A stretch of 64,000 nt of DNA from Adineta ricciae (lineage: Eukaryota > Rotifera > Eurotatoria > Adinetida > Adinetidae). Positions within the stretch are counted from its first letter, which is position 1; every line of letters starts with the position of its first letter. Under the pieces are notes generated by a model. That model searched no databases. It was not told where the DNA came from and saw nothing but the letters and a program-made list of their open reading frames with translations. Shown here piece after piece: positions 1-64,000 of this stretch. The DNA lies in contig CAJNOJ010000066.1 of the NCBI GenBank assembly GCA_905250025.1, positions 1 to 64,000 on the forward strand, given 5' to 3'. Both the position numbers and the translations under genes were made by a program.

Positions 1-1896
1 TGAATATTAATAGAGAGACAAATATAGAATCGAATCAGAATTCAAATGTCATTCATTTTCTCGTTAGAGTGTGTTCATTGAATCGAACATGATCTGATCC
101 GATTGATGACAATACAATTGGACGCACAATCAGAAAGGCAATGGGAACGAAATAGATGTGGATTTATGAAAAGGAAAATGAATCGACAATTGCCTGGCAT
201 AGAAGTAATAGAAAACTGAACAAAATGAGCGGAAGACGACAATCGTCCACATCTTCATAGTTTCAAAGATACCCTTCGGGCTATGCGCATTGACTTACCT
301 AGATTGTCGATGTTTTAATCAAGATAAAATTGGATAAGATAGTAGTCAAATGATAACTATTAGAGTAACGAAAAAAGAAGAATGTTTTAACAAAGTAAAA
401 CTATCTCCATTTCCATCCATTAGTGTTTCCGGCAGTTCTCTTTTCTTATCTAACTTTAACATAACAAAAAAGAAACTTTGTTTTCGCATGATCGATATTA
501 TTTAAAGACATTTAAGAAGGAAATTGATATGCATTATCCATTTAGATTCTGTATATCTCGAGCATACATAATCATTGAACGACAAAACGATTCAACCGTT
601 GAACTGTATCGCAAAAAGAACTTTCACAAAAGTTATCATCGTTCATCTCGAATAAGAATTTCTCTTACTGACCGTAACTAGAATGTTGCTATACAGAAAT
701 TTAATGAGAAAAGAAAGAAGTTTTTCTTATCTTCATTCCATTAACAAAAAACTTGTAATTATAATATAACTATATATTTGAAATATTATAAACTATTTCC
801 GTGGATACGAGTTACAATGACCTTTTAAAGTGCAAATAGGTATCGTTTTTTGAGAATTTTCATTTTAAATGGAATACCGGACAATTATGTGCGATAGAGA
901 AAATCATCGGTATGCGAACTGAAATGTAATCCCATTTCTATATCGCTTTGGGAACAAATTATTATAAGTACATTTATACTATTACAAGAAAAATCATAAT
1001 TTAGTTCTTTAAAATCCATTATTCTACTTGAATGGTTTGATTTCTGGCCAATTTCCATTTCCAGAAAAGTGAGAGACTGAAAATAGATTATGATTAATAT
1101 GCTGTTCAAAGCACACGCTTTTGTTTCTTTATCACGAATAGAAAACAGAGATCCGTTAAATTGAACTGTTTCTTTTAACACACACATTCTTTGTTTCCAC
1201 GACCTGGAATCTAGTTTATTTGATATGACTTATTCTATATTAAAACAAACTACACATCAAACTTTGCGCTATATACACGAGAATTTTGCCTATGTTCACA
1301 TTGTATCACAAATTATTGTTTATGATTTTGAAATTCCGAAGTAGAAAAAGAAATATTAGATCTTCATCGAAATGTTTAATTAATTTTCATAAGCTGTTGT
1401 TTTCTATAAGAATAGCGTGTTGATTTCAGAACTTCCAGATGTTACTTGACTACGACCCAGTTTCGAACAAACGTTGATTTCAATTGAATATCTATATCCA
1501 TGATCAAGAATGGTTTCTTACTTAGTTTTTGTAATAATTGATAGCTTCAAGTTGGGTGTTTAGCATCATATTGCTAGAAGAAGGCCTATTTATAAACACT
1601 CATCAACTGTAAATCATAGTTTCATCGGTAAATGCACTTTTTCTGACATTTCAGCATATCACGGAATGTTTCTATCTCATTATGAAACACGAGATATGAT
1701 AGGTAAGTCCAATATCTTCCTTTATTTTTTGATGAAGAAAAAAAAAACCAACAAACGAACAAACAAGCAAAACATTCGATAGACCTATTGAAACGTTTAC
1801 ATCACAAAAATTATCCGTAGAGAGAATTCATGTTTTCAATTGAATCTGATCTTTATCCACGGTCGTATTTACAAAGAAAAATAAATCTTCGATAAA
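1..1896. other. Intergenic, no supportable gene
   Basis: AT-rich sequence with only short, frequently interrupted reading frames on both strands. None shows a recognisable domain, and none is joined to another frame by convincing splice sites. The right part probably contains the 3' untranslated region of the RING-finger gene that ends at 1897. Confidence 0.5.
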
Positions 1897-3645
1897 TCAA
1901 ATAAGTAAAGTAACAAATTGGGGTTGGTTATGAATGTCCTTTCGACACATTGGACACGAACGATTCTTGATCATCCATTCTTTGATACATGACGAATGAT
2001 ACTCATGCGAACACGATAGGATACTAACTTCTTGTCCACTACGGTAGGTATCGAGACAAATCGAACACTCCGATGTCGATTCTGTATCGGATGGCGACGA
2101 AGATAGGCATATCGTCACTGACGATGAAGTTTTCGCTTCAGGAAGATTATCTAGTGTTGTGGAGAATGGTAAAATGGATGGAGATTCATATGCATCTTTG
2201 ATGGAAGTACTAGATGTTGGCGACTCATTAAGGATACGTTGGATAGCTGCTGTCTAATGAAAGAAAAACATCGATTTGATTGGGAAAAAGGAGTGAAAGA
2301 TGAAAATTTACATTTGGTAATGTTTGACTGGTGCAAACACCATTCTGTACTAGTGCTTGTTGAATTTCCCAAATGAACATGGTCGGATTATTAGTTTTTA
2401 ATTTAAGAATTTCATAACGAAGCTGTGGAGTTATACGAGGACGTCGTTTGACAGTTGGAATGGAACGTTTAGATTTCGAAGGGGCAGTCGTAGGTGGTAA
2501 TGAAGACAATGGTAAATGGGACGGTGGAATCCCATTTGAAAATAGAGAATAATCGTAATTGAACAGTGTATTGATCGGTCGTATGGATGGTTGACGTTCA
2601 GTAGATTTGGTAGTTGTTGTCGGTTGTGAAATTGAAGAACCGGATAAATTGTAAGGCGGAAAGAGAGCTAGAATAGAAATATGTTCATCGTAGAGAACAG
2701 ATTTGTCAATTCACGAGAAATATTCGGATTTCGCTAATGAAGAGATTAGACGATGAGAAAACTCATTCTTTTTCTCTCAAGCCTTAGATTATTTGCTCAT
2801 TCGAACGAAATGAGAATTTCAGCTAGCAATCATCTTTTTAACCTTTCATCAGCTTAGATTCCTAAGGGATCAGTCAATAGAAGTTGTAATGTAGAATCTA
2901 TATTCATCGAAGCGAAACCATATACGAACACTCTTATCAACAGCGGGAATCACCATGTACAATCTTTATTTAAGCAAATAGTAGTTACTCTAAATCATCG
3001 TATATTTGTCAGTAAATGAATACTCTCAGAGCAAATAAACTAACTTTCTTATCTGCGAACCAATTTCAATAGATATTTACTTGATTGTGGATAATCTCGA
3101 AATGAAGCACTATGTGTACGCATTAGCGATGGACCATTATTCCATCCAAGAAAAAGTCCAGGCGGATGATAATTTGCAGGTGTGTGTTGTGGGTAATGAA
3201 ATGGATTCCACAGCAAATGATTCGATGTGGACGAAGCATAAATTGAGGTCGATGTTGGCAAGGCTGATTCAGCTGAAAGAAACACATGGTTAAACTACCG
3301 TATTACACGAAACTAATTCTTGTCATACTATGGCGTCGACAGAGACTCGAAGTTGTGTGATTAAGATTCGATGATGAATATGAATCACTAGATTTATTCA
3401 TTAGACCACCGGTTGAAGATAATGTTCCTATTGTGAACGGTGTGGGTTGATAGGCAAATGTTGCATAAGTCGGCTTTTCCCAAGGATTATGACGATGATG
3501 ATAATCATGAGTAAATGTTGAATAGGTGTTGTAATCTAAACAATAATTATTCGATGTTCATCTCACTAAAAACTAAATATTCTTTTGACTTACTCAACGA
3601 TTGAGAGAGAGGATCATTGACAGTACTATCTTTTCGTGTCATCAT
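1897..3645 (-). CDS. Paired-domain (RED half) / RING-H2 chimeric protein
   Basis: Five coding exons (3594-3645, 3329-3535, 3081-3272, 2312-2667, 1897-2253) join in frame into about 387 residues. Residues 1-220 are low-complexity, rich in Ser, Thr, Pro, His and Tyr. Residues about 224-280 match the RED (C-terminal helix-turn-helix) half of the Pax paired domain: RRPRITP, then NNPTMFIWEIQQALVQNGVC, then AAIQRIL across the last intron. The N-terminal PAI half and a homeodomain are absent. Residues about 332-372 form a RING-H2 finger with exact C-x2-C-x14-C-x-H-x2-H-x2-C-x10-C-x2-C spacing, as in E3 ubiquitin ligases that bind E2. Inference: a nuclear, DNA-binding E3 ligase. A splice acceptor lies just upstream of the chosen ATG, so a 5' UTR intron, or a missed upstream exon, is possible. 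The next gene upstream also encodes a RING-H2 finger. The individual domains are clear; that they sit in one transcript is inferred from matching intron phases. Confidence 0.75.
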
Positions 3646-5114
3646 CGTCTAAAAAAAGACATAGATTGAATTTGTGTCTGTGTTCGTTCATTGTAAATAA
3701 ACAAAAATAAGCAGAGCAACTTCATCACGGCAACTGTACGTAGAATGTATGCTTTCTTTAAATATGAAGAATAGACATTTGTTCGTTCTGAACAAGCCAT
3801 TGCGAGAGAAAAATTTTTTTGCAGAGAACATGAGAGAGAGAGAGAAATAGGGAATATGGACGAGAATGATGCTCGACGTGTCTTTTTTCTCTCTTAATTA
3901 TACAGTTGATTCTTTTTCGTTCTGTCATTACTTTTTTCCTTTTCTTTTGCATGAAATGGAAATGGACCTAGGCTATCTTTTTTTCGCCGATAGATTCTCT
4001 TCTTATACTTGAACAGTCTAGTTTTTTTTCTCCTTTTTCCTTCAGGTTAAAACCGTTGTAAAACAGCATGTACTAATGCTATTAATAAAAAAACTTTGAA
4101 TATACAAGAAGAAACTTCATTTTTAAAAGTGACCTCAGAGAAACATGTTTAGTTGATGATTAATTTTTTTCTTAAGAAAGATACACTTACGTACAAAAAA
4201 AAACATACACACACATCAAGTGAAAGAAAGAGAAAAAAAACGTTAAGCAGAAACAAGACAAACATTGAAAAATTTGTTTTTTCTTGTAAGTTGTTAATAT
4301 TGTAAGTAGAAGAACTAGTCAGAAAGAATGTCTGAAATGTGTTATTGCTGATTTACACATGAAAATGAGTATAACAAATGAATGGCAAGGTGAATTTAGG
4401 TATGGGGATGTGATAGAGACAATTGTTCTTCAAAATTGTATCTGTTTAATGATTTCGAAGGATTTTTGTGTAATGTGTTCATACAGAAGAAACATTGTAA
4501 GTGACAAGCTAGATGGAGCACATAGGGTATATAATTGATATCAAGCTAATTGGTGATTCCGACGAAGCAGAAGTCATATTTTTGAATTCGGAGTTTAATT
4601 TGAAGATAAATCACGTGCTTTCTAGTTCGATTTCGAATACAAATGAATATTCAGGTGCTGGTGAGATCTTCGAAAATAAATGAAGAAAATGAAAACTAAA
4701 GCTGTGATATAGAGCAGGACTAGAGGTAGTTTTTATTTGATTCCTTTACAGCTCATCTATACCCTTCTCTCGTAAAAAAAGAATTGATAAGAACAGATTT
4801 ATTTCAATCTTACCTCACTACAACTCACAAAAACAGACAGATTGGTATCTGAGTATGCACTATATGTATAAATAACTAAAACTATGCTTTATTTTTAAAA
4901 TTTTCATATTGAAATATATTTTTCGATTGTAATGCCAGTTATGTGCTTGATCAATCAAAATGACTCGACTATTAATGTATTTGAAATAAATATGTAATAA
5001 TGAATTTCTCTCAAAACTTCAAGAAAAACCATCTGTAGGCCTTTGTTGAATAAAATCTCATAAAATATCTTTACTGTTATATATAACCGAAAAAGAAAAG
5101 CGAAAAATGTTCGA
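3646..5114. other. Intergenic, no supportable gene
   Basis: Separates the two RING genes. It contains A/T runs, GA-rich stretches and a short ACACAC tract near 4206-4216. I looked on the minus strand for a PAI half-domain exon that would complete the downstream Pax-like gene and found none. It should hold the 5' region of the gene ending at 1897 and the 3' UTR of the gene ending at 5115. Confidence 0.5.
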
Positions 5115-6344
5115 TTAGTGATTTGAGAGAAAGTTATCTCGTCGACATATGGGACATGAAGAATTCATTGTAAACCATCTTGCAATACATTTCGAGTGAT
5201 ATTCATGTTGACATGGGAGTATTCGAATACGTTGATTATCTTTAAAATGAGACATACATATGACACAAGCTGTTTGTTTTGAAGATAAAAGATCAGTTTT
5301 TCGGATGGATCGGTATCGATACGAAGCGAAGTGTTCAATATCAACTGATTTGAAACGATTAGGATCGGACAGCTTCTCGGCTAGATCTAGTAATTGTTCG
5401 TAATTTTCACGTTCGCGATACGAACGTGATGGTTGATGATAGTGAAAAGAGGGAAAATTCCAACGAAATTGCTGATCATCCGACGAACATGTCGACGTCG
5501 ACTCAGTTGAAGTGTCTGAATGAGCAGGTGAAATATTTCCTGTGCGCATGATTGTTGCACTCATGGTTTGCTGTTTGCTGTCGAGAACGAAGTTTGTCGT
5601 ACGTAATGGACTAAATACATTTGATTGCGATGAAAATAATCGAACGTTGTCACTTGTAACCATAGTTTTAGTTGATTTTGGAATTGTATCTAAAATTGAA
5701 GGTAAACTTTACTAGTATACGTCAGTAGTACACGTACTTTTTGAGTCTGTAGTGAATAATGTTTCGTTTTCAAACATGTGTAAATGTTGATTAGTCAGAT
5801 ATTCGTTATGTGTATTCGAAGAAGAATATTGATTCGATAGATTTTGTTCATATTCATGTGGGGCTGATAATGATGGTAATAAAGGATTGTAGAAAGTAGG
5901 AGGTAGTTCGTTTGTCATTTGTAAATGATTCCAATCTTGTCCTGTATGATACAAAAGTACCGATCGACGTTTGATTGCTGTTGATGGAGGTTGATTTTCT
6001 AATTCAATGTGATGTTCGCATCGTGTTCGTTTGGCGTGAAAATCAGGAGACTGAATGTGAGAATCGTCTTCTAGGAAACGTTTTCGACTTGCTGTTGACG
6101 TTGGTGTCGATGATGGGAGAAGGTGATGATTGTATACTGAATGCGGATGATCGATGAAGAAATCGATTTGCTCATTAGCGATGGGAGGACAACGTCGTTT
6201 ACGTGTAGATTCTGTTGACGAAGGTAAATGATCGATTGAGTTTGAAAGAAGTCGACGACAATGTAAATCGAAATGTTGATTTAGTTCATCCATAGCTGGT
6301 GGTAACGATGAATGATTTGTTACTCGTTTCTGTTTTTCAGCCAT
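5115..6344 (-). CDS. RNF38/RNF44: RING-H2 E3 ubiquitin ligase, RNF38/RNF44-like
   Basis: Two exons (5738-6344 and 5115-5689) are separated by a 48-bp intron and encode about 393 residues. The first 290 or so are disordered and rich in Ser, His and Asn, with basic patches such as RKRRCPP that could act as nuclear localisation signals. The C-terminal part carries the block that precedes the RING in RNF38/RNF44 (YEQLLDLAEKL, then a VDIEHFASYRY segment), followed directly by a RING-H2 finger starting CVICMSHF and ending CPICRRD with canonical C3H2C3 spacing. Vertebrate RNF38/44 are 430-510 residues, so this one is somewhat short but has the complete C-terminal module. Known role of the family: nuclear/cytoplasmic E3 ligases. 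Start chosen as the first ATG of the long open exon (MAEKQKR). Confidence 0.85.
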
Positions 6345-6820
6345 CAGATTTCACCCGACATCCATTCTACTAAGGACATAACATCATTCGGTCGTCGAAA
6401 AAGAATATTAAAGAATGTAATTTATCTATACAATCATTAATTGAAACTCCAATTCGGTCTAGAAGAGAAATAAATAGTGGTTATAATGCAGAAGAAAAGA
6501 AATTTCCTAGAATTATACAACATTAATTAAATGTTACACACTAAAACAAATGGCGAGATAATATTACGATGAGATGAACAACAAAACCAACAACGAAAAA
6601 GAGAAAAAAGCATATTTATGTGCATCCACACTCACAACACACATCTGACATTGAAACGAAAAAGAAAAGTGAAAATGAGATTCCAATGGAATTCATGTCA
6701 GACATTGAGTATTTCCTTTCCGTAGCAAAACATTACTACCAACTATGATTATCTGTCAGATTTTCAGTTCTTTCTTCAGCACCAATCTTCGATTCGTGAA
6801 ATAAGAAAGAGATTTCGTAA
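6345..6820. other. Intergenic, no supportable gene
   Basis: About 475 bp between the RNF38/44-like gene and the first Ada3-like gene on the same strand. It presumably holds the promoter of the former and the 3' UTR of the latter. No ORF or structured element is evident. Confidence 0.5.
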
Positions 6821-8232
6821 TTATACAAATGGATATGTATCTATGAGATGTTTTTCTAATTCGATTCGTTCATCAACCAATCGTGCTAATTCATCGTAAA
6901 CGCGAAGTGTTGACTGGCGACGACCTTTTCGCCATGCGTCACTTTCGCTATTTCCATTCGAATGCTGTTGCTGATTAGAATTGTTATCCAATGGACTTAT
7001 CGGTTTACATAATGATATGGCATTTTCACTTGGACGTTTACGTTGACGAATAGAATTTGTGATTTCGAGAATTTTATCGTCAATCATACTCAAATCCAGG
7101 CGAATAGTATCCATTTTGCATTGTTTTCGTGCACGATCAAGTGCTAAACGTTCGATGCTGAGACATTCAGCAAGGCGATGTTGTAATTCTGCATATTTCG
7201 ATGAAAAAACACTAAAATATGAACAGTTTGTTAGAATAGATTGTTTATGGATGGAAACTCTTACTGATTATCTCGTCGAAGCAAATCGAAAATTGATTGA
7301 TCGATCTGCACTGAATTAGAACCATTTGACATGGTAGAGAATTTCCGTTTCATTCGATGATTGCTTGCTGTCGAACCATTTTTATATTGATTATTATTGG
7401 TCATACTCTCAACTAAACTGTACAAATGAGAATTTTGCTTAATTACAACAGAGTATTCGGTTTCAGGATGAATATATTTGTCTTTGGATAAAAGATATTC
7501 AGTTGAACTCATGGTTTCTCTGTATTGATCGAAGTCTTTGTCATAATCGAAATCGCTGAACAATGCTCGGTCCATGTTGAACACTTTGTCGATCTCATTA
7601 CAATCATTTTCTTTGAGAAATTCATGTTGATTGTCGATAACTTTCCTCCAGAACTGATCAGGATTCGAAAGTGTATTTGGCTGTAATTTGCTTCCTGTGG
7701 AATTTTGTTGATGACCATTACGATAGTTAGTCTCGTAACAGTATGGAAACGTGAAATTCATCGATCGATAAGATCTGATTGGTCGCGAAGAATTTCCATT
7801 ACTATCTGATCGCATTTTTGCATAGGAAGAATCTTTTTTCGGCGAGAAAAATCCATTTGGCTTTCGTTCGCATTTAATAGTTTTCAGAAGATATTGAGCA
7901 GACGTCTTTTTCATTCGACGTTTGCGTTTCCCGTGTCCACTAAGCGCTTTACGTCGTCGTTCGCGTTCGGCTTTGAAATCTCGAGGACTTTTACCGTTTG
8001 CTAATCGTACCATAGATGAAGATGGCAGTTTTAACATATTTCCATCTTGTTGTAGAAGTTCATTTTCACGTTGTAAAGCAGCAACAAGAGCCGATTCCAA
8101 CTCTTGTTGAATAAATGTTAAATCGTAGATGAAAATTCCTTGTTGAAATGTAAGATCAATCGTACTGATGATTTGTTGACATCGTGGACATGCTGAACCG
8201 TACTCCGCATACCGAGAAGCAGCGGTTGACAT
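6821..8232 (-). CDS. TADA3: Ada3/TADA3-like transcriptional adaptor, copy A
   Basis: Two exons (7265-8232, 6821-7211) with a 53-bp intron encode about 452 residues. The N-terminus shows the Ada3 pattern of a CPRC segment followed by an amphipathic helix (FIQQELESALVAALQREN), then a basic linker. Next comes a segment with an FWRKVIDNQHEF motif, resembling the FW-containing central block of TADA3. The C-terminus is a helical, Arg/Lys-rich region (YAELQHRLAECLSIERLALD, then QRKRPS and AWRKGRRQS) like the family's C-terminal domain. Ada3 links Gcn5/PCAF and Ada2 in the SAGA and ATAC acetyltransferase complexes in the nucleus. Length is close to human TADA3 (432). A related gene lies immediately upstream. 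Identification rests on scattered motif similarity; another coiled-coil nuclear family is possible. Confidence 0.55.
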
Positions 8233-8622
8233 TCCGCTTCTCGATTATGAACGGAATGAAGAGAAACGATTAGCAAAAATCTTAAATAGAAGAAAGAAAA
8301 CAGACTTCATATAGAGTATTTTATGTGACAGACAGATCTTCAGTCAAAACGATACATTTTGTTTTTCTTCATCGCCAAAAAAAAGGAAAATTATTGACAA
8401 AAATAGAGAAGAGTAGATAAACACATTTGGCCTTTTCTCATTTTTCAAAACATCTGAAAATAGTGATCATCGACTCAATAGGACAGCAGGGAGGATCGAA
8501 ACGAACATACAATGTAAGAAGATTGTGTTTTACCTATGGACTATACATGTATCTGTGTAACGACAAAAGAAACCGAACAAACACAAACAAGTGAAGAAAG
8601 AAAACTAACAACCGAGCTTAGC
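8233..8622. other. Short intergenic spacer between Ada3-like paralogs
   Basis: About 390 bp, AT-rich. It should contain the promoter of copy A and the 3' end of copy B. No ORF, repeat or other element stands out. Confidence 0.5.
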
Positions 8623-10805
8623 CTATGATTGATCAATGCACACTAATTCTTCTAATTGTTGGTCGAATTCTTCTTCATATTTTTGCCAATCTGATAATAG
8701 TTGAGCAAGATTCTGAAATGCTTTCTCCGTACTTGAACTATTCGCATAACCACCGGTAACATTCAATTTAGTAATTAAAGCTTCCAAATCGCGTTCGATT
8801 GCCGTTAATTTTTGCCAAGTTTGTTCATTATCTGATAGTAAACGTGCACGTTTCAGTGCACAAGAGCTGATTATTGAACATTCGTGTAATAAATCTACTG
8901 ACATCGATAACTTCGATTGAAATATATCTGTACAATGTTCGACATTGTTGATTATCATTGGTGTGGGTGTAGAAAGAGATGTTTTGCGTTTTTTTGTTGA
9001 CTTCATTTCATGAAACAATTGCCTTTTCGCAGTTTCCGTTGGGTTAGGATGTTGATCGATTAAATAATCCTGAACTAATTCTAATTGCTGTTGAAATTTC
9101 ATCGCTGATGACGGATGGGATATCAGTTTGCTTTTCTTTTTTGATTTTAATGGCAATACTGATGCTTCAGCATCTTCTTCAACTTTAATCTAACAAAGAA
9201 AACAGTTTGGATTATCAAATAGAATCCGACGTTCGTTTACTTACATCTGGCAGTGAAAATAATCCCGTTCGAGCATTAGAAATTTCATTCGAATGTAATC
9301 GTGATGAAATTCGTAAAGCGGCGTTAATATCTTTCACATCAAAATGATTACTTAAGGCTTTGCCATGCAAAGGACTGGAAATCGGCGTGCGGTAAACGGG
9401 CGACGTTCGTCCCATATGTTCATAAATCTTTGATTGAAATGATCCTAATGTTGTTCGATCAACATAATGCGTTACTAACGGATTGACTTGCGAAAATTCG
9501 ATTAACTGCTGATAATTTTCTTCGGTTAATTTTTCGATCAACTTCGATTGCTCATTGTAATTCAACTTTATCTCTTCAAATTTCTTTTCTAAATGTTGAT
9601 GATATGTGACTAGATTCTCAATCGTAGATATATCATTGGATGATATTTTACGATAATACGTATTAATATCCGACCAGATTTGATCAATACGTGCGCCGAG
9701 TATTGGCTGCATGGCTACTTGTCTGTCAAGTAGGACATGTGTCGCATTCTGTCGCTGATGATGATGATGATGATGAGAATTGGTTAACGATGGTAATGGC
9801 TTCTTCACGAGTTTCTTTGACGAATAGACGCGTTCGGCCTCTTGATGTTTGCGAATTTTCGAACGTACTGTATCCGAATTGTTCGCAGGTGGATTGCAAA
9901 GATCTCGAAGAATATTTTCTCGAACGATCGACATCGACAGAAGTGCTTCTAATTCTTGTTGAACCAACTGAACTTCATGTGCAAATACACCAGATTGTGT
10001 GTGTTTATTCGAGAGAATTTGATCAATATTTGGACACATGTTCTGCCAATTAGGTAGACTAATTTCAGTCATTTGTTGAGATGAAATCGCATGTCGAGAT
10101 GATGTTTTCTATGCCAAGAGAGGAAACAAAATATTTATTCAAATTGATCCATTACATTGAGAGTAAGACCTTTCATGAGTACCAAGATATCTTCTACGCG
10201 CTATAGATAATTACATCAAGAAAGAAACTATCATGAAAACAACATCTGCTGTTCTTGTGACCTTGTCAATATCTTCGCTTTGATAGCATAGCTTCATTCT
10301 GCAATGAGAGATCTCGAAAAAACGAAGTTTCTTTCTCATTTCGATATATTAGAACTTTTCTGATGCCTATCAACGATGCACAGACAAATCTTTTTCACAG
10401 AAATTACTGCCAATGTCGAAGACAATTGACTGATGGCTTTCAATGATGTACGATATACTCGTCTATGGAACTTACACGAGGTGTCTGAATATCATTGATT
10501 GAATTCCGTTCATAGTTGGCTTCCAACGATGAATTTAAAACCGATTGAGTTTTTGATTTTGTTCTCGTTTTTTTCTTCATGGGAGTCAACGATATGGAAT
10601 CATTAGCATTGTTTATGTCGATGTTGCCGTTTTGTGGCGAAAGATGTCGTCGTCGTTTGAAATTACTTTGAAAACCATAGTCCTCTAATGAGCGCTTTGG
10701 AGGATGATGGTTATTGTTGTTATGAACACTCGTTTCGTTTATTATTGTTGTTGTTGACGAGTGGTTATGATCACTATCATGATTGGCTGTTGCTGAACGT
10801 CGCAT
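8623..10805 (-). CDS. TADA3: Ada3/TADA3-like transcriptional adaptor, copy B
   Basis: Three exons (10476-10805, 9245-10108, 8623-9189) give about 586 residues. The first exon supplies a basic, disordered extension (KRSLEDYGFQSNFKRRRH) and joins in phase 0 to an exon containing MTEISLPNWQNMCPNID. After this come the Ada3-like helix VQLVQQELEALLSMSIVREN, a central IDQIWSDINTYYRKISSNDI block, and LSNHFDVKDINAALR, which resembles the LTELD-x-KDVDALLK block of TADA3. A CAT repeat (9756-9775 region) encodes a run of six histidines. The C-terminal third is helical and charged but matches Ada3 less clearly than copy A. If the first exon belongs to another transcript, the fallback start is the ATG at 10072. 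Role inferred as for copy A: a SAGA/ATAC adaptor subunit. Confidence 0.55.
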
Positions 10806-11335
10806 GAGTTTGTTGATTAGATAAAGTCCACATGAAGATACTGGATATGCAGTAACATCTGAATTCTTTGAAGAAAATACTAATATTTCATTGATTGAGT
10901 TATTGAAAAAAGGTCAACCACTGACAAGTTTCAAATGTATTTGGTTGTATCGTGATTGCTTTCTTTTTTCTTCTTAGTCTTCAACTGGTTGACAATGAAA
11001 GATATTTGAACCAATCGAGACAGACAACAATCACAGATGACGCTACTAGATGTCATCAGCGATTCCGAAATCAATTTCCATTTCATATCCTTCTCTGTAC
11101 TTAACAAGAAAAACACGTACGCAGTAGTTAGTTGAGTAGCAGAATATTTGGATATGAACTCAAATATAAGTTTTCCTTTGTATTTAACATGTTTTATATA
11201 ACGCGAAAAGAAAGTGTTTGTCTGGCACATTACATACAACATAAAAAAGATATAATAAAGAAAAGAAGAAAATATCGATGTTCGACTACGCCAGAGGAAA
11301 GAAAAAGCGTTGTAAATTACATTTGTTGTCAGAGT
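10806..11335. other. Intergenic, no supportable gene
   Basis: About 530 bp between copy B of the Ada3-like gene and the small trefoil-like gene. Overlapping short ORFs occur on both strands with no domain or splice support. Confidence 0.45.
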
Positions 11336-12179
11336 TTATGATTTCGGTGAAGTGGTTTCGTCACCAATTTGAGATTGTCGATTCGCAGTCGGAGAGGTTG
11401 AAGTATTAGCAGCTGCAGCCCAATAAGATGGTGGCGAAGCTTCATTCGACGTTTCAAGTGTGTGATCATCTTTTTCTGGCTGAATACCTGGCCCATACGC
11501 AATCTAAACAGATAAAATCTTTACATTAGTTTCAAATTAACTCAGCTATGTCTTACTAATTGAATTTCGAATTGAGAAAATTTTTCTTTCGTTTTAATTT
11601 TGATTTCATCGGCAGTAGAACCATCTTCATCGAAGCTAATAAAATATCCTGGCGTTTGAACTGATTCAAGATAAATAGCTTGAGCAGAACCTAATACATC
11701 TTGTACACGAAGCTCGGCTTCAGCAGGTGGCTTTTCACCGGCTGAAGATGGAATGATTGCAATTTTGCCGTTTTTAATTGCTAGATAATTATAATTATTG
11801 TGAAAGTAGTATCGACCATGTTGGCCACAGACGACCAACCAGTAGGCATTAGGAAAAAATGGTCCAGTACCACCGATCGCATCACAGATTAACTCATTTG
11901 TATCTTTAGCAACAACAATTTGTATGGAACGAGCAGATGCACGAGATACAAATTGTATGACATTGCCAGGTTTAAGGTAAACACTACAAGAAATTTGACA
12001 AAAGAAGATATATTCCGTTGTAAACATTATTCATCGACTTACCGTGCATCCTTGCCTTTGACTAATGAATTCACTGTGTTCGCTGCAGTCGTTAGATAGT
12101 CTCGACCGCCTTCAACTTTCGACGCGAGATCGTAGGCTTTTTCCACAGCCTTTTTACCAAAATTACTGAGAAAACTCAT
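11336..12179 (-). CDS. Unrecognised small protein, possible beta-trefoil fold
   Basis: Three exons (12043-12179, 11557-11983, 11336-11503) join in frame into about 243 residues starting MSFLSNFGKKAVEKAYDLA. No signal peptide or membrane segment is visible. Residues 1-45 look like an amphipathic helix. Residues 46-190 are a beta-rich domain with repeating patterns such as GRYYFHNNYNYLAIKNGKIA and TPGYFISFDEDGS, which recall the strand-turn-strand units of beta-trefoil proteins (fascin, cytokine or lectin type). The last 55 residues are disordered (PPSYWAAAANTST). The trefoil assignment is a guess from pattern only and no function is proposed. Gene structure is well supported because all three junctions keep frame with GT/AG borders. 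Confidence 0.6.
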
Positions 12180-12872
12180 GATTTACTTTATTGTATAGTA
12201 TAGAAAAACAAAATCAACACAAATATTTATGCAAAGAATGAAATAAAGGATTCTGGAAGTAGTGATTCATCGATGACAAACTCTCGACATCGTCTCATTT
12301 TGACGTCATGTATCCACCAATCAAATCCCGTATATTTATTCATTCTTCTGACATCTTTTGCTGCTGATGGTCGTAAAAAACCGCTGTTAGTTAAAAATCA
12401 AAAACCAGTTCCTCTTTATTTGCTGCTTTTGTACAAGATATATATATACGCACACAACCGGAATGGACAGATGGCTTCCAAGCAAGAGAAAAAAAATCGC
12501 GATATAACAATGTGCTTTTTTCTTTAAAAAAAAGTGTCGAATGAAAAAGAATCTCTCGTTCATACAAAGAAGATTTCCGAAAACACATACACAGATGGGA
12601 TAACTCTAATAATTGTGGACGTATTTTGATTAACAGTGGAATGTTCGTATACTGATCGCATGTAGAATAGGCGGGAAAACAAAATGTTTAGACGGAGTGC
12701 AAAAATGAAATATTCGATCGAAGAGTGACTTCTGATGAAAAGAAAACGTTGAATTTTTGCGGGATGTAGAAAAAGAATCAAATGAGCTCATAATCACACA
12801 AACATTCTCGGAAAGAAAACTGTACATATAAAAAAGGATAAGAAAACAACTTTATAGTTTATTTTGTTTTCT
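12180..12872. other. Intergenic region containing the Rab11-FIP 3' end
   Basis: No gene is seen. The part next to 12872 is the 3' UTR of the downstream Rab11-FIP terminal exon and includes a poly(A) signal. Confidence 0.5.
12858..12863 (-). terminator. Poly(A) signal AATAAA of the Rab11-FIP gene
   Basis: A canonical AATAAA (minus strand) lies about 10 nt beyond the stop codon of the distal terminal exon. I find no AATAAA just after the proximal terminal exon, so both isoforms may share this site. Confidence 0.45.
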
Positions 12873-12965
12873 TTACTGTTTTTCAAGTATAGTTGGATCA
12901 TTGACAAGAATTTGTACCAATAATGTATCGATGTATTCACGTAGACGTCGATTCATGCTTATGAG
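12873..12965 (-). other. Alternative terminal exon (distal) with second Rab11-binding helix
   Basis: Preceded by a pyrimidine-rich TTTTAG acceptor and starting CTCATAAGC, it encodes 31 codons ending with a stop. The peptide (NRRLREYIDTLLVQILVNDP and then TILEKQ) is a second version of the FIP Rab-binding motif encoded by the exon 294 bp upstream. Entry phase is 0, as for the proximal exon, so the two are interchangeable after the exon at 13682-13766. Confidence 0.75.
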
Positions 12966-15900
12966 CTAAAAGAAAAAACAAAACCATATATTAATATTTG
13001 TTCGAGAATTGCTATTTCACATCGAGTGAAAGAATATGTATATGTGTGTGGGATAATATGATGCTAAAGTATAGAAGAAGACAACAAACATGCAAAATAA
13101 TAAGTTATGAGGATATTCATATGCTGGACAAAAGAAAGTAGAGACACTCTACAAAATATGCCGGGAGAAGTAAGAAGGAAGCGCATACGAGAGAATGAGA
13201 TGGCTTGAGTTAGAGTAAATCACAGAAGCGTTAGGCACAAATGAAGAAGGAATTCGACGTTACAGGCGACAATACTTGTCAGTCGGTCCCTTGATTGTTG
13301 TTGAGGATGTATCGCTTTGCACGGATTCCGTGGATTGTAACGATGGTTTTGAACTGGTCGCAACTGGCAAAGCTAGTCGAGGATTTGGCGATGTCAGTGA
13401 CGACATACTCATCGAACCAATTGATACACCACTACTCGTTGTTACTTCGAGTAATTGGGGATTGTTTTCGATGATAACAGTTAACATTCGTTCGATGTAT
13501 TCTCGTAGTCGATCGTTTATGGAATATTGATCTCTCAGTTTACTCATGAGCTGCAAAGATTTAGATTAAAACAATACACCTTGATATATAGCAGAAATCT
13601 CTTTTTTTTTAGTACAGAGAAACAGATGGTAGCTGTTAAAAGTTTTTGGCTATGAAATTTTGAGCAGCGTGATGTACATACCTCGTCTTTAGAAAGGACT
13701 TCAAGTTCCGCAGCATAGGAAAGACTGTCTGGATTTGCCATCAACCGGCGACCTTCATCGATACCACTAAAAAAATTTCATTTCAAAATTGAACGAAGTC
13801 ATTCTTGCGTTAGAAAGACGTACGAAGCAACAGCACGTTCACGTAATTCTTCGTTTTCATTTTTCAATTTTTGATTTTCCTATCAAGAAGGACATCAACA
13901 AAATATGATTAGCAACAATTGATACGCATACCAATTTCAATGATTGAACTTGGGCATCAAGCTCTTGAATACGCAGCTCCGACGACTTGAGAATGCTTTC
14001 CGTACCTGTTAAAGAACGGCCAGTTGTCTTACGCGATGTCAATTGTTCAGCAAGCTAAATAAAAGAATAGTACTGCGTGAAGATCGACACTGGATCATAC
14101 TTGTGCGTTCGTTAGCTTTTCTGCTTCGAGTTCTTCGCGTTGAAGTCGAAGTTGTTCTAACAGCTTCTCATTATCTTCAGATAAATGATTACAGCGAACT
14201 TGACTCTCCTGTAATTGAACATCGACATCTTCGAGTTTCTAAACAATATCAAACGAGTTGTGAGGAATTCCACTAGTTTAAACAATTACGTCTTTCAAAA
14301 TGTTGACATCTTTTTTCATTTGACCATTGATATGATTCGTCTGTTTAAGTTCAGCTTCGATAGCGTTGATCCTAAAACGAAAGTCATCGGTAGATTGAAA
14401 CGCATCGTCATCAAGGTTAGTTTTCAAAATGTTAAAATTCAATGAACATCTAACAATATGTGAACTACAGTTAGAATAATAAGAAGGAACTATTCAGTTC
14501 AGTACACACAGACAACGTATATAAATTACAAGAAGAAGGTTAAAACAAAGGGGGGAAATGTGTCTGAGTAGACACCAATAAGCACACAAACCTCATAACG
14601 CTAAAAAAGAAATCAATTAAGAAAATTATTTGTTAAAGGGAAATGATGTTTTGAAATTAGACGAAGAAGGAGAAGAGAAATTTACCTTGATTGTAAGATT
14701 TCCTTTTCTTGAAGAAAAGAACGATCTTTTTGAGTCTGAAAATAAATGAAAAACTTGCGATAGAGCACAATTTTGTTTCTTTTACTTACGATAAACTCGG
14801 CGTATTTTTGTTGTTCACTTCGTGTCGTACGCGTATGTTGGCCTTCGAGATCGTGAAAACGATCTTCAAGTGCTAATAGCCTATTTGAATCGCATCAATG
14901 ATATAGAATATCATCTGAGAATGAATATCCTATTAACCTGCTCTTTAAATCAGTATTTTCACTTTGAATTTTCGCTAAGCGTTCAGTTGTTTTTTCTTTT
15001 TGTTCTGTTAAAGTGTCAACAGTTTTTTGTAATTCGTCAACCTGAAGCATTTCACCATCACTTGTTTTTTTTTCAATAGATGTCATTTCTATTTCTACAT
15101 ACTGTTTCTTGTAATTGTTGTTCGGGCTGTTCTAAAGGTGTGACGGGTTGCAAATAACTACTTCGTTTTAAATTTTGACTATAAATGACATGATGATGAA
15201 AGCGAAGAAGAAAAGATTGAAATCAAACATACGCAACACGTTGCGATGGTGCGCGTGGGTAAACTGTCTCGGGTGAATAAACACTGGAGGTTGGTTCAGC
15301 AACACCAGTGAATTCTTCGTCGTCACCGTAACTAAATAGACACATCGCATTTAGTTATCGAATAAAATGTATACAAGTTTCATTGAAATATTTCAAGAGA
15401 TGTTAATTGATTTCACTTGAGATCGATGAAATACTTCTCGAATAAATATCTCATTGTTCAATTCAGCGCATTTGCTGCAAGATGTACTTATTAGTTTGGC
15501 TCAGGCACGGACAAAAATAGCAACTCTCTTGCCGACTTAATGTCATAACTGACAGAATCTAATTCTAGATCAAGTATGAAAATTAACTTACAAGGGTGAA
15601 TCTAATCTTGGTGATAATGATTGACTATTTCGATTACTGTTCCGATTATTGTGATGGGGTTTCTTGGTATTCGTTGTACTATTCGGTGTACGAGTGCTGG
15701 ACGTATGTGATTTGTGATTAGGAGGATGGAATGCTTCGTCACTTTCGACGTCGTATTCGTTGAAAGTTGTTGTACTACCGTCTTGATTCTGAAACATGGA
15801 AAGAGAACAAATAGCAGATGGTTTTAAGCAACGAAAAAGAAAACCATCTAGATAGAACAAGCAAGAAAAAAAAGAAAGCAGAACCTATTTATTTATCACC

Positions 15901-16536
15901 TCTTCTTGTAGAAGATTAGGCCAAGAAGATAGGGAAGAAAAATCGAATCCATTATTCGTTTTCTACAGAAAAAGAAAAGAACGTGTTTTTTTCTCAGCGA
16001 TTTTTCTTTTGGTGGATCTTTGTACTGAATATTTGAAAAAAAAAAGAAAGCATTGCTTACCAAACTCCGGCGGTCTGAATCTTCTACCAGCGAATTTTCT
16101 CGGCTACGACGTGTTAAATCAGATGCGACTTCTTTGAGTGTTAAGCCTTGTAATGAACTTATTTGAGCGATTCCGTCACAAAATTGTTCGAAATTGATTA
16201 AACCAGTATTACTTGGATCTAGTGCTTTTGTAATACGATTCAATTGCTAGAAATGAAAAACGAAAGACACCGTCATTTAATATCATAACGAAGATCAAAG
16301 CGAACGATGGCCTTTTGTATAATACTTGAAAATGCAAGAGGACAAAATCTCCGTTCAGTTCATATTTCCAACTCCCAAGCTCACTTGAGAATAATTGGTT
16401 AGATTTAAATTTTAAATGAACTTACTTCAGCGTCGGAATAATAATTATTAGCGACGTCCACAAAACGACGTAATTGTATTTGTCCTTCGTCGTTTTCGTC
16501 AAGAATAGAAAATACTTGTTTTAAATCGATATCCAT
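12873..16536 (-). CDS. RAB11FIP3/4: Rab11 family-interacting protein 3/4 (class II FIP, Nuf-like)
   Basis: Fourteen common exons: 16426-16536, 16061-16246, 15900-15962, 15592-15788, 15233-15331, 15103-15178, 14938-15041, 14790-14880, 14686-14735, 14290-14371, 14101-14238, 13932-14054, 13824-13879, 13682-13766. They are followed by one of two last exons, 13260-13550 (about 583 residues in total) or 12873-12965 (about 517). The N-terminus has two degenerate EF-hands (LDENDEGQIQLRRF and LDPSNTGLINFEQF). A low-complexity stretch follows, then a long coiled coil from about residue 230. The end is the FIP Rab-binding domain, with LREYIERMLTVIIENNPQLL or LREYIDTLLVQILVNDPTIL. This layout (EF-hands, coiled coil, C-terminal RBD) is that of FIP3/FIP4 and fly Nuf, which tether Rab11 recycling endosomes and act in cytokinesis. 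All junctions keep frame. The EF loops lack the final acidic ligand, so calcium binding is doubtful. Confidence 0.9.
13260..13550 (-). other. Alternative terminal exon (proximal) with Rab11-binding domain and Ser-rich tail
   Basis: Begins CTCATGAGT after a TTTGCAG acceptor, phase 0. It encodes LRDQYSINDRLREYIERMLT, then VIIENNPQLLEV, and then a Ser/Thr-rich tail of about 60 residues that the distal exon lacks. Its stop codon is TAA at 13260-13262. Confidence 0.75.
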
Positions 16537-17387
16537 CGCTGAAATTCTGAATAGGTGTTCTATCGATGGCAAACATAAATCTCATACTCTGGTAAATAAA
16601 AGACACATCTGAAGGAAAAAAAACTAAAAGAAATTTATCGATGAATGGAGCTTCGCACAACGATATGTATTTATCTACTATCACACTACACAAAAGGACA
16701 GGACATGTTAACGATGCAATCTTCACCTTTTTATGCCTCATTCTTCGTGTTCTCGCTTTCCTTTTTCTGCCCATACAGCAGGCCAATTAAAAGAATGGCC
16801 AAGAAAAAAAAATCGAATGCGACAAAAGAAAAGTTCGACTTCTATTGTGACATGTCACAGACAGTTCAACCTTTGCGTCTATGTACGTAGAAGAGGAAAA
16901 AAAAGAAACTATGTTACCTACATTCACTTCTACATGTACAAGTTCAAATCAAAAGAATGAACTGAGGAGAAAGAGAAAGAAGAAAATCACTCTCACAAAC
17001 AAAGAGACAGTTCATCTAGTAGTTTTATAAAGTTCAATTGGTAGAAATAAATTAGTAATAATCGTAACCACAAGATATCCTCATTAAGTGAAACATGTTT
17101 CGAATTTAATCTACGAAACGAGTTCATGTTTGGTAATTATTTGACTTCGATGATCGTTGCATCATCTATGTTCAACAGAAAAAGTAGATGCAAACATGCG
17201 ATCGATCATCGATGCGAAAAAAGTCAAACAAAAAATCTAGCCCGTAGGCAGACAGACCGTAAACCGAAAGAAATTGCTCGATGATGTCTAGTAAGAAAAA
17301 TGTATTGAGTACATGCATGTGTTACCCAGAAGGTACTTAACAAAGGATTCGCTATGTGATGGCAAGAACGGAACAAAAGATTTATGT

Positions 17388-17434
<47 letters not shown>

Positions 17435-19388
17435 GTCGTCAGTTTGTTTAGAGCGATGATTGACGACAAACTGATTATCGATGGATATTTACCATGTAAT
17501 TAGAAAAAAAAAGTAAACTCTCATGCAAATATGAACTATTTTATACATAGCGCATGTGTGTATAACTCTTTACTATTAAACGAAATGACTAGAACGATCG
17601 TGTGAATACAAAGCGATGGATAGGCCTACCGTTACACATAAAACAGAGGACAGAGAACAACTGCGAGCACGAATATATATGTATACTGTAGAATATTAAT
17701 ATAAAAAACAGAACCTCTGACGTCCTGAGCCAGTCAGTCAAATGAGTCATTCAATTCTTTTTATTGCTTCGATGTTCTATCAAAGAGAAAAAGACCAAAT
17801 ATGCTAAGTGGAAATTATATACATTGAGGGACCGAGAAATTGTTTAATCATCACTTATCACATTTTCCGATCTCTCTTTCTCTCTTTTTCTCTGCATCTC
17901 GGTAAACTTCATTGTACTCACCTTCTACTTATCTGCTTTTTCTTTCTCTCTCTTCGTTTGCTCTTCGATAGTAATAATAATAATCATAGTCATGCACAAC
18001 GAACAAAAATAATACTCCTGTCAGTAACATATCTTCGAAATAAATTACCTTCCAGAAATCTTTTTCTAATCTACAGTCACGTGTTTTCCTTCGGCCTTGT
18101 CTTGTCTTGTCTTGAACAAGCATCTAGACTTGGGACAGAGGTCACTATCAAAATCAACTCGCGATTAACGATGATTAAAAAAAAAAGAAGCAGCGATACA
18201 CTTGGTGAAGTGTTCGAGATGTTGTGAGAAACAAATGCGTAAGCTGAGTTTTTTTGCATGTATCGAAACAATCGAACGAAAGACGGTTGTTTCGCGCAAA
18301 GATGATGAAAAAGCCAAAATAAACATCTCAAAAGAAAACTAACAAAAGCAGATGGGAAAGAGGGAGAAACAGCCGAAAGAGTTGGTCAGTAGGCGAAAAC
18401 ACAAAAGAAAAAAAACGTTTTTCTTCACAAAAGGTAGAAGAAAACATAACATAGAACAGAACAAAAGAAAAAAATAATAATGAGAGAATAAATAAAATGA
18501 CATACGTTTACCTATTGGACATAAGCATAACCAGTGAAAAATAGGTGTAGCATGTTTAATTGAGGTTTCACGATGGAAAGAAATCAAGGAATGGTTTGAA
18601 ATTCAAAGCACATATGGAATCACAAAGCGTAGCTATTTAACGTTCATCTTCGTCGAAGGATTGTCAAATAAATATGCAACCTAGTCTCCTGAGTACGATG
18701 TGGTTACGTGTGGTATGAACTACTCGGTGGCATTGGCCAGCTTGATTTATTTCTTTTCAGCAAACAATAAGATTTTAATTAGACTTGACAAAGCCAAATA
18801 ATCCCGAAAATGATCGTGATATGAGCTTTAGTAAGGCGATAATAAAGTTTGATATTGATTTATATTTAATACCATTGGGAAATTTTCTAATTGAACGTTC
18901 TGTTTTATTCATGAAACGTACTTCCTAGTTTAATTTTCAGTTATATTCCCAATCGAACTTAAATCAGTCATTCAGAGGCTAAGAAATCTATGTCAATTTG
19001 TGAACTGTTCAGAAAATGCACTTTTTCAGTTCAATGACTTGAAAGCATTTTGCCTGCGAACCTTTTGGTTCATTCCATAATAAAGTCAGAAAAGTACATG
19101 TTTCCTTTTTTTTCTCTCGTGTTCCCGAGATCAAAGAAAAATAGAGTTCTTCTTTCTGGAAGTCGTCTTAATAAGCGATGATTTGGTGTTCCTCCTAAAT
19201 TTTTTTATTGATATCTCAAAAAAAAACAATAAAGAACAACATAGGAGCAGTTTGTGATCTTTTACTTTGTTTCAATCATCTGACGAATTCATAATGTGAG
19301 AAGAAAATTAATTTCATTCACATTTTATCAGGAAAGGGGAAGAAGAAAAAATACGTAGGATTTGTTTTGCAAGAATTACGTTAGTCAT
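16537..19388. other. 2.85-kb intergenic region, no supportable gene
   Basis: AT-rich with a CA/TA microsatellite (17389-17432), a short CTTGT repeat around 18096-18113 and T-rich stretches. Several short ORFs exist on both strands, but they are low-complexity and show no domain or splice continuity. It probably holds the promoter and 5' UTR intron of Rab11-FIP (an acceptor-like TTTCAG lies 2 nt before its ATG). Confidence 0.5.
17389..17432. repeat. (CA)n(TA)n microsatellite
   Basis: An uninterrupted CA run of about 8 units passes into a TA run of about 14 units. Confidence 0.95.
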
Positions 19389-21154
19389 TTAGATTAATTT
19401 ACTGTATGCAACAAGTAATCGATTGATTGTCGGCTGACGAGATAAAAGACGATATAGTAGAAATGCTGTTAGAGCACATGTACCGCCAGCGAGTACGTCG
19501 ATCACATAATGATGCCCAGAATAGACGGCTGAAAACCAAACACCCAATGTAAATATAACAAAACCAATATGAAGCCATAGTTTCTTGCTCAGCGATCCAT
19601 AGAGAACAGTTATTACTGGATATGCTGCATGTAACGATGGAATAGCTGCAAAAACATTAGCATTTTTCGAATACATTGACGAGAAGATTTTCACTCCGAT
19701 GATTTGATCAAAATGAATAAAACCAGCTGGACTACCAGGCGCTTTCATATTCATATCGAATCCATACAATGCAACGTACCATGGTGGTCTAAACGACGAA
19801 ATCTAATATATATGCAAGACGATGAAAATGACTTACGCAGCTGGAACGATGTAGTAAATAATAAAGCCAAGCATGTTTGTTAGGAGAAATGTAAATGCAA
19901 AATCGATATAATCACGTTTGCTCTTATATCGATAAAGATAGAGACTGTATATAATTGGTATTGGAATCCTAGAAGGAAAAAATCAATCAACGATAATCCT
20001 CTATCCCATTCTTGAATAGATTAGTTGAGATCTGAATAGAATCACGAATATGCGTATCTTTTGATGAAGATTTTATCGGAATTCATTCTTTCTAGTCAAA
20101 TCATAAAGCAGGTCGAAAACTTCTTCGAAATTTAAGTCAATCAATATCGAATTTCTTACCAATTAAGATAACATATGCCCGAGAGAACATCCAAAAATGG
20201 AACATGCTTTAATCGAAAATATTCATTTAATGTCATTAAATGTCCGTCGTGATAAATACCGAAAAGTTTCTTTTCAATTAAATAAACATCGAGGATGTGT
20301 ACCTTTGATATCGTATAATTTGGTACTAAGTGTAATGCATCATATAAAAGTAAATAAGTCAAATAAATCAAAATAGCTAACGCGAACCGTCGTGTACGAT
20401 CTGAGAGAACGTAAAGTGATATAAGGACCAAATAGAGAAGCACATGAATGAATGATATTCCGGCAATCAAAATAAACCATGCAAAATAGAAAAGTGTGAC
20501 GGTAAGTATCCAAAGGAAATGTTCGAGAGTGAATATGGATTTATCAGTATCATCATTCGATTCGGAAGATGTTCGAGGTGGAAGATCGATAAGAACTGAA
20601 TTAGCATTGCTGTCTGTCTTCGTTTGATTATTGTTTTCATCATTGGTCGTTTCGATTGACAGTTGGTGGTATAAGCTGTTCTTTTCTGAATGTTTAATCA
20701 GACCGTTTCGTTGCTTTCTTTGGTAGGATTTCCATGTTCTTGATTGCGATAATGAACGCGGACGAGTGATAAACGTGAAATTAGATAAGAATGTGGAAAG
20801 AACACTCGATGATGGATTTAGTTCATTAGTATGTGTAACATGTCCGTTAGGTATGGTGTCCATTTTGATTAGAGTTTCATCTTCAATAGAATCTTTACCG
20901 AAAATCGTCTGAAAGCCAAGTTGTTTGCCTAGAAGGAAAAGGCCATGACTATGCATTTTTTGGGTTTGTCAAGAATGAAAAATTGCATGTAACATTCGTT
21001 TATATTGTTCGTACATAAACTAACAGGTGAGAGTGCGTTCGTTTCTCATAAGAAAAGTATTCGATATATACTTACTCATTTGTGTGATAAATGTTGATAT
21101 AGGTGTAAACATTTTTGTCCAAGTACGAGTATACATTGGATTAGTGAAACGCAT
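19389..21154 (-). CDS. AUR1-like PAP2-superfamily phosphotransferase, polytopic membrane protein
   Basis: Four exons (21076-21154, 20160-20928, 19837-19968, 19389-19788) encode about 459 residues. After a disordered, Asn/Ser/Thr-rich cytosolic N-terminus of about 160 residues come several hydrophobic helices (e.g. FLWILTVTLFYFAWFILIAG). Then come the motifs of the PAP2_3/AUR1 group: VPAAPPWYVALYG across the last intron, IPSLHAAYPVI, and YSGHHYVIDVLAGG. The conserved His and Asp of the phosphotransferase centre are present. AUR1 in fungi transfers phosphoinositol to ceramide in the Golgi; other members act on different lipid head groups, so the substrate here is unknown. The 79-nt first exon ends ATGA/GTAAGT and joins in frame with GCAAACAACTT, which makes it more likely than the ATG at 20956 that lies just before that acceptor. 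Confidence 0.75.
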
Positions 21155-23865
21155 TTTGTTTAATCTCGGTACTATTCGATAATAAACATACAAGCATTAT
21201 GATCTAAAATGAAGCACAAGATAAATAAACATGATCGAAATAAGTCAAAAGTGTAGATGCATATATCTCTCAGTTGTGTAGAACGGATAAAAGTTCGGCG
21301 AACGAATAGCTGTTCTGCATGAGAATGCAAAACAAACTAACTATGTATGCACATGGATTGCCAATAAAAAAAAACAAGCTCTCCGCACCGAAAAGAAAGG
21401 AAAACGTTTTGCTCGATTAAGTATATCGAAAATGTTATTCGAACCTATATTTTTTACTTCCGTAGTACTTCTCATACTAAATCGCACGAGATACGTATCA
21501 AGTTAGTGATTACACATTGACCGTGTCAAGGATGCTGTTCGTAGATACATATGAAAAAGGATATTAGTACTCGCTCTCGATGTTTTACATGTCATTTTCA
21601 TTTGGTTTGACTACGAGAAAGGAAAAGCAGAAGAATTCTCGAGGCGAGGCAACACACTCAAAACTTCTTTTTTTTTTCATCTATCATATTGGCCTTTTTC
21701 CTCTTTTCCGAAGACTCGCTCTTAAGATCCTGCAGTTGTTGTTTCCTCCTCTATTTTTCTTCTATATTTTGTCCTGTTTGCTTTTTTTTGTATTCTCTTC
21801 TATCGCTACTAATAGGTCTTTTCTTCTCGCACTAAAAGTATGTTTACACTGAACTTTCTCGAAACGATTTTCTTTTCATCTGACATGATGTAATATCAAT
21901 AATAAGTACGTTGTTCACGTACGAAAAGTTCGGCAAGTAACAAATTACCAATCAACAGAAAAATAAGGTTATTCATGACGATAGCTGTGACTCATTCGTT
22001 CTTTTCTTTCTCCCTACGATCATCAAAACAAACTTATTTATACAAGCCGTAGGAACACTCCGAAAAAGAACGTCGGTCTGCTATACAGATTGTCATATCC
22101 TACATTGCTTGAATGAAAAGAAAGAGTTCGTTTTCTTTTTCGATAAATATAACGTGCTGATCGATGCATCGATCATGAAAATGCAATATTGACATGAATT
22201 AAATCTGTCCTTGACAAGTTTACTTTTTCAGAAAGTGCAAAGATGATAATTCGATGTCGCCATTGTCTAAATATAAAATAATCCGTTACTTGTAGCTGAC
22301 ACTAAAAAAAGTAAAACCGCTGTACATGACAAAACTTTCTTACTTGCCGAACATTTATTAATTAGGTTCTTTAGATCTTAGAAGAGGGGAAACTTGAACA
22401 TCCATAGCTAGCATTTTGTTCGTAGTGAATGACAGAAAAACAGGCTAGCATACATAAGTGCAAACGAGAATCGACGACACAATAGAGGAGTAGGAGAATA
22501 TGTCATCTGTCATCCATCGAACAGAATCTATATATATATATATAGATAGACGGGCATATATAAATTCATGCATTCTGATTGGTAATAGATTTGATTAAGA
22601 ATGATGTTGGAAGAATAATATGTACAATCGATTTGAAATTTGGCAAATATTGAAAATAAAAATCAATATCCTACAGGTATTTGAGATCAAAAGTACAATG
22701 TGTAGGCTGTTTTTATTTTGTTATCAAATAGAGAAAAAAACTGCAGATTCAATCAGAATCCTGCAGTTCGAATTTCCATCAAAGTTGAAATGCAAAGAAT
22801 CATCAAATTCCTGATTAGATCAAAGAAAGAAAACATGAGTGCGTACTTCGATATTTTATATCTCTCCTTCCTATACGAACATATAAATGAAGAGAAGTTA
22901 TTACGTTGTTACCTTAATATGAATTCAACTAATTGCTCCTTTGTGGTACTTTTTCCAGAAAAAAAAACACTCGTATATACGCGTACCAGATATTTTCAAA
23001 AGTTGCTTTATCTCCAAATTTAATTACGGCACACTGTTGCTCAATGAAAGTTTAGACTACACTAGAAAAGAATTTCTCGAAACATTTTGTGTGTACGTAC
23101 GTAATTACGACTTTGATCCCTGTTGGAAACTAAATTGTTTGTTATATTCCACTTTCTAGTATTATTAAGAAAGAAAAAGAACGATTTCGATCAACCATCT
23201 AGAAATAATTCAGGTTTTCTACTGGAACTAACAATATTATTACGGCTAGATAAACATAATCCGTTTTCTTTTGCTTGTTTTTATGAAATCTAGGTGTAGT
23301 TGTATAACATGTGAGTTAAGATGTTAGATAGTACGAGAAAGTCAGTTGAAAGGAGTGTTATTGGATTCGTAGGTAATAATTATATCGCATTTCACTTAAT
23401 TACGAGCGCGATTTTTGAAGAAATCAAACGCAGTTTACACGTACTTAGAGTGAATTTCCAAATTAATATCATCATTTCCGAATTTCTGCGCACCAAATTC
23501 AACATACAGGATGTATCTTTTGATTTATTTATAGAAACAGATAGTGATCTACTCTGTGGGTAACCATATGCAAAGACGAGCTCATGAGTACATTGGAGTG
23601 TGCGTTATAAGAATGATTTTGTGCTTTCGAGATATGGCTAATTCTACTGTCTATTCTACAGAAACAGTAAATATGCCTGCATGATATGGCGAGATCTGAT
23701 TGATAATATTCACTAATTCGATAAAGTAGTTTCACAATTCATAGAGTACTAACGATGGGTGAGTATATTTTGTTGACTGGTTTATTATAATAAAGTAAAG
23801 ATCATCATTATTATTATTATATTCATACACAAAAAAAAACAATAGATACGAAATAGGTATAGGGA
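21155..23865. other. 2.7-kb intergenic region, no supportable gene
   Basis: Very AT-rich. A (TA)n tract lies at 22528-22544. Overlapping plus-strand ORFs of 60-100 codons at 22620-23563 are rich in Lys, Ile, Asn and Phe, match nothing I know and are not connected by convincing introns. I treat them as chance. Confidence 0.5.
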
Positions 23866-26800
23866 TTAAATGATATTTTTCGTTGTTGTTGTTGTTGTTG
23901 ACATCAACTCGTCTTTATCCTCTTCTTCTTCAATTGTATTCGATGTTCTTTGTAGATTATCTCTATTCAGGAGAGTTTCTTCATTCAAATTACCAGTCGT
24001 CTGAGTATTATTTGTATTTATTGACGCCATTTGATATGTATCGCTGTGTTGTATTCTATTAATCATGTGCGATGGCCAATGGGAACCAATCACAGAAAGA
24101 ATAACCGGTAGGAAACACAGAGCATGTACTGCTCCTAAGATCATAATGGCAACAATCGTTTTGAAAAATGTTCGAAATAGATATGAATGAGCGGCACCCA
24201 GGAAAAAAACACCAATAATGGATGATAGACATGCACATAATATTGGCATTCCCATATTTATCAATGCTTGCTGTGCACGCTCTTTTCTTGTGCCTGTTCC
24301 TGTCAAAAATGCATGTACAATATGTACACAGAAATCTGAGCAAAATCCAACTGACATAACTAGTTCAACCATCATAACTGATGATGCTTGGATACCCCAA
24401 ATATGTAATATTGCAACAAGACTCGTCAAGATCATTCCCATTGTAGAGATAATGATAATAACAGATTTGAGATCAGGAATCATTAGTAACGTTGCTAAAT
24501 ACATCGCTTCGATAGCGATAAGAAATGTTTGAATTATGTTCGGGATAACTTCGTACATTTGTTCATAGTACTTGAAAAGACTACTGTATACTAAACAGAA
24601 AGATATGACATGACTAGATTTTCTTGAAAGTCGTTTTCATACCTTTGATCGGTAATTGTGATTGTTCGGCGAGAGAATACAATTGATTAACTAAACGACC
24701 ATCATTGGAATTGTAATGAACAACTGCATATTTTAAATAAAAACGACTAGTTAATAAATGAGTTTTGTTAAATATCAAATCATTAGCAAAGGGAGGAAAT
24801 AAATTGACAAAACCGTGAATAGTGTCCATAAATAGTGTTCCATTATCTAATGGATGTTCGTATCCATTGTAGCCCAAGAGAGAAAACCAAGCTATTTCGA
24901 AATTTTTATCCATACCTAAAGAAAACTTACAATTTATTTGTGCGAGAGAACATTTTTTTCTTACCATCTAATTGCTTGGCCTGAGAAATGAAATCTCTTA
25001 TTCGCTTGATATAATCATGTCTCCAATAGGGTATAGGTTCTGTGATGATAAATTGTACTAATGGATGAATATCGAATTCTTCATCTAGAGTGTCATAATA
25101 TAACTTGGCATAGGATTTATCGTTCAATAAATGTCCCAATTTCATTCCGTCACGCATTTGCAACGCCCCGTAGACAGCAAATATTGTATAAATAACAAAG
25201 ATTGAGCAGACTATGATTTGACCATAGGTTGTAAATAATGGTTTTGTAATATAAACAAACATTCCTTTCAATGGTAAACAGTGTTGTCGGCGACGACGTC
25301 GACTTTTTGGATTATCTGTTGATGATGTATGATCGGTAAGACACAGAATGACTGTATGGCGATTGTTATTAATACAATTGTTGTACAAAGCAATAGTACT
25401 ACCAAACAACATGATTTGATAGAAATAGCAAAAAGCGAGTGAAGCACCTGAGAGAATTGATATATTAATTCGATATGTGTCTTTTCCTGTTGAGAAATCT
25501 TACTTGTATAAAAACAGAATAAACGTATTCCGTAGAAATTCGTTGTTGCTCCCGCTAGGAAGGCAATAACATTTGTTAACGATGTAATTGTTATACCTGA
25601 ACCGCATAGTCGAAATGTTTCTGCTAGTCTTTGTACTGTTGTATCCGATGATTTCGTTCGTCGATATGCCGAATAGATTAAAAACATATCATCCGTACCG
25701 ACGCCTACAACATTGAAAACACTTTCGTACTTACGAAACATGCAATCAATGCTTCTTACCAATAACTAAAAACGGTGTGACAAATACCAATGAACACATA
25801 GGTATACCAACTAATAAACACATTCCAAAACCAGATACTAGTCCTAACATTGTTGCTAGAACACCTGAACCTGATAAATACATCGGCGATTGAGCAAATG
25901 TACTACGTATTGACAAGCAGATCGTAGCCACAACGATCATAACAATAAACGTCACCACCACCAACATCATATCTATGAGAAAAAAAATCGCTTTTATTAG
26001 GTTTTCTAATTTTCATTTCCTCTGTTACCGAGCATAATATTCTTTTCTAATTCTTGATCAATTGACGTCGACACAGAATAGATAGTTTGCACCATAACGG
26101 AATGAAAATGTTCGAAGAATTCTAAGAATGCTTGCTCCCACATTCGACTGATATTTTCCACATTTACCAACTTGCCATTCACGATCGTAGTTCGCCGTAG
26201 GTTAAAATGTAGCTTCAACACTTTAGAAAACAACGTACTTTTCTCGAAATTAATCGTGAAGCTGTTGCCAAATATAAATGGTAGGAAATTCGCGTTGCCG
26301 TCATCATCTGTGTAGAGATCATTTGCGAGGTAATTTTGTAATTCTTTATCTTGTAAACGCTGCCAAAATGATTCGCGGAAGAAGAGATCACCTTCAGTGA
26401 CACATCGATGATCTCGTTTGGCACAAAGATCTTCGTAGAAATATGTTCGATTTTCATACGTAACATTGATATGCTGTATTAGGTTATAAATGCGTGCTAA
26501 TTCATTGCGAACGTTCGGGCGACGAATATTTCCATGATTTCTGGTAATGAAGATCACATCTCCGTATATGCCTAGATCAAAATCTTGATGAAGATAATAA
26601 TCGTCGTAATTGAGTGGCAATTTCTTGGCAACCACATCGCGATCGCGAACACTTTTGCAGTCAGTTGGTATGAAAAGAATGTCAGCATTATTGATTATAT
26701 TTGAACGCAGGAAACCCAAAGAGCATAGACCGGTTAGCGCAATTGATATGAAAATGTAGATGACAGGCCTATGACCGAGCTGTTTGCCGATGTTTGAGAA

Positions 26801-27292
26801 AATTTTTTCATAAAAATTATTGAATTTTTTAAACAGAACTTCGAACAGATTTCGTCTAGAAAAAATTTCTCAAGCGTGAGAAACTATACAGCAGATTATT
26901 TGAAAGGAAACCTTTTTCCATCCAGGAAGTCCTACATTAAAATATAATGACTCGACTTCATTCTCGAAAGAAAGTTCGTGTTACATCGCTGGTAAACGCT
27001 ATTTGATCGTGCTCCACTTAATCCGCATTTAGATTAGCGTAGTTTGATGTTTCAATAGAACACTAATACTTTGAGGCTTATCTTCGGACGCCATTAGGTT
27101 AGTTCAGATACTAGAAGCTCATTAGTAAGCAGAATCTTTGGCTAGGAAAGTGATGAATTGAAGTGCACGGATTCCGTGGAATGTTCTATTTGATATAAGT
27201 CTCAAGGATGACCTTGAAAATAATACTTATTTCGTAACTCACCTTTGTGAAACTGTTCGTTTCGCCGACGTTTCGTCTGGTTGTGCAGCCAT
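23866..27292 (-). CDS. Patched domain-containing protein (RND/sterol-sensing family)
   Basis: Seven exons (27243-27292, 26029-26855, 25760-25972, 25504-25704, 24965-25447, 24643-24915, 23866-24590) join to about 923 residues. Residues 45-65 form TM1, followed by a large extracellular loop containing NVTYENRTYF and paired cysteines. A cluster of membrane helices follows, carrying VIGVGTDDMFLIYSAYRR across an intron; this is the GxxxD proton-relay motif of the RND fold. A second loop leads to TM7-12 with the matching VGFCSDFCVH motif near residue 763, and the cytosolic tail is acidic and Thr-rich. This two-fold RND layout is that of PTCHD3-like/Patched-related proteins, thought to transport sterols or other lipids. 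Length is typical (800-1000). The large nematode/insect/rotifer expansions make a one-to-one orthology call unsafe. Confidence 0.9.
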
Positions 27293-28654
27293 TGGAGATA
27301 ATTTTTACCTAAAACAACGAGAATAAACATCAGAATAGATTTCCGTCATAACTATAACAGCGAGCGAATCTTCAAAGTTATATCATAGTGTAAACAGTAC
27401 CTGTCATTAATCAGGTGTCATCCGATAAAGTAAAATAAACAAGTGTGTGTCATAGTATTTATTTGTGATCAAACGCTCTAATTTTAATCTAGTCTAGAAA
27501 ATCTTATTTCTTTACGTGTTGTTTTTTTTGCCGTCGGTGTCACTAGTGTCCATGATTTTTTTTTCTCTTTCTTCGACTACCATAAGTAAAATGTAACACG
27601 AATCAGCGTGCACGTGTAATCTCGCATTGCGCAAATAATAAGACTGGCTAGAAAGCTTTTCCAGTGCCTTATTGTCAGTAGAACGTTCGATAGTACGCTT
27701 CGATATCAGTGTATGTAACCGTTCAAGAATATAACATGTCAATACAAAGTCACATACATACCGGAATTATAAGCATGAACCAGTCAAAGTTGAAGTGTAT
27801 ATGTTATGGAGAGAAAAAAAACATTGTATGCGGTAGAAATATATTCTTCAAAGTGACGCGGTGAATCTATAGGTACTCTTTTCGTTTTTCTTCTTCTTCT
27901 CTGCGTGTAATGATGGTTTATTGGATCGAATAAGTATAACTGTAATATTACAAACAAAGGATGTACCCCTAGTCGCACTGCTTAGCGTCCAATTAGGTTC
28001 TATCGTTTATGAATAGCAGTCAGCGTGATTCTTCATTTCGAACCTTACATTATGATTTAGAAAGTACAAGGAAAAAGACTTACTAGTGTTTAATCACTCA
28101 TAAATCCCTTTCAAGCTACGGACTGAAGCTATAACAAATCATAACTGATAGAATCATACGTTTATATGTTATTCGAAAGTCAACAAATAATATTTGTCCG
28201 AATTTCGAGATATTCGAGAAGAACTGAAGAGAAAACCGCATTGTGTCATAGATAAGACATTGTTACATAAAAACAAAAAGGCGCATCACTCATTGTGCTC
28301 TAAATAAAAAAATCTCGAGTAAAATGTTGAATGCTTGCCGACTAGTCTTTGCTTTATATAAGGGATTGTTCATGTCGCGTTCGGTCGGATATCCTCCAGC
28401 AAGATGTTTTATGCGAAACAGACATATACTTTGTCATTTTTCAATCATTTTAATTTGTTTCTATTCTTAGTTATGTTACATTGTCTACCATTCAACACTG
28501 GTTTTGATCAAACATTCTTATAATAGAAAACGCAAAGTAATTTGAGAATAAAAATACAGTACAAAGAAGTGTAATTTCAGTTCATTGTTTCAAATCTTTC
28601 TTTGTTTTTTTTATAACATCTATAAATACATAAGAAAAGATATTCACTGCCAAA
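27293..28654. other. Intergenic, no supportable gene
   Basis: 1.36 kb between the Patched-like gene (promoter side) and the 3' end of FBF1. Short ORFs only, without domains; no repeat structure seen. Confidence 0.5.
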
Positions 28655-31600
28655 CTAATGATTGGTCCTAAGTAAATTGTGATCCGTATGTCGATGCAGA
28701 TTGCTGTTACTTTTTGTTCCAGTACGTGGTAAAAGAGGATTTGCAGCGCGTAAACTACTCAGAAATGACATTTCATCTTGAATATATAATTGATCCTAAA
28801 CAGAGAAATTCGATTTATTTCTAACGGACTTCTGATTTATTTCAACGCGGGGTACCTGGAGTGCATTCATACGTAATGATCGTAGAACAGCACTTTCTTC
28901 GATTGATTGTTGAACAGATATCGTTGTATTTAAAAGTGGTGTTGCTGAAACGAGTTGCATAGCTATAAGTAGAAAAGTGTTCAGTGCAAACATGAAGAAC
29001 TTCGATTGGGATAGTCGGCTTACTGGAAAAACCTGTATCTTTCATCGGAGATTGTGAACCAAATGTAACACTTGAACGGAGATGAGTACGATTCTGTCGA
29101 TCGTCAGCCATTCGGGAATATTGCTGGAAAGAAAAGGATGTTTGGTATGATATAGGTGAAGACTCAGATAATAGATTACTTCGCTCATATGTTCTTCTTG
29201 TTGTCGAAGAGTTTGAATCGACTGTTGTAATTGCTGAAGTCGACCTGTATTTTTTCCATCCAAAGCGTGCAGCTCGAAGTACAATTGAGATAAGCGTTCT
29301 TTTTCTTTATGAATCGCATTGTTCGCATGTTCAATATCGAGCAGTTTCTGCTTAACATCTTCGTGTTCATTTTTAATAGCCGATTGTTCAATCTCGACAC
29401 GTTGTTTCAGTTCAACTAACGAGCGCCGTTCTATATTCAGTGCTTCTTCGCGTTTGATGATTTCTTGTTCGCGTTTTTCCAAACGTGCCATTTGTTCTGA
29501 AACAACTTTTTGTTGAGCACGAGCTTCAGCTTCGATCTAAAAGAAAACGGTGTACACAAATCAATCGAACACGAGATCTCAATCGTGTACCGAAGCAGCC
29601 TGCAGCATGTCGCGATGTTTTTGCTCTTGAAATGCTTTCTGCAACGCTTCGACTTTTGCACGTTCGCTAGCTAATTGCGATCGACTTTCGTAAACACTTG
29701 CAAGAGCAACTTTTTGATCCTCAAGCAATTGATCTTTGCCTCGTTGAATTTCAGTACGTTCACGAGCGATCTTTTCCGTGAATAGACGCTGCTCACCATT
29801 CAAAGCATCTTGCATTGCTTCCATACGTTTTTGAGCCTGTAGAGCTTTCCATCGTTCCTTAATTTAAAAACGATAAACAGAGAAAAGGGAGTGTTGTCTT
29901 TGTACTTCTTCGACAAGTTTAGTCTGTTCAGAAAGATGAACTTCGAGTCGAGCAATGAGATCTTGTAAATTTTTACGTTCACGTTCGAAATCGGCTGATT
30001 GCATGTGCAAACGTTCTTCATAAGCTAGTCGAAGGAACAAGGAAACATATCATATAATAATTACTAGATTACCAAACAGTTATTATACCTTTAAGTTGTT
30101 GTTCCTTGGTGCGTGCTTCGACTTCTTTTTCGGATAGTACCGAACTATGTTTTGCCTCGAGTTTGAGTCGAAGTTCGTCAATATTTTTCGCATTTTGTTC
30201 CATATGATCGACAACAGATTCAAACGCTCTAGAGACGAACTTCGTTATCATTGAAATTCAACTATTCTGTTTTACCTCGTATGAGTTGTGACATCCAGGG
30301 CGGTCGCTAATTCCTCTTGTTTAAGTTGTTTCAAGCGTTGAATTGTTTGTTCATGTTCTCTACGCAAATGATCGACAGTTTGTCTAAAGCAAGGATCAAT
30401 TTGTTTTGCGATATTGTCGGAGAAAAAGATGGCAAACCTTTGTAATGCTCGAAGATTTTCTAATTCAGTTGTTCGATCTCGCTGTAAATCATCTAAACGC
30501 CGTTGATGATCGAGTATTAATGTTGATTTTTCGCTCTCGAATTGTTGTGTGCGGTCATTCAATTGACGAAGTAAATGTTCATTTTCTTCCTTTAGTCTAA
30601 GTTTACAAATATTCTTCAAATCTAAAGCTTTTGTTCTAGATGAAAACGAAGCTTACCGTGATTCTCGTCTTTCACAACTCTTTTCGATATATTCCATGCG
30701 ATGCTTGTAACCTTCTTCGAGCATCGCTCGTTCAACTTCGTTTTGTCGCTTGACATGATCCAATGTCATGCGAAGCTCATTGTTTTCGTATTGAAGTTTT
30801 TTCACATCGAGCTGCAATTGAATATGATATTGACAGAGACTTGTCCACTTTCGTCGTACTACTCACGTTTACTGTTGATTGATTCGATCGAGTTGTAGCT
30901 GAAACGGATGGATCATTCGTAAAAAGTAATTCTCTCTCAGTGTCTCTAAAAGTAACATTTTCTGAAGGGAAAAAAAGCAATGTGACCTAGTCAATATCGT
31001 CTTCGATAATGATCCAAAAGAATTACTGAAGTCATTGTCTGAATCGAACAACTTCTGAGCGGTTGATTTAACTGGTTGAACTTCTGTGAGCGATGTAGTT
31101 TTCGGTGCATTCAATGGAGTCGGACGTTTATCTGTTGTTGTTAGATCTTGAAGCCAGGAATTTGGAGATGTTTTCGTAGATGTTGCTGGCGGAACAATAA
31201 TTGGTTGTTTCAATTGTTCTTTATCATTGTCGAGAAAATCTTCTATATTCCATTTTTTTGGTTGTTCGGGAACTGCTGGTGGTTTTGTCTGACTCGGCGC
31301 TATCGGTGTCTTTTTTGCAAGAGTAGTAACCACTGATTCTACCTTCTGTTTTGGGCGCGATAGAAAGTCATCGTGTTCACCTTCAGTTGATTCATCTTTT
31401 AGGCCAAGCCATGCGTTCGGATCGTTCGGTTCAGCTGATGTTGCCGCTGCTGCTGTTTTACTGGAAGACAGCGTACTGAATGATTTATTTGGTTCGAGGC
31501 CAGTACGCATGGCTGATATAACTCCTGAACCAGATTGGTTTTGTGAAGTATTTGTAGGCGCTGGAGCAGTTGATGGTCGTCCAAGTTCAAACTCGTCAAA

Positions 31601-32479
31601 GCTATGGAAAAACGTTATGGATCGCTTTAATAACAAAGGATCTAAGATCTTACCGAACTATTTTCTTGCTTTTATCTGTATCGCCTGTTAAAGTAGATTT
31701 CGGCGGTGAACCTGAAAAAAAAGCTGAGTAAAGGCAAAACTAGTCTAAACATTTACTTCCAAACAAATCGTCAAATTTTCGAGAACCACTTGATGTTGCT
31801 GGTCGAGGTTGACTTACAATACGTTGTATTGTATCTTGACCTTGAATGAGGTATTTATTGTAAAGTTTTATAATAATAAATATAAGGAATTGACATCCCG
31901 CACAATTCTCAAAAGGTACCCATTTAGGATCGTACGAAGAGATTGGTTCGATTAAACATTATAAATTTAGTATATGATTAAAGCGTGACTCACCAGGCAA
32001 TGTATTGGTCAATGTGCCCGTACCGCCAAAAGTCGGCATGTAGGAAAAAGTTGAGCCGGCTGTTTGATTCCATCTATCATCGCCGTCGAGACCTGGATCG
32101 TCAAAATCATTCGCTTGTGCTGTTGCAATATTTGACATTGGCTTTTTCGAATCCTTAAATATGCACATGCAGATACAAACAACCGATCTTCTTTGTTAAA
32201 TATCTCATACCCTAGGAGTCCGATCCCAATCGTCATCATCGTCATCAAGATCATAGTTGACTTTTTTATTCTTGCTGCCAGCCGATGTTTTGGTATCTAA
32301 ACAAATAAAATAATGGACAGTTTGATTAATCATTCGGCCATTGAATGCCGTACCGCTAGTATCATTTATTAATTCTTGTAAGATAGCGTCTAAGTCTGAT
32401 CGGCCTATGAACGGGATGAATTAGAAAAGAAGATCATTTCAATTTATCTTTTCGAAATAAAGTCGATGCTCTTACTCAT
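28655..32479 (-). CDS. FBF1: Fas-binding factor 1 homolog (ciliary transition-fibre protein)
   Basis: Eighteen coding exons: 32476-32479, 32354-32404, 32211-32296, 31994-32153, 31757-31840, 31654-31711, 31027-31601, 30867-30961, 30657-30811, 30438-30596, 30276-30383, 30089-30228, 29906-30024, 29591-29857, 29180-29536, 29024-29123, 28856-28962, 28655-28795. They encode about 921 residues. The N-terminal half is disordered, with FBF1 landmarks: LDAILQELINDT near the start, RKFDDLFG, and PNAWLGLKDES. The C-terminal half is a continuous coiled coil whose LKQLKQEELATALDVTTHTR segment mirrors the RLK-LK...T-ATSHTR block of vertebrate FBF1; ERWKAQAQKRMEAMQ and a final DEMSFLSSLR also fit. FBF1 sits on the distal appendages/transition fibres of the basal body and gates entry of IFT particles into cilia, in keeping with a ciliated animal. 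All exon phases are compatible. Confidence 0.88.
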
Positions 32480-33882
32480 CTTGATTAAATTCAAGGATTA
32501 TTCATGGAAAGAGAATACAGAAAAATGCTTCAAGGAATTCCTTGTCTTCATAATTCATTCCAGTTTCTATGGACAAACCTTGATTGAACTAGTCGACATA
32601 ATTCGCAACTGGATAGATGGCAGTAATTGCCAACCTATTACATCAGAACCCATACAAGAGTATGCAGTTTCTCTCATGCAGAAGATTTCAATTTCGTATC
32701 ATTCATTTTATATATATAGTAATCATATGCAAAAATAGTACAATATTCTGTTCAGAAAGTACCATACACATTTACGCCTTCGCATCATCAGTGACTTTGT
32801 TATACGATAAATTTCAAATATTTAAATTGCTGTATGGTGGTGCCTGATTTTTTCAGAGATTATTATTCTTTCGTTCACTGTTGACATGTTTGTTGCTCCT
32901 ACTATCTATAAAGTGTCAATTTTACATTGACACTTGTCTCCCCCGCTTAGATCAACTATGAGGCCTAGCGTCTTACGTCATTGTATGTTTTTCTTTGTAA
33001 AACAATATCTTTCATATTGGTTTTGTATCTATTTGATCTTGTTATTCAATGTCTATTTCATAGGGAAATAACAGAGTAAAACATTACTAGCAAATGATTT
33101 GTTTCATACATTACAGAGTAGGAAAACATAGTCGGGATGACTCTTGTGAAAAAAAGAATCACATACGATTAGAATGGTGCATATGAATCATGTGATTAGC
33201 TTACGCAGCATGATATTGTAATCTAAACGAATCGTATGACGCCTTCGCATACGCGGGTACGGTGCATTGAAATGAAACTTTGATCTTTATTAACGGTATT
33301 AATAGATAAACAAATATGGGAACAATTTCGGCAGATTTACATTTGCTGAAACTATGTACACCGATATTCGATCGCTGTTTCAATTAAGTGCAATTATATA
33401 TCCTTCGTATTCATTTGGAAGTCAAGAGAAAAGGTAGACAACAAGGTAAAATAAATGAAATGATAAATCATACAAGGAAAACATTTTCTTATCTTATTAA
33501 GCATCTTGAGCACATATGTGCCTTTTCAGCATAAGTCATGATCGGAAATGCGTTCATTTCTAGTCCTGATGTATTTGGTTAATTTCAAACATGACATTTT
33601 TCTCGTATTTACCGACACTCTAGTCGCTGACTGATACGACGCGTGAAACAATTATTATTTATCTGACTTTCACTGATGATAGACGCGTGATTGTAGATAT
33701 CGACTTTCGCTGTTCTACCACGCACAGGTTACTAGACCGGGGTGAGGATAAAAGACGTACGTCACTAAAGTACACACGTTCTAGGTTTTTTCTCTCGTTT
33801 TTTTGTATATATAAAAACGGACATTTTCCATCGTTAGGTTATATTATTACTTTTGTCGATCTACGATAAATTAATTACAATA
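32480..33882. other. 1.4-kb region between divergent genes
   Basis: Lies between the FBF1 start (minus) and the intronless gene start (plus), so it should hold both promoters. Short plus-strand ORFs (32466-32847) overlap the FBF1 first exon and lack support. No repeat or RNA gene recognised. Confidence 0.45.
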
Positions 33883-35034
33883 ATGTTAATAGAAAAAGCT
33901 CATGATGGCCGAGCGCAAGTACAACTTGTACCATATTCCGGCATGGTTAATCCTGAGCATATGAATCAAATGAATTGTGTACCTATAGTTGAAGTTACTG
34001 AAGACAACGTTGACAATGATGAGCAAGCAACGTATTTGAAGAAATTATTTTTGGAAGACTTTCTTCGAAAATCGCAAGAGTTCCGTCAGACTGAACAAAT
34101 CGATAGTTTACCACTTGAAATTCGATTGGGTACTGTTTACACATATCAAAATCGCCGTCAGCAAGTCCAGTATCCTGACAGCCTGTATTGTCGAAGCATC
34201 AGCGCCGATGATCTTCGAAATGAAGAACGACGAGCGCGTGATGAAAAGCATTTTCTCATAACCTTCAATAAAAACAAAGGCATCAATGATATTCAAACGT
34301 TCGAACATGAATTAACATGCACTGGCTTTCGTCAGACAACATCCCAACAGATCACCTACAGATTATATTTATGTTATCAAAAGAAACGCTTGATTTTGGA
34401 ACTGAAACGTTCAATCGAGGATCCCAAATATTTCTCTGTCAAACGTTTATTACGGTATTCAACAAAATTCACACATATCGACGTAGTCAAGTCCAAATCG
34501 AACACAGGTTATCCTCGAACATATGACGATGTCTTCGATGTCCGAACGTCGATTGGAAAAGCATCGGATGAAGAAGAACTGCATATCAATGATGAATATT
34601 GTGATTTTCTTCAGATCAAAGATTTGGAAAACTGTGTTATTGAAACAATATCATCCACTGGACAAGTTGTTTACCAATTCAATCGATACTTATTACCATA
34701 CTTCGACTTTTTCCAGATTAAACAGACTCGTTCGTATGATTATTCATGCATGGACAGTCGATTTTTCAATGTACGAATACTAATTGAACAGCAGACAGGC
34801 TATGATTTGAATTCAAGTTCAAAAACAACAACGCCATGTTTACAAACAAATAATGTCATCATGGCTAAACTACTTACGAATGTATTTACTGAAGAAGAAG
34901 CTAATCGAATTTGGACAATTGGTATTTGGCTATCGGACTTAGCGACAAAGTGTACAAATCGATCTTTACCTCTGAATAAAATGTTCTGTCGACGACCTGG
35001 ACGGCCGACAGCTTACCGACGAATCATCAGATAA
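33883..35034 (+). CDS. Unrecognised intronless protein
   Basis: A single open frame of 383 codons starts at the ATG (MLIEKAHDGRAQVQLVPYSG) that follows in-frame non-ATG codons. No signal peptide, membrane helix or low-complexity stretch is present; the composition (charged, with Tyr, Phe and Gln throughout) suggests a folded intracellular protein. Features: an early acidic segment, then SLPLEIRLGTVYTYQNRRQQ. The middle part, predicted rich in beta strands, includes FEHELTCTGFRQT and KRLILELKRSIEDPKYFSVK. The C-terminus is basic (MFCRRPGRPTAYRRIIR). I cannot place it in a family. It is the only long intronless plus-strand gene in the left half of the window and is divergent from FBF1. Lack of introns amid intron-rich genes could mean retroposition, horizontal origin or a lineage-specific family. 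Confidence 0.8.
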   Translation: MLIEKAHDGRAQVQLVPYSGMVNPEHMNQMNCVPIVEVTEDNVDNDEQATYLKKLFLEDFLRKSQEFRQTEQIDSLPLEIRLGTVYTYQNRRQQVQYPDSLYCRSISADDLRNEERRARDEKHFLITFNKNKGINDIQTFEHELTCTGFRQTTSQQITYRLYLCYQKKRLILELKRSIEDPKYFSVKRLLRYSTKFTHIDVVKSKSNTGYPRTYDDVFDVRTSIGKASDEEELHINDEYCDFLQIKDLENCVIETISSTGQVVYQFNRYLLPYFDFFQIKQTRSYDYSCMDSRFFNVRILIEQQTGYDLNSSSKTTTPCLQTNNVIMAKLLTNVFTEEEANRIWTIGIWLSDLATKCTNRSLPLNKMFCRRPGRPTAYRRIIR

Positions 35035-35488
35035 ATATATAAACATTTCTTGTCGCGAATGAACTCTCAGGTTTTTCGCTTGTCTACTTATTTAAGATTG
35101 ACTTATTAGGCAATAAAATTGAAGGAAAACAGACAAATATTTATTGATGCTCTCTTTCTTCGAACATCGAAGGGTATTATAAAGACGAATGAAATCAGAT
35201 TGAATAATCACAATATACAAATGAATAAAAACACACGTGCTATTTGGAAGAATTTTTCTTTATTTATAATTGAAAGGCTTTCTTAAAGAATGAATCAATT
35301 TCGAACTACGTTCACTGTTATAGACTCTATGTTGGAAAAACTTCTATTGAACGAAAGAAAAAAGACAAAGACAGAGAGAGAGAGCGAAAGAAAAAACACA
35401 AAAAACGATTTATGCTGGACATTGGCAAGACAATTTCAGTTGTTTCGATAGTTGTGTTTTCATTCTCGTGGAAACCTTTCGAAGAGAG
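35035..35488. other. Convergent intergenic spacer
   Basis: About 450 bp between the 3' ends of the plus-strand intronless gene and the minus-strand PDZ gene. It contains a GA-rich tract around 35368-35395. No gene. Confidence 0.5.
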
Positions 35489-37184
35489 CTATAAACGATC
35501 GATTAGATCATGTTTTTGTTTCATAGACATTTGTTGATCGTGACGTGAGTCTCGTTTACGAGCTTGTTGTGCTTTTAATTTTTCTCGATATTCCGCAGCA
35601 GACATTTCTAAAAAAGAAAACGTTCAAATTAAATCTCATTTGAAACAATCAAAATCCTTTCGTACTCAATTCAAGTGGAGCGTCAGAACCGTTGGTTGAC
35701 GATGATTGAGATGGACTATGACACGAATCTTTCGCCGGAGATGAATTGCCAACAGATGTGAATTCTCTCCGTTTCTCTTTATCAATTAATGGCGGAGATG
35801 ATCGAAGATAGTTTTCATGATCAGATGTACGAGATATCGTCGGCGAACTATCAACCTATGTTACATAATTTAGGTAATAAATGCGACGAGAAGTAAAACA
35901 AGTGGATTAGATTTACTCCGTATGATTTCCCTAACGATTGATTAGAGAGACTCATTTATTCTAATACATTTTGTTCTATTCTCTGTAGTGTTAACAACGC
36001 TAGACTTTTTCGTAGATACTTGAACGATTGATTTTTTTCCTTTTAATCTCAAGACATTCGATACTGACGTAAATATTCGTTGATTTCATTGAAATTCAGT
36101 GAAAATAGGTCATGTTTGGGACTTCCTGCGCAAATATCCATATCTTAATCAATATCAGCTGCTGAGAAACTAGCAATGTCATGAATAGTAAATATAACAC
36201 AGATGGTTTCAAAATTAGTTGAAAAGAACCCAAATAAATATCTCAATGACGAACTGATTTGTAAATATTAGAGGTGAAGTTTGCTTCAATTCTTTGAATG
36301 CACAGACAAAAACAATATCTTTAAATTCAATTGATCAAAGTAGTCAAGTCAATTACATTTCGATGGCTTCCAGGCTCGAAGGACTTCGAACAATAAACCT
36401 TTTTAACTTTGATCAAAGCAAAGAAGGAAGAAGAACAAAAGAAAATTAAAAGTCTATCAAGGTGAAGGCAAATAATGTATCTAATGTCAAGAAATTTTGA
36501 CATTTTCTGCAAATACTTATCAACGGCATGTCTATTTGAAGAGAAAAAGAAATTATCAAACGATGCATACTTTTGTTGTATGTGTAACTGTTGGACCGGT
36601 AAAATCAGTAACATGCTTGTATTCACGCGTGTGTTCAGTTGTTGTTCGTATTGGTATCTCACGAATAACAGGTGAATCAATCTTTTCAATACTTCTTTCA
36701 GAGGTTTGAGGTGAATGATTGCCGTTTTCTGAAAGATACAACTGCAAACAAGATTTCGTTTTGATGGTCAAATCAAACCTTTTCCATCGCGTATTTCGGT
36801 TTCATATTTTAGAACATTGGAATCAGAACTTCGAACAACGATAGATTTGTTTTTGTAATAAGCATCAGCGTCAGGATCAAGCACAAGTAGAATAACTTCT
36901 TCTGGATATTTTGTACCATTTCTTGAAACACCTTCTTTGATTCTTGCCACAACTTGTTTATGATTTTCATTTCCGATTGGAACAAAGTTCACTTCAACAA
37001 TTCGGTCATATTCCTTCAAGCCAGCCGATTCAGCTGGAGAGTTTGGATCGACTTTGCCAATATACTGACCTGGCTTCGACTTTTCACAATGCAAATTGAA
37101 TCCATAGCCAACAAAGTTCGGCCATCGTCGAAGATGACATAAGCGCGGCTGAGGTTCATTTTCGTATTCACCGTTAGTTGTCAT
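35489..37184 (-). CDS. Single-PDZ scaffold, NHERF/EBP50-like
   Basis: Four exons (36779-37184, 36571-36728, 35666-35855, 35489-35607), with a 715-bp third intron that is unusually long here, encode about 290 residues. Residues 14-110 form a PDZ domain of the NHERF type: RLCHLRRWPNFVGYGFNLHC (GYGF carboxylate-binding loop), then GQYIGKVDPNSPAESAGLKE and YDRIVEVNFVPI. The rest is Ser/Thr-rich, and the basic C-terminal helix (MSAAEYREKLKAQQARKRDS) may correspond to the ERM-binding tail, though that is tentative. NHERF proteins anchor transporters and receptors to cortical actin under the apical membrane. Vertebrate NHERF1/2 have two PDZ domains; only one is present here. The upstream p24 gene ends very close to this start. 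Confidence 0.75.
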
Positions 37185-37217
37185 TGACGAAAAACAAATT
37201 TTGCTGTGCTAGTAGAT

Positions 37218-38494
37218 CTACAACATAATATTGAAATTCAATAGGCTATCAAACGAACGGATTAAATTCGAACAGTTGTTCTTTTCAAAGGAAGAAAAAT
37301 GAGTCAATGAATATGAATATGAAAAAAGCGTACTTGATAATTCAAAGATCGATCCCGATACAAATATATGTGTGTGTACGGATGCGGAGGCTTTGATCGA
37401 AGCAAATAGAGAATAAGAACGGGTGCTCTGCTTCACTCTACAACACTGATCATCAACAACGACGACGATGACTACGGCCAGGGATCTGTTCTTATGCTTA
37501 GTTTTNAAACTACGAATAGTTATCACTTGAACAATGGTAACAGTTATCATTAGAGTTAAATTAATAATTGACCAAAAATTGATTCGCTGAAAATTATTTT
37601 CTAAAATCAGACGATCGTGAACTTCGTGATTGCGAAAACTATTCTGATAATGTTGAGCTGTTTCCATGTGATCGTAAATGCGTTGAAACGTATCCTAAAA
37701 TAGAAGTATCTTATGATTCTTTTTTCTCGAACGTTCTCATTGGATAACATGCTGAAGTTCAACAATTGAATGTTAATCCCTGATAATCAATTCAACACGT
37801 GTGAGATTATTCTATTAAAATTGATTGCCAAGTGTAAAGCTTTACTAGTGAATAGATCACGTTTCACAAAATCCTTCGAACGAGTGTATCTACATTACGA
37901 AATGGGGAATTTTGACAAATGTACTCTCGCTTGGCATGTTATTAACTACGAGAGGATAAAACAATCGAATGCGTCTTCAAACGAACTATTCGAGAATGGA
38001 ATTTTAAGAATCTAGATTCTTACTCGAATATCTTGAACTTTTGCTTGTAATTCGCCAAGTTGATCGACTTCCATGGTTTTCATCCATGATTCAGTGGCAT
38101 GTTCAACGACACTTTGTCCCTGTTCATTGACAGGTCTTAAACTGAAATAGACTTGCTTATGACTGAATCGTGAGAAGGAATTATCAAGACAAAAGCGATA
38201 TTCGCCTGTTTCTTCTAATTTCAACGTTTGATGCCCATCGCGTTTCTTGAAATCGGATTGTAAGACACGGTTAGTTGGCGAATAAAACCAAAAGTTAATG
38301 TCGTAATCGCCACCAACGACGACTTCGTATTCTATTTCAACAGTTCGACCAGCGTCGAGAACTTGATGGAAACATTCGCGTTGATTTGCTTGAATTAAAA
38401 CGGTTAATTCAATGTCGAATGCGACATATGAACGAATAATTGAAAGGATGAGAAGAAAGAGAAAGAAGAGATTCGATTTTAGTTTAAAAAACAT
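37218..38494 (-). CDS. TMED: p24/TMED cargo receptor (GOLD domain), 3' end uncertain
   Basis: Exon 1 (38024-38494) encodes a signal peptide (FFLFLLILSIIRSYVAFD), then the GOLD domain with the paired cysteines ECFHQVLDAG and YRFCLDNSFS. Exon 2 (from 37694) encodes the coiled coil and a single membrane helix (INFWSIINLTLMITVTIVQV). p24 proteins cycle between ER and Golgi in COPII/COPI vesicles and select cargo such as GPI-anchored proteins. The pattern is closest to the gamma (TMED1/5-like) group. Base 37506 is N, exactly at the start of the short cytosolic tail. Read straight through, the frame runs another 95 residues of unconvincing sequence to 37218, whereas family tails are about 10-15 residues. 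The true stop probably lies near 37480-37500, with an indel hidden at the N. Confidence 0.85.
37506..37506. other. Undetermined base (N) in assembly
   Basis: The only ambiguous base noticed, inside a T/A run (gttttnaaac) in the codon just after the p24 membrane helix. It may hide an indel that sets the true C-terminus. Confidence 0.9.
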
Positions 38495-40973
38495 CTACAA
38501 AGAAAATTGCTTTCATTCTTTCAATAGGCGGTAATAAAAGCGTTTATTTACTTATCAATTCTCTATGTATTTAGCTTTCGAAGTAATGTGATCAAGTACA
38601 ATATTGATATTTGAGTATGAAATACAAACAAATGTGAAAAAACTTCCACACTTAACCGTTTAGATTCATGTGGACGTGTCAGTCCTTACTGGATAGATAG
38701 CGTTAGTTGTTATATTATGAATGATTAAGGTTTGATGAGATACATGTTGACCCATTTTCATGCTTGATTACCGCTCTATTTCACACATCCTTCTTACTCT
38801 AAATTAGATTCAATATCTTTTCATCGTGTAATAACGTCATTACATCTCGATGAGTTCCACTTATGAGAAGGTACGATGAGTGAATTTGATTTTTTTCAAA
38901 AAATATCAAACGAACATGATATGAAAGCGTGAATTACTCGTCGTTGTAATATAGACGAGTAAGAGTTTAAGGATGCTTGTGTGCGTTTTACTCTCTTAAT
39001 TCATGTAGAAAGCCTTCGAGGCATCTGATCTGTACTCAACTTGACGTAATGAAAGTTTGAAGTTCAGATATACAAGGTTACGATAGTCATTCGTGATCTC
39101 ATTGTATAGACCAAAATAGAATTTAAGATTGTGATTGAGGAAGTTCATTTAATTCTTTCAACAAACAACTAAATGCATCGGTGAATTTCAAAGTAAGAAA
39201 TTTGATACGATTAACTTCAGGTCAAGAGTTTTCAATATTGCTAATTCACAGTATTCAACAACTCTACTCTTGATCGCTCAGGACGTATCTATGTCAACTG
39301 CTTGCACTTTCGAGGTCAAGATGAAAATTATCTTTCTAGGTAATAAAGATATCGATCGTTTTGTTCGACGAACGAAAATGAAATACGATAATTGAATAGG
39401 AATTCTCAAGAGACGAAAAGAAAAACAAGCTGATCGTACTGTGTTTATCTCGTCAAGTACGAGTGTGATACTTTTTACACTCGTCCTCTTCTTCCATAAC
39501 AAGTTTCTTTCAGTGTAGAAGATATAAATACAGAATCTGAGCGCAGCAATTACGCAAGTTTTTTGAAAGACAAGTTCACAAGTTCAGGTGCTTTTCGCTG
39601 ATTATAATACATTTCCCTTTTGTTTTTTTACTCAGATGGAAATCAAATGCGATGCTAAAAAAACTCGCAGGAAATCGAGCTTTTGAAATCGGAAATGAGT
39701 TGTTGCTATTAGAGCTGTTTAGTGACAGAGGAGAGTATTATATCATACTCGTTTCGTCAGCAGCCGACGTCTAGGAGAACTACTTGCGCCCGAGTAATCG
39801 AGAATGATTAGAAGAATAAACTCTATTTATGAGAAATCTTGCTGTTTTTTACATCCGTAACGCGAAAACATTCAGTTGAAGCAACACAATATGTTCAATC
39901 TCGTCTTTTCAGTCGTTTATCGATGTTTTCTTCATTAATCGTCGCGCAATGAGACTGTAAGTTAGATTTGCTTTATTTTATCACCCTGCTGTCAATGAAA
40001 GTGTTTGAAGAAAAAAAAAAGTCATTATTTTCTTCGAATGAAAACTTCTTTTACCTACATTTGAAATTCAAAGCTAAATGAAAATATCTGATAAAAACTT
40101 CATCTTATTTGTTCGATCGTTTCCTTAATTATGTATATTTGGCGTAATTGAATCACATACTTGCTGAGAATATCAGATTAACTTCAACTAACAAGAAATG
40201 AATGTTTATCCTTCGCTTTATTCTGACGTCAGACGGTTCATTTCAGTTTCCTGTACGTTCTCAGCAAGCCATCTCACAGAAATACATCTGAAGATGTTCT
40301 TCTCAACTTCTCTACTTATCCTAATTATTCTTTATAGTTGGCTCTCATTACGATAGAATTCTTGCGTTTTTCCCATTACTTAGACAATTTCTTGCAAGAC
40401 TAGACATACATATACATTACCATTAATGTTCTAAATGTTATCGTAAATTAGATTAGACATTTGTACCCATGGAAAACAGAGCAAACCTTCGAGTAGATCG
40501 CGTGTTGGTATTAATGTTCGCATGTAAAAACTTTTTCGATTTGTTTCCTTCAGTTCTCTCTATTCTCATGCTTCATGTCCAATATGATCGATTATGACAG
40601 ATGAGTACAAACTCTCGATTCTCAAGATTATCTTCATTCGTTATATAGACTGATTCGAGCGAGAATTTATAGTCGGCGAGTCGCTTCAAATAAAAACAAA
40701 TCTAAATCGGTCTATCGTCGGCTACGTAAGATGTTTGCCTTTACTTGTTCACCCTTAGATCAGTCACTCTAATTTTGTATTCAGTCCAGCAATTTCTAAT
40801 AATTTTCTTACGCTTTTCGCACGGAGAAGAAGAAATACGTTGAAGCATGATAGTTATAGACAGATATTGACGTTCTGTCTCGCATATATTATTAAAATAA
40901 AAATGTTCTTTGAATTCATGATTTTTTTTCTAATTTTATTTCAACATGACATATAATAATAAAAAATGCATTA
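38495..40973. other. 2.5-kb intergenic region, no supportable gene
   Basis: Stop codons are frequent in all frames and no domain-bearing ORF is present. No transposon ends, RNA gene or clear repeat recognised. Confidence 0.5.
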
Positions 40974-41768
40974 TCACTCTTCGTGAGAAATTTCTGGACG
41001 CACTAGACGCAGGATGAAACTCGTTAGAACAAAACCTGTAGTGACGAAAAGAAAGAACTAAAAGCAGAGTTTTATTTGACTTAGTATCAAAGATAAGACT
41101 TACCGAAGCTGCTGCAGGTGCACCTTTATGTTGTACTTTCGAAACTACACCTACAGTATCTCCTAGTTTTTTCTCCCATGCTGCTGCACAACATCTATTT
41201 AGAAAAACATGTCAATACAAATTTGCTCTTCGTATTCGTTCGTTACGTACGCAAGAATAAAATATATTCCGCCGAAGATGATCATTACGATGCTAAACTA
41301 TTTAACGATAAATAATGAGAATTTTTCTTTGTTGTGCTTGATCACTTACAGCTAAATCGAATTTAACTGATAGACGAAAGATTAGTTTAGTTATATAAAG
41401 AATAGAATCGATGAGAATAAGAAGCAATCCGAAGACTGCGAAGACAATAATTGCATTTCGTGTATGAACAGCAGACACTTGAACAGGTGACTGGAAAGAG
41501 AGCAAATCCGCTAGTTCACAGTCAGCTTTGCTTGCAACACCGGCAGTAGCCAATATACAAATGCATGAAATCTAAAACGATTTTTCATCGGAACGGATTG
41601 TTTAAGAGGAAGTTTTCTACTGACAATTATGATTAAATTTAATAGACCAAACAGTGTTTTGATAAAGCCAGTACCAGGAACGCATTTGGTACTTCGTAAT
41701 TTATTAGGATCACTCGATGCATAAGTCGGAACATCAGCTGTTGTATTTTGATTACTAGTTGACGGCAT
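40974..41768 (-). CDS. Four-helix membrane protein, MARVEL-like
   Basis: Five exons (41625-41768, 41350-41571, 41251-41297, 41104-41194, 40974-41057) encode about 195 residues. After a cytosolic N-terminus of about 27 residues, four hydrophobic segments follow: GFIKTLFGLLNLIIIISCIC, AIIVFAVFGLLLILIDSILY, FSIVMIIFGGIYFILAACCA and FFLFVTTGFVLTSFIL. The GL-N pattern in TM1 and an acidic residue in TM2 resemble MARVEL-domain proteins (CMTM, MAL, synaptogyrin), which work in membrane apposition and vesicle traffic. The first donor is the less common GTCAGT, chosen because it keeps frame into the TM1 continuation; the neighbouring GTAGAA would introduce a frameshift. Family placement is by topology only. 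Confidence 0.7.
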
Positions 41769-44700
41769 TTGGTGATATCAATCAATCTAGACATAAAAAC
41801 ATCGGAACGATCATCATTTATTCAAAGAAATAGCTTTATGTTCCAATTACTATGATCTACTACTAGAGAGAAGCAGGAAAATCTATATGCATACGATAAA
41901 GCATACTTTGCTGGTAAGAGTTCAATTTTTAGATATTTTCTCTGTGCTCGACGAGTAAAAAAGTTCGGAATCGTTATATTCGATTTGTGTATGTACAGTA
42001 ACACGTGGAGTTTCGCTTGATTGATCATATGTATGTTGACTGAAAACATGATGATTGAATAGAAGCCAGCGACGAAGAGAAAGCAATCAAAATCTCGCAT
42101 GTATATTAATGTGTCCAATGAAACTGACTTATGTTATTAGAGCCGCGATTGACAATAGACAGATCTTAACATCTATGATTTGTTTGAAAGATTTATCAAG
42201 TTGTTTTCTTCTTCGTTTATGAAAATGGATATGCCCTCAATCATGTTTGATCGGGGTTCGGTGCTCTCTTTTTTTGTGTTTTGGATTGTAGAAATGAGAG
42301 AAGGATTATTATTAATGGGTAATATCCTAGTTATGTTTAATTCGAAATACATGTTTAGAAAACTAATGAATTAAAACAACATCAATAGCGAGTTAATGGC
42401 AGAGAAGTAACCAAATGAATTTTTCTTATCTGATGACGATCATTGACTGTTGATGAGTCGTTTCTTCAAGTCTTTTTTATGCTTTATATATATCTTTATG
42501 TGTGTATTTCGTTCTCTCTCTCTCTACATACATCTGTCGATCTCAAATACATTTATCTCAGACATTTCAACGCAGGAAATTATCGCACGACGTCTACTTT
42601 TCTTGATTGTCTAGATGCAAATCATTTGATGACAGATACTCTACGCACGAGAAAGCTAAAACAGTTATCCAATTTGATACAAGACAATAACAAAAGCAGG
42701 AAAAGAAAGCGATCCTGTGTTCTTTTTTTTTCATTTGCTATTGTATCCAGCACGTCGGAAGTTTGTTTCAATCATTCAATTCATATGGATTCTTTACCTG
42801 CTGAATCATACGGCAACAGGCAAGTTCTTGAAATACTTTCATAAGATAATTTGACAAATTCTTCAATGAAATCTATCTCTTGCATCTCTCGTTGACATGT
42901 TTTCTTATCGAGTTAACTTGTTTTTCTTTTGATAATTTATTGAAAATCGACGTGCATATTTGAAAAGATTTGGATCTTTTATCGAAACATCTGATGAGCA
43001 AAAGACGTGCTTGAAAGAAAGGAAGAAGATGATTTTATCTGGATTACTAGTCTATTTCCTTCAGTGCTACTTCATTTATACAACGAAAATCTCTGACAAA
43101 CGTTGAATGGAGTTAGAAAATAGAAACATGACATAGAAGAAACATCTATTACGTAGGTCAACTTTTTCAAGGAAAACAATTTGCTCCACAAGAAATTCGA
43201 TTAGGTTACTTCGATTAGATTATAGTGGTTATGTGCTTGAATCAAACGAAAGCATTGTATTTCACCCTCGATAGGTTCTTGAGCAAATGGTTTGATCTTG
43301 TCAGAAAATAATAGATCTTTTTCTTCTTTTCTTGTTACATTGACACTGGATGTAGGCTTCATTCTGTATTCAAATAAAAGTAGTCATTTACTCACAGTTT
43401 GACGTCGGTGATTGATCGATAGAATTCGAAAGAGAAAATGATTGTTTTTTAGCTTATCATCCTCGATATTCCTGAAGAGTTTTCCATAATAACATTCAAT
43501 TTCATATCGAGCATGTCAATGTCTCATGCAAGTCTATTGCTCAATTAGGAATATTTCATATCGCCCACCAATTTATATTAAAAACAAGAACTAGAAATTT
43601 GACTCATACTTCTGATGTTCCCGCTTTTCCTACGTTCAATGTGGAGATAGAATTAGCAGAAAGAAATACAATAAGTTCAACAGGAACGACACAGTCTGTT
43701 TTTTTACACGTCAATGTCATCAGACAGTGCATCCTAATACGAGTAAGATTGCTTTCGGTGAAAAGAAGCTGAAATTTTTTTTCAGTCAGATTTTCTCTCA
43801 ATGACATTATCTATCAGACAAGCAGAGAGATACCCATGTATGTTGTACTTTTCCTCTCGTAAGATAGACATGATTTTCAACGAGAAATACTCCATGCTAT
43901 TGTACGATATTAGCATAGATATGCAAAAAGTATAGATTGTCATCTGTTTTGAGTGGAAAGGAATAATCAAGCGATTTTTATGTACACAAAGCATTGCTTT
44001 CTTATTTTTTTTTATCCCCCTGTTTACATCTTACACAAGAGCACATACTTCAGTACTAGTACCATATTTTTCCAAATTGGCGCACACATCGGGTATGTCA
44101 CATTTCACATTTTTTTGTGTTATTTTCTTATATGTAAATTAGCATTTTGTCTCTATTCTAAAATATACGAATTAATTCAGGTTTATGTGAAAAATGTCTT
44201 CGCATAGTTTGCATCAGTTCCGAATGATATCCCACGTCTATAACTGGAACTCTGCTATTGATCTGATTGAAGGAAAATAATATTCATGCAGATTCGGTTA
44301 GGCCTTTCGACAAGTATATGATGTAAAGAAAGTAACCGAGTTTTGTTGTCCTCACGCTTGATATTTAGTTATTCAAGTCATGTCGACGAGATGATTATTA
44401 AGAAAATGTGTAACAATGTTTTTTAATGATGCAATTCTACATTTAATTGTTTCCTTTCGATTAGACTCTTCTTTTGGCGTAGTGAATGTCGAGTAATAAA
44501 TACATCAGAAGAAAAAGAAATCAGAACTTCTATGTTTATGTTATATTATGAACTCATTTACTAGACCATGATTTCTTCAAATCTTCATCAGAATTTCAAG
44601 AGTTTATAGTGTGGGCATACTCAACAACAGTCATGTCTTTGCTCGGAAAAGTTAAATCTATCTATTTTTACTTCATACAAGTATATTTATACGTGAATAG

Positions 44701-46445
44701 ACCTTTGAAATTGCGTAGGGAGAACGCATTCATTGTCTTTTATTCTTAGTCTCATGTGGATCATTGGTTTTTGTTTTCTTCTTTTTATCAGAAATCGTTA
44801 CACAGTTTAGTCCTCTAATCATCTGTTGTTTTGTCTTTGTTCGTAAATACGCTCTAGATTTCCTTTTCTCTTTACAAACAGTGTGCATTCTGCGCATTTT
44901 CTTCTTCTTTTGCTTTCCTCTGTATTCTCGTATTGAAATCAAGAGGAAAAGAGAAAAAACACTAGACGATAGATGCATAGAATAAAGAAAAACCTTCTTT
45001 GAAAAAAGTTCGCCTATCGCGTATTATAATATGAGTATCATTTCTTGCACAAGTCATTATTTATCTCAGAAGAAAATAATGAGACAAGTTCATGTATAAA
45101 GATCGTCGATCACTTCATTCCGTTCAATTATCTCGACTTTTTATCAACAAGATCCAACTTGTGAAGAGAAAGGCACAGGAAGGCACATTTTATCTAATCG
45201 GTATTATCTGATTACTTCTGAACGATGCTAGTTCCTAACTATTGAAGTATTCCCCCATGGAAATGACAATGATACCCTTCGTTCAATAGAAATCTCCCTG
45301 TAATTCAATATGGACAATCGAACAACGCCATATGTTCCTGCGCTTTTTCGGTAAATATGTTTTTTAATCATTGATTATATCTCCGCACGCAAAAGGCAAG
45401 AGCTAACTGTAGGGCGTCACTCAATGATCTGATGTTTATCAAGAAACAAAAAATAACCGTCATCTACAATCTAAAATAAACTTTCTGACACGGAAACGTC
45501 TAGATGATTATCCGCTTTCTTAACAGTCCCCGTAGATTACCATCTAACATTGCACTTCTTTTTTTATTCGTAAGAGTACATTTATATACTAAGATTAGAG
45601 CCTACCTTCTATAAAGATCTAATCATGAAAGTCGGCAGCATCTCGGTACATTCAGATATGAACCTCCGTTCTATATGAGTCTTTTTATCATGAACAATTG
45701 ATATAGTTGAACTGATTGACTAATTAAAAAGAATAGGTAAACATCCATAGAGAAAAGATGTCTCATCTAGAACGTTAATTTTAACATCAAACATTGCATA
45801 GACAAAAAAAAGAAATTACGGTCGCAAAATTAGTGTCTCCGGTCCGTCGACATTAAGTATTCATGATAAGAAGAAAAAAAAGGAGAAAACATTGAAATTA
45901 GAAATGAAAAAATAACAATAGGGCATAGTGTTCTTTAGTATATTATCGCAAAATAATAAATGACCTTAGCTATACAAAGAAATGCATTCATTCTTTTCTT
46001 TTATTACTTATACAATAACATGTGTGATAAATGTGTTAAAACCATAAATAGTAGAAGCATAGTCTATTTATTATGAAATACTGCATTCATTGCGAAACAA
46101 AGAGATGATCTAGAAAATCTATTCCAAGCTTTGTCAATTGTTTCTTTTTCATTTGAGTATAATTGATTGAAAACTCAATCGAGCATGTACAAAGAAAAGA
46201 TGTCAACATAAAAGAAACAACAGAGACGTACTGGAAGATAAATGGGTCCATGTCAGCCATGAAAGATCTACATGTATAGATGTATTTCTCAGAACAATAG
46301 TACATCACATGATACGCTTGTGAATGCGATAGAAAAGAGCAACTAAACGGTTGTTATCATTACTCTTTGGGTTTTGTGTTAAGAATGACGAAATAACATT
46401 TAAGTTGTTTCACTGTGATGTTTGATTTCTTGTATCTTTTCTAGC
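41769..46445. other. 4.7-kb intergenic region, largest gap, no supportable gene
   Basis: Contains many short ORFs (up to 133 codons at 42443-42844), all low-complexity or hydrophobic without domains, and A/T-rich tracts. No RNA gene, terminal inverted repeat or duplicated block was recognised. It may carry distal regulatory DNA of the GPCR gene to its right. Confidence 0.45.
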
Positions 46446-47869
46446 ATGTCTAGTTGCAAAGGAGTGAATTTTACCAGTGCAGATGTGGCATATGCGAACA
46501 AAATCCAATCAGAACATAAAAGCTGGGCGTGGTGGTTAAATAATCTTGGTTCGTTCTTAATATTCGCATTTGATTGAAAGAGATGTTAATTGAATTTATC
46601 TTTTTTCTTCTTCTTCCAGGGACATTAGTTGTCTTCGTAATAGGTTTCTGTGGTAATATATTATGTTTATTAGTCCTGTGGCGCCGGCGTAAGTTTTTAT
46701 TCCAAGATGAGATGAACGAAGATTAATTGATGAAATCTTGTAGGTCTAAGACGTAATTCATATACTCAGTATTTGATAGCTCTAGCGTTCGTGGATACCG
46801 GTGCGATCCTTGCGGAAGGTATGTAACGAAGCCAACAAGTAAATTGCCTTGATTCTGAGCATAAATCTGATCTTTGCCTAGTTCTATCTGCACTGGATGA
46901 ACTACATCAAGAAGAATATAAAAAAGTTCTTATTCAGCATAGTAATATGTCGTGTAAAGTATATAATTACATACGCTACATATTCTATTCGATGAGTTCT
47001 TGGTAAGTGATGTTAAAAAAACAAAAAAAAACGAAGTTAGCTGGAATTCGGTTTTCTTTCGTAGGATTATTGTAGCGTTAGCTGTCGAACGGCTTGTTGC
47101 AATCAGATGTCCTTTATGGGCAAAAAATATCTGTACAGTTGTCAATGCGCGGCGAATTATTTTCATAATACTTCTTTTTACTATGATTATTCAATCGTAT
47201 CAGTTTGTAATCAAGGGTCTCGATTGTATGCCGTCATCGTCATCAACGGAAGGCTGCCGTTGTAAAACTATTCGCAATCATGAATATTTAAGGCTTGATG
47301 TAATACTAACCGTTTATGTCTGGAGGGTTGTTCTTATGACTCTACTTCCGTTGACGATTATCATAACTGTAAATGTGTTGATCATGAGTAAACTTTTCAA
47401 TGAAGGTTCGCTACTCGATCATACAAATACAACGTGCAATGCGCAACGCAAAATGAAACTAGTCTATAAAATATCTCGAATGCTAGTCATTGTGACGTCT
47501 GTCTATCTAGTATTACATGTACCCGGTTCGAGCTTAGATATTATTAAATTTATGTACATAACTGTTTTTCGTATCTGTAATGTCAAATGGCAATACTATA
47601 TCCATATCAGCCATGATATATTTGATCTATTAACTAATTTCAACTATGGCATTAACTTCTATTTGTACATTATTAGTGGAAAACATATACGAAATGAATT
47701 AGTACGTGCGTTTAAGCATTCGTCGCTACGTTCGAAGTCGAGTGTAAGAAATGGGAAGAACCATCGGTCTAGTTATTACATGTCATCATATGTTCATGGG
47801 TCACGATATAATCAAGCACGATACTCAAATACACCATTGTCAAGGCGCCCTACTGCCTCATCGATGTAA
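46446..47869 (+). CDS. Rhodopsin-like (class A) neuropeptide-type GPCR
   Basis: Five exons (46446-46548, 46620-46688, 46744-46818, 46882-47002, 47065-47869) encode about 390 residues. N-glycosylation site NFT near the N-terminus. TM1 carries GFCGNILCLLVLWRRR (the GN motif) and TM2 carries YLIALAFVDTG (LAxxD). The extracellular Cys before TM3 is in SNMSCKVYNY, partnered by a Cys pair in loop 2 (EGCRC). TM3 ends VALAVERLVAIR, so ERL replaces DRY. TM7 reads FNYGINFYLYIISG in place of the usual NPxxY. The tail is basic and Ser-rich. This mix is typical of invertebrate FMRFamide/myosuppressin-like peptide receptors, but the ligand cannot be predicted. Expected at the plasma membrane, coupling to G proteins. 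All four introns keep frame. Confidence 0.88.
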
Positions 47870-50191
47870 GATTGTCAGTTTTTTTCTACAACTCATTTAC
47901 GGCGTGTACATGTTTTAACAAATGGATCTATATATATATATGTGTGTGTATGTGTGTGTGTGTAATTATTCGTTGTTACATATAAACTTTTGCTCTTGTT
48001 TTGCTTCTTAATCTTATTGTTTATTGTTTACAATAACCTTTTTTGTGAAAAACAAACAGTAATTCTCGTTAGATACTGACAATGATTGATTGACAAAAGG
48101 ATGGAGTTCTATTCAATAAGTAGACATGGTGATGTCAACGGAAAACAATCTTATATCTTGCTTTAACTAAATTAATGTTGTTTGTTTTGTTTGTTGATGA
48201 AAGCAAGCAGCTGAAGATTATCTATATTATATAGAAGAGTGACAGGCAATGTTCGATTTAGAAATATGATGTCTATTCATAGATCATCATCGAAATTCTA
48301 TGACAGTCAGCACCATCTCATGTACGACTGTAGAAATGTCATTTAGGATATGGTCTCCGGTAGTTTGAACTAAATACACAACGGTTTGCGTTGTTAGAAT
48401 AAATGAACTCGTTACTTCTTATCACATGAGATCTTGATCGAAAAATAATACCAAATGAAGATGTGAGATTATTACAGATTGAAGAATAGATTTGGAGTAT
48501 TCTATCACGAAATACTCCACTTATCTTTCTAACCTAAGGCACTACCAGTCTATTGTTGAAGGAATCGTACACCATTAGGCGTTTGACGTAGTTTTGATCG
48601 AGAAAACAACGATATCACATACGCCATGATATTATTCAAGTGTACATCCCACGAACTCAATGGATGAAAAAAAAATGATTGCAAATTGTCAAGGATGTAG
48701 AAGGAAAGTTATGCTTAATTAGCTTTTAAAAATATGCTAAAATTGTTTAGAACAAAAATTACAATTCGTTACACGCGAAGAACGATGTTAGCCTGAGTAG
48801 AGAATCATTTTCTTTTGAAAATTGTTAGTTATTGATGCAGTCAGCCGAAGTTTCATGTGATATCGAGATGGGTGATGATAAAAAAAGATTCGACGTCATG
48901 CAATACAATTCTTTACAGAAAGACTTCGTAGACGAATCAAGTATCAGAATTGTATTCATCAATTTAATGCGAATGAGAACAATTGACGCGCTGCATTCGC
49001 ATGATGTTCTTGCTATTTGAAACTCTTTTCACTAAATCATCGTGTAATTTGAAGCAATGTAAATGATTTTTATGCATCGCGAAGTATGTTTTCCGTACTA
49101 TCAGTATAAATCTGAGCTGAGCTAGGTACTATTAATAAGTGTCTGGTTGAATTCAGATGATAGTCGTCTTATTTGTTCATCTCCGATTATTCGAATAAAT
49201 CCGAATCATCTTCTCTAAGTTTTGTTTGATCGGATAGGTCAAATTCATCTTCCATGCCAGGGTATTGTCTCACTGCAAAAGATTATCTTCGAGTATCCAG
49301 TTGACTTCATCCTTCTATCGATAGTCTAAGGACATTTATTTAATCGATGTCATATTTCAATATAAATAGCTCACGGTATAATTCCAAATAATCATACTGT
49401 CGTATCTCAATGAGTTCATCTTGCCATCAGGCGCCAGTCTTATTTTCAATTGATTATTCTGTAGCGTGATGTGAGTTTTCTGCAGTCCCTATTAGATCGA
49501 GTTTTGATGAAGAATGACACAAATAATGACATATCTATAGACCGAAGTTTTGTCTTGATATGGAAAATGTTCCGTTATTTAAGCCAATGCGTCAGATAGA
49601 TCTTTGAAAGTAATAAAAATCTCTCTTGACGTGCAACGATAATAATAATAGATATTAAAGAAACAAATGTCATCATATAATTTATATATCTCAATTGACA
49701 TGAATTTGTTTGGGACCGACGAACGTTATCTCATCATGTTCCTATTCTCGTTGAAAGAAATGCTTTATTATTTAATCAAGAAAGAGACTTCTTACTAAAT
49801 GAAATAATTGATATTTATCATCGAGATCTGCTTCTGGTATAGATAATCTCATTGTCTGTAATGTTTCACGTCACAAGATTCGTTTTCGAACGAACAATTC
49901 TTAGCAAAAGGTTTTAAATGCACGCAAAGAAACTTGTACTTCAACAACATCCGACATTTCATTAGGAAATGCACTGATTAATTTGTGTTGTATATATAAT
50001 AACTGAGTCTGTCTTTTTGAGATCTGGCATTTTCTCGACATATGTCTTTATCTATCGAGGTTCAACTTTGACAGATGACTTCCTTTAGACTATGATCAAA
50101 AACAAAAGACAATAAGTTAAGAAAATCAATCCGCTCAGGTTTATGTATATTTAAATAAATCAACTTTTATTTTTTTCAAACAAAACTAAAC
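47870..50191. other. 2.3-kb intergenic region, no supportable gene
   Basis: Begins with the GPCR 3' UTR, which includes a TA/TG microsatellite. Otherwise AT-rich, with one isolated 62-codon ORF (48832-49020) lacking features. Confidence 0.5.
47928..47964. repeat. (TA)n(TG)n microsatellite
   Basis: A TA run passes into TG repeats with one TA interruption, about 60 bp after the GPCR stop codon. Confidence 0.9.
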
Positions 50192-51227
<1,036 letters not shown>

Positions 51228-51547
51228 ATCCTTCCCAGATTGATCTTGAAATAAAAAAGAAAAAGCAGAAGTTCATCTACTTAAGTTCTCGAGAAGTTGG
51301 ATATCTTTCTCGATGAAGTTAACGTGAAAAGAATAATGTTACAAAATCTACATAAGAAAATGTTGTCGAAATGCAACATTTTGTTAATATAAGTACTGGG
51401 AAGCAAAACAAAAAAGAACAAATTCACAGCATTTTATCCAACGCCAGTCAAAGATACACGATCTTTGAGACAATAATGACACTTGAAAGAAAAAACAAAC
51501 TGAAAGTAGGTCTCTAAGTGTTTCTGTTTAATTATTGGATTAATTTC
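51228..51547. other. Spacer between FDX2 and NF-YC
   Basis: About 320 bp holding the FDX2 promoter and the NF-YC 3' UTR. Nothing else seen. Confidence 0.5.
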
Positions 51548-52809
51548 TTAAACAGGCTGTTGCTTTATATCGACATTGTTCGTTTCATCGGAAGATTGAT
51601 TCGATTTGTCAATCTGAGGTACTGTTTTTGTTGCTGTAGTTGAATTATTGGCATTATTTTTTTGTGAAGCACTCAAAATATGTTGTAACTGTGCAGCGGT
51701 TATTGTTATCTATTGAACAAAAGATCGTTCGAAATTTTTCTCATGAATCTTTTCGGAAGCTTACATGGGCGGAAGTAGCAGGTCGTGCTTGTGATTGAAT
51801 TCCATTAGGTATTGTTGACACATGAACATTTTTCGCAGGCGTAGTTGTCTGTTGTTGCTAAAATGATTGAAGATTAAATAGGAGAAATAAGATTGCACTA
51901 CTTCAGCTACTTGAGGTGCAGCAATCTGTATATATTGCGCTGGTGATTGGATTTGATTCGGCTGCGATAGAATTGTATACTGCTGACCGGGATTCTGTGA
52001 AAAGATGTTTTTTAAATTAAGACACGGTCAGAAAAAGTCGATTTCGGATCTCCTTACACCGAGAGTGACAAATGGTGATGGTATCGATGAAGATAATTGA
52101 ATAATTTGTCCATCTAATCTCAAAAGAAAAGGCTCATCAGTGACGATTAGTTTTACGTAAACACTCATTACTTGGTAATTGAATAGCACTTGGCTGATTT
52201 GTTTGTGGAAGTGTAACGATGTATTGTACTTCACCCGCGTTATTATCCTGAAAACAAAGATCATTGAGGGTGATCTTCATGTACTATCAATTAACTATAC
52301 ATGTTTTTTATGCGGCTTGGACTCTCCACGAGGCACAATATCAATCAGAAAATCAAACTGTTCATATTTCGTTATCGCCATAGCTACGTCATTTCTCTAT
52401 TTGGAAGAACGAGAAGACAATGATGATTTTTCGAAGGATGATGTTTGTTAAACCTGTAACGTTCGTCGTTTACTTTCTTCGGTGTGAAGCCATGAACGTA
52501 ATGTCAACTCGTGAATGAATATCTTTGCGGCTTTTGCAAAAAGTATTGGAACTTCCGCACTGATCATTTTGACATCATCATCCAATTTCATGATCTTCTT
52601 TATACGTGCTAATTGCAACTCACTAGCACGAAAAGTCGTCTAGAAACAAGAATGAAGACGTTCGTACTCGTTCTGATCAATCGATCACTACATACGATAT
52701 TAATAGAGTCGATCTCTGAACGCACTTCTGACCAGAATCGTTCGAGCATTTCTGCACCTTCGCTTGGTTGTGAGGATTCGTTTTTCTCATTTGGTGTTGT
52801 TTGTGTCAT
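51548..52809 (-). CDS. NFYC: NF-YC (CCAAT-binding factor subunit C), long paralog
   Basis: Eight exons (52696-52809, 52454-52639, 52301-52396, 52172-52247, 52058-52113, 51902-51994, 51765-51857, 51548-51709) encode about 291 residues. Residues 20-130 form the histone-fold core: [57 protein letters not shown], then [20 protein letters not shown]. These are near-identical to the NF-YC signature. The remainder is Gln/Thr/Ile-rich activation-domain sequence, as in animal NF-YC. NF-YC pairs with NF-YB and then NF-YA to bind CCAAT boxes in promoters. A shorter paralog lies 205 bp upstream on the same strand with matching intron positions in the core. Confidence 0.93.
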
Positions 52810-53014
52810 CCTTATTCTATCTAGAACGCATTCAGAGTGAGATGACTGATGAGAGTACACCAAGGGAGTTATTCATGAAACAACATGTACATAGATATGT
52901 ATTTACACAAAAAATATATGGAAAGGGGTGAATGGTTTTTTTCTTTGTTTACGCAAAACATTTTCACGCAGAAAGTGTTGTATATCTGAACATTGCACAC
53001 ACAAATGAAGTTGT

Positions 53015-53781
53015 TTAGGGTCCAAGAGTATATTGTTGCTGAGTGCCTTGTGGACTCTGAAAAAGCAGTGATGAGTTATGATTCGAAGAGCGAGTTGTTC
53101 ACTTACTGCCATAGTAACAATATTCGACGAGAGATTTTGAGGTAATTGAATAATTTGACCGTCTAAAATAACATTCTTATGATCGATCTAATTCGAAATC
53201 AGAACATACTTGGTAGTTGAATTGTGTTACCCATACCGGTCGATGTTGGCAAAGTAACAATATATTGTACTTCACTAACGGAGTCTTTCTTCTTATGTGT
53301 CTTTGTTGCTTCTTCTCGTGGAACAATATCGATAAGAAAATCAAAGAGTTCATTTTTCGAAATTGCTGCAGCGACATCATTTCTCTAAAATACCATGACA
53401 ATCTCTTCAAAATGTCTGTCGTTCCATCAAAAACAAACTTGTAATGTACGACGTCGACTCTCTTCAGTTTGTAGCCATGAATGAATCGTCAACTCTTGAA
53501 TAAACAGTTCTGCTGCTTTTGCGAACAGTATAGGAACTTCGGCACTAATCATTTTTACGTCATCGTCTAATTTCATGATCTTCTTTATACGTGCCAATGG
53601 AAGATCAGTGGTACGAAATTCGACCTGCAAAGAAATTTCTCAGTCAAACATTCTGTTACAAACTGCTACTTACAATATTGATATCGTCGATTTCAGTTTT
53701 AATCTCAGCCCAGTATTTATCAAGCATTTCTTTGCCAGCGGATGGTTCGATATTTTCAGCTTCAGCTTTCGATGAATTCAT
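53015..53781 (-). CDS. NFYC: NF-YC, short tandem paralog
   Basis: Five exons (53674-53781, 53439-53624, 53210-53384, 53107-53162, 53015-53056) encode about 188 residues. The core is complete ([77 protein letters not shown]). It is diverged from the long copy in the alpha-2 and linker positions. The Gln-rich tail is cut to about 50 residues (ending QQQYTLGP), so most of the activation region is missing. The second exon has exactly the same length (186 nt) as in the long copy, showing tandem duplication. It probably still forms a dimer with NF-YB, but with weaker or altered activation (inference). Confidence 0.92.
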
Positions 53782-54027
53782 TCTGAACGTGTCTCTTCAG
53801 AAAAAAATTTCTCAATCTAGAATATAAGCAACAATTTTTCTACGACTATTTCATATAAATAATTTTTCCGTATTTTGTTTCTCGTCAGAATAAATTCACA
53901 AACAATAAGAATAAGGTTACAATTTGTTTTAACGATTGCACACATTCACATCACTTCAATTACAAACAAGATGCAGGTGTTTTCTTCGATTTACATCCAT
54001 AAGAACACTGTTCTTATTCACAAAAAA

Positions 54028-56723
54028 CTAGAACGAATGATTACTTTTAATCTCATCGAGATCATTGATTTGGCCAGGTAAAAGATCGGGACGATTTATT
54101 CCCAGTTCCCCTAACGGACTCGTACTACACAACAACTCGTCATGACTTTGTGCTAGTGGACAACACAATGGGTCCGAATTCATCGAACCAACTGACGCGG
54201 AATTGGCGCGTTGAGTCCACGTTTCATTTGTTGGAACATCATCGCAAACCATCAATAAATTCGATGATGATGAATGTTTCTAAATAGATGAGACTCAGAA
54301 AAACGCTCGATCAATGCTCGTATTCTACCTTGGGTGATTGAATTATTTGCCGTTGTTTATTATGATTATAGTTTCGAAGAATATTTGCAAATGCTCGCAT
54401 TTCTTTCGGATATGGTGTTGGATTACGAACGAGATTGTGCTGAGAAGAAATATTGAATTAGTAGAGATAAAGAATTCGAACGATGGTCTTACTGGTTCAT
54501 CGATAGTATCATTGGCAAAACGAAGAGTCGTCAAACGATCTGAATAATCAATTGGTTGATCATTAGTAAAACGACTCTCTACAAACATAGTAATATTGAT
54601 CATAGGAATAGTCTGCGGACGTAGAGGAAATTTACTTGATGTATATCGATTCATCGAAGGATCTGTTTGTGGTAAAAGTATACAGGTAAGAATACGCTGT
54701 CCACTGGATGGATGGCGCTCTTGCTCGAAAGCAATCAGAGGTTTTGCCTAAAAGAGAGAAGAAATTCGATCTTGACTTGCAATTTCCATCTACGGAGATC
54801 TTAAATTTACTTGATTCTCATTCATCCATAATGCTTGTAAGTTCTTCAATTTCAACAGTGTAAATGGCAAATATTGAAGAAAATTTCCTATAAGACATCC
54901 ATTTAAGTTGACTTTTTCCGTTTTTCTCATGCATAAATCATACCGCTAACATTGAGAACTTTCAGTAACGAAAGACGTCCGATTTCATCAGGTAATTGTA
55001 TTAAACAATTCGAACGTAATGAAAGTACACTTAAACTTGAGCAACTTCCGATCTATTTCAGAGTAAACATTTAGTTTCTTGTTTAGGGGAAAATAATCGT
55101 TTCCTCACACTAGCAGGTATCGATTGAATTTGATTGTGATCTAACGCAAGAAATTGAAGACGACGTAATAAACCAATGCTCGTTGGCACTGAAGTCAGAT
55201 TGTTGAATGATAGATGTAATTCAACTAATGACGCCATACTAAACGATACAAATGATCTAAGGTCAAACTCCGCTGAAGTGTGAACTTACTTTCCTAGCTC
55301 ATTCGGCAAATGTTCAATCTGATTGTTATTCGCTGTTAAAATTTCCAGTGTGGTCATTTTAGCTAAATCAAAGATGAGAGAAATGATGACAATGAGAATA
55401 GATTCGCATACCGATAGTTTCCGGAAATGTAGTAAGAAAATTATCAGAAATATGTAAATCCGTTAATTTACAAAAACCAATTGAATTCGGTAACTCTGTT
55501 AATTGATTTTGTGAGAGATCAAGAAATGTGAGATTCGCTAATTGATGAATTGACTAAAACAAAGAGAAATATTTAAATCTCATTCGAAAGAGGCCCCATT
55601 TAAAGCAAAAAGGAAATAAGCAGACAATGTGAGAGAAAGCAGAATACCTTCTTTAGTCTAGAACAATCAATGATGAACTTTTATCTCAAGTCAATAACTT
55701 CAAATTATGCCTTACATTATCAATTGATATTAATTTGTTCGAATCGAGCCATAATTCTTGTAGTGATGGAAGACTCGTCAAAACATTAGGCTAGAACAGA
55801 CATGCTATCGAAGAAAATCCGCTCGGTCGTGTTTCTGTCGCTTACAAATTCAATGAAAGAATTAGCACCTAAATCTAATCGTTCGAGTTTGGTCAATTTT
55901 GGCAATGTGACAGGTAACAATCGCATTCGTGTTGCACGCATTTCTAAGATCTTCAATTCTGTTAAACTAAAATTAGCGAAACCAGTCGTATCGTAGGATT
56001 TTCGATATAACCTTACCGTCCAAAGTTACCAGGTAAGAATTCTAATAGAGTGTCATTAAGATACAATTCGTGTAAATTCACCAGCATCGTCAATCCTTCG
56101 CATAATCTAAAACAATGAATATCTTCGTTTTTGTTGACATAAACGAAGTGTATACACACCTTTCTAATCTATTCGAACTACAATCAACGGCTGTTAATTG
56201 TTTACAATAACGAATATTATCAGGTAGTGCTGTTAAATCTAAGCAAACAAGGAATGTCATTGTAATAAAAACCTAGAATATGATTTTCATACCGTTTCGA
56301 CTTAAATCTAACCGCTCTAGACTTGTCAAACTGGAAATCGATGGTGGTAAACAATCCAGTTCATTATCTGATAAAATCAAATGACGCAAAGCGTGACATT
56401 GAAAAAGCCACTGAAAGAAAAACATTGATCGGCGATAAGAAACATTCAATTTTCTTACTTTGGGCAATTCTTGAAGGCAATTAGCTTCTAAATGAAGTTC
56501 TTCTAATGTATTTTCATATTGAAGGATATCTTCTGGCACGCAAGATAAATTTCCATGGCTATAATCAACAGTAGTTATATCATCGCGTCGTTTGCGACTA
56601 CTATTACATTTATGTAACAGAGCCAAACTAGAAGTAAATTATGATAAGATCGTCAAGAAGTGAATTATTCATTGGAACTCACCGAACTTTCTTGGCAACT
56701 GATGATGGAAAGGTAAGCGGCAT
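54028..56723 (-). CDS. LAP-family leucine-rich-repeat protein without PDZ (Erbin/LRRC1-like)
   Basis: Fifteen exons: 56683-56723, 56459-56627, 56293-56410, 56160-56238, 56017-56106, 55846-55966, 55716-55790, 55412-55553, 55290-55362, 55109-55238, 54944-55052, 54811-54887, 54493-54747, 54329-54439, 54028-54279. They encode about 613 residues. The N-terminus has the LAP cap ([20 protein letters not shown]), followed by about 16 LRRs of the LxxLxLxxNxLxxLP type, including [20 protein letters not shown], very close to Erbin/Densin. The LAP-specific segment after the LRRs is present ([20 protein letters not shown]) as is [17 protein letters not shown]. The protein stops there with no PDZ domain, as in LRRC1/Lano. 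LAP proteins mark the basolateral membrane and control epithelial polarity with Scribble and Dlg. The first exon ([13 protein letters not shown]) is short and the least certain. Confidence 0.88.
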
Positions 56724-57685
56724 TGACAATGTAAAGAAATGCAATTGAATACAAACTCTTCCTTGTCTTTCTTTCTTTCCTTCTCTTTATCGTCAATGGA
56801 CATCGGCGTAGAGGAATAGCGATAGAAGAGATTCATGCAGCGCCATCTATTTGAAATCAAGTCGATCATTTAGAAGCGTATATGCGTCAGTTAGTTATGA
56901 CGCTTCTATTGAGAAACTATATGTACATAGTACTATAACTTAGCAATCGAATACCTACCTTTGACGTGTTCAAGTGATAATAAGTTTGAATGCATTCCTA
57001 TGGTTTCACGTATTATTCGATTGCTTTTGAACTACGGATACGAAGGTCGTCCACGACAAAGCTGTATTGAAAATGATCTGTACACATTTCGCTATGTAGA
57101 GAAAGAATCAACCGTGTTACTTATATGGTGGTGTGTCCGACTAGTTTGAATTCATGAACGAATGATAGAAAATGAGTAAACAAGAAAAACTATCATAGAA
57201 ATTGTAAGCTGATTTTTTTGCATCACATGATGATTGTTGTGAATGTATTAGTTGGAATGAAGAACGGAATGAACATATAGAATTATTACTGACACTGTGA
57301 AGTCAAAGAAGAACATGTTTACAAAGTAAATCTCAAACATGGATTATACTCACAATTTGACATGCTCTGTGAAGAGTCATATACTGTGTAAAGAGATTAG
57401 ATTAAACAGTTATGATAACGATTAGTTGAATTGTCGTATATGCGTGAGATTGATGTGTACGATTTCTATCCCCGATCAATAATAGTCTTCATTCGAAAAA
57501 GAATATGAAAGATGCGATCTATAGGTAACATCATCCCATGTGTGAAGAATTTATTGAGATCTTCATCAAAAATTAACTTAACGCGTTGAAGCAGATAGAA
57601 AATATGGAAAATGAACATGTATGCCTGATTTCAATGAATAGAGGATGGGTAAGGGTGAATTTTAAAAGAACACGTAAATATGAGT
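56724..57685. other. Intergenic, no supportable gene
   Basis: About 960 bp between the LAP gene start and the 3' end of the GH51 gene. Isolated short ORFs only. Confidence 0.5.
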
Positions 57686-59734
57686 TTAAAGAGGAAGATT
57701 GACAACGACAACACTCCATGAAGGAACTGTTATTGAAAATTTGCCACCTGTTGCCCATATTAATTTTGTAATGATCGATACAGCAGTAGGATTATCAATG
57801 GTATTACTCAATTTTGATGGATCAACACCTGGTCCACCAGCCAGAATATACATGACACCTTCGGATGTTGCTGTTGAATCTTGAATTTGTATGTTAACAA
57901 GAGTATCATTTAAATCTACAGAAACTAATTTGACAATTAGTGTATTGTTATCGGTACGTTTTGATGCAGTAAAATAAAGATTACCAAGCTTGCCATCTCC
58001 TTCTCCGCCTTCTTGTACTGACTCATGAGCCATAGTACTGTTGGTAGCGGTAGAATTAAGAATTATGTTGCCAAGATTAGCGCCGAACATTCGTTGAGCT
58101 AAATAGGAAGTTGTTTTTACTACTAGACTAGCATTGAAAGGTATTAGATTTGGTGTCCATTGTGTAGCTTGAACATTTTGAAGAACTGGAGCATAACAAC
58201 CTCCAATGATAACGTCGGAATTACGTTCAAACCCAATGCGATAAATTGACTCGGCAACAGCAGCCGCTAGCGTTGGATAGGGGAGTGAATTCGAATCACG
58301 GTCGTTAATTGTTGAAAATTCTCCAACAAGAACTTTGGGCTTTGGTCGAGGAATTCTTTCATATCGGCGAAAATTGTCAATGAAAAACTGTGGAGGTTGA
58401 TAGTCATGATCATCTACAGCTGGTGGAGATGCAATCGAACTAGTTGTTGTGGCAATAAATGTAATATTTGGATATCGTTGAGAAAGAGCATTATAAAAAG
58501 CTGGCCAGCGATAACTATATGTACTTGTAGCAAAAAAGTCTTCATTACCTATTTCTACGTATTTGACAACGAAGGGTTCACTACGACCTAAATGTTTGCG
58601 CAGGGCGCCCATTCTATTAGCATCAGCAGGTGCAGTTATAAAGTCGATTTCATTGATGACTTCATCAATATATGGTTGAAGTTGATCCTGAGGCACTGCT
58701 TTTCCATCTAATGAATATCCAGCATAGACAGCAAGTACAGGTGTTGCACCAATATCTTCGAGAAAAGTTAATAGTTCTATTATTCCTAAACCTTCTGTGT
58801 TATATCCCACCCATGTTCCTCTTCGACCAGGACGATTTTGAAGAGGGCCAATTGTATTATTCCAAATAAAACGTTCTGGGATAGTTGGACCTTCAAGATC
58901 ATTACCACCTGGAAGTCGAACAAAACCGGGTTTAAGGTCGGCAAAAGCTTGTGCAATATCAACACGAACACCATTCTCTCGATTTTTAAAAGTAGGAGGA
59001 AAACAAGAAATCAAATTAAATTCAAAATCACCCTTGGAATTCGGAGGAAAAGCAACGAAGAAAACGTTTTGGGTAGATTGTGCGGCATCAAAGACAGAAA
59101 TAGTAGCAGAAAAATTAGACCAAACATTCACGGGAGCATTGGATACATCAATTGTGGATGCACCATATATTTTCGAACCATCTACATCGCTCAATCCAAT
59201 TGTCAATTTACCGCCTTCTACATGCGCGTTTGTAGACGGTCGATAAAAAAAACTTGCTCTATAATTTTGACGTTGAACGTTTATGCCATAAAATCCACCA
59301 TTTTTGAAACCAGATGGAGTAGTTGACGTTTGGTTAAGTGTGAATTTCATTTGCACTGGTAAAGCACTGGATAATGATTGATTGTTACTAAGAGCAATAG
59401 ATCCTTCTCCAAATGTTAACCATCCATCCAACGACCGACCGTTTTCTAAATTAGATAAATATGTTATCCTATAGTTTATGCATACAGATTTCAAAAAGAT
59501 TTAACCTTGAAATGCTCGATTGTAGATAAGTTCAGCGTATAAACCACCATCGTCGCCTCTATTTATATTTGTTTCCAAAATAACGCCATGCATTGTGGAT
59601 GGAATAGCCTGACCATTATTAGCATTTTGAATATTCAGTGACACAACATTAGTAGTGCTTTCAGTCTCGATAGGAGATCCAAAAGTTATTGATATAGAAA
59701 ACAAAATAACGAAACCAAAAACTGGTAGAAACAT
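57686..59734 (-). CDS. Secreted alpha-L-arabinofuranosidase, glycoside hydrolase family 51
   Basis: Two exons (59506-59734, 57686-59445) joined across a 60-bp intron encode about 662 residues, the usual length for fungal-type GH51. A signal peptide (MFLPVFGFVILFSISITFGS) is followed by IPSTMHGVILETNINRGDDG and GLYAELIYNRAFQ, the GH51 N-terminal signature. A carbohydrate-binding-like beta domain comes next, then the (beta/alpha)8 barrel. The acid/base Glu lies in VEIGNEDFF (about residue 377) and the nucleophile Glu in VLVGEFSTIN (about 453); a C-terminal beta domain follows. It should release arabinose from arabinan/arabinoxylan. Many Asn-x-Ser/Thr sites suggest passage through the ER. GH51 is rare in animals and abundant in fungi and bacteria; acquisition by horizontal transfer is likely. 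An upstream ATG at 59838 joined over a 65-bp intron would add 13 residues (MSFASTIMLAGKQ). It sits head-to-head with the GH59 gene. Confidence 0.93.
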
Positions 59735-60656
59735 CTAAGTAGCGTATGAATTAACAAGACTTATTTCAAAGTAAGAAAAATGACAAGTTTATATATTACC
59801 TGCTTTCCTGCGAGCATGATTGTAGATGCAAATGACATAAAAATGTAACCATGTCTATTCAGTAAGCTATAAGATAAGATATCATGGTGAAGAAGTAAAA
59901 AGAACGTTTGAAAAAAGGTACGCATGCACTGTGGAACGATAAACTATTGTAAAAAAAAGTTTCGCAATGCTTTCCACAACATTTATTATTATTTACAAAA
60001 ATGCGAATATAAAAGAGATTCAGAGAGTCTCGGATGATCAACCTGACGTTTAGATTCCGCTCGAAAGTTGTCGAAGATCCTTGGATGAACAAGATTTGAA
60101 AAGGAATAAAGATGTATTATACGAATTCTCCATCTTCCAGTAAACTCAAGTCCAATCGTGCAGTGCATAGTACTTTATCTAAGTTTTTGTTCCGTATGAG
60201 CAAGTATAATTTTCGAAAGCACTCGCATATATAAAAAGTTTTATCATATATTGTCAACCTGAGTTGTGTAACATTAGGTTGGTTGACTTAAACGAGTGTG
60301 AACAAGTTGTCCTCATCTAATGGAAGGCATCATTTTCTTATACTCATAATCCCGCTGCTTTCAGATAAGAGGAAGTTAATATCTTTTCTAAAATTCAATT
60401 TGAAATATGAAAAACCATAGACTCTCCATGTCTGGTCTCTCGATGATCAGTTGGCGTCCTCTCCATATCTTATAGGCCTGGGCAACCAACATGCAAAGTT
60501 CGTCGGCTATATAATAATACAGGACGTGAACACATAATGAACTAGCGCAAAATCGTGCAACTTTACATACGTATAAGTCGAAAATTTCAGCTCAATCGGA
60601 ATCTTCTATCGAAAGTTATCGTATAAACGGACGGGCACACTGACCGATTTTAGTAG

Positions 60657-60679
60657 TGTACTCACTTTTTGAGTACACA
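60657..60679. repeat. Perfect 9-bp inverted repeat with 5-nt loop
   Basis: GTGTACTCA, CTTTT, TGAGTACAC. It lies 30 bp upstream of the TATA-like box of the galactocerebrosidase gene. It could be a hairpin or palindromic factor-binding site, or the end of a small transposable element. Confidence 0.6.
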
Positions 60680-60708
60680 AGAAGGTACCTAACACGCCTC
60701 TCATCCAA

Positions 60709-60715
60709 TATAAAA
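60709..60715 (+). promoter_or_regulatory. TATA-like box of galactocerebrosidase gene
   Basis: TATAAAA preceded directly by CCAA, about 206 bp upstream of the GALC start codon. A plausible core promoter given a 5' UTR of roughly 170 nt, but unproven. Confidence 0.35.
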
Positions 60716-60920
60716 TACGTTTATCAGCAGTGAAACTTTTACCTTATTTCGAGTTCTTATTCAGATAGTTAACACACTGTTTACGGTATTAATACGCGAT
60801 ATCGCAGATAAGAAGCAACAGTAGTTTTGTTGATAATAATAAAAAAAAAGAGCAATATGAAAGCTGACAACTTTTCGTATTAATTTTAGTAGACATTTTT
60901 GGGAGAAACTAATAATAGCA

Positions 60921-62906
60921 ATGCTATCGGTTAAAGCAATATTTGTGATTAGTGTTTTCGTCGTACTGTTTTCAATATCGAATGCAGATTTCCTATACAA
61001 TGTAAGCAAAGTAAATGGATTGGGTAGAACTTTAGATGGTGTTGGTGGGTTGAGTGGAGGTGGTTGTGTAACACGTTTACTTCAAGACTATAACATCAGA
61101 TCGTACAGTGAAATAATGGATTATTTATTTTTGCCAGGTTTTGGTGCTTCGTTACACATACTGAAAGTTGAGATTGGTGGTGACGTACAATCAACTGATG
61201 GAACAGAACCATCTCATATGCACACAGCTGATGATGAAAACTACGAACGAGGTTATGAATGGATGACGATGGTCGAAGCAAAGCGAAGAAATCCAAACAT
61301 CATCTTATATGCTCTAAGTTGGGGATTTCCTAGTTGGGTCGGTGAAGGAACGAAATCTCCTTGGACCAATAGTACTGTTAGATATACTATGAATTGGCTT
61401 TTAGGTGCTAAGAAATATTACAGCCTCGATATTGATTATATTGGAATTTGGAATGAACGTAATTGGGACAAAGGATATACACTTACACTCAAAGCCGCAA
61501 TCGCTGCAGCTGGACTGAAAACAAAGATTGTCGGTCATGATTCATGGTGGGACTTTTGTGACACGTTAGCTAGAGATCCTGAATGGTCAGCTGCTGTTGA
61601 TGTTATTGGAGCGCACTATGTTGGATCATCTATACCAAAAGAATGTGCTGCTCTTAACAAAATTCAATGGTCAAGTGAAGATATGTCACTTGATTATGAC
61701 ACGGGCTCTCTATGTTGGGCAAGATCATTGAATCAAAATTATGTTCGTGCGAATTTAACTGCAACTATTGCTTGGGATTTACTTAATTCATTTTACGATG
61801 GATTACCATGGACTGGAGTTGGAATATTACGTGCTAATGAACCATGGTCAGGACACTATCAAATTGGGCGACTTTTATGGGTAACCGCACATTGGGGACA
61901 GTTCACAAAAGCTGGATGGTCATTTTTACGACATGGATCAGGTGTTGGATTATTAGACAAAGGTGGTAGTTATGTATCATTGACCGATCCAAATGGCCAA
62001 CAATTGACTATTATCATCGAAACAATGGATCGTAATAGTTCGCAATGTGCACATTCCAGCACAGTATACTATACAACAACTAATCAAACAGCGACTTTCC
62101 AACTCGACAGTTCTTTTAGTCATATTACTCAGTTATATGTGTTTTTTACGGATCTAAATGTATTGGACGTAAATCAAGCTTTTAATTATAAAGGAATAAT
62201 TAATTTGAGTGATGGGAAATTTACACTTCAGTTACCAGTTGGTGTCCTTTATACTATTTCAACAATTAACGGTACAAAAGGTGCATACGTAGCTCCACCT
62301 TCTCAGCCATTTCCACTACCGTATGCAGATGATTTTGATAAATATCGAATATCCAGTGAAGCAGCATATTTTTCTGATCAAACAGGTTCATGGGAAATCA
62401 TCGATACAGCAAGTGCCCGTGGCAAAGTTATGAGGCAGATGGTACCTGAAACGACTATTAGTTGGTGTGATGAAGCACAATATCCATATTCTATTATTGG
62501 CAATTTCACTTGGAAACAACCTTTGAACGTTACTGTAGACGTTATGATTGAGAAGAATGGAACAGCATTCGTTGCACTAGGAGTTTCACAAGGAGGTTGT
62601 GGCTCGGGAAGTCGTGGTATTGTATTCAGCGTCAATACAACCAACAATGGATCCTGGCAGATAACCGAAAGTACAAAGCTTACAAATCCAGTCGCTTCTG
62701 ATAGTTACTCTATTGTAGCTGGTACTTGGTATACATTGACACTTGTCGTTCTCCAAGATCATTCAATAGGATATATCAATGGTAATGCAGTTGGTCGATG
62801 TGAATTGAGTGCATCCAGCTATTCTGGATGGGCCGCAATCGGATCATCTTATGACTACGTTCAATTCGATAATTTTCGTCTGCAGTCACCGAACTATATA
62901 CTATGA
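60921..62906 (+). CDS. GALC: Galactocerebrosidase, glycoside hydrolase family 59, intronless
   Basis: A single uninterrupted frame of 661 codons, close to human GALC (about 670-685). Signal peptide (AIFVISVFVVLFSISNADFL), then DGVGGLSGGGCVTRLLQDY and the TIM barrel with LPGFGASLHILKVEIGGDVQ, which is diagnostic of GH59. The acid/base Glu is in IGIWNERNWD (about residue 178) and the nucleophile Glu in WSSEDMSLDY (about 253), the same spacing as E182/E258 of the human enzyme. A beta-sandwich and a lectin-like C-terminal domain (YADDFDKYRIS onward, ending with WAAIGSSYDYVQFDNFRLQS) follow. It hydrolyses galactose from galactosylceramide or related beta-galactosides in lysosomes, or outside the cell if secreted. 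The absence of introns is unusual here. GALC is known in animals and also in bacteria, so ancestry cannot be decided from sequence reading alone. Confidence 0.95.
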   Translation: MLSVKAIFVISVFVVLFSISNADFLYNVSKVNGLGRTLDGVGGLSGGGCVTRLLQDYNIRSYSEIMDYLFLPGFGASLHILKVEIGGDVQSTDGTEPSHMHTADDENYERGYEWMTMVEAKRRNPNIILYALSWGFPSWVGEGTKSPWTNSTVRYTMNWLLGAKKYYSLDIDYIGIWNERNWDKGYTLTLKAAIAAAGLKTKIVGHDSWWDFCDTLARDPEWSAAVDVIGAHYVGSSIPKECAALNKIQWSSEDMSLDYDTGSLCWARSLNQNYVRANLTATIAWDLLNSFYDGLPWTGVGILRANEPWSGHYQIGRLLWVTAHWGQFTKAGWSFLRHGSGVGLLDKGGSYVSLTDPNGQQLTIIIETMDRNSSQCAHSSTVYYTTTNQTATFQLDSSFSHITQLYVFFTDLNVLDVNQAFNYKGIINLSDGKFTLQLPVGVLYTISTINGTKGAYVAPPSQPFPLPYADDFDKYRISSEAAYFSDQTGSWEIIDTASARGKVMRQMVPETTISWCDEAQYPYSIIGNFTWKQPLNVTVDVMIEKNGTAFVALGVSQGGCGSGSRGIVFSVNTTNNGSWQITESTKLTNPVASDSYSIVAGTWYTLTLVVLQDHSIGYINGNAVGRCELSASSYSGWAAIGSSYDYVQFDNFRLQSPNYIL

Positions 62907-63683
62907 ATACCGATTGATAAGATTTCCTTGATGAATTTTCATTTATTTTGCTATTTCTTTATCATTATTCCAGTAATAAAAGCTATCGTACTCTCTTTAT
63001 ATAAATTTCATCGATATTCAGTATTTTATCCAGAGGATAGGTGCGATAGACGCCGACCGCTAGGAAATATATCCTGACATATTACTATCCAGCATCTCAT
63101 ATAGTTATACGCCCTCGCTCATATTCACACTCAGATTCTGTCAGATCCAGGTCAAATCCGAATCCAATTGTAGAGTTGGATTTGGTGCACCCTTAACTCG
63201 TACTCGAGTGTTCGACAAGTGAGGGTGTTATGGAAGGCCCAGCCAGTGGAAACAGGGGCATCCTGAACAGATGGAAACATTTCTAGGATAACTCTGTGCA
63301 GTTGAAACGGAATGGTAAGCAGTATGCTGTACATTTCAAGCAGAATTCAGTAATGTTTAAACAGTGTGCAATGTGCGTAAGTATGCATGAGACATTGATA
63401 TATCAATTTTCATTGCTGTAAAGTGGAATTCTAACAAATTATATGCGGTGTGAGTTTCAACACGTGTTCATTTATGAATAAAAAAGTTCGAAATATCAAA
63501 GTTTGAATTCTGCTTGGTAAGTATTCTGCAACTGCTGCCTTCGTCAGATCTTTTTAAAAATCTCTCATGCTTGATACGGTTTTTCCAAACGTATATTTTA
63601 AGCTTAATGCGGAGTTCTAACACCTAGTCGGTCGGTCACTCACGGCTAGCTGCTAATTCATAATCGATTTCCATGACATCTTC
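62907..63683. other. Intergenic, no supportable gene
   Basis: 3' flank of the galactocerebrosidase gene, with AATAAAA near 62974. Some imperfect inverted repetition at 63154-63185, otherwise nothing recognised. Confidence 0.45.
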
Positions 63684-64000
63684 CTATTGCGTCTGTCTAC
63701 AACAGCAATTATCGAAATGGTTCGTGACTATGTGATGTAGAGTGCATATTTTATTTTTCAAGAAAAACCTAACCTCAGATTTCAATTCTTTGACATCGAT
63801 TACCCTTTGGTCAGATGTAAGATATCTTGGACGCGGATTCGATCTTTTCTTGAACGGATTCGCACACGAGTGTATTCCGACTCTGACTATATTTGTTCCA
63901 GGTAGAACTCGATGAGCTCTATCGATTCCAATCATTGAAAAATTTTCATCCGCCCACACCCTTCTGCGAATCTGTGACCAAGATATTCTATATGATTTCC
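63684..64000 (-). CDS. Possible partial exon running off the right edge
   Basis: The minus-strand frame is open from the window edge to 63684, about 105 codons. Reading from the edge it gives RISWSQIRRRVWADENFSMI, then a basic stretch (NPFKKRSNPRPRYL) and a charged KELKSEVRF. A GTTAGG after the codon for Glu (near 63775) could be a splice donor, in which case coding stops there. I recognise no family. It could be an internal exon of a gene whose start lies beyond 64000, or a chance ORF. Confidence 0.25.
   Translation of the reverse strand, partial: KSYRISWSQIRRRVWADENFSMIGIDRAHRVLPGTNIVRVGIHSCANPFKKRSNPRPRYLTSDQRVIDVKELKSEVRFFLKNKICTLHHIVTNHFDNCCCRQTQ

Follow-up and report, generated by a model that had tools for sequence, protein, structure and literature searches.

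A gene on the minus strand of the Adineta ricciae genome (positions 3645–1897 of the window, by which we mean the whole stretch analysed, the first 64 kb of contig C66 in a genome of 130 Mb) encodes a protein in which the RED half of a Pax-type paired domain is joined to a RING-H2 zinc finger, and sequence comparisons support its being one conserved gene in the bdelloids Adineta and Rotaria. The whole explanation that we favour, with a probability of about 45%, is that the product would be a nuclear RING-H2 ligase that originated by duplication of its neighbours, is recruited by its Pax6-class RED and tunes the output of Pax6.

Gene structure and domain content

Five exons, separated by four introns that are all GT–AG (4/4), give 1,164 nt, or 387 amino acids and a stop codon, in frame. 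The deposited A. ricciae protein P0002 is 100% identical to the spliced product across all 387 residues and, when mapped back with our splice script, returned exactly to the window locus, so that the in-frame five-exon model proposed in the initial annotation is borne out. Exon 1 (3594..3645, minus strand, as are all features given here) opens with the ATG at 3645–3643 and splices in frame from a GT donor to exon 2 (3329..3535; GT–AG, phase 1), a low-complexity exon with a counterpart in the A. vaga and Rotaria homologues. Exon 3 (3081..3272; GT–AG) carries the motif F..WNNG.SL.RT.S.S, the positions of which are conserved in at least 90% of the 16 proteins of our alignment A2, which is the basis of all counts out of 16 and excludes the divergent proteins P0019, P0020 and P0026. 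Two conserved basophilic motifs, RRHTES at residues 84–89 and LMRTHSAS at 136–143, look by eye like kinase or 14-3-3 sites and lie in the low-confidence N-terminus.

Exon 4 (2312..2667; GT–AG, ending in phase 0) encodes a linker, a bipartite basic patch, KSKR...KRRPR (2435..2476), that is NLS-like by eye and includes K217, R226 and R228, invariant in the 16 aligned proteins, and the first part of the RED (residues 226–269; 2312..2443), with helices 1 and 2. This part was recognised by Pfam PAX and by the genome search, and its helices were modelled by AlphaFold at pLDDT ~90. A 58-nt phase-0 intron (2254..2311) then splits the RED at the position where, on sequence comparison, Pax6 has its intron, and the 2312/2253 splice joins ...QTLPN to TAAIQRIL.... 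The third RED helix (residues 270–277; 2230..2253), identified from the exon model, Pfam and AlphaFold, thus lies at the head of exon 5 (1897..2253), which continues through a second linker, the RING-H2, a C-terminal tail and the stop codon. Since a single exon encodes both RED helix 3 and the RING, the fusion does not depend on a doubtful choice of exons, and the initial annotation was right that the intron splitting the RED adjoins the RING exon.

Pfam PAX matches residues 226–277 at 39.9 bits (cut-off 22; E 4.6e-10) and spans profile positions 72–124 of 125, which is the RED half. Within the 387 residues Pfam returned no second PAX stretch that would represent a PAI subdomain, and no homeodomain family appeared in the Pfam scan at E values up to 1. 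AlphaFold2, run separately on the RED and the RING, predicted RED helices at 231–243, 249–258 and 270–278 (pLDDT ~90), and the model matched the solved RED structures of PAX6 and PAX5, with the PAX6 RED as the top match. The RED of the fusion is thus of Pax type with a predicted three-helix fold; the motif had been called a Pax RED from sequence alone, on the proviso that modelling might fail to give a helix-turn-helix, and the profile score, the fold match and the three predicted helices all agree with that call.

The RING-H2 (residues 331–373; 1942..2070) scores 51.2 bits against Pfam zf-RING_2 (cut-off 27.3), so that both the PAX and the zf-RING_2 matches are far above chance; they stand 53 residues apart, close to the 50 or so first estimated. 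Its zinc ligands, C332, C335, C350, H352, H355, C358, C369 and C372, form a canonical C3H2C3 set that is invariant in the 16 proteins, and the description of the finger as a perfect RING-H2 holds for all eight. The model (pLDDT ~95) matched the folds of the RNF12, Ark2C, RNF38 and RNF4 RINGs. I334, W362, P370 and R373 are likewise invariant in the 16; we take the first three to be the E2-contact residues and R373 to be the linchpin arginine. Given the complete ligand set and these four invariant residues, the RING is predicted to be a live E3. The tail, HNQPQFVTLLI (1900..1932), is near-invariant, with 9 of its 11 positions fixed in the 16 A2 proteins, and is predicted to form a terminal strand (residues 114–117 of the RING-exon model); in the divergent P0019, P0020 and P0026 it reads HKQPQFVTLLI, FHQPQFVTLLL and HNQPQFVTLLI, respectively. 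Ahead of the RING, a (V/I)TICLS stretch (2101..2118; I317, C318 and L319 in 15/16) is SIM-like by eye. We do not claim a SUMO site of the form (I/V)KxE in the linker: E290 occurs in 14/16, but the window protein reads IKDA. The only NCBIfam match, of rad18 to the RING, was sub-threshold (19.5 bits against a cut-off of 175).

Conservation across bdelloids

The RED–RING combination occurs, in frame, at four places in the genome: C66 (the window), C179, C74 and C56. By sequence, C66 appears to be allelic to C179 and C74 to C56: segment by segment, dS is 0.06–0.22 within a pair, against 0.86–2.6 or saturation from one pair to the other. The mean dS published for A. ricciae is 0.14 for homologues and 1.27 for ohnologues (PMC5916493). 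The shared RING neighbour described below suggests that C74/C56 is the ohnologous locus; if so, the fusion would be older than the bdelloid genome doubling.

Between the window and C74, dN/dS is 0.27 for the N-terminus, 0.225 for the RED, 0.18 for the linker (at a dS of 2.6, near saturation) and 0.054 for the RING and tail; between the window and C179 alleles the corresponding values are 0.55, 0.40 (from only 7 changes), 0.14 and 0.08. These codon comparisons show purifying selection on the fusion gene, strongest on the RING.

A database profile search returned 32 proteins, of which 27 were assigned by reading to the fusion family: 19 with both PAX and RING matches, three with PAX only, two with RING only and three, all fragments, with neither. 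The other five were RING proteins without PAX that matched 11–13% of the query. All 13 family members with an organism label belong to Adineta or Rotaria (A. ricciae, A. vaga, A. steineri, R. sordida, R. socialis, R. magnacalcarata, Rotaria sp. Silwood1 and Silwood2), and the other 14 bear no organism; the search of other bdelloids for which the initial annotation had called thus yielded the same RED–RING architecture in both genera. By eye, Rotaria has members resembling each of the two A. ricciae copies, and a C74-like group was supported at 83/67 (RING tree) and 80/79 (RED tree). Five deposited models (P0018, P0019, P0020, P0021 and P0022) end before the RING or seem to translate across the intron in the RED, so that the fusion is concealed or distorted in them. 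The source names seen for the deposited proteins were only RING-type domain-containing, hypothetical or unnamed.

Didymodactylos carnosus is represented in the database by RNF38-like proteins, and no fusion bearing its name was among the family matches, a point that weighs against the favoured explanation. This species is described as adding the class's deepest known molecular divergences (PMC7943196). The fusion may have been lost there, may have arisen later or may be missing through a gap in the data. As the fusion and neighbour searches returned no named monogonont protein that could act as a positive control, we make no claim of absence from monogononts.

Genomic context and origin of the fusion

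Immediately upstream of the fusion lies an RNF38-like RING-H2 gene (5115..6344; two exons, with start codon and upper limit set by eye; zf-RING_2 54.1 bits). On the same strand, at 6821–8244, two long overlapping open frames mark another neighbouring gene with a CPRC motif and no Pfam family at E ≤0.01. When the RING of the fusion was searched against the whole genome (150 candidates scored), its best non-self matches were the immediately upstream RING genes of the four loci, at 54.4, 53.6, 53.0 and 52.0 bits, with the next of 91 matches at 44.8. In the reverse search the four fusion RINGs were the best non-self matches of the neighbour RING (56.1, 55.8, 51.7 and 51.3 bits; next 50.9), the margin for the window copy being 0.4 bits. 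In A. vaga the neighbour and the fusion have consecutive locus tags (I4U23_018947 and 018948) and contigs that are both 15.2 Mb, and contigs of equal length point to this linkage also in A. steineri (192,643) and in Rotaria sp. Silwood2 (44,297).

Downstream of the C179 fusion, and on its strand, comes a Pax6 gene that has PAI, RED and homeodomain; the distance of ~3.4 kb counts an assembly gap represented by 100 N. In the other haplotype, C116 breaks off within Pax6 and C66 starts on the fusion's side of the corresponding stretch. Pax6 and all four fusion copies have a phase-0 RED intron at the same codon (NIPS/VSSINRVL in Pax6, LPN/TAAIQRIL in the fusion). We surveyed this position in 17 RED-bearing Pax loci, not counting C13 (two), C1 (two) and C65, which have no RED there. 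The intron is present in Pax6 (C179 and C116), in second Pax6-class genes (C37 and C11) and in a diverged locus (C814); the position is read through in C17, C25 (two), C243 and the Pax genes of C74, C56 and C66; and the splice seemingly falls a few codons later in C60, C75, C125 and C174, with C21 broken. The second Pax6-class pair (C37, L018; C11, L020) has paired-domain and homeodomain pieces with exon boundaries near profile positions 43 and 79, C814 (L033) has RED and homeodomain pieces with no PAI match reported, and C21 (L027) resembles the C25 genes with in-frame stops.

From the gene order and the shared intron, we infer that the fusion arose by a tandem duplication running from the interior of the upstream RNF38-like RING gene to the interior of the downstream Pax6 gene. 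Breakpoints ahead of the RING and just past the RED would leave the order RING gene, fusion, Pax6 on one strand.

That the fusion is real and conserved but took its RING from another RING gene, its RED from another Pax6-class gene, or both, has a chance that we put a little short of even. Against the 16 fusion REDs, mean scores were 120 for C37 (a segment that is partly assumed), 113 for C11, 101 for the local Pax6 and 90–101 for the other Pax segments, an order that favours C37/C11. For the window RED they were 118 for C37, 116 for C11, 112 for the C66 Pax gene, 109 for that of C74, 107 for C243, 104 for C17, 103 for C174, 101 for C60, 99 for the local Pax6 and 98 for C25; of the seven Pax segments that are not of Pax6 class (98–112), six outscore the local Pax6. 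The RED tree, built from 16 fusion proteins (the 19 with both domains minus P0014, P0019 and P0020) and 10 Pax RED segments, set the fusions apart from all Pax with no resolved attachment. The RING tree, built from 18 fusion, 13 neighbour or RNF38-like and 13 other genomic RINGs (20 fetched, seven without a match to the search pattern), grouped fusion and neighbour at only 74/80. The trees are thus undecided on both donors, and by RED score the local Pax6 does not stand out. Against the fusion, the human RINGs of ZNRF3, RLIM and Arkadia (51.2, 50.4 and 49.7 bits) outscore that of human RNF38 (44.8), and the best PDB match of the neighbour is RNF38 at 72.1 bits, far better than its match to the fusion. 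Against other donors stand the rank of the neighbours as best non-self RING matches in all four loci, which holds narrowly in reverse, and a further exon boundary, close to profile position 79, which is present in the C37 and C11 REDs but in neither the fusion nor the local Pax6.

Two features of the assembly also count against the proposed duplication: the adjacency of fusion and Pax6 on C179 spans the 100 N, and the fusion of C74 is separated from Pax6 homeodomain exons by an N and a gene resembling DDX41 (its best PDB match, at 260 bits). A single N lies at the same place inside the DDX41-like gene on C74 (L010 6848) and C56 (L012 7049); past it, C74 continues into the homeodomain exons without paired-domain exons and C56 into other sequence. 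These are probably assembly joins.

Predicted function

As we picture the ligase, the basic patch before the RED (seen by eye) would carry the protein into the nucleus, and the RING and C-terminal tail would pair as in RNF4 and recruit an E2. RNF4 has, to our knowledge, no Pax-type helix-turn-helix. The paired REDs might then dock either on a Pax-type half-site in chromatin or on a complex containing Pax6. The ligase would ubiquitinate what is bound at these places, with Pax6 or its partners as the likeliest targets, and would thereby tune Pax6 output. PAX6 is ubiquitinated by RNF8, and TRIM11 is reported to promote its turnover (PMC10011063), which makes Pax6 or its partners the first candidate substrates. 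The 'DNA-guided ubiquitin ligase' of the initial annotation is accordingly worded here as plausible, both catalysis and DNA binding being predictions.

The DNA step is the one on which we hold back. In ITC experiments neither the isolated human PAX6 RED nor the PAI with its linker bound the DNA site (PMC7046147). At the head of the recognition helix, where 14 of the 17 RED-bearing Pax loci read SVSS, the residues (269–272) are replaced and variable across the fusion family, while helices 1 and 2 (WEIQQ.L.QNG.CT.QTLP) are nearly fixed. Both observations favour a second reading, in which the RED no longer reads DNA and serves as a protein-docking helix-turn-helix, binding for example Pax6 or its partners, so that protein contact alone would target the ligase; we regard this as a serious possibility, although one with the odds against it. 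Its difficulty is that R226, R228 and T230 before helix 1 and R275 within helix 3 are invariant in the 16 fusion proteins (I273, Q274 and L277 are as fixed as R275), and that Pax proteins of the Eyegone type, the PAI of which is truncated, retain a whole RED that is thought to bind DNA (PMC3082225), though in company with a homeodomain. For a RED that does read DNA, a RING-made dimer offering two REDs could restore affinity. The weak constraint on the RED between the window and C179 alleles, with its few changes, is counted against the favoured explanation.

The most specific version, in which one tandem duplication in a bdelloid ancestor fused Pax6 and its RING neighbour into a RING-paired, double-RED ligase that destroys or modifies Pax6 or its partners at Pax-type sites, is improbable in our estimate.

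Other readings of the RED segment and of the transcript

Derivation of the RED-like segment from a Tc1/mariner-type transposase helix-turn-helix, and not from Pax, is disfavoured and very unlikely.

An environmental homologue, P0015, is 329 residues long, extends from MMT as far as the tail and matches both PAX and RING. Its contig measures 1,085 nt; the coding sequence takes 990 nt, and the 95 nt to spare would hold at most one of the four introns (those of C74 are 50–63 nt). The contig is therefore probably cDNA-derived or an intron-free copy. The other four of the five JGI proteins on short contigs leave more room: 278 nt (P0006), 287 nt (P0016), 716 nt (P0013) and 1009 nt (P0017). Genes on such short contigs are as a rule called without splicing. 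That the fusion is a gene-model artefact, with the RED and RING exons in separate mRNAs, is scarcely credible: RED helix 3 is encoded by the RING exon, all four genomic copies are in frame, the P0015 contig carries RED and RING together and the deposited gene models agree.

Relation to known proteins and significance

The fusion resembles Eyegone and Pax6(5a) in that the paired domain is reduced to, or used through, its RED (PMC3082225), but these proteins carry a homeodomain, whereas the fusion has neither homeodomain nor PAI and ends in a RING. With Pax6 it shares the phase-0 RED intron after NIPS/LPN and the top structural match; Pax6, however, consists of PAI, RED and homeodomain, and the fusion of RED and RING only. 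RNF38, with which we group RNF44, has a C-terminal RING-H2 as in the fusion, and its bdelloid homologue is the upstream neighbour. RNF38 lacks a RED; its NYEQLLDLAEKLSDPNRF block ahead of the RING is missing from the fusion, whose tail also differs. This RNF38-type block, NYE.LL.LAE.L, was not seen in those fusion sequences that include the RING and is present in the neighbour family. MSL2, UHRF1 and RAG1 are RING proteins with DNA-binding domains of their own that are unrelated to the RED, and they are not known to have a Pax part. In MSL2 the DNA-binding domain is a CXC (PMC3447885).

The initial annotation knew of no established Pax-RING protein, and our literature searches, which partly covered titles and abstract openings, likewise turned up no printed description of one, nor of Pax6 in bdelloids. 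RED-centred use of the paired domain and RING proteins with a DNA-binding domain are both already known; the RED–RING combination was not found in print and is new to the searches made.

Pax proteins are usually viewed as transcription factors with a paired domain that form an old and stable family. In this gene a Pax RED half, Pax6-class by its intron, has been freed and joined to an E3-type RING, and the combination has been kept in Adineta and Rotaria as a domain fusion still flanked by its two possible parents. It offers a natural test of whether a lone RED can aim an enzyme at DNA, a logic that engineered targeted degraders try to copy, and the fusion may act enzymatically to tag proteins at selected sites along the DNA. 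If the most specific version set out above were true, the master gene Pax6 would itself have given rise to its antagonist, which has remained its neighbour.
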